Source: Streptantibioticus cattleyicolor NRRL 8057 = DSM 46488
Lineage (GTDB): Bacteria > Actinomycetota > Actinomycetes > Streptomycetales > Streptomycetaceae
NCBI RefSeq assembly: GCF_000240165.1
Contig: NC_017586.1
Span: 4,725,228-4,789,227 of the forward strand
DNA length: 64,000 bases
Direction: 5' to 3'
A program made the translations under genes and the position numbers. Positions 1 through 64,000 of this stretch are shown one piece after another. The first letter of the stretch is position 1, and every line of letters starts with the position of its first letter. The notes beneath the pieces are model-generated. The model had not been told where the DNA came from. It saw nothing but the letters and a program-made list of their open reading frames with translations, and did not search any database.

Positions 1-41
1 CCAGCGGCCTCCGCGCCCCACGGCCGGCTGATCCGCCCCGC

Positions 42-452
42 TCAGGCCGGGCGCCGCCCGTCGTAGCGGTGCTGCGCCGCCAGCACCTCGGGCATCTTCC
101 CCTCGATCAGCTCGATCAGGGACAGCAGCCGCTCGGCCACGCTCTCGCCGAGCGGGGTGAGCCGGTATTCCACCCGCGGCGGGTTGGTCTGCCGGTCCTC
201 GCGGTGCACCAGGCCGTCGCGTTCCAGCGCGTGCAGCGTCTGGGAGAGCATCTTCTCGCTCACCCCGTCCACCCGGCGGCGCAGCTCGTTGAAGCGCAGC
301 GTGTTCTCGCTGAGCGCGCCCAGGGTCAGCGCTCCCCAGCGGCCGGTGACGTGCTCCAGGGTGTGGCGCGACGGGCAGCTGCGGGCGAAGACGTCGTAGG
401 CGAGGTCGATGTCCTCGTCCGGCGCGGGGGCGGTCACGGTGGCGTCGTCCAT
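42..452 (-). CDS. HxlR-family transcriptional regulator
   Basis: A 136-residue winged-helix protein of the HxlR/MarR-like class. The recognition region is about residues 50-85 (RFNELRRRVDGVSEKMLSQT), followed by a wing rich in Arg and Pro (TNPPRVEYRLT). Cys26 (RSCPSR) lies just ahead of the first DNA-binding helix, where several HxlR proteins carry a single redox- or aldehyde-reactive cysteine. It is transcribed divergently from a flavodoxin-fold gene 156 bp away, and such pairs are usually regulator and target, so I infer control of that gene. Start ATG at 452. The family call is firm; the inducer is unknown. Confidence 0.9.
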   Translation of the reverse strand: MDDATVTAPAPDEDIDLAYDVFARSCPSRHTLEHVTGRWGALTLGALSENTLRFNELRRRVDGVSEKMLSQTLHALERDGLVHREDRQTNPPRVEYRLTPLGESVAERLLSLIELIEGKMPEVLAAQHRYDGRRPA

Positions 453-608
453 GGCGGCCAGGGTACTCCGGCACGGTGTCTTCCGCAGCGCTTTCTGCCG
501 AGAGGGTGCTAACTGTTGGCTTGCGCTTTCGTTTGGAAAGTGTTCTCCTTCGTGGCGGACCCATCCCGTTCCGCCCGGGCACCCCGGGCGTCAGCAAGGA
601 GCACCACC
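453..608. promoter_or_regulatory. Divergent promoter region of the hxlR / flavodoxin pair
   Basis: This spacer must hold both promoters. It is less GC-rich than its surroundings and contains a short dyad, CTTTC-n5-GAAAG, at 526-540, a reasonable place for regulator binding. The site assignment is inference. Confidence 0.35.
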
Positions 609-1190
609 ATGCCCGCCACCCCTGTCGTCGCCATCGCCTATCACTCCGGCTACGGCCACACCGCCGTGCTCGCCGAGGCCGTCCGGGACGGCGCCGTGGA
701 GGCCGGCGCCACCGCGCACCTGATCGACGTCGAGCGCATCGACGACGAGCGGTGGGCGCTGCTGGACTCCGCCGACGCGATCGTCTTCGGCTCGCCGACC
801 TACATGGGCACCGCGTCCGGCGCCTTCCACGTCTTCGCCGAGGCCAGCTCCAAGCGCTGGGCCACCGCCGCCTGGCGGGACAAGCTGGCGGCCGGCTTCA
901 CCAACTCGGCCTCCAAGAGCGGCGACAAGCTGCACACCCTCCAGTTCTTCACCGTGCTCGCCGCCCAGCACGGCATGCACTGGGTCAGCCTCGGCCTCCA
1001 CCCGGGCTGGAACTCCTCCACCGCCTCCGAGAACGACCTCAACCGGCTCGGCATCTTCCTCGGCGCCGGCGCCCAGACCAACAACGACCAGGGCCCCGAG
1101 GGCGTCCACAAGGCCGACATCGCCACCGCCCGCCACCTGGGCGGCCGGATCACCGAGACCGCCCGGCGCTACACCCCGGCCACCGTCTGA
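609..1190 (+). CDS. NAD(P)H:quinone oxidoreductase / flavodoxin-fold protein (WrbA-like)
   Basis: A 193-residue protein with a flavodoxin fold. The FMN phosphate-binding loop is visible at residues 11-18 (YHSGYGHT), and a second flavin loop, GSPTYMG, at about 61-67. Size and motifs fit FMN-dependent NAD(P)H:quinone reductases of the WrbA/NADPH-dependent reductase group, cytosolic enzymes that make two-electron reductions of quinones. ATG 609 is chosen because an AGGAG-type ribosome site lies just upstream (about 596-600); the longer reading from 516 lacks one. The divergent HxlR regulator suggests induction by quinones or electrophiles, which is inference. Confidence 0.85.
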   Translation: MPATPVVAIAYHSGYGHTAVLAEAVRDGAVEAGATAHLIDVERIDDERWALLDSADAIVFGSPTYMGTASGAFHVFAEASSKRWATAAWRDKLAAGFTNSASKSGDKLHTLQFFTVLAAQHGMHWVSLGLHPGWNSSTASENDLNRLGIFLGAGAQTNNDQGPEGVHKADIATARHLGGRITETARRYTPATV

Positions 1191-1205
1191 CCCGGCCGGA
1201 ACGGC

Positions 1206-1619
1206 TCAGTAGCCGAAGTCCTGCGTCCACCACGGCCCGCCGTCGCCGGGGTGGAAGCCGACGCCCAGGGCACGGTAGGCGCAGGTCAGGATGTTGGCGC
1301 GGTGGCCCGGGCTGTGCATCCAGGCCGCCATCACGGCGGCGGCGTCGGGCTGTCCGCGGGCGATGTTCTCCCCGCCCAGGCGGCCGACGCCGAACCGGGC
1401 CGCCCGGTCCCACGGCGATCTGCCGTCCGGATCGGTGTGCGAGAAGTAGCCCCGGGCCGCCATGTCGTCGCTGTGCGCCTGGGCGAGCCGGGCCAGTCGG
1501 ACGTCCCGGGCCGGCGGACGGCACCGGGCCCCGGCGCGCTCCCGGTTGACCAGGACGAACACCCGGGCGGCCTGGTCCGCCAGGACGCTCCGGGACACCG
1601 GTGTGCCGGCCGGGCCCAC
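1206..1619 (-). CDS. CAP (SCP/PR-1-like) domain protein, probably 5'-damaged
   Basis: 137 residues covering a whole CAP domain: HSDDMAARGYFSH near residues 48-60, then HSPGHRANIL and a C-terminal WWTQDFGY. Bacterial CAP proteins are normally secreted, but this frame begins (GTG 1619) at the domain edge with no signal peptide and a weak ribosome site. A better-looking start, with a signal-like hydrophobic stretch, lies immediately upstream in another frame (1737 down to 1621). I suspect a one-base frameshift or a sequence error. Function of bacterial CAP proteins is poorly known. Confidence 0.7.
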   Translation of the reverse strand: MGPAGTPVSRSVLADQAARVFVLVNRERAGARCRPPARDVRLARLAQAHSDDMAARGYFSHTDPDGRSPWDRAARFGVGRLGGENIARGQPDAAAVMAAWMHSPGHRANILTCAYRALGVGFHPGDGGPWWTQDFGY

Positions 1620-1620
1620 G

Positions 1621-1737
1621 TCACCGCCCGTTCCAACGGGCGCGTTGCCCCGGCACCGTCCCGGCCGGCGCGACCGCGCACACCGTCACCAGCCCGATCC
1701 ACACCGGCGCCGCCCCCGCCGGACGATCACACCCCAT
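1621..1737 (-). other. Out-of-frame signal-peptide-like ORF before the CAP gene
   Basis: ATG at 1737 follows a GAGGGGG ribosome-site-like run about 7 nt upstream and encodes 38 residues with a hydrophobic core (VWIGLVTVCAVAPAG). It stops with TGA at 1621-1623, two bases before the GTG used for the CAP frame. The combination of signal peptide and CAP domain is what intact homologues have, so this is probably the displaced 5' end of the neighbouring gene. Confidence 0.4.
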
Positions 1738-1873
1738 CCGAACACCCCCTCGGCGCTCCCGGCGTCCAGCCCCGAACGCCCCCGAACGGGTGAGGCGCGC
1801 CGCGGCGCGACGCTACCGAAGCCCCCGGGCGGTGCGGATGAGACGCTCGTAACTGGCCGGATAACGTGCCGGT

Positions 1874-2155
1874 ATGAACGAATCTGTACGTCTCACCGCC
1901 TGGGTGCGCGGTCACGTCCAGGGGGTCGGCTTCCGCTGGTGGACCCGGGCCACCGCACTGGAGATCGGCGGGCTCACCGGCTACGCCTCCAACCTCGCCG
2001 ACGGCCGGGTGGAGGTGGTCGCGGAGGGCGACCGGGACCGCTGCCGCCGCCTGCTCGACTGGCTGCGCGACGGCCGCACCCCCGGCCGGGTCGACGGGGT
2101 CACCGAGATCTGGGGCGAGGCGCGCGGCGGATACGACGGCTTCGAGACACGTTGA
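1874..2155 (+). CDS. acyP: Acylphosphatase
   Basis: A 93-residue cytosolic hydrolase of carboxyl-phosphate bonds in acyl phosphates. The family signature is intact: the phosphate cradle GHVQGVGFR with the essential Arg at about residue 22, and the catalytic Asn in [11 protein letters not shown]. Length is typical (about 90-95). It stands alone ahead of a 0.5-kb gene-free stretch, close to smc, as in other Streptomyces. Confidence 0.95.
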
Positions 2156-2701
2156 GACGCGCCCCGAAACGCCTCCACATGCCTCGAAGCGCCCCGGCGC
2201 GCCCGCCGGACGCACGGGCGGCCCGGGGCGCGCGTCGGCGGGCGTGGGGGAGGGGCCCGGAACCGTTGTCCGGCGGGCAAACAGCCGTTCGACCGCGGAG
2301 CGTCGTCACGTCACCGTACGGCCAGGTCGGAGCCGGTTTTCCGGAGCCCGGAGCGGGTGGTACCCCCGCAAAACGACCGTCCGGCGGGCAACTGCACGCG
2401 GTATGTGCCCGGGACGGTTGCCAATTCTTCACCGACGTGCCAGGCTGCGGCAGCAAGGTGATCTCTCCACAGCCCATGCGGGTGCCCCCGCGGCGCGTTG
2501 ACGCCGTGCGTGTGACGGCACGCGTACGTCCGGGCTTTGATCGTGTTGACCGTCAAACCATTTGGTGAGACGCTGGAAGCCCCGCGCACCTTAGCTGTTT
2601 GGCTGGGAGAACCACAACAGGAGCGGCGCAAACAGCGGGTGCAAGCCCCCTCACGACCCACACCGCTCAGGTCGGTCACTCAGCGTGGAGGACCATCCAT
2701 C
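2156..2701. other. Gene-free stretch between acyP and the coiled-coil gene
   Basis: No convincing coding frame. Near the downstream end are a short dyad TTGAC-C-GTCAA (2546-2556) and ACCA-TT-TGGT (2557-2566), which may belong to the promoter of the next gene. A DnaA-box-like CTCTCCACA occurs at 2463-2471 but is single and may be chance. Confidence 0.4.
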
Positions 2702-2902
2702 ATGGCAAAGGCGCTTCTCGGTTACGTCGGCGGCCCCGACCCGCGACTCCTCGCCGAGATGCGACGGCTTCAGCAGCGCGTTCAGGACCTGGAATCCGAG
2801 CTCGTACGTATCCAGGCGGAGAACGACGCGCTGTCTGCGTCGCGCGACGAGTCGCTGCTCAACAGCATCGACGTATCCCAGGCGGAGCCGGCGCTGGCTT
2901 GA
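2702..2902 (+). CDS. Small conserved coiled-coil protein
   Basis: 66 residues. Residues 14-50 form a short heptad-like coiled coil (LLAEMRRLQQRVQDLESELV) followed by an acidic tail. A GGAGG ribosome site at about 2687-2691 precedes the ATG at 2702, and a strong terminator follows the stop, so it looks like a real monocistronic gene. I believe similar small proteins are conserved upstream of smc in Streptomyces, but I do not know a function. Confidence 0.8.
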   Translation: MAKALLGYVGGPDPRLLAEMRRLQQRVQDLESELVRIQAENDALSASRDESLLNSIDVSQAEPALA

Positions 2903-2945
2903 CCCGGCTCGTCGGGACGGCCACCGGCACCGCAAGAAGGTCTGC

Positions 2946-2969
2946 AAGGGACGCCTCCAGGCGTCCCTT
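2946..2969 (+). terminator. Rho-independent-like terminator of the small coiled-coil gene
   Basis: Perfect 10-bp stem AAGGGACGCC / GGCGTCCCTT with a TCCA loop, followed by a T-containing tract, 43 bp after the stop codon. The rest of the 2903-3248 spacer holds no gene. Confidence 0.85.
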
Positions 2970-3113
2970 CGTCGTTTCTCCCGGCTGGTCGTCTCTCCGG
3001 CTCGACGGTTCCCCCGGCCGCCGCGACGTCCACGCTTCCGAGCGGCCCGGCGTCCCCTGCCGCTTCCCTCCCCCGATCTTCGCCGGCCCACCCTTACCGT
3101 CTTAAGTGCCCTC

Positions 3114-3127
3114 CACCTGCGCAGGTG
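3114..3127. promoter_or_regulatory. 14-bp perfect palindrome upstream of smc
   Basis: CACCTGCGCAGGTG reads identically on both strands and lies about 120 bp before the smc start, in an otherwise featureless spacer. It is a candidate operator; the protein is unknown. Confidence 0.35.
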
Positions 3128-3248
3128 AAACCGCCCGCCGAGCGATGCGCGCCCGGCCGCCGGGGCGCCCGCCGGTAGAGTCCGGAACCGGTGCGGGACC
3201 CGACGCGGACGGCACCGGCGCTACGCCACCGGAGGAGGAGAGCCCGGC

Positions 3249-6200
3249 GTGCACCTGAAGAGCCTGACCCTGCGGGGGTTCAAATCCTTCGCCTCGGCCA
3301 CCACCCTGCGCTTCGAACCGGGGATCACCTGCGTCGTCGGCCCCAACGGATCCGGCAAGTCCAACGTGGTCGACGCCCTCTCCTGGGTCATGGGCGAACA
3401 GGGCGCCAAGAGCCTGCGCGGCGGCAAGATGGAGGACGTGATCTTCGCGGGCACCACCGGCCGCCCGCCGCTGGGCCGCGCCGAGGTCTCGCTCACCATC
3501 GACAACTCCGACGGCGCCTTGCCCATCGAGTACACCGAGGTCACCATCACGCGGACGATGTTCCGCAACGGCGGCAGCGAGTACCAGCTCAACGGCGACA
3601 CCTGCCGCCTGCTGGACATCCAGGAACTCCTCTCCGACTCCGGCATCGGCCGCGAGATGCACGTCATCGTCGGTCAGGGCCAGCTCGACTCGGTGCTGCA
3701 CGCCGACCCCATGGGGCGCCGCGCCTTCATCGAGGAGGCCGCCGGCGTCCTCAAGCACCGCAAGCGCAAGGAGAAGGCGCTGCGCAAGCTGGACGCCATG
3801 CAGGCCAACCTGGCCCGCGTCCAGGACCTCACCGGCGAACTGCGCCGCCAGCTCAAACCGCTCGGCCGGCAGGCCGCGGTCGCCCGCCGCGCCGCCGTCA
3901 TCCAGGCCGACCTGCGCGACGCCCGGCTGCGGCTGCTCGCCGACGACCTGGTCACCCTGCGCGAGGCGCTGCGCGCCGAGATCGCCGACGAGGCCGCGCT
4001 CAAGGAACGCCGGGACGCCGTCGAGGCCGAACTGGCCACCGCCGCCCGCCGCGAGGCCGAACTGGAGGCCGAGGCGCGCCGGATCGGCCCCCGGCTCACC
4101 GCCGCCCAGCAGACCTGGTACGGCCTGTCCCAGCTCGCCGAACGCGCCCGCGGCACGATCAGCCTCGCCGAGCAGCGGATCCGGCACGCCGAGACCGCCC
4201 GGCAGACCGAGGAGCGCCCCGGCCGCGACCCGCGGGAGCTGGAACGCGAGGCCGCCCGGGTACGCGAGCAGGAGGCCGAGCTGACCGCCGCCCTGGAGGC
4301 CGCCCGCCTCGCCCTGGAGGACACCGTCGCCCACCGGGCCGAACTGGAACGCCTGCTGGCCGAGGAGGAACGCCGCCTCAAGGCCGCCGCGAGGGCCATC
4401 GCCGACCGCCGCGAGGGACTGGCCCGGCTGCACGGCCAGGTCAACGCCGCCCGCAGCCGCGCCGCCGCCGCCGAGGCCGAGATCGGCCGGCTCACCACCG
4501 CCCGCGACGAGGCCGCCGAACGCGCGGTGACCGCCCAGGAGGAGTACGAGCGGCTGGCCGCCGAGGCCGACGGCGCCGAGGCCGACGACGCCCGGCTGGA
4601 GGCCGACTTCGAGGCGGCCCGCGCCGCCCGCACGGCCGCCGAGGAGGAACTGGCCGCCGCCCGCGACGCCCTCACCGCCGCCGAACGCGAACGCGCCGCG
4701 CTCACCGCCCGACGCGACGCACTCGCCCCGGCCGCCCGCCGCAAGGACGGCACCGGCGCCCTGCTGGACGCCGCCGACCGGATCGCCGGACTGCTCGGCC
4801 CCGCCGCCGAGCTGCTCACCGTCGCCCCCGGCCACGAGGTCGCGGTGGCCGCCGCGCTGGGCGCCGCCGCCGACGCCGTCGCCGTGGGCACCCCCTCCGC
4901 CGCCGCCGAGGCGCTGCGGCTGCTGCGCAAGGACGACGCCGGCCGCGCCACGCTGCTCATCGGCGGCGCCCCAGCCCCGGAGCCGACGACCGCCGCGCTC
5001 CCCGGCGGCGCCCGCCCCGCCGCCGAACTGGTCGGCGCGCCACCGCAGTTGCTCGGCGCGGTACGGCTGCTGCTGCGCGACGTGGTCGTGGTCGAGACGC
5101 TGGAGCAGGCCGAGGAACTGGTGCTGCGGCGGCCCGGGGTGACCGCGGTGACCGCCGACGGCGACACCCTGTCGGCACACCTGGCGCACGGCGGCTCGGC
5201 GAGGGCGCCCAGCATGCTGGAGGTCCAGGCCGCGGTGGACGAGGCCGAGCAGGGGCTGGCCCGGCTGGACGCCCGCTGCGCCGAGCTGACCGCCGTCCAG
5301 GACGCGGCACGGCGGACGCTGGCCGACCGTACCCGCGCGGTGGAGGAGCTGGAGGCGCGGCGGCGCGGGGCGCAGCGCGAACGGTCAGAGCTGGCCCAGC
5401 GGCTCGGCCGGCTCGCCGGAGGGGCCCGGGGCGCGGCCGGCGAGGCGGAACGCGCCGCCACCGCGGTCGCCCGCGCCCGCGAGTCGATGGACCGCGCCGC
5501 CGCCGAACTCACCGCCCTCACCGACCGCCTCGCCCAGGCCGAGGCCGCCCCCGCCGAGGAGGAGCCCGACACCGCGCACCGCGACCGGCTCGCCGCCGAC
5601 GGCGCCAACGCCCGCCAGACCGAGATGGAGGCCCGGCTCCAGCTGCGTACCCACGAGGAACGCGTCAAGGCGCTGGCCGGCCGCGCCGACTCCCTCGACC
5701 GGGCGGCCCGCGCCGAACGCGAGACCCGGGCCCGCGCCGAACGCCGCCGGGCCCACCTGGAGCACGAGGCCCGGGTGGCCGGCGCCGTCCTCACCGGCGC
5801 CCGCGCCCTGCTCGACCACGTCACCGTCTCGCTGGCCCGCGCCGACCACGAACGCGCCGCCGCCGAGGCCGCCAAGGCCGAGGCCGAGACGGCGCTGGCC
5901 GCCGAACGCGAGACCGCCCGCGCCCTCAAGGGCGAACTGGACAAGCTCACCGACTCCGTCCACCGCGGCGAGGTGCTCGGCGCCGAGAAACGGCTGCGCA
6001 TCGAGCAGTTGGAGGCCAAGGCGCTGGAGGAGTACGGGGTCGAGCCGGCCGGTCTCGTCGCCGAGTACGGCCCCGACCAGCCGGTGCCGCCCTCCCCGTC
6101 CGTCGACGGCGAGGAGCCGCCCGCCGACCCGGACCACCCGCAGGGCCGGCCGCGCCGCTACGACCGGGCCGAGCAGGAACGCCGGCTGCGCGCCGCGGAG

Positions 6201-6809
6201 AAGGCGTACCAGCGGCTCGGCAAGGTCAACCCGCTGGCGCTGGAGGAGTTCGCGGCGCTGGAGGAACGCCACAAGTTCCTCAGCGAGCAGCTGGAGGACC
6301 TGCGGAAGACCCGGGCCGACCTGCTCCAGGTGGTCAAGGAGGTCGACGAGCGAGTGGAGCAGGTCTTCACCGCCGCCTACCAGGACACCGCGCGCGAGTT
6401 CGAAGGGGTCTTCGCCCGGCTCTTCCCCGGCGGCGAGGGGCGGCTCGTCCTCACCGACCCGGACGACATGCTCGCCACCGGCGTCGAGGTGGAGGCCCGC
6501 CCGCCGGGCAAGAAGGTCAAGCGGCTCTCGCTGCTCTCCGGCGGCGAACGGTCGCTGACCGCGGTCGCCCTGCTGGTGTCGATCTTCAAGGCCCGGCCGA
6601 GCCCGTTCTACGTGATGGACGAGGTGGAGGCGGCGCTCGACGACACCAACCTCCAGCGGCTCATCGGGATCATGCGCGAACTCCAGGAGTCCTCGCAGCT
6701 GATCGTGATCACCCACCAGAAACGCACCATGGAGGTGGCCGACGCCCTCTACGGGGTCTCCATGCAGGGCGACGGCGTCTCCAAGGTGATCAGCCAGCGG
6801 CTGCGCTGA
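3249..6809 (+). CDS. smc: Chromosome segregation ATPase SMC
   Basis: 1186 residues, the usual SMC length. Layout: N-terminal Walker A (GPNGSGKS, about 31-38), long Ala/Glu/Arg-rich coiled coil, hinge at about 510-670, second coiled coil, then the ABC signature LSGGE (about 1096) and Walker B with a DEVEAALDD D-loop. SMC dimers with ScpA/ScpB load at parS and align the chromosome arms, important during sporulation septation. A GGAGGAGGAG ribosome site supports GTG 3249. Coils are unusually rich in Ala, in keeping with the GC content. Confidence 0.98.
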   Translation: MHLKSLTLRGFKSFASATTLRFEPGITCVVGPNGSGKSNVVDALSWVMGEQGAKSLRGGKMEDVIFAGTTGRPPLGRAEVSLTIDNSDGALPIEYTEVTITRTMFRNGGSEYQLNGDTCRLLDIQELLSDSGIGREMHVIVGQGQLDSVLHADPMGRRAFIEEAAGVLKHRKRKEKALRKLDAMQANLARVQDLTGELRRQLKPLGRQAAVARRAAVIQADLRDARLRLLADDLVTLREALRAEIADEAALKERRDAVEAELATAARREAELEAEARRIGPRLTAAQQTWYGLSQLAERARGTISLAEQRIRHAETARQTEERPGRDPRELEREAARVREQEAELTAALEAARLALEDTVAHRAELERLLAEEERRLKAAARAIADRREGLARLHGQVNAARSRAAAAEAEIGRLTTARDEAAERAVTAQEEYERLAAEADGAEADDARLEADFEAARAARTAAEEELAAARDALTAAERERAALTARRDALAPAARRKDGTGALLDAADRIAGLLGPAAELLTVAPGHEVAVAAALGAAADAVAVGTPSAAAEALRLLRKDDAGRATLLIGGAPAPEPTTAALPGGARPAAELVGAPPQLLGAVRLLLRDVVVVETLEQAEELVLRRPGVTAVTADGDTLSAHLAHGGSARAPSMLEVQAAVDEAEQGLARLDARCAELTAVQDAARRTLADRTRAVEELEARRRGAQRERSELAQRLGRLAGGARGAAGEAERAATAVARARESMDRAAAELTALTDRLAQAEAAPAEEEPDTAHRDRLAADGANARQTEMEARLQLRTHEERVKALAGRADSLDRAARAERETRARAERRRAHLEHEARVAGAVLTGARALLDHVTVSLARADHERAAAEAAKAEAETALAAERETARALKGELDKLTDSVHRGEVLGAEKRLRIEQLEAKALEEYGVEPAGLVAEYGPDQPVPPSPSVDGEEPPADPDHPQGRPRRYDRAEQERRLRAAEKAYQRLGKVNPLALEEFAALEERHKFLSEQLEDLRKTRADLLQVVKEVDERVEQVFTAAYQDTAREFEGVFARLFPGGEGRLVLTDPDDMLATGVEVEARPPGKKVKRLSLLSGGERSLTAVALLVSIFKARPSPFYVMDEVEAALDDTNLQRLIGIMRELQESSQLIVITHQKRTMEVADALYGVSMQGDGVSKVISQRLR

Positions 6810-6892
6810 CGCTCCGCAGTTGCGTTCAACGTGTGAAGGAACATTGCCCGTCCGGTGCTCGGAATGTGGCCAAAGAGACGTCCTGCGAACTC

Positions 6893-6920
6893 TTGACTTC
6901 GAAACTTGAAGGAATACGCT
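6893..6920 (+). promoter_or_regulatory. Candidate glcP promoter
   Basis: TTGACT (6893-6898), 16-bp spacer, TACGCT (6915-6920), in the most AT-rich piece of the smc-glcP spacer and 128 bp before the chosen start. The spacer and flanks carry related CTTGA/CTTCGAAA words that could be regulator contacts. Confidence 0.5.
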
Positions 6921-7048
6921 CTGACACGTTGTTTTAACCTTCGACGAGTGGTCGAGTGGTGATGGCCGTCGGATCGGCCGACACTCGAAAGAGCGCGAAG
7001 ATCCAGGCCCCCACCGGCGGGCTCGGCACGGAGCCCCAGGAGTTCACG

Positions 7049-8479
7049 TTGACCAGCACCAAACAAGACATAGCCCCGGGTGGCGGTCCCGGCACCACGC
7101 ACGACCACCTCGGTCACGTCGTCTTCATCACCGCCGCCGCGGCGATGGGCGGCTTCCTCTTCGGCTACGACAGCTCCGTGATCAACGGTGCGGTCAACGG
7201 CATCCAGGGCAAGTTCGGCATCGGCCACGCGCTGCTCGCCCAGGTCGTCGCCGCGGCGCTGCTCGGCTGCGCGGTCGGCGCCGCCACCGCGGGCCGGATC
7301 GCCGACCGGATCGGCCGTATCTGGGTGATGCGGATCGCCGCGGTGCTCTTCACCGTCAGCGCCGTCGGCTCCGCGCTCCCGTTCGCCGTGTGGGACCTGA
7401 CGCTGTGGCGCGTCATCGGCGGCTTCGCCATCGGCATGGCCTCGGTCATCGGCCCCGCCTACATCGCCGAGGTCGCCCCGCCGGCCTACCGCGGCCGGCT
7501 CGGCTCCTTCCAGCAGGCCGCGATCGTGGTCGGCATCGCCATCTCCCAGCTGGTCAACTACGGCATCCTGCAGATGGCCCACGGCCAGCAGCGCGGCCAC
7601 CTGGCCGGGCTGGAGGCGTGGCAGTGGATGCTCGGCGTGATGGTCGTCCCGGCCGTCCTGTACGGGCTGCTCTCCTTCGCCATCCCCGAGTCCCCGCGCT
7701 TCCTGATCTCCGCGGGCCGCATCGACGCGGCCAAGAAGGTGCTCGCCGACGTCGAGGCCCGCGGCACCGACCTCGACGCCCGCGTCGAGGACATCAAGCT
7801 GGCCATGCGCCGCGAGCACAAGTCCAGCTTCCGCGACCTGCTCGGCGGCAAGGGCGGCTTCCTGCCGATCGTCTGGGTCGGCATCGGGCTCTCGGTCTTC
7901 CAGCAGCTCGTCGGCATCAACGTGATCTTCTACTACTCGTCGTCGCTGTGGCAGTCCGTCGGCATCGACCCGAGCAGCTCGTTCTTCTACTCGTTCACCA
8001 CGTCGATCATCAATGTGATCGGCACCGTGATCGCGATGGTCCTCGTCGACAAGATCGGCCGCAAGCCGCTCGCGCTGATCGGCTCCGCCGGCATGGCGGT
8101 CTCCCTGGGCCTCGCCGCCTGGGCGTTCTCCCACAAGACCGGCAGCGGCACCAACATCCACATGCCCAACACCGAGGGCGCCATCGCCCTGGTCGCCGCC
8201 CACGCGTTCGTGCTCTTCTTCGCGCTGTCGTGGGGTGTGGTGGTCTGGGTGCTGCTCGGTGAGATGTTCCCGAACAAGATCCGTGCCGCGGCGCTCGGCG
8301 TCGCCGCCGCCGCGCAGTGGATCGCCAACTGGGCGATCACCGTCAGCTTCCCGTCGCTGTCGGACTGGAACCTGTCCGGGGCGTACGTGATCTACACCTG
8401 CTTCGCGGTGCTTTCGATTCCCTTCGTCGCGTTCTTCGTCCGCGAGACGAAGGGCAAGACCCTGGAGGAGATGGGCTAA
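7049..8479 (+). CDS. glcP: Glucose permease, MFS sugar porter (GlcP)
   Basis: 476 residues, 12 predicted membrane helices, Major Facilitator sugar-porter family. Family motifs are present: GGFLFGYDS in helix 1, GRIADRIGR in the loop after helix 2, PESPRFL after helix 6, and RETKGKTLEEM at the C-terminus. It closely resembles the S. coelicolor glucose/H+ symporter GlcP as I remember it, and that gene also follows smc. TTG 7049 is preferred because AGGAG lies six bases upstream and it gives the MTST-type N-terminus; a longer reading from 6956 is possible. Probably glucose-inducible, by analogy. Confidence 0.92.
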   Translation: MTSTKQDIAPGGGPGTTHDHLGHVVFITAAAAMGGFLFGYDSSVINGAVNGIQGKFGIGHALLAQVVAAALLGCAVGAATAGRIADRIGRIWVMRIAAVLFTVSAVGSALPFAVWDLTLWRVIGGFAIGMASVIGPAYIAEVAPPAYRGRLGSFQQAAIVVGIAISQLVNYGILQMAHGQQRGHLAGLEAWQWMLGVMVVPAVLYGLLSFAIPESPRFLISAGRIDAAKKVLADVEARGTDLDARVEDIKLAMRREHKSSFRDLLGGKGGFLPIVWVGIGLSVFQQLVGINVIFYYSSSLWQSVGIDPSSSFFYSFTTSIINVIGTVIAMVLVDKIGRKPLALIGSAGMAVSLGLAAWAFSHKTGSGTNIHMPNTEGAIALVAAHAFVLFFALSWGVVVWVLLGEMFPNKIRAAALGVAAAAQWIANWAITVSFPSLSDWNLSGAYVIYTCFAVLSIPFVAFFVRETKGKTLEEMG

Positions 8480-8506
8480 ACCCCCGCTGCCCGACTTCTC
8501 CAGCGC

Positions 8507-8568
8507 GCTGGCGTCAGCCACGGACTCCTCGGGGTGCCCCGGTTCCCCGTTCCGTGGCTGACGCCAGC
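8507..8568. repeat. 18-bp perfect inverted repeat after glcP
   Basis: GCTGGCGTCAGCCACGGA (8507-8524) pairs perfectly with 8551-8568 across a 26-nt loop. It can serve as a bidirectional terminator for glcP. Its right arm merges into the left end of the dispersed element described next. Confidence 0.7.
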
Positions 8569-9045
8569 CATTAGTTTCTCGGGGTTCGCCCGTTTCCGCT
8601 TCGTCGTGGCTGGTGTCACAGCTGTTTCCCGCCCGCCCACCCGTGGCTGTACGCGTATAGCGCGGGGTGCGCACTGTCTGCCTGGGGTCCGGGGGCCCTC
8701 CGGGGTGACTCCTCGCTCCGCGTATCCGCCAAGGCTTGGCTCCGGCTGTTGGGTCGCTGCGGGGACACCCCTGCACGCCCCCGTTCTGTTGCGTTCCGCG
8801 CTGCGGCACGGGGTGGGTGAGAAAGGAGATCGGGGTGACCCCAACCTCCTATCTCACCCTCCCTCCGCGAAGAGAGGCACCCCCGACCCCGCACGGCGCA
8901 TAGGCGAAGCCCACCCCTGTGCCGAACCAAACCAAAACCCACCCCAACCACCCACCGGACAGGGGCGAACGGGGGCCACCCCGGAACCCTGAAACGGGCG
9001 AACCGGGCCACGGAGTAACGGCTGACCGCCAGCGCGAGCGAACCC
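8566..9045 (-). repeat. Dispersed MITE-like element, copy A (internally deleted)
   Basis: This 480-bp non-coding stretch between the convergent glcP and NCS1 genes is, read on the minus strand, the same sequence as 54899-55505 with many small differences and one internal deletion of about 100 bp. Shared blocks include the CCACCCGTGGCTGT and GCGCACTGTCTGCCT words, the CGCTGCGGGGACACCCC block, a central palindrome (8815-8859), and a terminal repeat at 9015-9045 that matches the copy at 55475-55505 at 30 of 31 positions. No plausible protein is encoded. See findings. Confidence 0.85.
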
Positions 9046-9073
9046 GCGCGAGCGAACCCGCGCGAGCGGAGCC
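9032..9073. repeat. Three tandem 14-mers
   Basis: GCGCGAGCGAACCC at 9032-9045 and again at 9046-9059, then a variant GCGCGAGCGGAGCC at 9060-9073, ending exactly at the stop codon of the NCS1 permease. The first copy is the outer end of the dispersed element, so its edge appears to have been amplified. Confidence 0.8.
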
Positions 9074-10540
9074 TCAGTGGGAGTGGGCCGTGGGGCGTTC
9101 GGCGGGGGTGGCCGGGGTTGCGGGGGCGGCCGGGGCGGGGGTCGCCGTGGAGCGGGGGAGGACCGCGTAGAGGGCCGCGGCGACGACAACGGTCACGGCC
9201 CACCCCAAGCCGTTCCGCCCGACCCACGTCTGCGCGAGCGGGCCGCTGAACCAGGAGACCGAGGTGAGGCAGAGGCCGACGACGAGGGCGGCGGCCCAGG
9301 CGGTCATGGCCTGCCAGGCGAAGCCGCCCCGGTACCAGTAGGCGCTGGTGCGGGTGGTGTCCATCAGCGCGACCGGGTCGTACTCCTTGCGCCGCAGCAT
9401 GTCCACGCCGAAGACGCCGATCCACGCCGAGAAGGAGACCGCCAGCAGCGTCAGGAAGGAGATGAAGGAGCTGATGAAGCTGGTCGCCACGATCATCAGC
9501 AGGGAGCCGAAGACCAGGCTGATCAGCGCGTTGACGCTGACCGCGGCGGCCCGCGGGATCTTGAAGCCGAGGGTCTGCGCGGTGAAGCCGGCCGAGTACA
9601 TCGACATGCTGTTGATCAGCAGCATGCCGATCAGCGCGATCAGCAGGTATGGCACCGACAGCCAGGTCGGCAGCAGCTTGCCGATGAAGGAGACCGGGTC
9701 GGAGGCGTGCGCCAGGTCCGGGGTGGCCACCGCCATCACCGCGCCCATGAGCACCATCGGGACCACCACGATGCCGGCGCCGGAGACCGTGGCGCCCACG
9801 ATGCCCTTGCCGGAGGCGTTCCGCGGCAGGTAGCGGGAGAAGTCCGCGCCGGAGGGGGCCCAGCTGATGCCGCCCGCGGCGATGGTGCCGACGCCGGCGA
9901 TGAGCATCGCGGTGCTGCCGCCGGGGCGGGAGAAGACCTGCGACCAGTGGGTGGTGGCGATCAGGTAGATGAGCACGGCGACGCTGAACGCGCCGAAGAG
10001 GTAGGCGGACCACCGGTTGCACAGCAGCAGCACCTTGCGTCCCATGCCGCTGACGGTGAAGGTGCAGCCGACGAAGAAGAGCAGGGTGACGATGATCAGC
10101 CAGGTGCTGCTCTTGATGCCGAAGAGCAGGTCGAGGATGGTGAGCACGGCGTAGGCGCCGGTCACCGCGTTGATCGTCTCCCAGCCCCAGCGGGCGATCC
10201 AGGTGACCGCGCCGGGGAAGAGGTTGCCGCGCTGGCCGAAGACCGCCCGCGACAGCGTCATGCCGGGGGAGCCGCCGCGCTTGCCGGCGATGGTCAGCAG
10301 GCCCACGATGCCGTAGCTGACCACCGGGCCCAGGATGGCGACGAGGAGCACCTGGAAGAAGTTGAGGCCGTTGGAGACGACCAGGCCGGCGCCCATGGTC
10401 AGCAGCAGCACGCTGATGTTGGCGGCCACCCAGGTGGGGAAGAGTTCACGGACCCGGCCACCGCGCTCGGCGTCCGGTACGGGCTCGATGCCTCGGGTCT
10501 CGATGGTGCCTTCGGCATCGGGTGCGGACGTGTGGTCCAT
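9074..10540 (-). CDS. NCS1-family nucleobase/cytosine permease
   Basis: 488 residues with about 12 membrane helices, of the nucleobase:cation symporter-1 family (CodB/allantoin/uracil permease group). The helix-1 region (NISVLLLTMGAGLVV) and SWAPSGADFSRYLP in helix 6, a hallmark of cytosine permeases, are visible. ATG 10540 is chosen, with GGAG about ten bases upstream; a 33-residue basic extension reading from 10639 looks non-native. Substrate cannot be fixed from sequence: cytosine, purines or allantoin are all possible. It is divergent from ftsY and convergent with glcP. Confidence 0.85.
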   Translation of the reverse strand: MDHTSAPDAEGTIETRGIEPVPDAERGGRVRELFPTWVAANISVLLLTMGAGLVVSNGLNFFQVLLVAILGPVVSYGIVGLLTIAGKRGGSPGMTLSRAVFGQRGNLFPGAVTWIARWGWETINAVTGAYAVLTILDLLFGIKSSTWLIIVTLLFFVGCTFTVSGMGRKVLLLCNRWSAYLFGAFSVAVLIYLIATTHWSQVFSRPGGSTAMLIAGVGTIAAGGISWAPSGADFSRYLPRNASGKGIVGATVSGAGIVVVPMVLMGAVMAVATPDLAHASDPVSFIGKLLPTWLSVPYLLIALIGMLLINSMSMYSAGFTAQTLGFKIPRAAAVSVNALISLVFGSLLMIVATSFISSFISFLTLLAVSFSAWIGVFGVDMLRRKEYDPVALMDTTRTSAYWYRGGFAWQAMTAWAAALVVGLCLTSVSWFSGPLAQTWVGRNGLGWAVTVVVAAALYAVLPRSTATPAPAAPATPATPAERPTAHSH

Positions 10541-10704
10541 ATGCGGGGATCTCCGGCGGCGGGACAGCGGGTGGGACCGACGCGTCGACGGTGACGGAAA
10601 CCTGGACGCCGAATGAACGGCGAACTGACGGAAGACCACGTCTTTGTTGTCTACGCGCGTTGCGCTCAGGATCGTATGGCGATCCGCCGACCGTCAAGGG
10701 TGAC

Positions 10705-10752
10705 CTTTGTCCCATTGTGGAAGGGGCGGTGAGCGGTCTTTGTCCCATTGTG
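10705..10752. promoter_or_regulatory. Pair of 15-bp direct repeats between NCS1 permease and ftsY
   Basis: CTTTGTCCCATTGTG occurs perfectly at 10705-10719 and 10738-10752, 33 bp apart (about three helical turns). It lies in the 386-bp divergent spacer (10541-10926), which holds no gene. A related CTTTGTTGTC word with an ACGCGCGT palindrome occurs nearer the permease (about 10640-10660). The spacing suggests a two-site operator; the regulator is unknown. Confidence 0.55.
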
Positions 10753-10926
10753 CCGGATCGGTTGGCAAACGGGGATCCGTTGTGGAGGACGGCCTGAGAT
10801 CGCCGGACGTCTTTGCCGCGCGGCGGCGAGGGGTACGGGTCCGGACGTACTTCTCCGGCGGGTTGCCCCGGCGCACGCGCGCGTGCCGTGGAGGTGCCGA
10901 CCGGGTGGCCGATACTGGGGAGCGTT

Positions 10927-12153
10927 ATGGAAACCGTCATCCTTGCTGTAGTCATCGCCCTGGTCGTGGTCGGCGCGCTCAGCGGCCTCGTGGTCGGCAC
11001 CCGCCGTAAGAAGCGGCTGCCCTCCGCCCCGCCGCCCACCGCGGAACCGCAGATCACCGCTCCGCCGGCCGAGCCGCACGTCGGCGAGGAGGCGGAGACC
11101 CCCCAGGAGGAACCACGCCGCACCATCGAGGAGGTCGGCCTCCCGGAGGCGGGCACCACGGTGGCCCCGCCGCCCGAGGAGGCGGCCGAGGTGGTCGAGG
11201 AGCCGGCCGCCCCCGCGGTCGAGGTCCCCGAACCCACCGCCGGCCGGCTGGTCCGGCTGCGTTCCCGGCTCTCCCGTTCGCAGAACACCCTCGGCAAGGG
11301 GCTGCTCAGCCTGCTCTCCCGGGAGCACCTGGACGAGGACACCTGGGAGGAGATCGAGGACACGCTGCTCACCGCCGACGTCGGCGTCGCCCCCACCCAG
11401 GAGCTGGTGGAGCGGCTGCGCACCCGGGTCAAGGTGCTGGGCACCCGTACCCCCGCCGAGCTGCGCGCGCTGCTGCGCGAGGAGCTGCTCACCCTGGTCG
11501 GCCCCGGCCTCGACCGCACCCTGCACACCGAGAGCCCGCAGGACCAGCCGGCCGTGCTGATGGTCGTCGGGGTCAACGGCACCGGCAAGACCACCACCAC
11601 CGGCAAGCTCGCCCGGGTGCTGGTGGCCGACGGGCGCAGTGTGGTGCTCGGCGCCGCCGACACCTTCCGGGCCGCCGCCGCCGACCAGCTCCAGACCTGG
11701 GGCGAGCGGGTGGGCGCCCGTACCGTGCGCGGCCCCGAGGGCGGCGACCCGGCCTCGGTGGCCTTCGACGCGGTGAAGGAGGGCATCGCCGAGGGCGCCG
11801 ACGTGGTCCTGATCGACACCGCCGGCCGGCTGCACACCAAGACCGGGCTCATGGACGAGCTGGGCAAGGTCAAGCGGGTGGTGGAGAAGCACGGCCCGGT
11901 GGACGAGGTCATCCTGGTGCTGGACGCCACCACCGGCCAGAACGGGCTGGTGCAGGCGCGGGTCTTCGCCGAGGTGGTCGACATCACCGGTATCGCGCTC
12001 ACCAAGCTCGACGGCACCGCCAAGGGCGGCATCGTCGTCGCCGTCCAGCGGGAACTGGGCGTCCCGGTGAAGCTGATCGGTCTCGGCGAGGGGCCGGACG
12101 ACCTGGCCCCGTTCGAGCCGGAGGCGTTCGTCGACGCGCTGATCGGCGACTGA
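10927..12153 (+). CDS. ftsY: Signal recognition particle receptor FtsY
   Basis: 408 residues. Residues 1-23 are a hydrophobic anchor, followed by a Pro/Glu-rich acidic linker to about 105, then the four-helix N domain and the GTPase G domain. P-loop GVNGTGKTT is at about 215-223; DTAGR and TKLDG follow. FtsY docks ribosome-SRP complexes at the membrane and activates GTP hydrolysis reciprocally with Ffh, encoded 12 kb downstream. GGGGAG seven bases before ATG 10927 fixes the start. Single-gene unit with a strong terminator. Confidence 0.98.
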   Translation: METVILAVVIALVVVGALSGLVVGTRRKKRLPSAPPPTAEPQITAPPAEPHVGEEAETPQEEPRRTIEEVGLPEAGTTVAPPPEEAAEVVEEPAAPAVEVPEPTAGRLVRLRSRLSRSQNTLGKGLLSLLSREHLDEDTWEEIEDTLLTADVGVAPTQELVERLRTRVKVLGTRTPAELRALLREELLTLVGPGLDRTLHTESPQDQPAVLMVVGVNGTGKTTTTGKLARVLVADGRSVVLGAADTFRAAAADQLQTWGERVGARTVRGPEGGDPASVAFDAVKEGIAEGADVVLIDTAGRLHTKTGLMDELGKVKRVVEKHGPVDEVILVLDATTGQNGLVQARVFAEVVDITGIALTKLDGTAKGGIVVAVQRELGVPVKLIGLGEGPDDLAPFEPEAFVDALIGD

Positions 12154-12168
12154 CCGTCCTTCGTCCGC

Positions 12169-12200
12169 ACGGCCCCCGGGGATCCGTCCCCGGGGGCCGT
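12169..12200 (+). terminator. ftsY terminator
   Basis: Perfect 14-bp stem ACGGCCCCCGGGGA / TCCCCGGGGGCCGT with a TCCG loop, 16 bp after the ftsY stop. It also lies between the convergent ends of ftsY and the next gene and can act both ways. Confidence 0.85.
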
Positions 12201-12227
12201 CGTCGTCCCCGGCGGCCGGGTGCCGGG

Positions 12228-12905
12228 TCAGCCGGAACGGGCCAGGGTGCCGTGCCGGTGGCAGACGTAGGCCAGGGTGCCCAGCAGCAGCCGGGCCTCC
12301 GGGGGCTGCCGGTCCACCGAGGGCGGACGCAGCCAGCGCACCGGCCCCAGCCCGCCGAGGTCGGAAGGGGGCACCGTGACGTGGTCACCCAGGCCGAGGC
12401 AGCGCAGGTCGAGCGCGGCGCCGTCCCAGCCCATCCGGTACAGCAGCCGGGGCAGCTCGCGGGCGGCGCCGGGGGCGACGAAGAAGAGCGCCCGGCCGGT
12501 CGGGGTGGCCAGCACCGGGCCGAGCCGCAGCCCCATCCGCTCCAGCCGCACCAGCGCCCGGCACCCGGCCTCCTCGGCCACCTCCAGCACGTCGAACCAG
12601 CGGCCCACCGGCAGCAGCACGGCCGCCCCGGGGGTCAGCTGCCACGCCTCGGTCACCTCGTCCAGGCCGGCCCCGGCCGGGATCTCGTCCGCCAGCGGCA
12701 GCGCGTGGGCGCCGGGCGCCGGGCACCTGTCGTCCCCGCAGCTGCACGGGCCGCCGGCCCGGCCGACCCGGGCCCCGGGGATCACCGCCCAGCCGAACCG
12801 TCCGGTGTACTCGGCGATCGTGGTACGGACCGAAGCGCGGCCACGGCGGCGCCCGCCGGGCGTGAACTCCCGGATGTCACGGATGCTGCCGATCGTGAAG
12901 CCCAT
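12228..12905 (-). CDS. Bifunctional primase/polymerase (prim-pol) domain protein
   Basis: 225 residues resembling the N-terminal prim-pol domain found in many actinomycete proteins: a GWAVIPGAR-type start, a Cys-rich CSCGDDRCPAPG segment, a WFDVLEV strand, and a C-terminal LGLGDHVTVPPS. The usual acidic catalytic cluster is hard to recognise and no helicase domain follows, so DNA-synthesis activity is uncertain. GGAGG close before ATG 12905 fixes the start. It is divergent from nsdA, an arrangement I believe is conserved in Streptomyces. Confidence 0.7.
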   Translation of the reverse strand: MGFTIGSIRDIREFTPGGRRRGRASVRTTIAEYTGRFGWAVIPGARVGRAGGPCSCGDDRCPAPGAHALPLADEIPAGAGLDEVTEAWQLTPGAAVLLPVGRWFDVLEVAEEAGCRALVRLERMGLRLGPVLATPTGRALFFVAPGAARELPRLLYRMGWDGAALDLRCLGLGDHVTVPPSDLGGLGPVRWLRPPSVDRQPPEARLLLGTLAYVCHRHGTLARSG

Positions 12906-13374
12906 GCCACCTCCAACACTGGGAAACCGTCGTTGGTTACGCCTCGTCGCGGTCGGCCACCGGCCGGAGCCCGCCGTGCGGCCGGGGCGCGTCGTATCGC
13001 GACGAGGGGTGCGCGGCCGGTTCCGCGCTCCCACGTGCTTCCCTTCACCCGTTCGACGATCGTCACGTGTCAAGTGAATCGCGACCGGCCACGGAAGAGT
13101 TCATTCGAAGGGGTGGCGAATGGTGGCGAATCCCCGCCTCGCGCCAGTCGGACCGTGATCGTAGGATTACTTTCGGTTCAACTGCCCGTGGGGAGCGCGC
13201 CGTTCGCGGGTATGCCACGGGCACGTACGTACGGCGGCGGGCGCGGGGTTCGCCGGTGGCCGGGGCGGCCGGTTTGTGGGGGATCGCGGGAAGTTGCGTG
13301 AAACGCCCGCCAACACCGGCCGCCGCGGGGAGAATTCGACACGCTCGGCGCGAAGAAGCGAATGGGGGCGTTCC
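12906..13374. promoter_or_regulatory. Divergent control region upstream of nsdA
   Basis: A 469-bp spacer with no convincing gene. It contains an inverted repeat CCTCGTCGCG (12942-12951) / CGCGACGAGG (12998-13007), and two back-to-back perfect copies of GGTGGCGAAT (13112-13121 and 13122-13131). The tandem decamers are good candidates for an activator or repressor site acting on nsdA. Confidence 0.5.
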
Positions 13375-14871
13375 GTGGGCGGAGGCGACGCGGCCGGCGG
13401 CACCGGCGGCAAGCAGGCGAACGACCGGCTCGGGTCCTGGTTCGTCCGCAGCGGATGGTCCAAGGGCGAGCTGGCCCGGCAGGTCAACCGGCGGGCCCGC
13501 CAGATGGGGGCCCACCACATCAGCACCGACACCTCCCGGGTGCGCCGCTGGCTCGACGGCGAACAGCCCCGCGAGCCGATCCCGCGCATCCTGTCCGAGC
13601 TGTTCTCCGAGCGCTTCGGCACCGTGGTGGCCGTCGAGGACCTCGGGCTGCGCGCCGCCCACCAGCCGCCCGGCGCCTCCGGGGTCGACCTGCCCTGGGC
13701 GGCGCCGCAGACGGTGGCGCTGATGAGCGAGTTCTCCCGCAGCGACCTGATGCTGGGCCGCCGAGGCTTCCTCGGCGCCTCGCTGGCGCTCTCCGCCGGG
13801 CCGGCGCTGGTGGAGCCGATGCAGCGGTGGCTGGTGCCGACCCCGGCCGGACCCGGCGGCACCGGACGGGAGGGCGCCGCCCGGCAGGATCGTTCCGGCC
13901 ACCCGGTCAGGCTCTCCGGCCCCGAGCTGGACCTGCTGGACACCACCACCGTGATGTTCCGCGCCTGGGACGCCCAGTGCGGCGGCGGGCTGCGCCGCAA
14001 GGCGGTGGTGGGACAGCTCCACGAGGTCACCGACCTGCTCCAGGACCACCACCCGGAAGCGGTGACCCGCCGGCTGTTCAAGGTCGCCGCCGAACTGGCC
14101 GAGCTGGCCGGGTGGATGAGCTACGACGTGGGGCTGCAACCCAGCGCCCAGAAGTACTTCGTGCTCGCCCTGCACGCCGCCAAGGAGGCCGGCGACCGGC
14201 CGCTCGGCGCCTACGTGCTCTCCAGCATGAGCCGCCAGATGATCCACCTCGGGCGCCCGGACGACGCCCTGGAGCTGATCCACCTCGCCCAGTACGGCAG
14301 CCGCGACTCGGCCACCCCGACCACCCAGGCGATGCTGTACGCGATGGAGGCCCGCGCCTACGCCGGGATGGGCCAGGTCAACAAGTGCCACCGGGCGGTG
14401 CGGATGGCCGAGGAGACCTTCACCGATTCCCGTCCCGAGGAGGACCCGGACTGGATCGGGTTCTTCTCCGAGGCCGAGCTCAACGCGGAGAACGCGCACT
14501 CCTACCGCGACCTGGCCTACGTGGCCGGGCGCAGCCCCACCTACGCCTCGCTGGCCGAGCCGGTGATGGCCCGGGCCGTCGAGCTGTTCGGCGCCGACCC
14601 CGGGCACCAGCGCTCCTACGCGCTCAACCTCGTCGGCATGGCCTCCGTCCACCTGCTGCAAAAGCGCCCGGAGGAGGCCGCCGGGTTCGCCGGACAAGCC
14701 CTCGACGTGGCCGGACGGCTCCGTTCCGAACGGGTCAACACCCGCATCCGGCGCACCGCCGACACCGCGCTGCGCGACTACGGGGAGGTTCCCGAGGTCG
14801 CCGAGTTGAGCGACCGGCTGCGGGTGGAGCTGCCGGACGACTGCGAGAGCGCGGCGGCCCAAGCGGTCTGA
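13375..14871 (+). CDS. nsdA: NsdA-like negative regulator of differentiation
   Basis: 498 residues. An N-terminal region rich in Arg/Trp motifs (SRVRRWLDGEQPREPIP, about 55-71) is followed by a LGRRGFLGASLALS stretch (about 128-140) that looks like an internal twin-arginine/hydrophobic segment, then TPR-like helices over about residues 230-470. This architecture and the position directly before amtB match NsdA, which represses sporulation and antibiotic production in S. coelicolor. GTG 13375 has GGGGG six bases upstream; GTG 13276 is an alternative. The molecular mechanism of the family is not known to me. Confidence 0.85.
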   Translation: MGGGDAAGGTGGKQANDRLGSWFVRSGWSKGELARQVNRRARQMGAHHISTDTSRVRRWLDGEQPREPIPRILSELFSERFGTVVAVEDLGLRAAHQPPGASGVDLPWAAPQTVALMSEFSRSDLMLGRRGFLGASLALSAGPALVEPMQRWLVPTPAGPGGTGREGAARQDRSGHPVRLSGPELDLLDTTTVMFRAWDAQCGGGLRRKAVVGQLHEVTDLLQDHHPEAVTRRLFKVAAELAELAGWMSYDVGLQPSAQKYFVLALHAAKEAGDRPLGAYVLSSMSRQMIHLGRPDDALELIHLAQYGSRDSATPTTQAMLYAMEARAYAGMGQVNKCHRAVRMAEETFTDSRPEEDPDWIGFFSEAELNAENAHSYRDLAYVAGRSPTYASLAEPVMARAVELFGADPGHQRSYALNLVGMASVHLLQKRPEEAAGFAGQALDVAGRLRSERVNTRIRRTADTALRDYGEVPEVAELSDRLRVELPDDCESAAAQAV

Positions 14872-14920
14872 CCCGCCGACCGGCCCCGGTTCACCTCCCC
14901 GTAACACCGGCGCCGCCTTC

Positions 14921-19267
<4,347 letters not shown>

Positions 19268-19274
19268 CGCTACG

Positions 19275-20486
19275 TCAGATCACGATGCGCAGCGGATCCT
19301 CCAGCAGCCCGGCCAGCTCCTCCAGGAACCGGGCGGCCGTCGCCCCGTCGGCGGCCCGGTGGTCCACCGACAGCGTCAGCTCCACGGTGTGCCGGGGCAC
19401 CACCGCGTCGTCCACCACCACCGGCCGGCGACGGATCGCCCCCACCGCCAGGATGGCCGCCTCCGGCGGGTTGATCACCGCCTGGAAGTCGTCCACCCCG
19501 AACATGCCGAGGTTGCTGACGGTGAAGGTGCTGCCGCTCAGCTCCGCCGGCGGCAGCGTGCGGGCCCGCGCACCCTCCGCCAACTCCCGCGTCCGCGCGG
19601 CCAGTTCGGTCAACGGCAGCCGGTCGGCGTCGCGTACCACCGGCACCAGCAGCCCGTCGTCGGTGGCCACCGCCACCCCGAGGTGGACGCGCCCGTGCCG
19701 CAGCAGACGGTCGTCCACCCAGGAGGAGTTGAGGTCCGGGTGATGGCGCAGCGCGGTGGCGCACGCCTTGAGGATCAGGTCGTTGGGGCTGACCCGGGTC
19801 TGCCGGCCGGAGTTGACCCGGGCGCGGAAGTCGCGCAGCGCCTCGGCGTCCACCGTGCGGTGCAGGTAGAAGTGGGGCGCCTCGCGCTTGCTCGCGGCCA
19901 GCCGCGTGGCGGCCACCTTGCGCATCCGGCTGACCGGGGCCTCCATCGACCCCTTGGCGTCGTCGGCCGCGGCGTCGGTGCGTGCCGGTCCGGTCCGGGC
20001 GGCCTCGGGCTCCGATGCTTTCAGGGCCTTCGCGGCTTTCTCGACGTCCGCCCGCACCACCCGACCGCCCGGCCCGCTCCCCGGGATCGCCGCGATGTCC
20101 ACCCCGTACTCCCGGGCCAGGCGGCGGGCGAGGGGTGAGGTGCGCACCACGTCGCGTTCGCCGACGGGGGCGGGGGCGGCGGGGGCCGGCTCGGGAGCCT
20201 CCCGCGCCACGGGAGTTGACGGTACGTCAGCTCGTACCGGTACCGTCTCGCCCGCGACGGCCAGCAGCGCGATCGGCTCGCCGATCTTCGCCGTGCCGCC
20301 CTCCGGCACCAGGATCTCGGCGAGCGCGCCGGCCTCGTACGCCTCGTGCTCCATCACCGCCTTGTCGGTCTCGATGTCGACGAGGGTGTCGCCCGGGGCC
20401 ACCGGGTCGCCGGGGCGCTTGTGCCAGGCGGCGATCACGCCCTCCTCCATGGTGTCGGAGAGCCGGGGCATCAGGATCTCGGTCAT
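19275..20486 (-). CDS. pdhC: Dihydrolipoamide acyltransferase (E2) of a 2-oxoacid dehydrogenase complex
   Basis: 403 residues: one N-terminal lipoyl domain with the lipoyl Lys42 in ETDKA, a peripheral-subunit-binding domain at about 133-168 (TSPLARRLAREYGVDI), and a catalytic domain with DHRAADG at about 375-381. It transfers the acyl group from E1 to CoA. It overlaps the upstream E1 beta gene (ATGA). Single lipoyl domain and adjacency to separate E1 alpha/beta genes indicate the alpha2-beta2 class; pyruvate, acetoin or branched-chain substrates are all possible. No E3 gene is in the cluster. Confidence 0.92.
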   Translation of the reverse strand: MTEILMPRLSDTMEEGVIAAWHKRPGDPVAPGDTLVDIETDKAVMEHEAYEAGALAEILVPEGGTAKIGEPIALLAVAGETVPVRADVPSTPVAREAPEPAPAAPAPVGERDVVRTSPLARRLAREYGVDIAAIPGSGPGGRVVRADVEKAAKALKASEPEAARTGPARTDAAADDAKGSMEAPVSRMRKVAATRLAASKREAPHFYLHRTVDAEALRDFRARVNSGRQTRVSPNDLILKACATALRHHPDLNSSWVDDRLLRHGRVHLGVAVATDDGLLVPVVRDADRLPLTELAARTRELAEGARARTLPPAELSGSTFTVSNLGMFGVDDFQAVINPPEAAILAVGAIRRRPVVVDDAVVPRHTVELTLSVDHRAADGATAARFLEELAGLLEDPLRIVI

Positions 20487-21490
20487 CGGTGTGCTCCTTC
20501 GCGGATGCGGCCGGTGGCGCGCAGCGTGCGGCGCGCGGCGGTGGCGAGGGACCGGGCCGACGGCAGCGCCGCGGTCTCCAGGGACTTGGCGTACGGCAGC
20601 GGCACCTCGGCCATCGCCACCCGGGCCACCGGCGCGTCCAGCCAGTCGAAGGCGCCCTCCTGGATGGTGGCGGCGATCTCCGCGCCGATGCCGTAGGTCA
20701 GCCAGTCGTCCTCGGCGACCACGGCCGAGCCGGTCCGGCGCACCGACTCCACGATCGTGGCCCGGTCCAGCGGACGCAGGCTGCGCAGGTCGACCACCTC
20801 GGCGCTGATCCCCTCCCGGGCCAGGTCGTCGGCGGCCTGGAGGGCGACGCCGGCCATCCGCGAGTAGCCGATCAGCGTGATGTCGGTGCCCGGGCGGATC
20901 ACCGCGGCCCGGCCGATCTCGGCGACCTCCTCGGTGTCGGGCACCTCGCCCTTGGTGTTGTACAGCCCCAGGTTCTCCAGCAGCAGCACCGGGTCGTCGT
21001 CGCGGATCGCGGCCCGCAGCATGGCCGCCGCCTCGGCCGGGGTGCTGGGCGCCAGCACCTTCAGCCCGGGGACGAAGGCGTAGAACAGCTCGATGTTCTG
21101 CGAGTGGGTGGCGCCGAGCTGCTGCCCGCCGCCGCCCGGGGTGCGGATCACCATCGGCACGCTGCACTGGCCGCCGAACATCCCGTAGATCTTCGCCGCG
21201 TGGTTGACGATCTGGTCCAGCGCCAGCAGCGAGAAGTTGATCGTCATGATCTCCACCACCGGCCGCAGGCCCAGCATGGCCGCGCCGATCGCGGCGCCGA
21301 CGAACCCCTCCTCGGCGATCGGGGTGTCCCGCACCCGGCGCGGCCCGAACTCCTTGAGCAGCCCCTCGGTGATCTTGTAGCTGCCCTCGAAGTGGCCGAT
21401 CTCCTCGCCGATGAGGAAGACGTCCTCGTCGCGCTGCATCTCCGCGCGCAGCGTCTCGCGCAGCGCCTGACGATAGGTGATGACGGGCAT
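20483..21490 (-). CDS. pdhB: 2-oxoacid (pyruvate-type) dehydrogenase E1 beta subunit
   Basis: 335 residues of the transketolase-like pyrimidine-binding fold, typical E1 beta length. Family segments are visible: EEIGHFEGSYKITEGL near the N-terminus, TPIAEEGFVGAAIGAAM with the Glu that contacts the thiamine diphosphate aminopyrimidine, and IRTPGGGGQQLGATHSQ. It pairs with the E1 alpha subunit encoded just upstream to decarboxylate a 2-oxoacid. Its stop overlaps the E2 start. Confidence 0.94.
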   Translation of the reverse strand: MPVITYRQALRETLRAEMQRDEDVFLIGEEIGHFEGSYKITEGLLKEFGPRRVRDTPIAEEGFVGAAIGAAMLGLRPVVEIMTINFSLLALDQIVNHAAKIYGMFGGQCSVPMVIRTPGGGGQQLGATHSQNIELFYAFVPGLKVLAPSTPAEAAAMLRAAIRDDDPVLLLENLGLYNTKGEVPDTEEVAEIGRAAVIRPGTDITLIGYSRMAGVALQAADDLAREGISAEVVDLRSLRPLDRATIVESVRRTGSAVVAEDDWLTYGIGAEIAATIQEGAFDWLDAPVARVAMAEVPLPYAKSLETAALPSARSLATAARRTLRATGRIREGAHR

Positions 21491-21502
21491 ACCGGCCTCC
21501 TT

Positions 21503-22573
21503 CTAGAGCGGCTGCGGGAAGAGCGCGTCGGCGGGCAGCCGGGGCTCGCTGTTGGGTACCGGGGTGGCGTAGGTGTGGTCGAAGAGCGTCTCCACCGCCG
21601 GGTGCGGGCTGTTCTCCGCGAACTCCGCGGCCCGCGCGACCTCCTGGCGCACCGCCGCGTCCATCGCCTCCCACCCGGCGTCGTCCAGCGCGCCGTCGGC
21701 GGCGAGCCGGGCGCGCAGCGCGGGCAGCGGGTCGGCGGTGGCGGCCCGGGCGGCCTCCTCGGGGTCCCGGTAGCGGGCCGGGTCCACCACGGAGTGGCCG
21801 CGCAGCCGGTGGCTGACGGTCTCCAGCAGGGTGGGCCGGTGCTCCTCGCGGGCGAGCCGGACGGCCTCGCGGGCCGCCTCGCGCACCGCGAGCACATCGG
21901 TGCCGTCCACCCGTACGCCGTTGATCCGGTAGGCGGCGGCCCGGCGGTGCAGCTCCGGCTCGGCCGACGACTCCTGGACCGAAGTGCCCATCCCCAGCTG
22001 GTTGTTGACCACCGCGAAGACCACCGGCAGGTCCCACAGCGCGGCGATGTTGAGCGACTCGTGGAAGGCGCCGATGTTGGTGGTGCCGTCGCCCATCTGG
22101 CACATCACCACCTCCGCGCCGCCCCGGTAGGAGATGGCCAGCGCCGCCCCGGTGGCCAGCGGGAGCTGCCCGCCGACGATCCCGTACCCGCCCATCAGCC
22201 GGGCCTGCGCGTCGAACATGTGCATGGAGCCGCCCCAGCCCTTGGAGACCCCGGTGCTGCGGCCGTACAGCTCGGCCATGATCCGCCCGGCCGGGATGCC
22301 GCGGCCCAGCGCGTAGCCGTGCTCGCGGTAGTTGGTGAACAGGTAGTCACCCGGTTCCAGCGCCGCGGTCAGCCCGACCACGGTGGCCTCCTCGCCCAGG
22401 TTCAGATGGCAGTAGCCGCCGACCCTGGCCTGGGTGTACGCCTGCGCCGCGCGCTCCTCGAACCGCCGCACCAGCAGCATCCGCCGCGCGCACTCGATCA
22501 GGTCCTCGGGGTCGTACGACCCGCCCGACCGCACCACCTCGGCGCGGGTTCCACGCCTCGTCCTGCCGCCCAT
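21503..22573 (-). CDS. pdhA: 2-oxoacid (pyruvate-type) dehydrogenase E1 alpha subunit
   Basis: 356 residues. The thiamine diphosphate motif starts with GDGTTNIGAFHESLN and ends with VVNN (GDG-x(22-27)-NN), and the phosphorylation-loop-like RLRGHSVVDPARYR is present. FTNYREHGYALGRG and YGIVGGQLPLATG are typical of pyruvate/acetoin E1 alpha. First gene of the three-gene operon; a GGAGG site lies before ATG 22573. The operon sits between glnD and ffh, which I remember as adjacent in S. coelicolor. Confidence 0.94.
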   Translation of the reverse strand: MGGRTRRGTRAEVVRSGGSYDPEDLIECARRMLLVRRFEERAAQAYTQARVGGYCHLNLGEEATVVGLTAALEPGDYLFTNYREHGYALGRGIPAGRIMAELYGRSTGVSKGWGGSMHMFDAQARLMGGYGIVGGQLPLATGAALAISYRGGAEVVMCQMGDGTTNIGAFHESLNIAALWDLPVVFAVVNNQLGMGTSVQESSAEPELHRRAAAYRINGVRVDGTDVLAVREAAREAVRLAREEHRPTLLETVSHRLRGHSVVDPARYRDPEEAARAATADPLPALRARLAADGALDDAGWEAMDAAVRQEVARAAEFAENSPHPAVETLFDHTYATPVPNSEPRLPADALFPQPL

Positions 22574-22619
22574 GACGGGCCTCCTTCGGTCGCTTTGTGG
22601 GCGGCGCCACTCTAGAAAG

Positions 22620-22636
22620 TGATCGATGATCGATCA
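22620..22636. promoter_or_regulatory. 17-bp palindrome, probable GntR operator of the pdh operon
   Basis: TGATCGAT-G-ATCGATCA is a perfect dyad around a single G, 47 bp upstream of the E1 alpha start. FadR/FCD-type GntR proteins bind short AT-containing dyads of this shape, and such a regulator is encoded next door. Confidence 0.6.
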
Positions 22637-22659
22637 AATGCTCGTCCACGATGTGGTCC

Positions 22660-22695
22660 GGAACACAGTGCGGAACACAGTGCTGAACGCCGTGC
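22660..22695. repeat. Tandem 12-mer direct repeats upstream of pdhA
   Basis: GGAACACAGTGC at 22660-22671 and 22672-22683, then a variant TGAACGCCGTGC at 22684-22695 and a partial fourth unit (GGAACGCG). They lie between the regulator's terminator and the operator dyad, so within the operon's promoter region. Confidence 0.75.
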
Positions 22696-22706
22696 GGAAC
22701 GCGAAC

Positions 22707-22736
22707 GGCCGCGCGCCCCGGACGGGACGCGCGGCC
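22707..22736 (-). terminator. Terminator-like hairpin after the GntR gene
   Basis: GGCCGCGCG (22707-22715) pairs with CGCGCGGCC (22728-22736) around a 12-nt loop, 16 bp past the regulator stop on the minus strand. Confidence 0.6.
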
Positions 22737-22752
22737 GGGCGGGGCTGCCTCG

Positions 22753-23406
22753 TTACGCCGCCGGGTGCGCCTCGGCCGTCGCGCAGCCGAGCACGTGGTC
22801 GCGGAGCAGCGTGCCGATGGCCGGATCGCCCCGGCGGAACGCGGCGACGATCGGCTCGTGGTCGGCCGCCTCCTCGGCCAGCGTCAGCCCGCGCAGCCGC
22901 AGGCCCACCGCCGTCCACACCTCCAGGCCCAGCGACTCCCAGGAGTGCAGCAGCACGGCGTTGCCGGCCGCGCGGACGATCTCCCGGTGGAAGGCGAAGA
23001 TGTTGCGCACCTGGGCGGCGGTGTCGGTGGCCTGCCGCATCCGGGCCAGGTGGTGTTCGAGCGCGGTGACGTCCCCGGACAGCCGGGGCAGCGCCAGCTC
23101 GGCCGCCACCTGCTCCAGGCCGGCCCGTACCGGGTAGATCTCGGCAAGGTCGTCGGCGGTGAAGGCGCGCACCCGGGCCCCCTTGTTGGGCGAGGACTCC
23201 ACGATGCGCAGCGTCTCCAGCTCGCGCAGCGCCTCGCGCACCGGCGCCTGGCTCACCTCCAGCTCGGCGGCGATCCGGCGCTCCACGATGCGGTCGCCGG
23301 GCTGCCAGCGGCCGGACACCAGCCCGTCGACGATCATCTGCCGGATCTGGTCGCGCAACGAGCCGCGCACCAGGGCGGTGGAGGTGGACGGCGAGGACTC
23401 GGTCAT
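22753..23406 (-). CDS. GntR-family regulator, FCD (FadR-like) class
   Basis: 217 residues. The N-terminal winged helix (about 12-80) has the GntR signature RIVERRIAAELEVSQAPVRE, followed by an all-helical FCD ligand domain with metal-coordinating Asp/His positions (AFHREIVRAAGN near 140, ending in RDHVLG). FCD members respond to small organic acids. It is encoded immediately upstream of and co-oriented with the dehydrogenase operon, which makes it the likely regulator of that operon, probably sensing the substrate or a related acid. Confidence 0.88.
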   Translation of the reverse strand: MTESSPSTSTALVRGSLRDQIRQMIVDGLVSGRWQPGDRIVERRIAAELEVSQAPVREALRELETLRIVESSPNKGARVRAFTADDLAEIYPVRAGLEQVAAELALPRLSGDVTALEHHLARMRQATDTAAQVRNIFAFHREIVRAAGNAVLLHSWESLGLEVWTAVGLRLRGLTLAEEAADHEPIVAAFRRGDPAIGTLLRDHVLGCATAEAHPAA

Positions 23407-23653
23407 GGGGTGCGCTCTCCGGCGGGGAACGGGGGACCCGCCCCATTATGGCCGTACGCGGGGCGCTTCCGGGCGGTACGCGGAACCCCGCCCCCGGGGC
23501 GCGCGACGGCCCCCGCCACGCCCCGCGCGGACCCGCCGCGCGCCGGCCGTGGCCCCCGGTCCCCATGGCGGTGGAGACCGGGCCGGGGGCTTACCGATAC
23601 CCTGGAGGGCGCACCGAAACCGCCCGCCCCCGTCACGAGGATCCGCGACCGCC

Positions 23654-25189
23654 GTGTTCGACACTCTTTCCGACCGCCTCGCAGCGACGTTCAAGAACCT
23701 CAGGGGCAAGGGCCGTCTGTCCGAGGCGGACATCGACGCCACGGCCCGGGAGATCCGCATCGCGCTGCTGGAGGCGGACGTCGCGCTGCCCGTGGTGCGC
23801 GCCTTCATCAAGCAGGTCAAGGAACGCTCGCTCGGCGCCGAGGTCTCCCAGGCGCTCAACCCGGCCCAGCAGGTCGTCAAGATCGTCAACGAGGAGCTCG
23901 TCGGCATCCTCGGCGGCGAGACCCGCCGGCTGCGGCTGGCCAAGAACCCCCCGACGGTGATCATGCTGGCCGGCCTCCAGGGCGCCGGCAAGACCACCCT
24001 GGCCGGCAAGCTCGGCCGCTGGCTCAAGGGCCAGGGCCACGCCCCGCTGCTGGTCGCCTGCGACCTCCAGCGCCCCAACGCCGTCAACCAGCTCTCCGTG
24101 GTCGCCGAACGCGCCGGCGTCGCCGTCTACGCCCCCGAGCCCGGCAACGGCGTCGGCGACCCGGTCAAGGTCGCCAAGGACTCGATCGAGTACGCCCGCA
24201 CCAAGCAGTACGACGTGGTGATCGTCGACACCGCCGGCCGCCTCGGCATCGACCAGGAGCTGATGCAGCAGGCCGCCGACATCCGCGACGCGGTCTCCCC
24301 GGACGAGACGCTCTTCGTGGTCGACGCCATGATCGGCCAGGACGCGGTCAACACCGCGCAGGCGTTCCTCGACGGCGTCGGCTTCGACGGCGTCGTCCTC
24401 TCCAAGCTCGACGGCGACGCCCGCGGCGGTGCCGCCCTCTCGGTGGCCCACGTCACCGGCCGGCAGATCATGTTCGCCTCCAACGGCGAGAAGCTGGACG
24501 ACTTCGACGCGTTCCACCCGGACCGCATGGCGTCCCGCATCCTCGGCATGGGCGACGTCCTCAGCCTGATCGAGAAGGCCGAGCAGACCTTCAGCCAGGC
24601 CGAGGCCGAGAAGATGGCCGCCAAGCTGGCCAAGGGCCCCAAGGAGTTCACCCTCGACGACTTCCTCCAGCAGATGGAGCAGGTCCGCAAGATGGGCTCG
24701 ATCTCCAAGCTGCTCGGGATGCTCCCCGGGATGGGCCAGATGCGGGACCAGATCAACAACCTCGACGAGCGCGACGTCGACCGCACCGCCGCCATCATCA
24801 AGTCGATGACCCCGGCCGAACGCCAGGACCCCACGATCATCAACGGCTCGCGCCGCGCCCGGATCGCCAAGGGCTCCGGCGTCGAGGTCGGCGCGGTCAA
24901 GAACCTCGTCGAGCGGTTCTTCGACGCCCGCAAGATGATGTCCAGGATGGCCCAGGGCGGCATGCCGGGCATGCCCGGCATGCCCGGCCTCGGCGGCCCC
25001 GGCAAGAAGAAGAAGCAGACCAAGCCGGCCAAGGGCAAGCGGCGCAGCGGCAACCCGCTCAAGCGCGCCCAGGAGGAGGCGGCAGCCGCCGCCCGGCGCG
25101 AGGCCCAGCAGCAGGGCGGCGCCTTCAACCTCCCCGCCGACGGCGAGGACTTCGAACTCCCCGAAGAGTTCAAGAAGTTCATGGGCTGA
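23654..25189 (+). CDS. ffh: Signal recognition particle protein Ffh
   Basis: 511 residues. N domain (1-90), G domain with P-loop GLQGAGKTT (107-115) and DTAGR, then the Met-rich M domain that binds 4.5S RNA and signal sequences (about 310-450). The tail carries MPGMPGMPG repeats, a KKKKQTKPAKGKRR basic stretch and an acidic end, common in actinomycetes. It partners FtsY. GTG 23654 is preceded by a weak GAGG. The 4.5S RNA gene was not found in this window. Confidence 0.97.
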   Translation: MFDTLSDRLAATFKNLRGKGRLSEADIDATAREIRIALLEADVALPVVRAFIKQVKERSLGAEVSQALNPAQQVVKIVNEELVGILGGETRRLRLAKNPPTVIMLAGLQGAGKTTLAGKLGRWLKGQGHAPLLVACDLQRPNAVNQLSVVAERAGVAVYAPEPGNGVGDPVKVAKDSIEYARTKQYDVVIVDTAGRLGIDQELMQQAADIRDAVSPDETLFVVDAMIGQDAVNTAQAFLDGVGFDGVVLSKLDGDARGGAALSVAHVTGRQIMFASNGEKLDDFDAFHPDRMASRILGMGDVLSLIEKAEQTFSQAEAEKMAAKLAKGPKEFTLDDFLQQMEQVRKMGSISKLLGMLPGMGQMRDQINNLDERDVDRTAAIIKSMTPAERQDPTIINGSRRARIAKGSGVEVGAVKNLVERFFDARKMMSRMAQGGMPGMPGMPGLGGPGKKKKQTKPAKGKRRSGNPLKRAQEEAAAAARREAQQQGGAFNLPADGEDFELPEEFKKFMG

Positions 25190-25207
25190 GCGGCGGACGG
25201 CCGGACG

Positions 25208-25792
25208 ATGAGCGACCAACGGGCCGTACGCGTCCACGTACGGCCGCCCCGGCCCTCCGACGCCGAGGCGTACACCCAGGCGGTGCTGCGCTCCGCCGAG
25301 CACATCGGCGCCTGGAACCCCGTCGAGCCGGACGGCTTCCCCGAGCTGCTGCGCAAGCAGGGCCCGACGCTGCGCACCTTCCTCATCCTCGACGAGGAGG
25401 ACGGCGGCCTGGTCGGCAAGTGCAACGTGTCCAACATCGTCCGCGGCCGGTTCCGCAACGCCAGCCTCGGCTACGACTCCTACCTGCCGTACGCCGGCAC
25501 CGGGCGGATGACCGAGGGCATGCGCAAGGTGGTCGACCTGTGCTTCGCCCGCCCGTCGCCCACCACCACCCGTGAAGGAGGCCCTTCGGGCCGCTTGCTG
25601 ACTCACCCCGACGGCCTCGCGCTGCACCGGCTGGAGATCAGCGTGCAGCCCGGGAACACGCGTTCCATCGCGCTGGCCAAGCGGCTCGGCTTCCGGTACG
25701 AGGGGTTCTCGCCGCGGATGCTGTACATCAACGACGCGTGGCGTGATCACGAGCGGTTCGCCCTGACGGCCGAGGAGTGGCCGGGCGTCTGA
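25208..25792 (+). CDS. GNAT N-acetyltransferase (RimJ/RimL-like)
   Basis: 194 residues of the GNAT fold, closest in style to ribosomal-protein Ser/Ala N-acetyltransferases: VRPPRPSDAEAY at the N-terminus, LEISVQPGNTRSIALAKRLGFRYEG as the acetyl-CoA loop and helix, and a C-terminal WRDHERFALTAEEWP. Residues about 118-135 (PSPTTTREGGPSGRLLTH) interrupt the usual connection between the CFAR strand and ALHRLE, and coincide with a DNA hairpin, suggesting a small in-frame insertion. It lies 18 bp after ffh and may be cotranscribed. Substrate unknown. Confidence 0.85.
   Translation: MSDQRAVRVHVRPPRPSDAEAYTQAVLRSAEHIGAWNPVEPDGFPELLRKQGPTLRTFLILDEEDGGLVGKCNVSNIVRGRFRNASLGYDSYLPYAGTGRMTEGMRKVVDLCFARPSPTTTREGGPSGRLLTHPDGLALHRLEISVQPGNTRSIALAKRLGFRYEGFSPRMLYINDAWRDHERFALTAEEWPGV
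25575..25596. repeat. Small hairpin inside the acetyltransferase gene
   Basis: AAG-GA-GGCCC-TTC-GGGCC-G-CTT folds into a short stem and lies inside residues that look inserted relative to the family. A small palindromic insertion element is possible. Confidence 0.35.
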
Positions 25793-25897
25793 CCGGGGCG
25801 CCCCGGGCCCGGCGGGAGGGGGCGGACGGCCCCCGTTCGGCCGTACCCGGGGCCGCTGCGAGGGGTGCGCCGGGCGGGGCGTTCGTATGGTCGGTTC

Positions 25898-27856
25898 ATG
25901 AGCAACCCGGTCCCGCCCCGCAGCAGCCCCGACCAGCCGTGGCGGTCCGAGGGCGCGCCGCCCGGGCCGCCGGGCCGGCGCCGCCGACGGCTGGGCAGCT
26001 GGTGGTCGCTGCTGATCGCCGCCGTCCTGGTGTTCATCGTCACCGACGCCCTGCTGTCGTACTTCGGCGGCGCCTCGACCCGGTCGATCTCCTACACCGA
26101 GTTCGGCCGGCAGCTCGGCTCCGGCAACATCGGCAAGATCTACGCCAAGGGCGACGCCATCCAGGGCCAGCTGAAGAACCCGGCACCGGTGCCCGGCGGC
26201 AAGGGCACCTACCGCAAGTTCAGCACCCAGCGGCCCTCCTTCGCCGACGACCGGCTGTGGGCCCAGCTCACCCGCGAACACGTCACCGTCACCGCCGAAC
26301 CCGTGGTGCAGCAGCGCGGCTTCTGGTCCAACCTGCTGATCTCGCTGGCCCCCATACTCGTGCTGGTGGTGGTCTGGCTGGCGATCGCCAAACGGCTCGG
26401 CGGCGCCATCGGCGGACTGCCGTTCGGCCGCAAACCACCGCCCAAGCCGGTCACCCCCAACGGCCACAAACGCACCACCTTCGCCGACGTGGCCGGCATC
26501 GACGAGGTCGAGGCCGAACTGAGCGAAGTGGTCGACTTCCTCAAGCACCCCGACGCCTACCGCGCCCTCGGCGCCCGGATGCCCCGAGGCGTGCTGCTCG
26601 CCGGACCGCCCGGCACCGGCAAGACGCTGCTCGCCCGCGCCGTGGCCGGCGAGGCGGACGTGCCGTTCTTCTCCGCCTCCGCCTCCGAGTTCATCGAGAT
26701 GATCGTCGGTGTCGGCGCCGGACGGGTACGCGAGCTGTTCGCCGAGGCCCGCCGGTACGCCCCGGCGATCATCTTCATCGACGAGATCGACACCATCGGC
26801 CGCACCCGCGGCGCGGCCGGCGGCGTCGGCGGCCACGACGAACGCGAACAGACCCTCAACCAGATCCTCACCGAGATGGACGGCTTCTCCGGCTCCGAGG
26901 GCGTCGTGGTCCTCGCCGCCACCAACCGGGCCGACGTCCTCGACCCGGCCCTGCTGCGCCCCGGCCGCTTCGACCGCGTCGTCACCGTCAGCCCGCCGGA
27001 CCGGGCCGGCCGCGAGGCGATCCTGCGCATCCACACCCGCGACGTCCCCCTCGCCCCCGACGTCGACCTGGCCCGCATCGCCCGCGCCACCCCCGGCATG
27101 ACCGGCGCCGAACTGTCCAACCTCGCCAACGAGGCGGCCCTGCTCGCCGTCAAACGCCGCCGCGACAGCGTCCGCCAGACCGAGCTGTCCGAGGCGCTGG
27201 AGAAGGTCCAACTCGGCGCCGAACGCCCGCTGGTGATGCCGGCCGCCGAACGCCGCCGCACCGCCTACCACGAAAGCGGCCACGCGCTGCTCGGCATGGT
27301 CCAGCCCGGCGCCGACCCGGTGCGCAAGGTCACCATCGTGCCGCGCGGCCGGGCGCTCGGGGTGACCCTGTCCACCCCGGAGGCCGACCGCTACGCCTAC
27401 ACCGAGGAATACCTGCGCGGCCGGATCATCGGCGCCCTCGGCGGGATGGCCGCCGAACACATCGTCTTCTCCGAGATCACCACCGGCTCCGAGAACGACC
27501 TGGAGCAGGTCACCCGCATCGTGCGCGGCATGGTCGGCCGCTGGGGCATGAGCGAGCGCGTCGGCCGCCTGTCCGCCGTCCCCGAGGACGCCCAGCAGCC
27601 GTACGGGCTGGTGGCCGCCCCCGGCACGCTGGACGCCGTCGACGCCGAGATGCGCCGCATCGTCGACGACTGCTACGAGGACGCCTGCCGGCTGCTCACC
27701 GAGAACCGGCACCGCCTCGACGCCCTCGCCGCCGCCCTGCTGGAACGCGAGACGCTGGAGGAGGCCGAGGCGTACCGCGCGGCCGGCATCCCCCGGCACA
27801 CCCGCGCCGAGGACTCCGGCCCCGGCCGCGAACCCCCGCCGCCCGACACGGAGTGA
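25898..27856 (+). CDS. ftsH: ATP-dependent zinc metalloprotease, FtsH family
   Basis: 652 residues. Cytosolic Pro/Arg-rich start, membrane helix at about 30-55, extracytoplasmic segment, second helix at about 145-165, AAA+ domain with Walker A GPPGTGKT (about 236) and Walker B IIFIDEID, the second region of homology, and the zinc site HESGH (about 464-468) in the protease domain. Degrades membrane and short-lived cytosolic proteins as a hexamer. ATG 25898 gives the short basic N-terminus. Streptomyces often has more than one ftsH; this is likely an additional paralogue. Confidence 0.93.
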
Positions 27857-27871
27857 CCCCCGCGCGGACGG

Positions 27872-28777
27872 TCAGGCGCGGGCGATCAGATACCGCAGCA
27901 CGTTCTCCATCCGCACCGTGCCGTCCGGCCGCCGGTACGGCTGGAGCGCCTCGGTCAGCTCCTTGCGGGTCTGCGTCGCGTCGGCCGCCACCGCCGCGTC
28001 CAGCAGCCCGGTGGAGAGCAGCCCGCGCACCGCGCTGTCGAGGTCCGGGTAGGCGAACGGGCAGGAGACCCGGCCGGATCCGTCCGGCCGCAGCCCGGCG
28101 TCCCGGGCCGCCGTCTCCAACTCGTCCCGGTCGTCCGCCCCGGTCCCCGCGGTGCCCCCGGCGGACCGCAGCACCCCGGTGGTGGCGCACCGCTCCGGCG
28201 GACCCCAGCCGGCCAGCACCACCGGGCTGCCGTCCGCCGCCAACGCCGCCGCCGGGGCCACCGCCGCCGACGGCACCGGAGCGCCCCCGGTGAACGCCGC
28301 CTCGAAGACGGTCACCATGGTGAACGCCGCCCCGTCCGCGGCCCGTTCGGGGTGGCCGGGCAGCAGCCGCGGGCGGAAGCCGGCCGGCCGGTCGGGGCGC
28401 ACCGGGCCCAGCAGCCGCTCCCGGGCCAGCGCCAGCCGGGCCCCGTCGGACTCGTAACCGGTCACCTCGGCGCCCCGGGCCGCCGCCATCAGCAGCGCCA
28501 GCCCCGAGCCGCAGCCCACCGCCAGCAGCCGGGTGGCCGCGCCCACGTCCAGCCGCGCGTACACCGCCTCCACCAGCGGCACCAGCATGCGTTCCTGGAT
28601 CTCCGCCCAGTCCCGGACCCGCGACCGCGCGGCGCCCAGGTCCCGCCCGGTCCAGCCCGGTGCGGTGCCGGCCGGTACGCCGCCCGCCGGATCACCGGTC
28701 GCGCCGGGGGTGGTTCGCGGGTGTCCGGCGGGGGAGTGTCCGGGCGCGACGTGCCCGGGTGCGAGCGTGGGTGTCAT
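27872..28777 (-). CDS. SAM-dependent methyltransferase-like protein
   Basis: 301 residues. A Pro/Gly/His-rich N-terminal 45 residues precedes a Rossmann-type methyltransferase fold: motif I RLLAVGCGSGLALLMAAARG at about 88-107 and an acidic end of strand 2 (VTGYESD). The central part is Ala-rich and some methyltransferase motifs are weak. ATG 28777 has GAGAGG about eight bases upstream. It converges with ftsH. Substrate unknown; a small-molecule methyltransferase is most likely. Confidence 0.7.
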   Translation of the reverse strand: MTPTLAPGHVAPGHSPAGHPRTTPGATGDPAGGVPAGTAPGWTGRDLGAARSRVRDWAEIQERMLVPLVEAVYARLDVGAATRLLAVGCGSGLALLMAAARGAEVTGYESDGARLALARERLLGPVRPDRPAGFRPRLLPGHPERAADGAAFTMVTVFEAAFTGGAPVPSAAVAPAAALAADGSPVVLAGWGPPERCATTGVLRSAGGTAGTGADDRDELETAARDAGLRPDGSGRVSCPFAYPDLDSAVRGLLSTGLLDAAVAADATQTRKELTEALQPYRRPDGTVRMENVLRYLIARA

Positions 28778-28970
28778 CGAGCAGCCTCTCGTTGCGCGCA
28801 AGTGGACGTCGAGTGCCCCCCGTAGGTGCTTCCAGGCCCCGCAAGCCAGGGAACCCCGCTACGGCGCCGTAGTCCAGAGGGTAGGCAGCGATGCCCGAAC
28901 GCGCCCCCCGTGCGCCGGGGCGGCGACGCCGATTCACGCTCGGGCGTGTCGTCCCCGTACCATCGGCGCC

Positions 28971-30383
28971 ATGGCAAAGGCACCCGTTCTCACGCCCCAG
29001 GCGGACGACTTCCCCCGCTGGTACCAGGACCTGATCACCAAGGCCGAGCTGGCCGACAACGGCCCGGTGCGCGGCACCATGGTCATCCGGCCGTACGGGT
29101 ACGGGCTGTGGGAGCGGATGCAGCAGGAGATGGACGCCCGCATCAAGCAGGCCGGCGCCAGCAACGCCTACTTCCCGCTCTTCATCCCGCAGTCGTACCT
29201 GACCCGGGAGGCCGAGCACGTCGAGGGGTTCGCCCCCGAACTCGCGGTGGTCACCCACGGCGGCGGCAAGGAGCTGGAGGAGCCGGTGGTCGTCCGGCCC
29301 ACCTCCGAGACCATCATCAACGAGTACTTCTCCAAGTGGGTCCAGAGCTACCGCGACCTGCCGCTGCTGATCAACCAGTGGGCCAACGTGGTCCGCTGGG
29401 AGCTGCGCCCCCGGGTCTTCCTGCGCACCAGCGAGTTCCTGTGGCAGGAGGGGCACACCGCGCACGCCAGCTACGAGGACGCCCGCGACTACGCCGCCCG
29501 CATCCACACCGACGTCTACGGCGACTTCATGACCAACGTCCTCGGCATCGACGTGGTGCTGGGCCGCAAGACCGCCAAGGAACGTTTCGCGGGCGCCATC
29601 AACACCCTCACGCTGGAAGCGATGATGGGTGACGGCAAGGCCCTCCAGATGGGCACCAGCCACGAACTCGGCCAGAACTTCGCCAAGGCGTTCAACACCC
29701 AGTACCTGTCCAAGGACGGGCAGCAGGAGCTGGTCTGGCAGACCTCCTGGGGCGTCTCCACCCGCATGGTCGGCGGGCTGATCATGTCGCACGGCGACGA
29801 CAACGGGCTGCGGGTGCCGCCGCGCCTCGCCCCCGTCCAGGCCGTGGTCCTCGCCATCAAGGGCGACGACGCGGTGATCGCCAAGGTCCGGGAGATCGGC
29901 GACCGGCTGCGCGCGGCCGGGGTCCGGGTCACCGTCGACGACCGCACCGACACCCCGTTCGGCCGCCGCGCGGTGGACTGGGAGCTCAAGGGCGTCCCGG
30001 TGCGCATCGAGGTCGGCCCGCGCGACCTGGAGAACGGCACCGCGATGCTGGCCCGCCGCATCCCCGGCGGCAAGGAGCCGGTCGCCGTGGACACCCTGCC
30101 CGAGGTGGTCCCCGCCGTGCTGGAGGAGGACCAGGCGCTGCTGCTCGCCCAGTCCCGCGAGCGCCGCGAGTCCCGCACCGCGGATGTGACCACCCTCGCC
30201 GAGGCCGCCGAGGCCGCCGCCACCGGCTGGGCCCGCATCCCCTGGTCCGAGCTGGGCCCGGAGGGCGAGGCCAAGCTCGCCGAGCAGGGCGTCACCGTGC
30301 GCTGCCTGATCGCCGAGGACGGCACGGTGCCCACCGCCGACGACGCCCCCGGCACCCTGGCGCTGGTCGCCCGCGCCTACTGA
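28971..30383 (+). CDS. proS: Prolyl-tRNA synthetase (archaeal/eukaryote-like short form)
   Basis: 470 residues, class II synthetase without the editing insertion of bacterial-type ProRS, so the ProS type 3 form. Class II motifs are visible: VRPTSETIINEYF, the motif 2 loop RWELRPRVFLRTSEFLWQEGHTAH, and motif 3 GLIMSHGDDNGLRVPP. The anticodon-binding domain and a C-terminal zinc-domain-like tail ending in a Tyr follow. It charges tRNA-Pro. ATG 28971 gives the MAKAPVLTP start. A strong terminator follows. Confidence 0.95.
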   Translation: MAKAPVLTPQADDFPRWYQDLITKAELADNGPVRGTMVIRPYGYGLWERMQQEMDARIKQAGASNAYFPLFIPQSYLTREAEHVEGFAPELAVVTHGGGKELEEPVVVRPTSETIINEYFSKWVQSYRDLPLLINQWANVVRWELRPRVFLRTSEFLWQEGHTAHASYEDARDYAARIHTDVYGDFMTNVLGIDVVLGRKTAKERFAGAINTLTLEAMMGDGKALQMGTSHELGQNFAKAFNTQYLSKDGQQELVWQTSWGVSTRMVGGLIMSHGDDNGLRVPPRLAPVQAVVLAIKGDDAVIAKVREIGDRLRAAGVRVTVDDRTDTPFGRRAVDWELKGVPVRIEVGPRDLENGTAMLARRIPGGKEPVAVDTLPEVVPAVLEEDQALLLAQSRERRESRTADVTTLAEAAEAAATGWARIPWSELGPEGEAKLAEQGVTVRCLIAEDGTVPTADDAPGTLALVARAY

Positions 30384-30406
30384 CCGGACGGGAACCGCTC
30401 ACCCCT

Positions 30407-30433
30407 GGTCCCTCGTCACCTGTACGAGGGACC
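30407..30433 (+). terminator. proS terminator
   Basis: GGTCCCTCGT (30407-30416) pairs perfectly with ACGAGGGACC (30424-30433) across a 7-nt loop, 24 bp after the proS stop. The remaining spacer to 30671 holds nothing else recognised. Confidence 0.85.
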
Positions 30434-30671
30434 CGGGTGACCGGTGGTGACCCCGGCCCCGTACCGTGGAGGGCGGAGCCGCTTGGAGGGCGCGCCGCCC
30501 GGAAGCAGGGCGGCCGGTACGCCCCGGCTTGTTCCACCGACGCACCGCTCATCCCTCTCGTCCGCACCCGCCCTCAGACGGGATGCATGGGCCTGAACTG
30601 ACGAGTACGTGCAAATTATTTGGGATGCCCCGGAATCGGAACACCGGGGCCTTCCTACTCGTTGTCACGAC

Positions 30672-31262
30672 GTGAGCACGACACCACCAGTTCTCGCCGC
30701 CGAGCTGGCGGTCGCGTGGGCCGACATTCAACGGCACCACCCCGACCTGCCGGATCTGGCCGCCCCAGAGTCCCTGATCGGAGAGTCGTCGTCCGCCTGC
30801 GGCACGGAGCTCTCCTTCGAAAGGCTGCTGCACGAGGCCGTCCACGGAATCGCCGCCGCCCGCGGGATCCGGGACACCTCCCGCGCCGGCCGCTACCACA
30901 ACCGACGGTTCCTGGCCATCGCCGACGAGCTGGGCCTGGACCACGCCGAGGAGCCCCATCCCAGCAGCGGCTTCTCGCTCGTGGTGCTGCGCCCGGAGAC
31001 CAAGAAGCGCTACCGCCCGACCATCGAACGGCTGCAACGCGCGCTCAAGGCCCACGTCGCGGCCACCGCCGCCGACACCACCCGGGCCTTCCGCGGCCCC
31101 GCCGCCCGCCACGGCTCCTCCGGCGGCGGCGTACGGGTCAAGGCGGTCTGCGACTGCGGGCGCAACGTCCGCGTGGTCCCCTCGGTGCTGGAGCAGGCCC
31201 CGATCATGTGCGGCGCGTGCGGCCAGCCGTTCCGGATCCCGGAGGTGGTCGGGGTGGCATGA
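30672..31262 (+). CDS. SprT-like HExxH protein with C-terminal zinc ribbon
   Basis: 196 residues. HEAVH at residues 54-58 fits a zinc-metalloprotease helix, and a C-terminal CDC...CGAC set (about 162-184) forms a probable zinc ribbon, the domain order of SprT/Spartan-like proteins. Sequence between them is basic. Catalytic activity is not assured because a third zinc ligand was not identified with certainty. GTG 30672 follows a terminator-containing spacer; it stands alone before rpsP. I do not recognise a characterised homologue. Confidence 0.65.
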   Translation: MSTTPPVLAAELAVAWADIQRHHPDLPDLAAPESLIGESSSACGTELSFERLLHEAVHGIAAARGIRDTSRAGRYHNRRFLAIADELGLDHAEEPHPSSGFSLVVLRPETKKRYRPTIERLQRALKAHVAATAADTTRAFRGPAARHGSSGGGVRVKAVCDCGRNVRVVPSVLEQAPIMCGACGQPFRIPEVVGVA

Positions 31263-31459
31263 GACGGGGGGCTCGTCGGGAGGGCGCGGTTACGGAGCAG
31301 CCGTGCGCATGTGGCAAAATGGTCCGCTGAGCACTCGGCAGCCGTGCAGGACCCCTCTCTCCTTCGGCTGACGCGTCCGTCGGGCGTCCCGGCTCCCACC
31401 ACCCCACGTGGCGAACCGCGGCCTGCCCAACCACGTCAAGACCAGGAGAACCCACTCCA

Positions 31460-31906
31460 GTGGCAGTCAAGATCAAGCTGAAGCGTCTGGGCAAGATCCG
31501 TTCGCCTCACTACCGCATCGTCGTCGCCGACTCCCGTACCCGCCGTGACGGCCGGGCCATCGAGGAGATCGGCCTGTACCACCCGATGGAGAACCCCTCG
31601 CGGATCGAGGTCGACGGCGAGCGCGCGCAGTACTGGCTCGGTGTCGGCGCCCAGCCGACCGAGCCCGTCCTGGCGATCCTGAAGAAGACCGGCGACTGGC
31701 AGAAGTTCAAGGGCGAGGCCGCCCCGGCTCCGCTGCTCGTCGCCGAGCCCAAGGCCGACAAGCGCGCGCTCTTCGAGGCCGCCGCCAAGGAGGCCGCGGA
31801 CGAGCCCAAGGGTGAGGCCATCACCCCGAAGGCGAAGAAGACCGAGAAGAAGGCCGAAGAGGGCACCGAGGGCGAGCAGTCCCCGGCCGAGTCCACCGAG
31901 TCCTGA
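31460..31906 (+). CDS. rpsP: 30S ribosomal protein S16
   Basis: 148 residues. The S16 core (about 1-85; [20 protein letters not shown]) is followed by an actinomycete-type Lys/Glu/Ala-rich tail of about 60 residues that is absent in most bacteria. GTG 31460 has AGGAG upstream. It opens the rpsP-khpA-rimM-trmD-rplS run that couples a 30S protein with ribosome and tRNA maturation factors. A TGTGGCAAAATGG stretch near 31310 could be part of its promoter. Confidence 0.98.
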
Positions 31907-31908
31907 GC

Positions 31909-32148
31909 ATGCTTGAGGAGGCTCTTGAGCACCTCGTGAAGGGCATTGTCGAGCACCCTGACGATGTGCAGGTCGCCTCGCGCACCCTGCGCCGGGGGCG
32001 TGTGCTGGAGGTCCGGGTCCACCCCGACGACCTCGGCAAGGTGATCGGCCGCAACGGCCGCACCGCCCGCGCCCTGCGGACCGTCGTAGGCGCGCTCGGC
32101 GGACGTGGCGTCCGCGTCGACCTCGTCGACGTCGACCAGGTCCGCTGA
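31909..32148 (+). CDS. khpA: KH-domain RNA-binding protein KhpA
   Basis: 79 residues forming one KH domain with the RNA-binding GRNGR (GxxG) loop at about 45-49. Forms complexes with KhpB/Jag and binds RNA in other Gram-positives. It starts two bases after the rpsP stop, so is cotranscribed and probably translationally coupled. Confidence 0.95.
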   Translation: MLEEALEHLVKGIVEHPDDVQVASRTLRRGRVLEVRVHPDDLGKVIGRNGRTARALRTVVGALGGRGVRVDLVDVDQVR

Positions 32149-32270
32149 CCTCAGCAGCACCGGCTCGGGCCGGGACGGCTTCGGCCGCCCCGGCCCGAGC
32201 CGTTCCGGGGCCCGCCGGTCCGCAACCGGCGGCCCCTGTCCGTACCCCGCGCACCGGAAGGTGACCCCAC

Positions 32271-32855
32271 GTGCAACTCGTAGTGGGCCGGATCGGCCGC
32301 GCCCATGGGATCAAGGGCGAAGTGACGGTCGAGGTGCGCACCGACGAGCCCGAACTGCGGCTCGCCCCCGGTGCCGTCCTGCTGACCGACCCCGCCTCCA
32401 CCGGGCCGCTGACCATCGAGTCCGGCCGGGTGCACAGCGGCCGGCTGCTGCTGCGCTTCGCGGGCGTCGCCGACCGCAACGCCGCCGAGGCGCTGCGCAA
32501 CACCCTCCTGATCGCCGAGGTCGACCCCGAGGAGACCCCGGAGGACCCGGAGGAGTTCTACGACCACCAGCTGATCGACCTCGACGTGGTCACCACCGAC
32601 GGCACCGAGGTCGGCCGGATCACCGAGATCAGCCATCTGCCCTACCACGACCTGCTGGTCGTGGCGCGTCCGGACGGCGGCGAGATCATGGTCCCGTTCG
32701 TCACGGAGATCGTCCCGGAGATCGACCTGGCGGCGCAGCGGGCCGTCATCGACCCGCCGCCCGGCCTGCTGGACCCCGGCGCCGCCGAGGTGGCCACCGC
32801 CCGCGGCGCCGAGGACGGGAACGAGGACCAGGGCGAGGACCAGGGCGGCGCCTGA
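32271..32855 (+). CDS. rimM: 16S rRNA processing protein RimM
   Basis: 194 residues. The N-terminal beta-barrel begins [20 protein letters not shown], and the PRC-barrel follows with [10 protein letters not shown] and [12 protein letters not shown]. Assists late 30S assembly by binding S19 and the 16S 3' domain. The C-terminal 25 residues are an acidic, Gln/Asp-rich tail. GTG 32271 follows GGAAGG. Three bases separate it from trmD. Confidence 0.97.
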
Positions 32856-32858
32856 CCG

Positions 32859-33689
32859 ATGCGGATCGACGTCGTCACCATCTTCCCCGAGTACCTGGAG
32901 CCGCTGAACGTCTCGCTGGTCGGCAAGGCCCGGGCCCGCGGCCAGCTCCTGGTCGAGGTGCACAACCTGCGCGACTGGACGCACGACCGGCACAACACCG
33001 TCGACGACACCCCGTACGGCGGCGGCCCCGGCATGGTCATGAAGCCCGACCCGTGGGGCGAGGCGCTCGACCGCGTGGAGGCGCGCGGCCGGGCCGACGA
33101 GCGCACCGCCACCGCCGACCCGGTGCTCGTCGTCCCCGCCCCCAGCGGCCGGCCGTTCACCCAGGCGCTGGCGGTGGAGCTGTCGGAGAAGCCCTGGCTG
33201 GTCTTCGCCCCGGCCCGCTACGAGGGCATCGACCGCCGGGTGATCGACGAGTACGCCGGCCGCTGGGAGGTCCACGAGGTCTCCATCGGCGACTACGTGC
33301 TGGCCGGCGGGGAGGCCGCGGTGCTGGTGATCACCGAGGCGGTGGCCCGGCTGCTGCCCGGGGTGCTCGGCAACGCCGAGTCCCACCGCGACGACTCCTT
33401 CGCCCCCGGCGCCATGGCCGACCTGCTGGAAGGGCCGGTCTACACCAAGCCGCCCGAGTGGCGCGGGCGCGGCATCCCCGAGGTGCTGCTCAGCGGCCAC
33501 CACGGCCGTATCGCCCGGTGGCGCAGGGACGAGGCGTTCCGCCGCACCGCCGCCCACCGCCCCGACCTGATCGAGCGGTGCGACCCCGCCGCCCTCGACA
33601 AGCACGACCGCGCGGTCCTGGCCGAGCTGGGCTGGCGACCGGGCCCGGACGGCCGATTTGGGCGGCCGGGCTCCGACGTGGAAGAATAG
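32859..33689 (+). CDS. trmD: tRNA (guanine37-N1)-methyltransferase TrmD
   Basis: 276 residues, SPOUT-class knotted methyltransferase. MRIDVVTIFPEYLEPL at the start, TPYGGGPGMVMKP, the ARYEGIDRRV loop and the SAM-binding knot GDYVLAGGEAA are all intact, followed by the C-terminal tRNA-binding domain. Makes m1G37 next to the anticodon and prevents frameshifting. In operon with rimM upstream and rplS downstream. Confidence 0.98.
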   Translation: MRIDVVTIFPEYLEPLNVSLVGKARARGQLLVEVHNLRDWTHDRHNTVDDTPYGGGPGMVMKPDPWGEALDRVEARGRADERTATADPVLVVPAPSGRPFTQALAVELSEKPWLVFAPARYEGIDRRVIDEYAGRWEVHEVSIGDYVLAGGEAAVLVITEAVARLLPGVLGNAESHRDDSFAPGAMADLLEGPVYTKPPEWRGRGIPEVLLSGHHGRIARWRRDEAFRRTAAHRPDLIERCDPAALDKHDRAVLAELGWRPGPDGRFGRPGSDVEE

Positions 33690-33778
33690 GCCGCTGCCGT
33701 ACGCCGCCGAGCGCCCCTGCCACAGGGGGAGACGACGCCCGGCCCACGCGGCGGCCATCCGATATCATCTCGAACTAC

Positions 33779-33802
33779 CGCCGATGACCTGTGGCATCGG
33801 CG
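33779..33802 (+). promoter_or_regulatory. Hairpin directly before the rplS ribosome site
   Basis: CGCCGATG (33779-33786) pairs with CATCGGCG (33795-33802) around ACCTGTGG, immediately followed by the GAGG of the rplS ribosome site. It could be a ribosomal-protein leader or only a structural spacer. Confidence 0.45.
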
Positions 33803-33818
33803 AGGAAAGCAGACACTC

Positions 33819-34169
33819 ATGTCGAACCTGCTCGACGTCGTCGACTCCGCCTCCAAGCGCGACGACATCCCGGCCTTCCGCCCGGGTGACACCGTCAACG
33901 TCCACGTCCGGGTCATCGAGGGCAACCGCTCCCGGGTCCAGCAGTTCAAGGGCGTCGTCATCCGCCGCCAGGGCTCCGGCATCCGCGAGACCTTCACCGT
34001 CCGCAAGGTCAGCTTCAGCGTCGGCGTGGAGCGGACCTTCCCGGTGCACACCCCGATCGTGGAGAAGATCGAGGTCGTCACCCGCGGTGACGTGCGTCGC
34101 GCCAAGCTGTACTACCTGCGCGAGCTGCGCGGCAAGGCCGCCAAGATCAAGGAGAAGCGGGAGAACTGA
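33819..34169 (+). CDS. rplS: 50S ribosomal protein L19
   Basis: 116 residues, full-length L19 (SH3-like barrel): [31 protein letters not shown], and the basic C-terminal helix. Contributes to intersubunit bridges. Last ribosomal gene of the run; followed 72 bp later by the signal peptidase group, as in other Streptomyces. Confidence 0.98.
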
Positions 34170-34241
34170 CCTCCCGCGACCGTCGCGGCCCCACGGCCCT
34201 GACGGCGCGTTCACAGGGGATGCGGATAGGCTTCGCCCCCG

Positions 34242-35090
34242 ATGAACACCGAAGCACCACACGCGGAACGCGATCGCCCGGCCCGCCCCTCGGGGGCGGA
34301 CGAGCGGTCGCGTTCCGCGCGTTCCACCGCCGGACCGGAAGAGCCGGAGCCCGAGCCGGAAGAGGGGGCGCCCCCGGCCCGCCGGGGGTGGCGCCGGGCG
34401 GCCGACTGGTGGCGCGGGCTCGGCCTGTGGCAGGAGACGCTCGTGCTGGCCGGGGTCTGCTTCACCCTGCTCTGCCTGGTCAACGCCTTCCTGGTGCAGC
34501 CCTTCCTGATCCCCAGCGGATCGATGGAGAACACCCTGAAGATCGGGGACCGGGTCCTCGTCGACAAGCTGGCGTACCGTTTCGGCGGCCGGCCGCAGCG
34601 CGGTGACGTCATCGTCTTCGACGGCACCGGCTCCTTCGTCCAGGACCCTCCGCCGCGCAATCCGGTGACCCATCTGGCGCAGCGGCTCGGCGGGCTCCTC
34701 GGCCTCGCCCGGCCGGACGGGACGGACTACATCAAGCGGGTGATCGGGGTCGGCGGGGACCGCGTCACCTGCTGCGACGCACAGGGCAGGATCTTGGTGA
34801 ACGGCCATCCGGTGGACGAGGACTTCCGGTACCCCGGGGACGCCCCGTCCCAGGTCCCGTTCGACATCGTCGTCCCGCCGGGCAGGCTGTGGGTCATGGG
34901 CGATCACCGCGCGGCCTCCCGCGACTCCCGCGACCACCTCGGCGACCCCGGCGGCGGCACGGTCCCGGTCGACAAGGTGATCGGCCGCGCCGACTGGATC
35001 GTGTGGCCCCTCGGCCGGCTGCGCACGCTGCACCGTCCGGCCGGTTACGCCGCCGTGCCGGCCCCCGCCGCGGGCGGCGCGCATGGGTAG
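34242..35090 (+). CDS. sipW: Type I signal peptidase SipW
   Basis: 282 residues: charged Pro/Glu-rich cytosolic N-terminus (1-60), one membrane helix (about 65-85), then the S26 catalytic domain. Nucleophile Ser in IPSGSMENTL and general-base Lys in YIKRVIGVGGD are present, as is the later MGDHRAASRDSR box. It cleaves signal peptides at the outer face of the membrane. First of four tandem paralogues; its stop overlaps the sipX start by eight bases. A clear C-terminal second helix is not seen. Confidence 0.93.
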   Translation: MNTEAPHAERDRPARPSGADERSRSARSTAGPEEPEPEPEEGAPPARRGWRRAADWWRGLGLWQETLVLAGVCFTLLCLVNAFLVQPFLIPSGSMENTLKIGDRVLVDKLAYRFGGRPQRGDVIVFDGTGSFVQDPPPRNPVTHLAQRLGGLLGLARPDGTDYIKRVIGVGGDRVTCCDAQGRILVNGHPVDEDFRYPGDAPSQVPFDIVVPPGRLWVMGDHRAASRDSRDHLGDPGGGTVPVDKVIGRADWIVWPLGRLRTLHRPAGYAAVPAPAAGGAHG

Positions 35091-36219
35091 CCGCGGACGC
35101 CCCCGCCAGGTGCCCGCCCCGGCCGAGGCCACCGCCGCCACGCCCGCCGGAACCGACCCGGCCCCGCCGCGTACCGGGGCCGGCCGCGCCGAACGGCGGC
35201 GCACCGTCAAACGCATCAAGCGGCGCAAACGGCGTTCCGCGCTGCGCGAGGTGCCCATCCTCATCGGGATCGCGCTGGTGATCGCGCTGGTCCTCAAGAC
35301 CTTCCTGGTCCAGGCGTTCGTCATCCCGTCCGGCTCGATGGAGCAGACCATCCGGATCGGCGACCGGGTGCTCGTCGACAAGTTCACGCCCTGGTTCGGC
35401 TACCAGCCGCAACGCGGTGACGTGGTGGTCTTCCAGGACCCCGGGCACTGGCTGGACGGCGAGCCCAAACCCGCCCCGGACCCGCCGGTGGTCAAGCAGG
35501 TCAAGGCGTTCTTCACCTTCATCGGCCTGCTGCCCGCGGCCAACGAACAGGACCTGATCAAACGGGTGATCGCGGTCGGCGGCGACCACGTGAGGTGCTG
35601 CGACGCGCAAGGCCGCGTCACCGTCAACGGCACCTCGGTGAACGAGCCCTACATCGACCCCGGCAACCCGCCCTCGCGGATCCCGTTCGACATCACCGTG
35701 CCGCCCGGACGGGTGTGGGTGATGGGCGACCACCGTTCCGACTCGGCCGACTCCAGGTACCACATGACCGAGCCGGGACAAGGTACGGTCGCGGTCAAGC
35801 AGGTCGTGGGGCGGGCGTTCGTCATCGCCTGGCCCACGTCGCACTGGCGGACGCTGAGCGATCGCGGCGCGTTCGCCGGGGTACCGAAGGCGCCCCCCGC
35901 GGCACCGCGGGCGTCCGGCACCGGCCCTGGCCCCACCGGCGCGGTGGCGTCCGGTGCGGTGGACGGCGGTACGCCGGCCGGTGGTCCGGCGGCGTCCGAC
36001 GGGCCCGGCACGGTACAGGCCAATATTCGGCAAGGAATGATCCCGCTCCCGACTCCTGCGGAACTGCCGCTCGTTATGGGAGTGATGGGCCTGCACCGCG
36101 TCCGGCGCAGGCGGTGGCGCGGAGTGAGGAGTGGATGTGGGGGACCTGGTGGTCGGAGCACGATCCGGACCTGGCGATCCCGAAGGGCAGGGCCCATCGG
36201 CAAGCGCCGTCGAGGATGA
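35083..36219 (+). CDS. sipX: Type I signal peptidase SipX
   Basis: 378 residues: basic N-terminus (KRIKRRKRRS), membrane helix at about 58-78, catalytic Ser in IPSGSMEQTI, Lys in LIKRVIAVGGD, MGDHRSDSADSRYH, then a long Pro/Gly/Ala linker and a short hydrophobic segment (LPLVMGVMGL). The last about 30 residues are Arg/Gly-rich and overlap the beginning of sipY by 89 bases in another frame. One of four paralogues that share the secretory load in Streptomyces. Confidence 0.93.
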   Translation: MGSRGRPRQVPAPAEATAATPAGTDPAPPRTGAGRAERRRTVKRIKRRKRRSALREVPILIGIALVIALVLKTFLVQAFVIPSGSMEQTIRIGDRVLVDKFTPWFGYQPQRGDVVVFQDPGHWLDGEPKPAPDPPVVKQVKAFFTFIGLLPAANEQDLIKRVIAVGGDHVRCCDAQGRVTVNGTSVNEPYIDPGNPPSRIPFDITVPPGRVWVMGDHRSDSADSRYHMTEPGQGTVAVKQVVGRAFVIAWPTSHWRTLSDRGAFAGVPKAPPAAPRASGTGPGPTGAVASGAVDGGTPAGGPAASDGPGTVQANIRQGMIPLPTPAELPLVMGVMGLHRVRRRRWRGVRSGCGGPGGRSTIRTWRSRRAGPIGKRRRG

Positions 36220-37330
36220 GACGGCGGTGGAACCCGGCACCTCCCCCGGCGCGGGCGGTGCCACCCCGGTCGGCGGCCCGGCCGGGACGCAAGGCGGTAC
36301 GCCCGTACGCACGGGCGGTGAGGAGCACGGCATGAACGGCTCTGGCCGGGCGGTCCCCGGTGAGCCGGGCGACGACGGGCCGGACGGCCCCGGTCGCGGC
36401 GGATGGCGGAACGGTACGGGCCCGGGCGGAGCGGCCGGCGGCGACGGCGGTTCGGGTGGCTCCGACGGTGCCGGCGGTTCCGGCGCCACGGGTCCGGCGG
36501 ACGGCGCGGGCCCCGGGCCGGAGGCGCCCCCCGATCCGGCCGACCGGGTACGGCGTCCGGCGAAGAAGCCCCGCTCCTTCTGGAAAGAACTGCCGATCCT
36601 CGTCGTCATCGCGCTGGCGCTGGCCCTGGTCATCAAGACCTTCCTGGTCCAGGCGTTCTCCATCCCCTCCCAGTCGATGCAGAACACCCTCCAGGTCGGC
36701 GACCGGGTGCTGGTCGACAAGCTCACGCCCTGGTTCGGCGCCAAGCCCTCCCGCGGCGAGGTGGTGGTCTTCCACGACCCGGGCGGCTGGCTGGAAGGCA
36801 CCCCGCCCACCACCACCAACCCGGTCGCCGAAGGCGTCCAGAAGGTGCTCAGCTTCATCGGCCTGATGCCCTCGGCCGAGGAGAAGGACCTGATCAAGCG
36901 GGTCATCGCGGTCGGCGGTGACACCGTCGAGTGCAAGGTCAACGGTCCCGTCAAGGTCAACGGCAAGGCCCTCGACGAGCCCTACATCTACCGCGGCAAC
37001 ACCCCCTGCAGCGACCACCCCTTCGGCCCCATCAAGGTGCCGCCGAACCGCATCTGGGTGATGGGCGACCACCGCCAGGACTCCGAGGACTCCCGCTACC
37101 ACCAGGACCTGGAGGGCGGCGGCACGGTCTCCGACAAGGAGGTCGTGGGGCGCGCCATCGTCGTGGCCTGGCCCGTCAACCGCTGGTCCACGCTGCCCGT
37201 CCCGTCCACCTTCGACCAGCCCGGCATCAACTCGGCCCTGGCCGCCACCCCGGCCGCGCTGGGCTTCGTCGGCGCCGTCCCGCTGGTGCTGCTGCGCCGG
37301 CGCCGGCTGATCGCCAGGGCGAGGAAGTAG
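36131..37330 (+). CDS. sipY: Type I signal peptidase SipY
   Basis: 399 residues, the largest of the four. The first about 150 residues are low-complexity Gly/Pro/Asp-rich, then one membrane helix (about 157-177), Ser in IPSQSMQNTL, Lys in LIKRVIAVGGD, MGDHRQDSEDSRYH, and a C-terminal membrane segment ending in Arg/Lys. GTG 36131 is preceded by GGAG and lies inside the end of sipX; a later start would shorten the disordered part without touching the domain. SipY is the main signal peptidase in S. lividans. Confidence 0.92.
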   Translation: MDVGDLVVGARSGPGDPEGQGPSASAVEDETAVEPGTSPGAGGATPVGGPAGTQGGTPVRTGGEEHGMNGSGRAVPGEPGDDGPDGPGRGGWRNGTGPGGAAGGDGGSGGSDGAGGSGATGPADGAGPGPEAPPDPADRVRRPAKKPRSFWKELPILVVIALALALVIKTFLVQAFSIPSQSMQNTLQVGDRVLVDKLTPWFGAKPSRGEVVVFHDPGGWLEGTPPTTTNPVAEGVQKVLSFIGLMPSAEEKDLIKRVIAVGGDTVECKVNGPVKVNGKALDEPYIYRGNTPCSDHPFGPIKVPPNRIWVMGDHRQDSEDSRYHQDLEGGGTVSDKEVVGRAIVVAWPVNRWSTLPVPSTFDQPGINSALAATPAALGFVGAVPLVLLRRRRLIARARK

Positions 37331-37459
37331 CCCGGCGCGCGCCACGCCCCCCCGCCGCCGTCCGCGCCGCCCACCGGCGGCACCGGGGACGCGTCCACGG
37401 CGGCGACAACCGTGCCGCCCCCCTGACCCCGGTGGGTACCGCCGGGTAGGGTGCGCCCC

Positions 37460-38215
37460 ATGAGCAGCGGCGCGATACGTGGGAAGAACGGCCCCGGCCG
37501 TCTGGGCAACGTGCTGTCCGGCCTGGCCGTGGCCGTCGGCTGCGTGCTGTTCCTGGGCGGGTTCGCCTGGGGGGCCGTGGTCTACCAGCCGTTCACCGTG
37601 CCCACCGACTCGATGCAGCCGACCGTGGACCCCGGCGACCGGGTGCTCGCCGAGCGGATCCACGGCGACCAGGTACGCCGCGGCGACGTGGTGGTCTTCC
37701 AGGACCCGGCCTGGGGCGACACCCCCATGGTCAAGCGGGTCGTCGGGGTCGGCGGTGACACCGTGGCCTGCTGCGACAAGCGGGGCCGCCTCACCGTGAA
37801 CGGCACCCCGGTCGACGAGCCCTACCTGTACGCCTCCGGCCGCCTCACCCCGCGTTCGTTCTTCCCCCGGACCAAGGTGCCGGCGGGCAGGCTCTTCCTG
37901 CTCGGCGACAACCGCGGCGTCTCCGACGACTCCCGGGTCCACCTCGACGACCTCGACCACGGCGCGGTGCCGGCGAGCACCGTCAAGGCCCGGGTGGACG
38001 CCATCGCGTGGCCCACCGGCCGGATCGGCGAGCTGGCCAGGCCGGCCGCGTTCGCCGCGCTGCCCGGCGGCGTCTCCCGGCCCGGCCCGATCACCTGGGT
38101 GGTGACCTCGGTGGCCGTCGGCGCGATGCTGGTGCTCGGCGGCGCGGCCTACGGCCCGGTGGCGCGGAGCCGGGAACGGCGCAGGTCACGGCGGCGTGTC
38201 CCGGCACAGGCGTGA
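37460..38215 (+). CDS. sipZ: Type I signal peptidase SipZ
   Basis: 251 residues: short N-terminus, membrane helix at about 15-40 (LAVAVGCVLFLGGFAWG), Ser in VPTDSMQPTV, Lys in MVKRVVGVGGD, LGDNRGVSDDSR, and a C-terminal helix (about 210-230) followed by an Arg-rich tail. ATG 37460 is chosen after a GTAGGG ribosome-site-like run. Its end is 10 bases before the NUDIX gene start, so the two are probably cotranscribed. Confidence 0.93.
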   Translation: MSSGAIRGKNGPGRLGNVLSGLAVAVGCVLFLGGFAWGAVVYQPFTVPTDSMQPTVDPGDRVLAERIHGDQVRRGDVVVFQDPAWGDTPMVKRVVGVGGDTVACCDKRGRLTVNGTPVDEPYLYASGRLTPRSFFPRTKVPAGRLFLLGDNRGVSDDSRVHLDDLDHGAVPASTVKARVDAIAWPTGRIGELARPAAFAALPGGVSRPGPITWVVTSVAVGAMLVLGGAAYGPVARSRERRRSRRRVPAQA

Positions 38216-38225
38216 GGAGGCGGCG

Positions 38226-38774
38226 ATGACGGCGGAACCGGACGAGGACCGTACCGGAACGGCCCCGGGCGCGATGCGGATCGAACGGCGGCGGGCGGCC
38301 CGGGTGGTACTCCTCGACGCCGACGACCGGATCCTGCTGCTGCACGGCTTCGAGCCCGCCGACCCGGCGCGCACCTGGTGGTTCACCCCGGGCGGCGGCG
38401 TCGAGCCGGGGGAGAGCCTGGCCGCCGCCGCGCTGCGCGAGGTGGCCGAGGAGACCGGGATCACCACGGTGCGCCTGGGCCCGGTGCTCTGGCAGCGCTC
38501 GTGCGCCTTCGACTTCGACGGCCGCCGGTGGGAACAGGACGAGTGGTACCACCTGGGCCGCACCGAGGCCACCGCGGTCGACATGGCCGGCCACACCGAG
38601 CTGGAACGGCGCAGCGTGCGGGCCCTGCGCTGGTGGACCTGCGAGGAACTGCTCGCGGCACGTGAGACCGTGTATCCGACCAGGCTCGCCGAGCTGCTGC
38701 GTAGGCTGCTCGATGAGGGACCCCCGCGGTCACCGCTGCTCCTGGAGCCCGAACGGGAACCGGAGGGCGGCTGA
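38226..38774 (+). CDS. NUDIX hydrolase
   Basis: 182 residues. The Nudix box is complete: GGGVEPGESL followed by REVAEETGI (GX5EX7REUXEEXGU), residues about 57-80. Hydrolyses a nucleoside diphosphate linked to another moiety; the substrate cannot be told. GAGGAGG before ATG 38226 fixes the start. Position after sipZ matches other Streptomyces. Confidence 0.93.
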   Translation: MTAEPDEDRTGTAPGAMRIERRRAARVVLLDADDRILLLHGFEPADPARTWWFTPGGGVEPGESLAAAALREVAEETGITTVRLGPVLWQRSCAFDFDGRRWEQDEWYHLGRTEATAVDMAGHTELERRSVRALRWWTCEELLAARETVYPTRLAELLRRLLDEGPPRSPLLLEPEREPEGG

Positions 38775-38814
38775 ACCGCCCGCGGGGGGACGTACGGCTG
38801 AAGGGGAACATGCC

Positions 38815-39141
38815 ATGAGCGCCGAGGACCTCGAGAAGTACGAGACCGAGATGGAGCTGAAGCTCTACCGGGAGTACCGCGATGTCGTCGGTCTGTTCAA
38901 ATACGTGATCGAGACCGAGCGGCGCTTCTACCTGACCAACGACTACGAGATGCAGGTGCACTCGGTCCAGGGCGAGGTGTTCTTCGAGGTGTCGATGGCC
39001 GACGCCTGGGTGTGGGACATGTACCGGCCGGCCCGCTTCGTCAAGCAGGTCCGTGTTCTCACCTTCAAGGACGTGAACATCGAGGAGCTGAACAAGAGCG
39101 ATCTCGATCTGCCGTCGGACAACGCCGGGTTCAGCGGGTGA
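38815..39141 (+). CDS. DUF2469 protein
   Basis: 108 residues, highly conserved acidic protein of actinobacteria (MSAEDLEKYETEMELKLYRE at the start; FRYLTND-like core as RRFYLTNDYEM; WVWDMYRPARFVKQVRV). No characterised function known to me. It lies between the NUDIX and yraN genes with an AGGGGAA ribosome site. Strong conservation suggests a basic cellular role. Confidence 0.92.
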   Translation: MSAEDLEKYETEMELKLYREYRDVVGLFKYVIETERRFYLTNDYEMQVHSVQGEVFFEVSMADAWVWDMYRPARFVKQVRVLTFKDVNIEELNKSDLDLPSDNAGFSG

Positions 39142-39233
39142 CACCGTCCCGAAGATATCCCCCGTAAGAGTGGCCGCTTTTTCCACAACCAGCCGGTAAT
39201 CCACTGATTTCCGGCAAGATCATCTTTCTCGCC

Positions 39234-39258
39234 CCGGGACCCGCACAGTGGGTCCCGG
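39234..39258 (+). terminator. Hairpin between the DUF2469 gene and yraN
   Basis: CCGGGACCC (39234-39242) pairs with GGGTCCCGG (39250-39258) around GCACAGT. It overlaps the start of the yraN ribosome site (GGAGGTGG), so it may regulate yraN translation as well as end the upstream transcript. Confidence 0.6.
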
Positions 39259-39269
39259 AGGTGGTACGC

Positions 39270-39698
39270 ATGAACGCCAGGACCGCCCTGGGCCGCTACG
39301 GCGAGGACCTCGCCGCCCGACTCCTCACCGGCTCCGGCCTCACCGTGCTCGCCCGCAACTGGCGGTGCCGGACCGGAGAGATCGACATCGTCGCCGCCGA
39401 CGGCGACGCCCTGGTGATCTGCGAGGTCAAGTCGCGCAGAGCCCGTTCGGCCGGCGCCCTCGGGGCCCGCGCCGCCCCGCCGGGCGGCGGCGGACCCCCG
39501 CCCCCGGTCGGCCGCCCCTACGAACACCCGCTCGCCGCCATCACCCCGCGCCGCGCCCGCCGCCTGCGCGACCTCGCCGAACACTGGCTCGCCCAGCACC
39601 CCTCCACCCCGCCCGGCGGCGTACGGATCGACGTGGTCGCCGTCCTCCTGCCCGACCGCGGCCCCGCCCGCCTCGAACACGTACGGGGGATCGACTGA
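39270..39698 (+). CDS. yraN: UPF0102 (YraN) nuclease-fold protein
   Basis: 142 residues. The restriction-endonuclease-like core is present: [13 protein letters not shown], the metal-binding [20 protein letters not shown]. Between EVKSR and [10 protein letters not shown] there are about 25 extra Gly/Pro/Ala residues ([16 protein letters not shown]...) compared with the usual short loop. Precedes comM and dprA as in most bacteria, suggesting a role in DNA processing. ATG 39270 has GGAGGTGG upstream. Its stop overlaps the comM start. Confidence 0.92.
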
Positions 39699-41308
39699 TG
39701 GTCTTCGCCCGCACCGGCTCGGTCGCCCTCGTCGGCGTCGAAGGCGTCGTCGTCGAGGTCCAGGCCGACCTCGAACCCGGAGTCGCCGCCTTCACCCTGG
39801 TCGGCCTGCCCGACAAGAGCCTGTTCGAAAGCCGTGACCGGGTCCGCGCCGCCCTCGTCAACAGCGGCGAGACCTGGCCGCAGAAGAAGCTCACCGTGGG
39901 CCTCAGCCCCGCCTCGGTGCCCAAGTCCGGCAGCGGTTTCGATCTCGCCGTGGCCTGCGCCGTCCTCGCCGCCGCCGAACGGATCGACCCGGCCGCCATC
40001 GCCGACCTGATGCTGATCGGCGAACTCGGCCTGGACGGCCGGGTCCGCCCGGTACGCGGCGTGCTCCCCGCCGTCCTCGCCGCCGCCGACGCCGGCTACC
40101 GGCAGGTGGTCGTCCCGGAACGCACGGCCGCCGAAGCCAGTCTCGTCCCCGGGGTCTCCGTGCTCGGGGTACGCACCCTGCGCCAGCTGATCGCCGTGCT
40201 CAACGACGAGCCCGTCCCCGACGAGCCCCGCGACGACGAGGAGGGCCGCCCCGATCCGCTCGGCGCCGCCCTCACCGTCCCCGGCCTCGCCGCCGCGGGC
40301 CCCGGCCGCGACATCGGCCCCGCCCTCGACCTCGCCGACGTGGCCGGGCAGCACACCGCCCGGCACGCCCTGGAGATCGCCGCCGCCGGCGGCCACCACC
40401 TCCACCTGTGCGGACCGCCCGGGGCCGGCAAGACGATGCTGGCCGAACGGCTGCCCGGCCTGCTGCCGCCGCTGTCCGCCAAGGAAGCGCTGGAGGTCAC
40501 CGCGATCCACTCGGTGGCCGGCGTGCTGCCGCCCGGCAAACCGCTGATCGACACCCCGCCCTACTACGCCCCGCACCACTCGGCCACCATGCCCGCCCTC
40601 GTCGGCGGCGGCAGCGGCCTGCCCCGCCCCGGCGCCTGCTCGCTGGCCCACAACGGGGTGCTCTTCCTGGACGAGGCGCCCGAGTTCCCCTCCCGGGTAC
40701 TGGAAGCGCTGCGCCAGCCGCTGGAGTCCGGCCATGTGGTGGTGGCGCGGGCCGCCGGGGTGATGCGGCTGCCCGCCCGGTTCCTGCTGGTGCTCGCCTC
40801 CAACCCGTGTCCGTGCGGGCGCCACGGCATGGCCGCCGGTGGCTGCGACTGCACCCCCAGCGCCGTCCGCCGCTACCAGGGCCGGCTCTCCGGACCCCTG
40901 ATGGACCGCGTCGACCTGCGCGTCACCGCCGAGGCCGTCAGCCGCGCCCAACTCGCCGGAGCCGGCCGCCAGGAGAGCAGCGCCGAGGTCGCCGTCCGGG
41001 TGCGCGAGGCCCGCGACCGCGCCGCCGCCCGCTACCGCGAACTGCCCTGGCACACCAACAGCCAAGTCCCCGGCCACGAACTGCGCACCCGCTGGCAACT
41101 GGCCCCCGGCGCGCTGCGCGACGTCGAACGCGAGATGGAACGCGGCCTGCTCACCGCCCGCGGCCTCGACAGGGTCCTGCGGGTCGCCTGGACCGTCGCC
41201 GACCTCGCCGGCCACGACCGCCCCGACGCCGACGACCTCGCCCACGCCCTCCACCTGCGCACCGGCGTCCACCGCGGCGTCCCCGTCCCAGCCGGGAGCG
41301 CCCCATGA
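39698..41308 (+). CDS. comM: ComM / YifB Mg-chelatase-like AAA+ ATPase
   Basis: 536 residues: an N-terminal Lon-protease-like (S5-fold) domain (about 1-170), a Mg-chelatase AAA+ domain with Walker A GPPGAGKTML (about 245) and VLFLDEAPEF, an NPCPCGR Cys cluster, and a C-terminal helical lid. ComM is a hexameric helicase that promotes branch migration during natural transformation in Vibrio; its role in Streptomyces is unknown. Its start overlaps the yraN stop and its stop overlaps the dprA start (ATGA). Confidence 0.95.
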   Translation: MVFARTGSVALVGVEGVVVEVQADLEPGVAAFTLVGLPDKSLFESRDRVRAALVNSGETWPQKKLTVGLSPASVPKSGSGFDLAVACAVLAAAERIDPAAIADLMLIGELGLDGRVRPVRGVLPAVLAAADAGYRQVVVPERTAAEASLVPGVSVLGVRTLRQLIAVLNDEPVPDEPRDDEEGRPDPLGAALTVPGLAAAGPGRDIGPALDLADVAGQHTARHALEIAAAGGHHLHLCGPPGAGKTMLAERLPGLLPPLSAKEALEVTAIHSVAGVLPPGKPLIDTPPYYAPHHSATMPALVGGGSGLPRPGACSLAHNGVLFLDEAPEFPSRVLEALRQPLESGHVVVARAAGVMRLPARFLLVLASNPCPCGRHGMAAGGCDCTPSAVRRYQGRLSGPLMDRVDLRVTAEAVSRAQLAGAGRQESSAEVAVRVREARDRAAARYRELPWHTNSQVPGHELRTRWQLAPGALRDVEREMERGLLTARGLDRVLRVAWTVADLAGHDRPDADDLAHALHLRTGVHRGVPVPAGSAP

Positions 41309-43362
41309 CCACCCCCACCCCCCGCCCGAATCCCGACCACCCGCCCGGCACCGCCTCCCACGACCCTCTGGCCGGCCACCGGGACCCGGCGACCGTCCAG
41401 CGTCCCGGTCCCTACCAGCACGCCGCGCCCCCCATGGATCCCCCGGTCCTCCCCGGTCCCAGAGCGCGTCCGGACGGAACGGCTCGCTCGGACTCGCCAG
41501 GCCACCCGAACCCGTTGCCCGAGCCAGCCCCTGCGGGCTACCCGGACTCCGCGTCCCTCACGGAACCGTCAGTTCTGCCCGACCCCGGGGCCCACCCAGG
41601 CCCATTGGCCCAACAAGCCCCGGCGGCCGACCAGTCCGGGCCGGGCGACCCGTGTCCCGGGCCCTGCCGGGACTCCGCGTGCTTCGCGGATCCGCCGGTT
41701 CTTCTCAGCGCCGGGGCGCCCCCGGGCCGGGCGGTCCATCCGCATCCTGACTCCCTTCCGGGCGCCGCGACCCACCCAGGCCCGTTGGCCCAACAAGTGT
41801 CAGCAGCCGACCAGCCCCGGCCGGGCAACCCGTATCCCGGGCCCTGCCGGGATTCCACGTCCCTCGCGGATCCGCCGGTTCTCCCCGGTGCCGGGGCGCC
41901 CCCGGGCTGGGCGATCCACCCGCACGCTGAGCCCCTTCCGGGCGCCGCGCCCCACCCGAACCCAGCGATCCAGCAAGTCTCCGCGGCTCACTCCGATCCC
42001 GAGGCCGTGCACGCCTCGGCGTCCTACCCGCGCGCCGACCCCCTCCCCGGCATCTCCCCGGAGCCGGCGACCCGCTCGGGCTCCGCGGACGACCGGGGCC
42101 CGGAGGTCGGCCCCGGCACCGGGATCTCCCCGCCCCCGGCGATCCGCCCCGGCGCCGCGGCCTCCCTCGCCCCGGCGGCCTTCCCGGGCCGGGCCACCGC
42201 GCGGTGGGAACAGGGGGAGCGGTGGGCTCGGGCCGCGCTGACCCGGATCACCGAGCCGGGGGACCGGGTGGTGGGGCGCAGTCTGCGGGAACGGGGGGCC
42301 GAGGCCACGTTGCGGGCCCTGGTCGCGGGGCGCGGGCTGCCGGGGATGGGGGCACGCCGGGCCGCCGGATACCGGGCCCGTGCCGAACGGGCCGACCCCG
42401 ACGCAGACCTCGCCACGGTCACCGCGCGCGGCGGGCGCTTCATCTGCCCCGGCGACCCCGAATGGCCGGGGCAACTGGCCGACCTCGGCGACGAGGAACC
42501 GGTGGGGCTGTGGCTGCGGGGCCGGCCCAACCTGCGTCTGTGGGCGCTGCGTTCGGTCGCCGTGGTCGGGGCCCGGGCGTGCACCGAATACGGCAATCAC
42601 GTCGGCGCGGCACTCGGCGCCGGGCTCGCCGAGGCCGGCTGGACGGTGGTCTCCGGCGCCGCGCACGGGGTGGACGGCGCGGCCCACCGCGGCGCCCTCG
42701 CGGCCGGCGGGGCGACCGTCGGGGTGGTCGCCGGGGGCGTCGACGTCCACTATCCGCCCAGTCACGCCGAGTTGCTCGAACGCATCGCCCAACAGGGGCT
42801 GCTCGTCGGCGAGCTGGCCCCCGGAGACCACCCGACGCGCAGCCGGTTCGTCCTGCGCAACCGGGTCATCGCGGCGCTCACCCGGGGCACCGTGGTGGTG
42901 GAGGCCCGGCTGCGCAGCGGCTCCCTGATCACCGCGCGGCGCGCCGCCGAACTCGGCCGGGTGGTGATGGCGGTGCCCGGCCCGGTCACCTCTGACCTGT
43001 CCTCCGGCACCCACGGACTGCTGCGCGGCACCGCCCAGTTGGTGACCGACGCGGCCGACGTGGTCGAACTCGTCGGCAGCATCGGTGACGACCTGTCACC
43101 ACCGCGCCGTGGCCCCGTCCTCCCGCGCGACCTGCTCCCGCGCGGCGCCGCACAGGTGCTGGACGCCTTGCCGGCGCGCGGCGCCGCGCCCGCCGAAGCC
43201 GTCGCCCGGCAGGCGGCGACCACCCCGGACGACGCCCTGGCCCGCCTGCACGAACTGCGCGCGCTCGGCTTCGTGACGCACGACGACACCGGGTGGCGGC
43301 TGGCCCGTCCGGCCGGCGGGGGACGGCTGGAGCCGGCCGGGGAAGGAGGCGCCCGGCCCTGA
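41305..43362 (+). CDS. dprA: DNA-processing protein DprA with long repeat-containing N-terminus
   Basis: 685 residues against about 370-390 in most DprA proteins. The conserved part starts near residue 300 (ERWARAALTRI): SAM-like region, Rossmann-fold DprA domain with SVAVVGAR and VVSGAAHGVDGAAHRGAL, and a C-terminal winged helix (QVLDALPARGA). DprA loads RecA on single-stranded DNA. The first about 300 residues are Pro/Gly/Ala/His-rich and contain two 60-residue tandem repeats plus a partial one. ATG 41305 overlaps the comM stop; a later start at the conserved domain is possible, but the frame is open and coupled. Confidence 0.93.
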   Translation: MTTPTPRPNPDHPPGTASHDPLAGHRDPATVQRPGPYQHAAPPMDPPVLPGPRARPDGTARSDSPGHPNPLPEPAPAGYPDSASLTEPSVLPDPGAHPGPLAQQAPAADQSGPGDPCPGPCRDSACFADPPVLLSAGAPPGRAVHPHPDSLPGAATHPGPLAQQVSAADQPRPGNPYPGPCRDSTSLADPPVLPGAGAPPGWAIHPHAEPLPGAAPHPNPAIQQVSAAHSDPEAVHASASYPRADPLPGISPEPATRSGSADDRGPEVGPGTGISPPPAIRPGAAASLAPAAFPGRATARWEQGERWARAALTRITEPGDRVVGRSLRERGAEATLRALVAGRGLPGMGARRAAGYRARAERADPDADLATVTARGGRFICPGDPEWPGQLADLGDEEPVGLWLRGRPNLRLWALRSVAVVGARACTEYGNHVGAALGAGLAEAGWTVVSGAAHGVDGAAHRGALAAGGATVGVVAGGVDVHYPPSHAELLERIAQQGLLVGELAPGDHPTRSRFVLRNRVIAALTRGTVVVEARLRSGSLITARRAAELGRVVMAVPGPVTSDLSSGTHGLLRGTAQLVTDAADVVELVGSIGDDLSPPRRGPVLPRDLLPRGAAQVLDALPARGAAPAEAVARQAATTPDDALARLHELRALGFVTHDDTGWRLARPAGGGRLEPAGEGGARP
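41503..41994 (+). repeat. 180-bp tandem repeats in the 5' part of dprA
   Basis: Two full units, 41635-41814 and 41815-41994 (residues 111-170 and 171-230), share GDPCPGPCRDS/GNPYPGPCRDS, ADPPVL, GAPPG, VHPH, LPGAA and AQQVSAAD-type words. A partial preceding unit (about 41503-41634) has SLTEPSVLPDPGAHPGPLAQQ. Period is exactly 60 codons, so the frame is kept. Confidence 0.85.
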
Positions 43363-43651
43363 CGGCCCGTCCCGGTCACCGACCCGGTCAACACACCATC
43401 AGGTGACAGCACGGTTCTTGACCTGGGCCGACCGGATGATGAGGTTAGGGGGAGACCGCAGGGCGCTCCGTCCCGCACCGGCCGCGGCAACGGCCGGGGA
43501 GGACGACCCCCGTCGCTCCATGTGCAGGACGGAACGTATCTGCGGGCAAGCTCACCCGAACGTCGTAGCGCAGAGCGACGGTCCGGTCACGCTACGCTCC
43601 CGGTGACTGAGACCCCCACCAACGTCACGGCAGAACGGCTCAAGGCGACGC

Positions 43652-44497
43652 ATGCCCCAGCACACCTCCGGGCCTGACCGCTCGGCGGCGGCGACCGACC
43701 GCCGCGCCTCTCCGCACGCCCGGAACGCCGCCCCGACCGCCCTCGACGAACTGTGGCGCACCTACAAGGCCACCGGGGAACCCCGCCTGCGCGAGCAGCT
43801 GATCCTGCACTACTCGCCCCTGGTCAAATACGTCGCCGGGCGGGTCAGCGTCGGCCTGCCGCCCAACGTCGAACAGGCCGACTTCGTCTCCTCCGGGGTC
43901 TTCGGCCTGATCGACGCCATCGAGAAGTTCGAGCCGGAACGCTCGATCAAGTTCGAGACCTACGCCATCACCCGGATCCGCGGCGCCATGATCGACGAGC
44001 TGCGGGCGCTCGACTGGATCCCGCGTTCGGTACGCCAGAAGGCCCGGGCCGTGGAACGCGCCTACGCCACGCTGGAGGCCAAGTACCACCGCACCCCCTC
44101 CGAGGCCGAGGTGGCCGAGGAGATGGACATCACCGTCGAGGAACTCCACTCGATCTTCAGCCAGCTCTCCCTCGCCAACGTGGTCGCCCTGGAGGAACTG
44201 CTGCACGTCGGCGGCGAGAACGGCGACCGGCTCAGCCTCGTCGACACCCTGGAGGACCGCGCCGCCGACAACCCCGTCGAGGTCGCCGAGGACCGGGAAC
44301 TGCGCCGGCTCCTCGCCCGCGCCGTGGCCACCCTCCCGGAGCGCGAGAAGACCGTCGTCACCCTCTACTACTACGAGGGGCTCACCCTGGCCGAGATCGG
44401 CCAGGTGCTCGGGGTCACCGAGAGCCGGGTCAGCCAGATCCACACCAAATCGGTGCTCCAGCTGCGGGCCAAGCTCGCCGACGTGGGACGCGGCTGA
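43652..44497 (+). CDS. whiG: RNA polymerase sigma factor WhiG
   Basis: 281 residues, FliA/WhiG-type sigma factor. Region 2 ([19 protein letters not shown] ... [18 protein letters not shown]), region 3 ([24 protein letters not shown]) and the region 4 helix-turn-helix ([20 protein letters not shown]) are complete. WhiG starts the transition of aerial hyphae to sporulation; its activity is blocked by the anti-sigma RsiG with c-di-GMP. Here it follows dprA after 289 bp with nothing else in between. Ribosome site is weak (AAGGCG). Confidence 0.97.
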
Positions 44498-45782
44498 CCC
44501 CCGCGCACGGCCGGGTCCGTACAGTGGTGAGGTGCCCAAGATTCGAGCGGCCTCGGTGGCCGAGCACCGGACGATGCAGCGCGGCGCCCTGCTGGACGCG
44601 GCGCGTTCCCTGCTCTCCGAAGGGGGTACCGAAGCGCTGACCTTCCCCGCCCTCGCCCGCCGCACCGGGCTCGCCCGTTCCTCGGTGTACGAGTACTTCC
44701 GCTCCCGGGCCGCCGTGGTGGAGGAGCTGTGCGCCGTGGACTTCCCCGTCTGGGCGGCGGAGGTGGAGTCGGCGATGGCGGCGGCCGACACCCCCGAGGG
44801 CAAGATCGAGGCGTATGTGCGGCGGCAGCTCGCGCTCGTCGGCGACCGCCGCCACCGGGCCGTCGTGGCGATCTCCGCCGGTGAGCTGGACGCCGGCGCC
44901 CGGGAGAAGATCCGGGCCGCGCACGGCGGACTGATCGCCATGGTGGTCGAGGCGCTCGGCGAACTCGGCCACGAGGAGCCCAGGCTGACCGCCATGCTGC
45001 TCCAGGGCGTGGTCGACGCCGCGGTGCGCCGCATCGAACTCGGCGCGGCCGAGGACCCGGAACGGATCACCTCCGCCGCCGTCGCCATGGCGCTCGACGG
45101 CGTCCGCGCCCCCCGGCACCGCCCGTCCGGCCACTGACCCGCCCGCCACCGGGCCTCGCGGCGCCCCCGGCACCGGCACCCCGAACACCGGCAGCAGCCG
45201 GGACCGTCCGCCGTACCGCAGCCGGGGCGGCAGCAGCGACAGCGGGTCCAGATACGCCTCGCCCCGCAGCAGCCCCCAGTGCAGACACCCCGCGGGGCAG
45301 TGGTAGGGCCCCGGGCCCAGCGTGCCCACCGGGTCTCCGGCGCCCACCACGGTGCCGTCCCGCACGGCCGCCCGCACCGGCTCGTACGTCGTGCGCAGCG
45401 CCGGGGTGCCGGTGCCGGACAGCTCGACGGTGACCACGCCGGCCCCCGCCACCGTCCCCGCGAAGACCACGCGGCCCGGCGCCGCCGAGACCACCGGGGT
45501 GCCGGGCGGTGCCGCCAGGTCCACCCCGCGGTGGCCGGCCGACCACCGCCGGGCCGGCGGCGCGAAGCCGCGCACCACCACCGGGCGGCGGCCGTCCGCG
45601 GCACGCACCGGCCACGCCCGGCCCCCCGGTACGCCGGACCCCTCGGCGTACCGGGACCCGTACCCGTACGCGTACGCCCACAGCACCCGCGCCGGGCGGG
45701 CGGTGGCCGGCAGCAGCGTGAGGAGCGCGGCGAGCGCCGCCACCGGCACCCACTCGTGCAACCGCTTCGTCCCCGTCTTCAT
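44430..45782 (-). CDS. Secreted M23 peptidase, reading frame running antisense through tetR
   Basis: Signal peptide at about 1-30 ([20 protein letters not shown]), then an M23/LytM domain with the zinc ligands HRGVD (about 89) and CLHWGL (about 180); such proteins cut or bind peptidoglycan cross-links. Homologues end soon after this point, about residue 215, but here no stop appears until 44430, giving 450 residues. The last about 215 codons are antisense to the entire tetR gene and whiG's end, and their translation (His/Gly/Asp-rich) does not look like a domain. Start ATG 45782 is clear; the true 3' end is doubtful. Confidence 0.75.
44532..45137 (+). CDS. TetR-family transcriptional regulator
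   Basis: 201 residues. N-terminal helix-turn-helix is standard ([21 protein letters not shown], about 34-55), followed by an all-helical ligand domain of typical length. GTG 44532 with GTGAG upstream. It is 34 bp behind whiG and may be cotranscribed with it. Its entire length is covered on the other strand by an uninterrupted extension of the M23 peptidase frame. Target and ligand unknown. Confidence 0.88.
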   Translation: MPKIRAASVAEHRTMQRGALLDAARSLLSEGGTEALTFPALARRTGLARSSVYEYFRSRAAVVEELCAVDFPVWAAEVESAMAAADTPEGKIEAYVRRQLALVGDRRHRAVVAISAGELDAGAREKIRAAHGGLIAMVVEALGELGHEEPRLTAMLLQGVVDAAVRRIELGAAEDPERITSAAVAMALDGVRAPRHRPSGH

Positions 45783-46139
45783 GGCCGTACCGTGCACCAG
45801 GGACCGCTCCGCGTGGGGATCATGGGCGCAATCTGTGGAGAACCCGCCGCCTGTGGAGAACCCGGTCACCGATTCGGTGGAAATCGGCCGTGTCGCCCGG
45901 CGGCGGCACGGTCCCGTACACTTTCCCTGGCGGCCCGGGCCACCGGGTCGACTTCGCACGCCCCGCCGCTGTCGAACCTCCTTGGCGAACCCGCAGTGAA
46001 CCAAGGCCGACGGCGGACAGTGCCCCTCGGTCCTCGGAAAGACGCGCCTCCGCGCGACGCCCGCGGCACGGCGCTCCGGGGCGTCAGGAGTGGCGGCCAC
46101 CCGGCCGTCGCGGAAACCGAGTACCCAAGGAGTACGGCC
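45783..46139. promoter_or_regulatory. Divergent M23 / rpsB region with two DnaA-box-like direct repeats
   Basis: A 357-bp spacer with no convincing gene. CTGTGGAGAACCC occurs perfectly at 45833-45845 and 45851-45863. Within each, TGTGGAGAA is the complement of TTCTCCACA, which fits the degenerate Streptomyces DnaA-box consensus (Y-Y-V-TCCACA). Two co-oriented boxes 18 bp apart suggest DnaA binding. The rpsB promoter and leader lie downstream of them; no clear -35/-10 pair was fixed. Confidence 0.45.
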
Positions 46140-47036
46140 ATGGCCGTCGTCACGATGCGGGAGCTGCTGGAGAGCGGCGTCCACTTCGGGCACCAGACCC
46201 GCCGTTGGAACCCGAAGATGAAGCGCTTCATCTTCACCGAGCGCAACGGCATCTACATCATCGACCTGCTCCAGTCGCTGTCGTACATCGACCGCGCCTA
46301 CGAGTTCGTCAAGGAGACCGTCGCCCACGGCGGTTCCATCCTCTTCGTCGGTACCAAGAAGCAGGCCCAGGAGGCCATCGCCGAGCAGGCGACCCGCGTC
46401 GGCATGCCGTACGTCAACCAGCGCTGGCTGGGCGGCATGCTCACCAACTTCTCGACCGTCTACAAGCGCCTGCAGCGCCTGAAGGAGCTCGAGGAGATCG
46501 ACTTCACGGACGTGGCCGCCTCCGGCCTCACCAAGAAGGAGCTCCTGGTCCTCGAGCGCGAGAAGAACAAGCTCGAGAAGACCCTCGGCGGTATCCGCGA
46601 CATGCAGAAGGTGCCCAGCGCCGTCTGGATCGTGGACACCAAGAAGGAGCACATCGCCGTCGGTGAGGCGCGCAAGCTGCGCATCCCGGTCGTCGCCATC
46701 CTGGACACCAACTGCGACCCGGACGAGGTCGACTACAAGATCCCGGGCAACGACGACGCGATCCGCTCGGTCACCCTGCTCACCCGCGTGATCGCCGACG
46801 CCGTCGCCGAGGGCCTGATCGCCCGTTCCGGCGCCGCCACCGGTGACAAGGCCGCCCCGGCCGAGCCGCTGGCCGAGTGGGAGCGCGAGCTGCTGGAGGG
46901 CGAGAAGGCCAAGGCCGAGCAGGCTCCGGCCGAGCAGGCCCCGGCCGCGGAGGCCACCGAGGCCCCGGCCGAGACCGCCACCGAGGCGCCCGCCGAGACC
47001 GCCACCGAGGCCCCGGCCGAGGGCGACCAGGCCTGA
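46140..47036 (+). CDS. rpsB: 30S ribosomal protein S2
   Basis: 298 residues. S2 core ([20 protein letters not shown] through about 240) is followed by an actinomycete-type Ala/Pro/Glu-rich tail with short APAETATE repeats. A CCAAGGAG ribosome site precedes ATG 46140. Forms a conserved unit with tsf; a long hairpin separates the two genes. Confidence 0.98.
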
Positions 47037-47053
47037 GCCCACACGGCTGACCG

Positions 47054-47095
47054 ACGGCGGGGGACGGGGACTTCACAAGGTCCGGCCCCCGCCGT
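47054..47095 (+). terminator. rpsB-tsf intergenic attenuator hairpin
   Basis: ACGGCGGGGG (47054-47063) pairs perfectly with CCCCCGCCGT (47086-47095) across a 22-nt loop, 17 bp after the rpsB stop. An attenuator between rpsB and tsf has been described in Streptomyces as far as I recall, which would let S2 be made in excess of EF-Ts. Confidence 0.75.
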
Positions 47096-47139
47096 TCACC
47101 GGTAACCCCCCGACTTTCCGAGAAGAGATTCCAGGGACC

Positions 47140-47973
47140 ATGGCGAACTTCACCGCCGCCGACGTCAAGAAGCTCCGCGAGAGCACCGGCGCCGGCATGA
47201 TGGACTGCAAGAAGGCGCTGGACGAGGCCGAGGGCAACCTCGAGAAGGCCGTCGAGATCCTCCGCGTCAAGGGCCAGAAGGGCGTCGCCAAGCGCGAGAG
47301 CCGCACCACCGCCAACGGTGCCGTCGTCGCCGTCCTCGAGGACGGCAAGGCTGGCGTGCTGCTGGAGCTGGACTGCGAGACCGACTTCGTCGCCAAGGGT
47401 GACAAGTTCGTGGCCGTCGCCGAGACCATCGCCAAGCACACCGCCGCCACCAAGCCGGCCGACCTGGCCGCCCTGCTCGCCTCCGAGATCGAGTCCGGCA
47501 AGACCGTGCAGGCGTTCGTGGACGAGGCCAACGCCACCCTCGGCGAGAAGATCGTGCTGAGCCGCTTCGCGCAGTTCACCGACGGCTACGTCGCCTCCTA
47601 CCTGCACCGCACCAACCCGGACCTGCCCCCGCAGGTCGGCGTGCTGGTCGAGCTGGACCAGGAGAACGCCGAGATCGCCAAGGACGTGGCGCAGCACATC
47701 GCCGCCTTCGCGCCGAAGTTCCTCTCCCGCGACGAGATCCCGGCCGAGACCGTGGAGAACGAGCGCCGGGTCGCCGAGGCCACCGCGCGCGAGGAGGGCA
47801 AGCCGGAGGCGGCCCTGCCGAAGATCGTCGAAGGCCGCGTCAACGGCTTCTTCAAGGAGAACGTCGTCCTGGAGCAGGCGTTCGCCAAGGACAACAAGAA
47901 GACCGTGCAGCAGGTGCTGAACGAGGCCGGCGTCACGCTCAAGCGTTTCGCGCGCTTCCGCGTCGGCGTCTGA
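47140..47973 (+). CDS. tsf: Elongation factor Ts
   Basis: 277 residues: UBA-like N-terminal domain (1-55) with [17 protein letters not shown], then the core with the TDFVAKG motif (FV) that inserts into EF-Tu. Catalyses GDP/GTP exchange on EF-Tu. ATG 47140 follows CCAGGGA. Normal length for actinobacteria. Confidence 0.98.
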
Positions 47974-48048
47974 TCCGCACCGGAGAAGACCCGCGGCCCG
48001 GTCAGGGTCGTACGCGGTCGGCCGTGCGCCGGCCGGCCGCAGTTGTGA

Positions 48049-48106
48049 CGAGGAGGCCATTGCCGTCGAGGGAACCACACCCGGACCCACGGCAATGGCC
48101 TTCTCG
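48049..48106 (+). terminator. 18-bp hairpin between tsf and pyrH
   Basis: Bases 48049-48066 pair with 48089-48106 (core AGGCCATTGCCGT / ACGGCAATGGCCT, perfect 13 bp; outer pairs with one G-T) across a 22-nt loop. It ends 21 bp before the pyrH start. It may terminate the rpsB-tsf transcript or attenuate entry into pyrH. Confidence 0.75.
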
Positions 48107-48127
48107 CGTGTGCACGAGGAGGACCCC

Positions 48128-48898
48128 ATGGACAAGGACGCCCGCAACGACGACGGCACGCACCGCGAGGACGGGAGCGCCAAGCGCTTCCTGTTGAAGC
48201 TGTCCGGTGAGGCGTTCGCCGGGGGAGGGGGCCTCGGCGTCGACCCCGACGTCGTGCACGCCATCGCCCGCGAGATCGCCGCCGTGGTCCGGGACGGCAC
48301 CCAGATCGCCGTGGTGATCGGCGGCGGCAACTTCTTCCGCGGCGCCGAACTCCAGCAGCGCGGCATGGACCGGGCCCGCTCGGACTACATGGGCATGCTG
48401 GGCACCGTGATGAACTGCCTCGCCCTCCAGGACTTCCTGGAGAAGGAGGGCATCGACACCCGCGTGCAGACCGCCATCACCATGGGCCAGGTCGCCGAGC
48501 CGTACATCCCGCTGCGCGCCATCCGCCACCTGGAGAAGGGGCGCGTGGTCATCTTCGGCGCCGGCATGGGCATGCCGTACTTCTCCACCGACACCACCGC
48601 CGCCCAGCGCGCCCTGGAGATCCACGCCGAGGCCATCCTGATGGGCAAGAACGGCGTGGACGGGGTCTACGACTCCGACCCCAAGGTCAACCCGGACGCG
48701 GTGAAGTTCGACGCCCTGGAGTACGGCGAGGTGATCTCCCGCGACCTGCGGGTGGCCGACGCCACCGCGATCACGCTGTGCCGCGACAACGAGCTGCCCA
48801 TCCTCGTCTTCGAGCTCCTCACCGAAGGGAACATCGCGCGCGCCGTGAAGGGTGAGAAGATCGGCACGCTGGTGAGCGGGCACGGCACCCGGGACTGA
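48128..48898 (+). CDS. pyrH: UMP kinase
   Basis: 256 residues, amino-acid-kinase fold, bacterial hexameric UMP kinase. Key segments: [25 protein letters not shown] (phosphate loop), [21 protein letters not shown]-type region beginning [11 protein letters not shown], and [15 protein letters not shown]. Phosphorylates UMP for nucleotide synthesis. GAGGAGG before ATG 48128 fixes the start; a 25-residue acidic N-terminal extension precedes the fold, common in Streptomyces. Confidence 0.97.
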
Positions 48899-48913
48899 CC
48901 CGTCCGCCGCCCC

Positions 48914-48941
48914 GCCGGACCCGAGGCGACGAAGGTCCGGC
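48914..48941 (+). terminator. Hairpin between pyrH and frr
   Basis: GCCGGAC (48914-48920) pairs with GTCCGGC (48935-48941); flanking CCCCG and GCGGGG can extend it with a bulge. Weak terminator or spacer structure. Confidence 0.45.
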
Positions 48942-49042
48942 GCGGGGATGGACAAACGCGCTGCCGGTTCGCCACCGTGCAGGGAACACGCGCGCACGCA
49001 GGGGCGAGATGTGAAGCTCACGACCCAGACCAGGAGCACATG

Positions 49043-49600
49043 GTGATCGAAGAGACCCTCCTCGAAGCCGAGGAGAAGATGGAGAAGGCCGTCGTGGTCG
49101 CCAAGGAGGACTTCGCCGCGATCCGCACCGGGCGTGCGCACCCGGCGATGTTCAACAAGATCGTGGCCGAGTACTACGGCACCATGACGCCGATCAACCA
49201 GATGGCGTCCTTCTCGGTGCCGGAGCCGCGCATGGCGGTGGTGACCCCGTTCGACAAGAGCTCGCTGCGGGCCATCGAGACCGCGATCCGCGACTCCGAC
49301 CTGGGCGTCAACCCGACCAACGACGGCACCATCATCCGGGTGGTCTTCCCGGAGCTGACCGAGGAACGGCGCAAGCAGTTCATCAAGGTCGCCAAGGGCA
49401 AGGCCGAGGACGCCAAGGTCTCCATCCGCAGCGTCCGCCGCAAGGCCAAGGAGACCCTGGACAAGCTGGCCAAGGACGGCGAGGCCGGCGAGGACGAGGT
49501 CCGCCGCGCCGAGAAGGAACTCCAGGACGCCACCGACAAGTACGTGGCCCAGGTCGACGAACTGCTCAAGCACAAGGAAGCCGAGCTCCTCGAGGTCTGA
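49043..49600 (+). CDS. frr: Ribosome recycling factor
   Basis: 185 residues, the standard RRF length: three-helix bundle with [15 protein letters not shown] near the start, [19 protein letters not shown] in the beta/alpha/beta head, and the long C-terminal helices ending HKEAELLEV. Separates subunits after termination together with EF-G. GTG 49043 is chosen to match the usual [13 protein letters not shown] start; ATG 49040, one codon earlier, is equally near the AGGAG site. Its stop overlaps the cdsA start. Confidence 0.96.
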
Positions 49601-50700
49601 TGAACGACTCTTCACGGGGAGCTCCGCCGGGCGCCGGCTACTGGGGAGCCCCCGAGCAGGCGCGTGCCGCCGGGGGGTTCCCCGCGGGGCAGGCGGAGGG
49701 TGCCGGGTACGACGGCGGCGGGGCGGCGCACACCGGGTACGTGCCGCCGTCCCCGGACGCCGTCGGCGCGGGACCGGCGTACCGGGCGGAGCACCCCGTG
49801 CCGGACGGCTCCGGCGGGCCGCGGCCGGAGGGCCGTCCCGCGCCGGGTGAGCCGGGGCCGGAGGGGCGGCCGGGCCGCGCCAAGAAGAAGGCGGGCCGCA
49901 ACCTGCCCGCCGCCATAGGGGTCGGCCTCGGCCTCGGCGCGGTCATCATCGCCTCGCTGTTCGTGGAGAAGACGGTCTTCGTCGGCGTCGTGGTGCTCGG
50001 CGTGGTCGTCGGGCTGTGGGAGCTGACCAGTCGGCTCGCCGAACGCAAGCGGATCCACGCCCCGTTGATCCCGCTCGCGGTGGGCGGCGCCGCGATGGTG
50101 GTGGCCGGCTACGTCCGCGGCGCGGAGGGCGCCTGGGTGGCGATGGCGCTCACCGCGCTGGCGGTGCTGGTGTGGCGGATGACCCAGCCGCCGCAGGACT
50201 ACCTCAAGGACGTCACCGCCGGGCTCTTCGCCGCGTTCTACGTACCGTTCCTGGCCACCTTCGTGGTGATGATGCTGGCCGCGCACGACGGTCCGTGGCG
50301 GGTCTTCGTCTTCCTGCTGCTCACCGTGGTCAGCGACACCGGCGCGTACGCGGTCGGCTGGCGCTTCGGCAACCACAAGCTGGCGCCGCGGATCAGCCCC
50401 GGCAAGACCCGCGAGGGGCTGGTGGGCGCGGTGGCCTTCGCCATGGCGGCCGGCGCGCTCTCCATGACGTACCTGATCGACGGCGGCCGGTGGTGGCAGG
50501 GGCTGCTGCTGGGACTGGCGGTCGCCGCCAGCGCCACCCTCGGCGACCTCGGCGAATCCATGATCAAGCGGGACCTGGGCATCAAGGACATGGGCACCCT
50601 GCTGCCCGGCCACGGCGGCATCATGGACCGCCTGGACTCCCTGCTGCCCACCGCCCCCGTGGTCTGGCTGCTGCTGGTGATCTTCGTCGGCGCGAGCTGA
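49600..50700 (+). CDS. cdsA: Phosphatidate cytidylyltransferase
   Basis: 366 residues. The first about 95 residues are Gly/Pro-rich cytosolic sequence, then about seven membrane helices and the CDP-diglyceride synthetase signature near the C-terminus ([20 protein letters not shown]). Makes CDP-diacylglycerol for phospholipid synthesis in the membrane. Starts on the last base of the frr stop (TGATG). The disordered N-terminus is longer than in E. coli, usual for actinomycetes. Confidence 0.96.
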
Positions 50701-50727
50701 CCCGTACCCCGCCACCGCCCCGCACCT

Positions 50728-50751
50728 GGCCCGCCGCACACGCGGCGGGCC
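50728..50751 (+). terminator. Terminator after cdsA
   Basis: GGCCCGCCGC (50728-50737) pairs perfectly with GCGGCGGGCC (50742-50751) around ACAC, followed by a TTGT run. Confidence 0.85.
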
Positions 50752-50783
50752 TTGTCGTACGGATCTGCGACACTGGACAAATC

Positions 50784-51890
50784 ATGCCTGCACCCGGAGA
50801 ACTGACCTTCGCCGCGCCGCGCGGCGCCAAGAAGCCGCCGCGGCACCTCGCCGACCTCGACCCCGCCGAGCGCCGCGCCGCCGTCGCCGAGCTGGGCGAG
50901 AAGCCGTTCCGCGCCAAGCAGCTGTCGCAGCACTACTTCGCGCGGTACGCCGACGACCCGGCGACCTGGACGGACATCCCGGCGGCGGCGCGGGGCGCGC
51001 TGGCCGAGGGGCTGCTGCCGGAGTTGATGTCGGTGGTGCGCCACGTCTCCTGCGACGACGACACCACGCGCAAGACGCTGTGGCGGCTCTTCGACGGCAC
51101 GCTGGTCGAGTCGGTGCTGATGCGCTACCCGGACCGGGTCACCATGTGCATCAGCTCGCAGGCCGGCTGCGGCATGAACTGCCCGTTCTGCGCCACCGGC
51201 CAGGCCGGGCTCACCCGCAACCTGTCCACCGCCGAGATCGTCCACCAGATCGTGGCGGGCATGCGGTCGCTGCGCGACGGCGAGGTGCCCGGCGGTCCGG
51301 CCCGGCTGAGCAACATCGTCTTCATGGGCATGGGCGAGCCGCTGGCCAACTACAACCGCGTGGTGGCCGCCATCCGCCGGCTCACCGACCCCGCGCCGGA
51401 CGGCCTCGGGCTCTCCCAGCGCGGCATCACCGTCTCCACCGTGGGCCTCGTCCCGGCCATGCTGCGCTTCGCCGACGAGGGCTTCAAGTGCCGGCTCGCG
51501 CTGTCGCTGCACGCCCCCGACGACGAGCTGCGCGACACCCTGGTACCGGTCAACACCCGCTGGAAGGTACGCGAGGTGCTCGACGCCGCCTGGCACTACG
51601 CCGAGGTCTCCGGCCGCCGGGTCTCCATCGAGTACGCGCTCATCCGCGACATCAACGACCACGCCTGGCGGGCCGACCTGCTCGGCCGCCTGCTCAAGGG
51701 CCGCCGCGCGCACGTCAACCTGATCCCGCTCAACCCCACCCCGGGTTCGAAGTGGACGGCCTCCAGCCCCGAGGACGAGAAGGCGTTCGTCCGCGCCCTG
51801 GAGGCGCACGGCGTGCCGGTGACGGTACGCGACACCCGCGGCCAGGAGATCGACGGCGCATGCGGCCAGCTGGCCGCTTCCGAGCGCTGA
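50784..51890 (+). CDS. rlmN: Dual-specificity 23S rRNA/tRNA adenine-C2 methyltransferase RlmN
   Basis: 368 residues, radical-SAM enzyme. The 4Fe-4S motif is CGMNCPFC (CxxxCxxC), and the C-terminal Cys that carries the intermediate lies in [21 protein letters not shown] and [11 protein letters not shown] are family marks. Methylates A2503 of 23S rRNA and A37 of some tRNAs. Stands between a terminator and the thiamine riboswitch, so probably its own unit. Confidence 0.97.
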
Positions 51891-51943
51891 CCTGGCACTG
51901 ATATCGTCTGAACGCCCAAAAGTGAACACCTGATCCAATTCCG

Positions 51944-52033
51944 ACAGGGGAGCGCGCCAGCGCTGAGAGTGCGGCCGGCCACGCCACGCCGCAGACCCTC
52001 GAACCTGATCCGGGTAATGCCGGCGAAGGGAGT
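51944..52033 (+). promoter_or_regulatory. TPP (THI-box) riboswitch
   Basis: The thiamine pyrophosphate aptamer is recognisable by CTGAGAG (51963-51969) in the pyrimidine-sensor arm and by ACCTGATCCGGGTAATGC (52003-52020) in the diphosphate-sensor arm, closed by GGGGAGC at the front and GAAGGGAG at the end. The final purine run is also the ribosome site of the next gene (ATG 52040), so control is probably at translation initiation. TPP binding should turn the transporter off. Confidence 0.95.
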
Positions 52034-52039
52034 TCGGCC

Positions 52040-52666
52040 ATGACACCGGCCAATCCGCGACCGCGGCCCGATTCCGCGGCCACCACCACGCCCGCCCGCA
52101 CCAACCGCTGGCGCACCGTCGACATCGTGGTCGCCGCCGTCCTCGGCGCCGCCTTCGGCGTCATCTTCTGGGGCTGGAGCACTCTGTGGAACGGCCTGGC
52201 CAGCGCCATCCCGCTGCCCGCCCGCGGGGTGATCTACGGCGTGTGGCTGGTGCCCGCCGTCCTCGGCCCGCTGGTCATCCGCAAGCCCGGGGCCGGCATC
52301 TTCTGCGAACTGGTCGCCGCCAGCGTCGCCACCCTCTTCGGCTCCCCCTGGGGCCTGGTCACCCTCGCCTACGGGGTGCTCCAGGGCATGGCCGGCGAGT
52401 TCGGCTTCGCGCTCACCGGCTACCGCGTCTGGCGGTGGCCCACCGCGCTGGCCGGCGGCGCGCTCGCCGGGATCGCCGCCTCGCTGCTGGACAACGCGCT
52501 GTACTACGCCGCCAGCTCCACCGGCTGGCAGATCGCCTACGCCGCCCTGGTCACCGTCAGCTCCGCGGCCATCGCCGGCCTCGGCAGCCTCGCCCTCACC
52601 AGGTCGCTCGCCCAGACCGGGGTGCTCGACCCGTTCCCGTCCGGCCGCGAACGCGCCGCGGTCTGA
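52040..52666 (+). CDS. ykoE: ECF transporter substrate-binding (S) component, YkoE-like
   Basis: 208 residues, about six membrane helices after a 25-residue Pro/Thr-rich start. Length and the FWGWSTLWNGL, ARGVIYGVWLVPAVLGP and YGVLQGMAGEFGFAL segments match the YkoE family, S components for thiamine or its hydroxymethylpyrimidine precursor. Directly behind a TPP riboswitch and followed by ATPase and T-component genes, forming a complete ECF importer. Confidence 0.93.
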   Translation: MTPANPRPRPDSAATTTPARTNRWRTVDIVVAAVLGAAFGVIFWGWSTLWNGLASAIPLPARGVIYGVWLVPAVLGPLVIRKPGAGIFCELVAASVATLFGSPWGLVTLAYGVLQGMAGEFGFALTGYRVWRWPTALAGGALAGIAASLLDNALYYAASSTGWQIAYAALVTVSSAAIAGLGSLALTRSLAQTGVLDPFPSGRERAAV

Positions 52667-52687
52667 CGGCACTTCGGTGAGCACGGC

Positions 52688-54094
52688 ATGAGCACGGTAC
52701 GGCTGCGCGGCTTCGGACACCGGCACGCCGGACGCCGCCGCTGGGCGGTACGCGGCGTGGACCTGGAGATCGGCCACGGGGAACGGGTCGGACTCCTCGG
52801 CCCGTCCGGCGCCGGCAAGTCCACCCTGCTGGCCGCCCTGGCCGGACTGCTGCCGCCCGAGGCCGGCGACCGCGAGGGCACCGTCGAGATCGACGGCCGC
52901 GACCCGCGCGAGGCCCGCGAGCGCATCGGCATGGTCTTCCAGGACCCGCAGTCCCAACTGGTCATGGAACGCGCCGGGGACGACGTCGCCTTCGGCCTGG
53001 AGAACCGCGGCACGCCACCGGAGCGCATCCCCGCCCTCGTCGCCGAGGCGCTGCGCCGCGTCGGGTTCCGGTACGACGTACGGCGGCCCACCAGCGCGCT
53101 CTCCGGCGGCGAACAGCAACGCCTCGCCCTGGCCGGTGCCCTGGTCACCGGCCCCGGTCTGCTCCTGCTGGACGAGCCCACCTCCAACCTCGACCCGGCC
53201 GGCGCCGCCCTCGTCCGCGAGGTGCTGGCCGGGCTGGACGGCACCACCCAACTCGTCGTCGAGCACCGGATCGCCGAACTCGCCCCGCAACTGGACCGGA
53301 TCGTCGTCCTCGAACCGGGCGGCGGCGTCCGCGCCGACGGCCCGCCCGAAGCGGTCTTCGCCGAACACGGTGAACGCCTCGCCGCCGAGGGCGTCTGGGT
53401 GCCCGGCCACCCGCTGCCCGCCCACCCCCCGGCCGGCGCCGCCGGCCCCGAACTGCTGCGTACCCGTTCCCTCGGCCACCGCCCGGTCTTCGAACGGCTC
53501 GCCGACACCGCGGTCCAGGCCGGCGAGGCGCTCGCCGTGGTCGGCCCCAACGGCGCCGGCAAGTCGACCCTCGCCCTCCTGCTGGGCGGCCTGCTCGCCC
53601 CCACCGACGGACGGGTGGCCGCCACCGCCGAACTCGCCGGCCCCGACGCCGCCCGCCCCCCGCACCGCTGGCGCCCCCGCGTGCTCGCCGGACGCATCGG
53701 CTCCGTCTTCCAGAACCCCGAGCACCAGTTCGTCACCGCCCGGGTACGGGACGAACTCACCCTCGGCGCCGGCGATCCGGCCCGCGCCGACGAACTCCTC
53801 GTCCGCCTACGGCTGGACGCCCTCGCCGAGGCCAACCCGCACACCCTCTCCGGCGGCGAACAACGCCGGCTCTCGGTGGCCACCGCGCTCGCCGCCGCCC
53901 CCCGCCTCCTCGTCCTGGACGAACCCACCTTCGGCCAGGACCGCCGCACCTGGACCGAACTGGTCGCCCTCCTCGCCGGCCTGCGCGACGAAGGCCACGG
54001 CATCGTCGCCGTCACCCACGACCCCGACTTCACCACGGCACTCGCGGCCCGTGAACTCCGGCTCGGCGCGGCGCGGTTGGAGGTGTCCCGGTGA
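52688..54094 (+). CDS. ykoD: ECF transporter ATPase with two ABC domains (YkoD-like)
   Basis: 468 residues with two fused ABC ATPase domains. First: Walker A GPSGAGKST (about 39-47) and LSGGEQQR; second: Walker A GPNGAGKST (about 286-294) and LSGGEQRR; both with DEPT Walker B ends. Drives the thiamine-precursor importer. ATG 52688 lies 21 bp after ykoE and its stop overlaps the T-component start in GTGA. Confidence 0.95.
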   Translation: MSTVRLRGFGHRHAGRRRWAVRGVDLEIGHGERVGLLGPSGAGKSTLLAALAGLLPPEAGDREGTVEIDGRDPREARERIGMVFQDPQSQLVMERAGDDVAFGLENRGTPPERIPALVAEALRRVGFRYDVRRPTSALSGGEQQRLALAGALVTGPGLLLLDEPTSNLDPAGAALVREVLAGLDGTTQLVVEHRIAELAPQLDRIVVLEPGGGVRADGPPEAVFAEHGERLAAEGVWVPGHPLPAHPPAGAAGPELLRTRSLGHRPVFERLADTAVQAGEALAVVGPNGAGKSTLALLLGGLLAPTDGRVAATAELAGPDAARPPHRWRPRVLAGRIGSVFQNPEHQFVTARVRDELTLGAGDPARADELLVRLRLDALAEANPHTLSGGEQRRLSVATALAAAPRLLVLDEPTFGQDRRTWTELVALLAGLRDEGHGIVAVTHDPDFTTALAARELRLGAARLEVSR

Positions 54095-54858
54095 TCAACC
54101 GTGCCGCGCCCATCGCCGACCCCGCCGCGCCGCTGGCGCGGCGGAACCCGGTGGCCAAACTGGTCGCCGCCGCGGTCGTCGCGCTCGCGCTCGTGCTCAG
54201 CCTGGACCCGGTGGCGCCCGGCATCGCCTTCGGCGTCGAACTGGCCGTCGTACCGTTCTTCGGCATCCGCTACCCCGTACTCGCCCGGCGCGTCTGGCCG
54301 TTGCTGCTGGGCATCGTCGGCGCCGTGGTCACGCTCTTCCTCTTCGCCACCGACCGGCAGCACATCCTCACCTCCGCCCTGGCGCTCGCCCTGCGCCTGC
54401 TGGCCGTCGCCCTCCCCGGCGTCCTCGCCTTCGCCACCACCGACCCCACCGACCTGGCCGACGCGCTCATCCAGAACGCCAAGGTCCCCCCGCGGTTCGC
54501 CATCGGCACGCTGGCCGCCTGGCGGCTCGTCCCCCTCCTCGGCGACGAATGGCGCCTCATCCACCACGCCCGCCGCGCCCGCGGCGTCGACCCCGGCCGC
54601 AACCCCCTCGCCCACCTCCGCCTCTTCGCCTCCGCCTCCTTCACCTTGCTCGTCGGCGCGATCCGCCGCGGTACGCGTCTCGCCACCGCGATGGACGCCC
54701 GCGGCTTCGACGCGGGCACCCCCCGCACCAGCGCGCGCCGCGTCCCCTTCGGCGTGGCCGACGCCCTACTGATCGCCGCCGCGACCGGTGCCGCCGCGCT
54801 GGCGGTCGGAGTGAGCGTGTGGACAGGCGAGTTCCGCCCGATCTTCACCGCCCCCTGA
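54091..54858 (+). CDS. ykoC: ECF transporter T component (YkoC-like)
   Basis: 255 residues, about five membrane helices. The two coupling-helix motifs that touch the ATPases are visible: ARRARGVDPG and AMDARGFD. Links the S component to the ATPase pair. GTG 54091 overlaps ykoD. The gene ends 40 bp before the large dispersed repeat, with no terminator-like hairpin of its own. Confidence 0.94.
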   Translation: MINRAAPIADPAAPLARRNPVAKLVAAAVVALALVLSLDPVAPGIAFGVELAVVPFFGIRYPVLARRVWPLLLGIVGAVVTLFLFATDRQHILTSALALALRLLAVALPGVLAFATTDPTDLADALIQNAKVPPRFAIGTLAAWRLVPLLGDEWRLIHHARRARGVDPGRNPLAHLRLFASASFTLLVGAIRRGTRLATAMDARGFDAGTPRTSARRVPFGVADALLIAAATGAAALAVGVSVWTGEFRPIFTAP

Positions 54859-54898
54859 CGGTTCGCCCGCGCGGGTCCGCTACGCGCTGGCGGTCAGC

Positions 54899-55505
54899 GG
54901 GTTCGCTCGCGCTGGTGGTCAGCCATTACTCCGTGGCCCGGTTCGCCCGGTTCGGGGTGCCGGGGTGGCCCCCGTTCGCCCCTGCCCGGTGGGGGGTTGG
55001 GGTGGGTTTTTGGTCTGGTTCGGCACGGGGTGGCTTCGCCTATGCGTCGTACGGGGTCGGGGGCGCGCCGGGGGTGACTCCTCGCTCCAGGTATCCGCCA
55101 CAGCTTGGCTCCGGCTACTGGGTCGCTGCGGGGACACCCCCGACACACCCCCTTGCGCCGTCGTGCGGGTGCCTCTCTTCGCGGGTGGGGGTGAGTAAGG
55201 AGGTTGGGGTCACCCCGATCTCCTTCTCACCCCCTCCGTGCCGCAGCGCGGAACGCAACAGAACGGGGGCGTGCAGGGGTGTCCCCGCAGCGACCCAGCG
55301 GGGCGGCGGAGAGCCGACGACGAAACGTGGAGCGAGGAGTCACCCCGGAGGGCCCCCGGAAACCAAGGCAGACAGTGCGCACCCCGCACTGTACGAACAC
55401 AGCCACGGGTGGGCGGGGGAAGCATCAGTGACGCCAGCCACGACGAGACGGGGGGCCGGGGGCGCCCCGAGGAGGTAATGGCTGACCGCCAGCGCGAGCG
55501 AACCC
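54899..55505 (+). repeat. Dispersed MITE-like element, full copy B1
   Basis: 607 bp with terminal inverted repeats of 31 bp: 54899-54929 against the complement of 55475-55505, one mismatch (a T in place of C at the 18th position). Inside are a second inverted pair (about 55072-55139 and 55272-55346, containing the GGGTCGCTGCGGGGACACCCC-type block) and a central palindrome (55189-55232). The same sequence occurs inverted and shortened at 8566-9045. No transposase or plausible protein is encoded. A partial extra end (CGCTGGCGGTCAGC, 54885-54898) precedes it. The whole spacer 54859-55641 holds no gene. Confidence 0.88.
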
Positions 55506-55667
55506 TCACCCCGGAGGGCCCCCGGGAACCCAGGAAGACAGTGCGCACCCCGCGCTATACGCGTACAGCCACGGGTGGGCGGGGGGAAGCATCAGTGACG
55601 CCAGCCACGACGAGACGGGGGGCCGGGGGCGCCCCGAGGAGTCAATGGCTGACCGCCAGCGCGAGCG
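55506..55667 (+). repeat. Tandem partial copy B2 of the element, entering the permease gene
   Basis: A direct repeat of 55340-55500, about 167 bp downstream and about 90% alike by eye, beginning TCACCCCGGAGGGCCCCCGG and ending in the same terminal repeat (AATGGCTGACCGCCAGCGCG at 55644-55663). The last part is inside the minus-strand permease gene and encodes its C-terminal residues ALAVSH and the stop. Confidence 0.85.
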
Positions 55668-56706
55668 CGGCCGCTTTGGGGAGGACGGCCACCACCACGA
55701 CGGCCGAGGTCAGCGCGAGCGCGCGCACAAGCAGGGCACGGCGCAGCACCCCCACCGTCGCCCCAGCCTCCCGCAGGGAAACCGTCACCGCCCGCCTCGC
55801 CTCCCTCGCCTCCGTCGTCGCCGCTGCCGCCGCCGTCACCGCCGCGGCCAGCACGATCGCGGCACCCACGGTGGTGAAAGGGGTCGCGTACGGCGCCGGG
55901 ACAGCGGCCGGGACGGCGCACACCACCGTGGCGAGCACGGCGAAGGGGCGGCCGAGATGCCCCGCCTCGGCCTGCAGGGTGCGGCCGGAGATCAGCCGAA
56001 GGGCGCCGGGCCGCCGCCAGGACAGCAGGCGCCCGCACAGGTGCACCAGTCCCGGCCCGGCCGTCACCACCCCGACGGCGGCCAGCACCCACCCGGCCAG
56101 CGCCAGCGGCGGGACCCCGCCGAGGTGGCCGGGGAGCGGCAGGGCGGATACGCGCGGCGGGCGGCGGGCGGCGTACCCGGCGACGGCCGACCCGGCGAGG
56201 GCCGCCGCGCAGCCCCAGCCGAGCGCGGCCGGGGCGGCCGGACGCCGGCGGCGCGGACGTACCGCCACCGCGGAGGCCACCGCCGACGTCAGCGGCGCGG
56301 CCAGCAGCAACGTGGCCACCCCGGCGGCCGGCAACCGGGCCGCCTCGTGCGCCCGCGCCACCCCGGCGAGGGCGACCGCGCTGCCCAGGGCGGCGGTGAC
56401 CGCGGTGGCGAGGGCGGCGGGGAGCGCCGGGCGTCCGCGGCCGACCCGGGCCACCGCCGGGTGCGCGGGGTGGCGGCTGCCGTGGTCGGCCCGGCTCACC
56501 GCGCCCGCCAGGTAGGCCAGCGCCGCCAACGGCACCGCGCACCACGCCAGCCGCAGCGCCGAGGCGGCGGTGTCCTCCGGGTGGCGTACCGCGTTCCCGA
56601 GCGCGGCGAGCAGCAGCAGCCCGGTGCCGGCCGCCACGGCCAGCAGGACCAGCCGCCGCAGCAGGGCGGAGGGACGCGGACGCAGGATCAGTCGCAGATG
56701 GAGCAT
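55642..56706 (-). CDS. ABC transporter permease-like membrane protein with element-derived end
   Basis: 354 residues, about eight to ten hydrophobic segments, very rich in Ala/Val/Leu/Arg. No sequence-specific motif was recognised; position 52 bp after an ABC ATPase gene on the same strand makes it the likely membrane partner. FtsX/MacB-type permeases are larger, so the class is uncertain. The last codons (ALALAVSH and TGA) come from the terminal repeat of the neighbouring element, so the original C-terminus may have been longer or different. Substrate unknown. Confidence 0.7.
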   Translation of the reverse strand: MLHLRLILRPRPSALLRRLVLLAVAAGTGLLLLAALGNAVRHPEDTAASALRLAWCAVPLAALAYLAGAVSRADHGSRHPAHPAVARVGRGRPALPAALATAVTAALGSAVALAGVARAHEAARLPAAGVATLLLAAPLTSAVASAVAVRPRRRRPAAPAALGWGCAAALAGSAVAGYAARRPPRVSALPLPGHLGGVPPLALAGWVLAAVGVVTAGPGLVHLCGRLLSWRRPGALRLISGRTLQAEAGHLGRPFAVLATVVCAVPAAVPAPYATPFTTVGAAIVLAAAVTAAAAATTEAREARRAVTVSLREAGATVGVLRRALLVRALALTSAVVVVAVLPKAAALALAVSH

Positions 56707-56758
56707 GACGTGGCGCCTTCGCAGCGGATGTCGTGACGGGCGGTGCGCCGCACGGGCC

Positions 56759-57487
56759 TCACGCGGAGGTCACGCACGGGGCCGTACCCTCCTGCGCCGG
56801 TCCGGCGGGCCCCGCGTCGAGCAGGCCGTCGAGGATCGGGACGGTGCGGTCGGCGTACCGGGCGGCCTCGGGGTCGTGGGTGGCGAGCACCACGGTGATC
56901 CGGTGGGTGCGGGCGGCGGTGGTCAGGGCGCGTAGCACGTGGGCCTGGTCGGGGCGGTGCAGCGGGGCGGTGGGCTCGTCGGCGAAGAGCACGTCGGGCA
57001 CGGTGACCAGGGCGCGGGCGACGGCGACGCGCTGGCGCTGGGACTGCAGGAGGTCGGCCGGGCGGCGGCGGGCGAGCGGGGCGACGTCGAGCCGTTCGAG
57101 CCATTCGTCGGCGGCGCGGCGGGCCGTCCGGTAGGAGGCGCCGCGCAGCAGCAGCGGCAGCGCCGCGTTCTCCCGCGCGGTCAGCTCCGGCACCAGGCCG
57201 GGGACGGGGCCGACCCAGCCGAACCGGTCGCGCCGCAGCCGTTCACGGGCGCCACGGGAGCGGCTGTGCAGCGGCGTGCCGTCGAACCACACCTCGCCGG
57301 CCTCCGGGCGCAACTGGCCGGACAGACAGGCCAGCAGCGTGGACTTGCCGGCTCCGCGGGGGCCGAGGACGGCCAGGATCTCACCGGGCGGCACGCCCAC
57401 CGTGGCGCCGAGCAGCGCGGGGGAGCCCTGGTGCGAGCAGCGCAGCCCGCGGGCCCACAGCAGGTGGTTGCCGGGCGGCGCCGTCAT
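56759..57487 (-). CDS. ABC transporter ATP-binding protein with degenerate signature
   Basis: 242 residues. Walker A LGPRGAGKST (41-50), Walker B VLFADE (166-171) and the switch His in ATHD are intact. The signature that should read LSGGQ is LQSQR (147-151), the Q-loop Gln is replaced (WVGPVPGLVP, 91-100), and the D-loop is APLHRPD. Folding as a MacB/LolD-like exporter ATPase is likely, but ATP-driven transport may be altered. ATG 57487 has GGAGG seven bases upstream. Pairs with the downstream membrane protein. Confidence 0.85.
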   Translation of the reverse strand: MTAPPGNHLLWARGLRCSHQGSPALLGATVGVPPGEILAVLGPRGAGKSTLLACLSGQLRPEAGEVWFDGTPLHSRSRGARERLRRDRFGWVGPVPGLVPELTARENAALPLLLRGASYRTARRAADEWLERLDVAPLARRRPADLLQSQRQRVAVARALVTVPDVLFADEPTAPLHRPDQAHVLRALTTAARTHRITVVLATHDPEAARYADRTVPILDGLLDAGPAGPAQEGTAPCVTSA

Positions 57488-57644
57488 GCGGGTACCTCCG
57501 CTCGTCCGTCCGTTCGTCCTCACCGGGGCGAACGAGCCGGGGGCGGATCGGTTACCGCGCGCACGGGCCCCGTGCCGTCCGTTCGGGGGAGGACGGCGGC
57601 ACGGGGCCCGCGGGTCAGGGAGGGATCGCGTCGCGCGAGGGGGG

Positions 57645-59006
57645 TTACAGCTTGGTCCACGCCTCCGTCAGGACGGTACGGATGATCTGCTCGATCTCGT
57701 CGAAGGTCGACTGGTCGGAGATGAGCGGCGGGGAGAGCTGGATGACCGGGTCGCCGCGGTCGTCGGCGCGGCAGTACAGGCCCTCCTCGAACAGCTTCTT
57801 GGAGACGAAGCCGTACAGGATGCGCTCGGACTCCTCGTCGTCGAAGGACTCCTTGGTGACCTTGTCCTTGACCAGCTCGATGCCGTAGAAGAAGCCGTTG
57901 CCGCGCACGTCGCCGACGATCGGCAGGTCGTGCAGCTTCTGCAGGGTCTTCAGGAAGGCGCCCTCGTTGGCCAGGACGTGCTGGTTGAGGCCCTCGCGCT
58001 CGAACAGGTCGAGGTTGGCCAGCGCGACCGCGGCGGAGACCGGGTGGCCGCCGAAGGTGTAGCCGTGCAGGAAGGTGTTGTCCTGCTTGTAGAACGGCTC
58101 GGCGATGCGGTCCGAGACGATCGCGGCGCCGATCGGCGAGTAGCCGGAGGTCATGCCCTTGGCGCAGGTGATGATGTCGGGCACGTAGTCGAACTTGTCG
58201 CAGGCGAACATCGTGCCGAGCCGGCCGAAGGCGCAGATGACCTCGTCGGAGACGAGCAGCACGCCGTGGCGGTCGCAGATCTCCCGCACCCGCTGGAAGT
58301 ATCCGGGCGGCGGCGGGAAGCAGCCGCCGGCGTTCTGCACCGGCTCCAGGAAGACCGCGGCGACGGTCTCCGGGCCCTCGAAGAGGATCTGCTGCTCGAT
58401 CTGGTCGGCGGCCCAGCGGCCGAACGCCTCCGGGTCGTCGCCGTGGATCGGGGCGCGGTAGATGTTGGTGTTGGGCACCTTGTGGGCGCCGGGGACCAGC
58501 GGCTCGAAGGGGGCCTTGAGGGCCGGCAGGCCGGTGATGGACAGGGCGCCCTGCGGGGTGCCGTGGTAGGCGACGGCCCGCGATATCACCTTGTACTTGG
58601 TGTGGTTGCCGGTGAGCTTGTGGTACTGCTTGGCCAGCTTCCAGGCGGTCTCCACCGCCTCGCCGCCACCGGTGGTGAAGAAGACCTTGTTGAGGTCGCC
58701 CGGGGCGTAGTGCGCCAGCCGCTCGGCCAGTTCGATCGCCTTGGGGTGGGCGTACGACCACACCGGGAAGAAGGCCAGCTCGGCCGCCTGCTTGGCGGCG
58801 ACCTCGGCGAGCTCGCGGCGGCCGTGGCCCGCCTGGACGACGAAGAGGCCGGCCAGCCCGTCGAGGTACTTCTTCCCGTCGGTGTCGTAGATGTACGTGC
58901 CCTCGCCGCGGGTGATCGTCGGCACCGGGGCGTTCTCGTACGACGACATGCGGGTGAAGTGCATCCACAGGTGGTCGTACGCAGTCTTTGACAAGTCCGC
59001 GCTCAT
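57645..59006 (-). CDS. Class III (omega) aminotransferase, probable putrescine/GABA-pathway transaminase
   Basis: 453 residues, fold-type I PLP enzyme. FTTGGGEAVETAWKLAKQYH binds the cofactor phosphate, SDEVICAFGR carries the PLP-ring Asp, and the Schiff-base Lys is in CAKGMTSGYSP. The closest recognisable type is the putrescine/cadaverine-pyruvate transaminase (SpuC) group. With the divergent aldehyde dehydrogenase it would convert putrescine to 4-aminobutanal and then GABA. Two bases separate it from the AsnC regulator gene, so they form one transcript. Matches the SCO5655-5657 arrangement as I recall. Confidence 0.9.
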   Translation of the reverse strand: MSADLSKTAYDHLWMHFTRMSSYENAPVPTITRGEGTYIYDTDGKKYLDGLAGLFVVQAGHGRRELAEVAAKQAAELAFFPVWSYAHPKAIELAERLAHYAPGDLNKVFFTTGGGEAVETAWKLAKQYHKLTGNHTKYKVISRAVAYHGTPQGALSITGLPALKAPFEPLVPGAHKVPNTNIYRAPIHGDDPEAFGRWAADQIEQQILFEGPETVAAVFLEPVQNAGGCFPPPPGYFQRVREICDRHGVLLVSDEVICAFGRLGTMFACDKFDYVPDIITCAKGMTSGYSPIGAAIVSDRIAEPFYKQDNTFLHGYTFGGHPVSAAVALANLDLFEREGLNQHVLANEGAFLKTLQKLHDLPIVGDVRGNGFFYGIELVKDKVTKESFDDEESERILYGFVSKKLFEEGLYCRADDRGDPVIQLSPPLISDQSTFDEIEQIIRTVLTEAWTKL

Positions 59007-59008
59007 GG

Positions 59009-59512
59009 CTATCTGGTTCCCCAGGTGTAGGTCTGCTTCCGGAGCTTGAGGTAGACGAAGCTCTCGGTGGACCGCACGCCGGGCAGCGCGCGGATCCGCT
59101 TGTTGATCGTCTCCAGGAGGTGGTCGTCGTCCTCGCAGACGATCTCGATCAGCAGGTCGAAGGAGCCGGCCGTCATGACGACGTACTCCACCTCTCCCAT
59201 CTCGGCCAGCGCGTCGGCGACCGGTTCGAGGTCGCCCTCGACGTTGATGCCGACCATCGCCTGGCGCCGGAACCCCACGGTGAGCGGGTCGGTGACGGCG
59301 ACGATCTGCATGACGCCCTGGTCGAGAAGTTTCTGGACACGCTGCCGTACGGCCGCCTCGGACAGGCCGACGGCCTTGCCGATTGCGGCGTAGGGCCGGC
59401 GTCCGTCCTCCTGCAACTGCTCGATGATCGCCTTGGAGACGGAGTCGATCACCGGAGCGCCGTTGCGGTCCTTCGGGTCAGGTGTACGAGTGGCCACGAC
59501 CCCACTCTGCAT
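59009..59512 (-). CDS. Lrp/AsnC-family regulator
   Basis: 167 residues: winged helix (about 22-70; SKAIIEQLQEDGRRPYAAIG, LSEAAVRQRVQKLL) and an ACT-like RAM domain for effector binding and oligomer formation. It sits between the transaminase and the divergent aldehyde dehydrogenase, so probably regulates both in response to a polyamine-derived amine or amino acid. ATG 59512 is chosen; no strong ribosome site is seen and an internal GTG five codons later is possible. Confidence 0.9.
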   Translation of the reverse strand: MQSGVVATRTPDPKDRNGAPVIDSVSKAIIEQLQEDGRRPYAAIGKAVGLSEAAVRQRVQKLLDQGVMQIVAVTDPLTVGFRRQAMVGINVEGDLEPVADALAEMGEVEYVVMTAGSFDLLIEIVCEDDDHLLETINKRIRALPGVRSTESFVYLKLRKQTYTWGTR

Positions 59513-59556
59513 GAGAGGTCGTCTTTCCCGCAACCCAGAATCGATGAAATCCGTTG

Positions 59557-59574
59557 TTGATCGCTCAAAATTTT
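59557..59574. promoter_or_regulatory. Candidate AsnC operator in the divergent spacer
   Basis: TTGA-TCGC-TCAA (59557-59568) is a perfect dyad, immediately followed by AAAATTTT overlap (59567-59574), an AT-rich island in GC-rich DNA. Lrp/AsnC proteins favour such flexible AT-centred dyads. Confidence 0.45.
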
Positions 59575-59716
59575 ACTGATTCCATTGCGAGCGGCGTGTG
59601 GGTATGTCGAAACCGCCCGTCCTCCCGTTAGGGTGGGAGGTGTCTCGACGTACGGACACCAGGTCGTACGGACATCAGGTCCACCGAACCGGCACAGCAC
59701 CAGACAGGAGAAGGCA

Positions 59717-61153
59717 GTGAGCGAACTCCGTACCCTGCGCAACTACATCGACGGGGAGTTCCGCGACGCCGCCGACGGCCGCACCACCGACATCGTCAAC
59801 CCGGCCACCGGTGAGGTGTACGCGACCGCGCCGCTGTCCGCCGCCGCGGACGTCGACGCGGCCATGGCCGCCGCCGCTGCCGCCTTCCCGGCCTGGCGGG
59901 ACACCACTCCGGCCGAGCGGCAGCGGGCGCTGCTGAGGATCGCCGACGCGATCGAGGCGCGCGCCGAGGAGCTGATCGCCGCGGAGAGCGAGAACACCGG
60001 CAAGCCGATCGGTCTGACCCGGACCGAGGAGATCCCGCCGATGGTCGACCAGATCCGGTTCTTCGCCGGGGCCGCGCGGCTGCTGGAGGGGCGCTCGGCC
60101 GGCGAGTACATGGAGGGGATGACCTCCATCGTGCGCCGGGAGCCGGTCGGGGTGTGCGCCCAGGTGGCGCCGTGGAACTACCCGATGATGATGGCGGTGT
60201 GGAAGTTCGCCCCGGCGATCGCCGCGGGCAACACGGTGGTGCTCAAGCCCTCCGACACCACCCCGGCCTCCACCGTGCTGCTCGCCGAGATCCTCGGCGG
60301 CATCCTGCCCAAGGGCGTCTTCAACGTGATCTGCGGCGACCGGGAGACCGGCCGGCTGATGGTGGAGCACCCGACCCCGGCGATGGCCTCCATCACCGGT
60401 TCGGTCCGGGCCGGCGTCCAGGTGGCCGGCAGCGCCGCCAAGGACGTCAAGCGGGTCCACCTCGAACTCGGCGGCAAGGCCCCGGTCGTGGTCTTCGAGG
60501 ACGTCGACATCCACAAGGCGGTGGAGGACATCGCGCTGGCCGGCTTCTTCAACGCCGGCCAGGACTGCACCGCCGCCACCCGCGTGCTGGTCCACGAGTC
60601 CGTCCACGACGAGTTCGTCACCGCGCTGACCAAGGCCGCCGCCGAGACGAAGACCGGTCTGCCGGACGACGACGACGTGCTCTACGGCCCGCTCAACAAC
60701 GCCAACCAGCTCGCCCAGGTCACCGGGTTCATCGAGCGGCTGCCGGAGCACGCCAGGGTGGAGACCGGCGGCGCGCGCGTCGGCGACAAGGGGTACTTCT
60801 TCGCCCCGACCGTCGTGACCGGGCTGCGCCAGGACGACGAGATCGTCCAGAACGAGGTCTTCGGCCCGGTGATCACCGTGCAGAAGTTCACCGACGAGGA
60901 GCAGGCCGTCGAGTACGCCAACGGCGTGGAGTACGCGCTGGCCTCCTCGGTGTGGACCAAGGACCACGCCCGTGCCATGCGGATGTCGAAGAAGCTCGAC
61001 TTCGGCTGCGTGTGGATCAACACCCACATCCCGCTGGTCGCCGAGATGCCGCACGGCGGCTTCAAGAAGTCCGGCTACGGCAAGGACCTGTCGGCCTACG
61101 GCTTCGAGGACTACACGCGCGTCAAGCACGTGATGACCTCGCTGGACGGCTGA
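59717..61153 (+). CDS. Gamma-aminobutyraldehyde dehydrogenase
   Basis: 478 residues of the aldehyde dehydrogenase superfamily. Catalytic Cys in FFNAGQDCTAATR, general-base Glu in HLELGGKAP, and NAD-binding PWNYPMMMAVWKFAPA are present. NYIDGEF at the start and SGYGKDLSAYGFEDYTRVKHV at the end match aminobutyraldehyde/betaine-aldehyde-type enzymes, which oxidise 4-aminobutanal to GABA. GTG 59717 has AGGAGAAGG upstream. Divergent from asnC and the transaminase. Confidence 0.93.
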   Translation: MSELRTLRNYIDGEFRDAADGRTTDIVNPATGEVYATAPLSAAADVDAAMAAAAAAFPAWRDTTPAERQRALLRIADAIEARAEELIAAESENTGKPIGLTRTEEIPPMVDQIRFFAGAARLLEGRSAGEYMEGMTSIVRREPVGVCAQVAPWNYPMMMAVWKFAPAIAAGNTVVLKPSDTTPASTVLLAEILGGILPKGVFNVICGDRETGRLMVEHPTPAMASITGSVRAGVQVAGSAAKDVKRVHLELGGKAPVVVFEDVDIHKAVEDIALAGFFNAGQDCTAATRVLVHESVHDEFVTALTKAAAETKTGLPDDDDVLYGPLNNANQLAQVTGFIERLPEHARVETGGARVGDKGYFFAPTVVTGLRQDDEIVQNEVFGPVITVQKFTDEEQAVEYANGVEYALASSVWTKDHARAMRMSKKLDFGCVWINTHIPLVAEMPHGGFKKSGYGKDLSAYGFEDYTRVKHVMTSLDG

Positions 61154-61168
61154 CCGGACCCGGACCGG

Positions 61169-61203
61169 GACGGCCGCCGCGACCAGGTGTCGCGGCGGCC
61201 GTC
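61169..61203 (+). terminator. Terminator of the aldehyde dehydrogenase gene
   Basis: Perfect 15-bp stem GACGGCCGCCGCGAC / GTCGCGGCGGCCGTC with a CAGGT loop, 15 bp past the stop and between convergent genes. Confidence 0.9.
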
Positions 61204-61250
61204 GTCCGTTCCAACGGCCCCGCGCCGCAGGGCCGTTGACCGGCGCGGGG

Positions 61251-62297
61251 TCAGCTGCGGGCGGCGGTGTACGCGTCGATCTCGGCGGCCAGCCGGGACT
61301 TGCCCGCCTCGTCGAGGAAGGACGCGGTCACCGCGTTCTTCGCCAGGGCGGCCACCCCGGCCGCGTCGAGGCCGAGCAGCCGGGCGGTCACCGCGTACTC
61401 GGTGTTGAGGTCGGTGCCGAACATCGGCGGGTCGTCGCTGTTGACGGTGACCAGCACCCCGGCCGCCACCATCTCCTTGACGGGGTGCTCGTCCAGGGTG
61501 GCCACCGCGCGGGTGGCGATGTTGGAGGTGGGGCAGACCTCCAGCGGGATGCGGTGCTCGGCGAGGTGGGCCAGGAGCCGCGGGTCCTGGACGGCGCTGG
61601 TGCCGTGGCCGATGCGTTCGGCGCCCAGCTCGGTCAGCGCGTCCCAGATGGTCTGCGGCCCGGTGGTCTCGCCGGCGTGCGGCACGCTGTGCAGCCCGGC
61701 CGCCCGCGCCCGGTCGAAGTACGGCTTGAACTGCGGCCTGGGCACCCCGATCTCCGGGCCGCCCAGCCCGAAGGAGACCAGCCCCTCGGGTGCCTGGTCC
61801 ACCGCGATGTCGCAGGTGACGGCGGCCGACTCCAGCCCGGCCTCGCCGGGGATGTCGAAGCACCAGCGCAGCACGGTGCCCAGCTCCGCCTCGGCGGCCT
61901 TGCGGGCGTCCTCGATCGCCTCCAGGAACGCCTCGGCCGGTATGCCGCGCCGCACCGAGCTGTAGGGGGTGATGGTCAGCTCCGCGTACCGGATGTTCTG
62001 CCGGGCCATGTCCCTGGCGACCTCGTAGGTCAGCAGCCGGACGTCCTCGGGGGTGCGGATGAGGTCCACCACCGACAGGTAGACCTCGATGAAGTGGGCG
62101 AAGTCGCGGAAGGTGAAGTAGTCGGCGAGGACCTCGGGGTCGGCCGGGACCTTCGAGTCCGGGTGGCGGGCGGCCAGTTCGGCAACGATGCGCGGCGAGG
62201 CCGAGCCCACGTGGTGCACGTGCAGCTCCGCCTTGGGCAGCCCGGCGATGAACGCCGCCAGATCCTGGTCGCCGGCCGGTACGGAACTGGTGGTCAT
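61251..62297 (-). CDS. add: Adenosine deaminase family protein
   Basis: 348 residues, amidohydrolase TIM barrel. Zinc and catalytic motifs: HVHHVGS (HxH, about 23-29), HAGET with the catalytic Glu, GHGTS, and SDDPPMFGTDL. The HxH is followed by HVG rather than the common LEG/LDG of classical adenosine deaminases, so the substrate could differ, for example aminodeoxyfutalosine or another adenosine derivative. GGAGG just before ATG 62297 fixes the start. Confidence 0.88.
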   Translation of the reverse strand: MTTSSVPAGDQDLAAFIAGLPKAELHVHHVGSASPRIVAELAARHPDSKVPADPEVLADYFTFRDFAHFIEVYLSVVDLIRTPEDVRLLTYEVARDMARQNIRYAELTITPYSSVRRGIPAEAFLEAIEDARKAAEAELGTVLRWCFDIPGEAGLESAAVTCDIAVDQAPEGLVSFGLGGPEIGVPRPQFKPYFDRARAAGLHSVPHAGETTGPQTIWDALTELGAERIGHGTSAVQDPRLLAHLAEHRIPLEVCPTSNIATRAVATLDEHPVKEMVAAGVLVTVNSDDPPMFGTDLNTEYAVTARLLGLDAAGVAALAKNAVTASFLDEAGKSRLAAEIDAYTAARS

Positions 62298-62349
62298 CGG
62301 TCCTCCACATGTCGTCGGTCGGCTCATGGTAGACGCCGGGAACGACACG

Positions 62350-62384
62350 GCGGGCCCGGGCGGTTCACGCCCGCCCGGGCCCGC
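62350..62384 (-). terminator. Terminator of the S53 peptidase gene
   Basis: Perfect 14-bp stem GCGGGCCCGGGCGG / CCGCCCGGGCCCGC with a 7-nt loop, 16 bp past the peptidase stop on the minus strand and 53 bp upstream of the add start. Confidence 0.85.
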
Positions 62385-62399
62385 GTCCGGTGACCGGGG

Positions 62400-64000
62400 T
62401 CAGCCGATGTCGAGCGCGGTGTCGTCGATCAGGAAGTCGGTGGCGAGCGAGGAGTCCTCGGTGCCGGTGAACTTCAGGGTCACCGTCTGCCCCGCGAACG
62501 AGGACAGGTCGAAGGACTTCTGCACGTAGCCGGTGTTGGCATTGGCGTTGGAGTAGGTCGCCAGGGTGGTGGAGCCGGCCTGGACGGTCAGCTTGTCGTA
62601 GGCGGTGGTGCCCGACTCCTGGGTGTCGATGTGCAGCCAGAAGCTGAAGGTGGCCTTGCAGCCGGCCGGGATGGTCACCGTCTGGGACAGGGTGTCGGTG
62701 TGGGTGGTGCCGTAGCCGTCCAGCCACGCCTTCCACGAGCCGGAGTGGGCCGGCTCACTGCTGCTGTTGTCGATCACGCCGGAGGAGGCGCTCCACGGCG
62801 CGGCGCTGCCGGTCTCGAAGCCGGGGTTGCCCAGCAGCTGCGAGGCGGTGCAGCCGCCGCCGGAGGAGCTGGTGACGGTCCAGGTGAAGGTGGTCGAGCC
62901 GGTGGCGCCGGTGGTGTCCTTGGCGGTCACGGTCACCGTCGAGCTGCCGGCGGTGGTCGGGGTGCCGCTGATCAGACCGGTCGAGGAGTTGATCGACAGC
63001 CCGGCCGGCAGACCGGTGGCGCTGTAGGTCAGGGTCTGGCCGGAGGCCGAGTCGCTCGCCTTGATCTGGAGCGAGGCGGCGGTGTTCACCACGGTGGACT
63101 GGTTGCCCGGGTTGGTCACCGTCACCGTGTTGCCGGTGCTGGAGCCGGAGGTGAAGGCGGCGGTGCCGTTGGGGGTGCCCAGACCCGTGGGACCGTCGTA
63201 GCCGGGGCCCGCGGTGCACAGGTACGACGGCGAGCACGAGCCGTTGCTGCCCGAGGTCACGTCGTTGAGCGCGGAGGTGTGGGCGTACGGGTACGAGGCC
63301 GGGTAGCTGTTCGCGGCCGGGGTGCCGGCCAGCGCGTAGACCGAGGCGATGATCGGCGAGGAGGCGCTGGTGCCGCCGTAGACGTTCCAGCCGGAGCCGC
63401 CGTAGGTCTGGTAGACGGCCACGCCGGTGGCCGGGTCGGCGACCGCGGAGACGTCGGAGATGGTGCGCTTGGCGCAGCCGGTGTCCTTCTGCCAGGACGG
63501 CTTGGGGTCGTAGGCGGAGCAGCCGGAGCCGGTGCCCTCGGTGCTGGAGGTGTTCCAGACCGACTCGCTCCAGCCGCGGGAGTTGCTCGCCCGGGTCAGC
63601 GCGGTGCCGCCGACCGAGGTGACGTACTGCGAGGCGGCCGGGTACTCGGCCCCGTAGGCGCTGTCACCGGCGCTGACGGTGATGGCCACGCCGGGGTGGT
63701 TGAAGTACTGGCTGTCGGCGGTCAGGTCGGAGGAGTCCTCCGCGCCGCCGTAGCTGTTGGAGACGTACTTGGCGCCCTGCGCGACCGCCTGGTTGACGGC
63801 GGTGCCCAGGTCGCTCATGTTGGCGCTGTTCGCCTCGACCAGCAGGATGTGGCACTGCGGGCAGGTGGCGCTGACCATGTCGACGTCGAGCGATATCTCG
63901 CCGGCCCAACCGGAGTCCGCGGTCGGGTAGTTGGTGCCGCCGTTCTGGTCGATCTTCTTGAAGCAGCCGTTGGCGGTGGTGCAGGCCGGCAGGCCGTACT
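62400..64000 (-). CDS. Secreted S53 (sedolisin/kumamolisin-type) serine-carboxyl peptidase, 5'-truncated by the window
   Basis: 533 residues are visible and the frame is open at the window edge, so the signal peptide and prodomain lie outside. Catalytic Glu and Asp are in GEISLDVDM (ExxxD), the oxyanion Asp in SAGDSAYG, and the nucleophile in YGGTSASSP, the full S53 set. A bacterial Ig-like putative domain ([20 protein letters not shown]) and a C-terminal jelly-roll-like domain ([12 protein letters not shown] ... [17 protein letters not shown]) follow, probably for substrate or wall binding. Acid-active extracellular protease by family. Confidence 0.93.

Follow-up and report, generated by a model that had tools for sequence, protein, structure and literature searches.

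An interspersed palindromic element of Streptantibioticus cattleyicolor that probably rewrote the last codons of a permease-like gene

The spacer between two convergent genes of Streptantibioticus cattleyicolor NRRL 8057 = DSM 46488, encoding a CbiQ-type transport protein and a permease-like protein, consists entirely of an interspersed palindromic non-coding element, and it is highly probable that this element rewrote the final codons of the second of these genes. The genes lie in a window of 64,000 nucleotides (the whole stretch of DNA analysed; NC_017586.1, positions 4,725,228 to 4,789,227), the features of which are collected in Table 1. Read directly, the end of the minus-strand gene (55668-55642) is GCG CTC GCG CTG GCG GTC AGC CAT TGA, and the encoded C-terminus is VAVLPKAAALALAVSH. 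The 24 nucleotides CGCTCGCGCTGGCGGTCAGCCATT (55667-55644) are an exact match to the inner tip of the main element copy, B1 (55475-55505). The last residues, LALAVSH, coincide with the element tip, and the stop position lies within a second, partial copy, B2.

An earlier note on this DNA had proposed that a partial tandem copy ends inside the permease gene and that its terminal repeat supplies both the final codons and the TGA. The tandem copy is borne out by Tandem Repeats Finder (55340-55667: period 167, 2.0 copies, 93% matches) as well as by the 24-nucleotide tip identity, and the attribution of the codons holds for LALAVSH. It does not extend to the TGA as part of the repeat consensus, as B1 reads CATTAC where the gene reads CATTGA and only the first T is common to both.

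Table 1. Features of the window, with positions counted from its first base.
Feature	Position	Strand	Remarks
CbiQ-type transport protein gene	54091..54858	+	TGA, then directly the element left tip
Element left tip, about two tandem 25-nt units	54859..54929		starts at the base after the upstream gene's stop codon
Palindromic core	55058..55358		73% match to its own reverse complement
Right tip of B1 (main copy), GTAATGGCTGACCGCCAGCGCGAGCGAACCC	55475..55505		inverted to 54899-54929, 97% complementary
B2, partial tandem copy of the element right end (167 nt)	55506..55667		period 167
Permease-like gene, 354-aa hydrophobic protein	55642..56706	-	C-terminus ...VVVVAVLPKAAALALAVSH, then stop
24 nt of element terminal repeat: codons for LALAVSH and the T of TGA	55644..55667	-	
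Stop codon TGA of the permease-like gene	55642..55644	-	commonest element reading there is TAC
Second window copy of the element, internally shortened	8504..9047	-	C2:4733731-4734274

The label "ABC permease" used in the earlier note is based on the hydrophobic sequence and on the adjoining ATPase gene (56759-57523), which matches PF00005 and presumably encodes the partner of the permease-like protein. The protein itself matched no Pfam or NCBIfam model, and its homologues likewise gave no match to Pfam (four tried) or NCBIfam (two of these four). Its last hydrophobic segment retains a hydropathy peak of 2.48 even without the final eight residues, suggesting that membrane insertion may not depend on the tail. 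On the other side of the spacer, the CbiQ-type gene closes a plus-strand cluster (51936-54858) in which a TPP riboswitch (63.7 bits, above the gathering score) precedes genes for an ABC_cobalt-type permease, a double ATPase and the CbiQ-type protein; we take this cluster, whose end abuts the element, to be a likely thiamine-related ECF transporter operon.

Matches to the permease-like protein were present in 111 of 121 family genomes, its own included. We read the C-termini of 30 homologues (29 loci and one more), all from other Streptomycetaceae and 35-54% identical to the window protein over the best segment. As the earlier note had anticipated, its ALAVSH end was not shared: AVSH is the end of none of the 30, and an element tip between 30 nt before and 67 nt after the stop is likewise missing from all of them. 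These homologues represent other genera or species groups rather than element-free conspecific strains, the genome analysed here being the one member of its genus in the collection. Many end in TWAVAQLAALPLAR or similar, with tails such as LAALPLAR. By hand count, 26 residues follow the last conserved arginine in the window protein versus 25 in the best-scoring homologue (L033), and this near-constant length (a change of about one residue) suggests that the C-terminus was overwritten, not truncated. Of the two possibilities raised earlier, that the element altered or created the C-terminus, it is alteration that stands, the end having been replaced at almost the same length rather than created anew. 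Since homologues read AALxLA (AALPLA) near the end, some of ALALA may be native, a doubt that does not touch VSH or the position of the stop. Microhomology between the native gene end and the tip was also considered, and was unsupported beyond GC bias (a mean of 13.0 of 21 for the DNA of homologue ends against the window sequence versus 11.6 for coding sequence at large).

The stop codon of the permease-like gene required copy-specific base changes that are absent from the element consensus. Among 71 tips found by pattern, the continuation is CATTAC in 47 and CATTGA in two, these two being the tips at the permease-like gene and at a gene for a GH101 endo-alpha-N-acetylgalactosaminidase, both fused in frame. 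The GH101 gene reads the tip in the same frame as the permease-like gene and ends LALAASH. Both CATTGA tips fall among the four tips with a gene end inside, for which the chance, treating tips as independent, is 6 in 2485; related copies are not strictly so, and the stop-codon argument rests on these two events. If the TGA is disregarded, the permease-like frame stays open for 28 more codons, to the next in-frame stop. The idea that the tip generally supplies a TGA was rejected, as TRA is missing before 29 of the 31 tips that have no gene end or internal joint in front of them, and TAA and TAG are also present at joints.

The element is about 600-790 nt long, with copies differing by 8-20%, and is bounded by inverted tips (inward CGGTTCGCTCGCGCTGGCGGTCAGCCATTAC) that in some copies comprise two or three tandem 25-nt units. 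Its RNA fold, computed for 54890-55680, gave z = -10.8 versus 20 shuffles. The same stretch had at least 40 full-strand matches, the best 40 of 157 candidates having been scored. A 23-nt tip pattern gave 66 genome matches with at most three mismatches (42 of these with none; 34 and 32 on the two strands) and its reversed control none, while a core motif gave 91 matches versus one for its control. Merged matches in the fetched regions form 52 clusters, some of which are half copies or fragments of a single copy, and we put the copy number at about 50, on the chromosome. The genome searched comprises 8,095,515 bases in two contigs; among the matches listed, copies are on C2 (6,282,967 bases) and none on C1 (1,812,548 bases, 1.81 Mb, 22% of the genome). 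A plasmid collection, from which this genome's own records may be missing, gave no element match, and Rfam gave a sub-threshold match alone (mir-4654, 23.2 bits versus a gathering score of 87). The joint between B1 and B2, CCGGGGTRA followed directly by GGGTTCGC, occurs at seven loci, the window's included, which led us to reject B2 as a local accident and to regard it as part of an element sub-type.

Some copies are interrupted or incomplete. In one (3609699-3611124), about 0.9 kb of DNA interrupts the element at copy position 501/504 and includes a 253-codon gene, transposase-like by eye. Half copies starting near the palindrome centre occur at two loci, L107 (2307363, 2308293, 2311067) and L110 (2578016, 2580949), and in four of these five a gene stop codon precedes the half copy by 9-19 nt. 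An integron-like reading of them was dropped, as they begin near the palindrome centre, and it was further weakened by the genes adjoining them, which are unrelated by eye.

Element matches (E <= 0.001) were found in at least 24 of 121 family genomes, the source genome included, with four candidates scored per genome. Those beyond the source genome are mostly short, and genus g13 has the best of them, in G012 (3.8e-23) and G025 (2.6e-17). At E <= 1e-6 the element was present at two of 48 loci of genus g13 (L111, L130) and at none of the 30 permease loci, many of these loci being only about 1 kb long. In G025 (L111, 1684-1990), the orthologue of the S. cattleyicolor gene at 4087115 (minus strand) carries tip-like TTCGCTCGCGCTTGGCGG directly after its TAG, with a related core 0.2 kb on, which puts an element at the corresponding place in a second genus. 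Genus g13 also seems by eye to have a different spacer repeat just behind gene ends, with GGTTCGG-ACCGCCGG and CGCCGTCGCGGCGG motifs (loci L117, L120, L124, L146, L147 and L154).

Other genes end inside or at copies of the element. Gene calls near copies came from a codon-usage script rather than annotation, and some of the shorter ones are doubtful. The gene ends collected numbered 48 (46 and two added); 13 were left out of a first chimeric query and 15 more out of a second, the window permease being among those 15 and compared separately as above; the C-termini of 20 copy-adjoining genes were compared with those in genomes G012, G025 and G034 (genus g13). Six of the 20 end inside the element, five with element-coded tails and a glycosyltransferase gene with an ill-defined one. 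A PP2C-like gene (so named by eye; no Pfam match) runs ten residues, GVPPVPLRRG, past the stop of all three of its homologues, and an MFS transporter, with PIPSRRG at its end, is about 14 residues longer than its one homologue. In an alpha/beta hydrolase the tip provides the TAA that follows a final NAFRSR, and the protein is shorter than two homologues by 3 and 11 residues; the GH101 enzyme equals its one homologue in length and differs from it in the last six residues. In a ROK-family gene the tip is read in another frame, giving the end GFARAGGQP, of which no homologue was found. The last residues of the glycosyltransferase are element-coded, and two homologues are longer and different there.

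The other 14 genes end at or near a tip. Eleven of them are within two residues of the length of at least one homologue, and the remaining three are shorter by about 6, 10-12 and 21 residues. Most abutting genes thus appear unaltered, or changed only in the last residue or two. The earlier note saw in the element a route to gene-end evolution, which the genes with element-coded tails support; the 11 of 14 preserved lengths count against a general claim of altered gene ends.

The least expected feature of the element is the exactness with which its tips abut stop codons, although target choice is not proven by it. Using closed gene calls with a score of at least 30, and accepting as a tip match at most 5 mismatches of 14, a tip follows the stop at 0 nt in 19 of the 47 gene ends that adjoin copies or lie within them, versus 3 of the 183 remaining gene ends of the stretches examined (Fisher p 2.5e-12). 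Allowing 1 nt raises the control count to 8 and leaves the copy-adjoining count at 19. One of the 19 (the MFS gene, 1461537, minus strand) is counted also among the element-coded tails because an element fragment precedes the main tip. The last codon is TCC or CCC in 12 of the 19 abutting ends versus 9 of the 183 others (p 1.6e-9). Abutting stops comprise 16 TGA, 2 TAA and 1 TAG (background 154, 11 and 18), and this usage, much as in the background, suggests that they are native. Where tips lack a preceding gene end or internal joint, two of 31 follow TRA, some of these tips being inner tandem units; ten further tips are near but not at a stop. The recurrent internal element joint likewise follows TRA. 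A second convergent-gene spacer, at 2292305-2292921, is also all element.

To account for the permease-like gene, we propose that arrival of the element, or recombination, at the 3' end of the gene would have removed a native end like TWAVAQLAALPLAR, this earlier end being inferred from the 35-54% identical homologues with their variable C-termini. The reading frame would then have run into the element tip, and changes from CATTAC to CATTGA may have been favoured for closing immediately a frame that would otherwise end 28 codons further on. As the new tail is hydrophobic and nearly of the old length, the protein probably still works. The PP2C-like, MFS, alpha/beta hydrolase and GH101 genes, in which the same process may have acted, support this proposal. 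It is very improbable that the gene end is native and that its likeness to the element is convergent or stems from GC-rich low complexity. Many homologues do end ALPLAR or similar, loosely like ALALA, but the 24-nt identity runs on into about 140 nt of element downstream, the tip pattern has no reversed-control match in the genome, and AVSH is missing from all 30 homologues.

How the element came to lie so exactly at gene ends bears on this proposal. It might choose its target at the DNA level (CYCYCC-TRA) and join directly behind stops, genes ending inside it being slipped joints. The excess of 0-nt tips, the enrichment of TCC and CCC last codons, the 11 of 14 genes keeping their C-terminal length and the internal joint behind TRA all point that way, but so few of the 31 remaining tips follow TRA, and the seven equal internal joints may represent one event. 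Neither a transposase (in the gene calls) nor a target duplication (in the flanks, by eye) was found, and selection against insertion within genes would likewise concentrate survivors at gene ends, leaving target choice a rather doubtful explanation. Alternatively, the element may be a spacer or terminator sequence of long standing that is inherited vertically, spreads mostly through recombination and was brought up to stop codons by long-term loss of spacer down to the coding limit. This would fit the G025 orthologue with its tip-like sequence right after TAG, the 8-20% difference among copies and the wholly element-derived spacer at 2292305-2292921. However, erosion would be expected to leave joints less regular than the exact 0-nt ones seen here, with their intact tips, and the scarcity of the element at the permease and g13 loci, short as many of these are, also speaks against inheritance, which we consider somewhat unlikely. 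Returning to rewriting by the element, only tentatively would we extend it to a mobile or recombining Streptomycetaceae family that seeks gene ends, sets its tips exactly behind stops (CYCYCC-TRA joined to CGGTTCGC), replaces whole 3' spacers and sometimes rewrites the last codon or residues.

Repeats encoding the stops or tails of bacterial genes are already known, and the present case is one of another element, in a GC-rich actinomycete. REP/BIME sequences are short palindromic units of 20-40 nt, whereas the core palindrome here is about 300 nt. Terminal inverted repeats, as in MITEs, are present (in the window, inverted tips of 31 nt that are 97% complementary), as are dispersed copies without a transposase of their own (about 50, with no called gene within a copy, judging from the nearest genes given by the codon-usage caller); no target site duplication is evident by eye at copy flanks. 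Rickettsia palindromic elements, Correia elements and other MITEs are, in the part of a review available to us, small repeats read in frame, and those given with a size there are 107-155 bp, compared with 600-790 nt and a 300-nt palindromic core here (PMC2229807). As with BOX and RU-1, the stop or last residues are supplied by the repeat and absent from homologues. According to the sections of the BOX report consulted, BOX encodes the extreme 3' end, stop included, of 36 genes of Streptococcus pneumoniae, with no strong evidence of truncation versus orthologues (PMC3049150). The likeness lies in interspersed repeats that supply gene ends with their stops; BOX differs in being another element in a distant host, and the exact joining at stops present here is not stated in those sections (PMC3049150). 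In enterobacteria, RU-1 (ERIC/IRU) is described, in the portion of its report consulted, as having joined an amidase gene at its 3' end, with the normal stop removed and the tail ending at a stop from a point mutation inside the repeat (PMC2759123). This resembles the present case in having a repeat-coded C-terminal tail closed by a stop arising within the repeat, but RU-1 is a 127-bp element with a tail of about 35 residues, and that portion describes no stop-codon abutment (PMC2759123). In titles and the opening parts of abstracts, with few subscription journals covered, we found this repeat undescribed in Streptomyces and no description of regular 0-nt joining to stops.

Several proteins of one genome thus appear to owe their ends to one repeat family, with homologues as the control, and two of these proteins have a stop codon that arose at one and the same position in the repeat. 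Were target choice behind the 0-nt joining, the family would offer a system in which to test how gene ends are found by an element; were selection behind it, the joining would show how tightly spacers can be packed.
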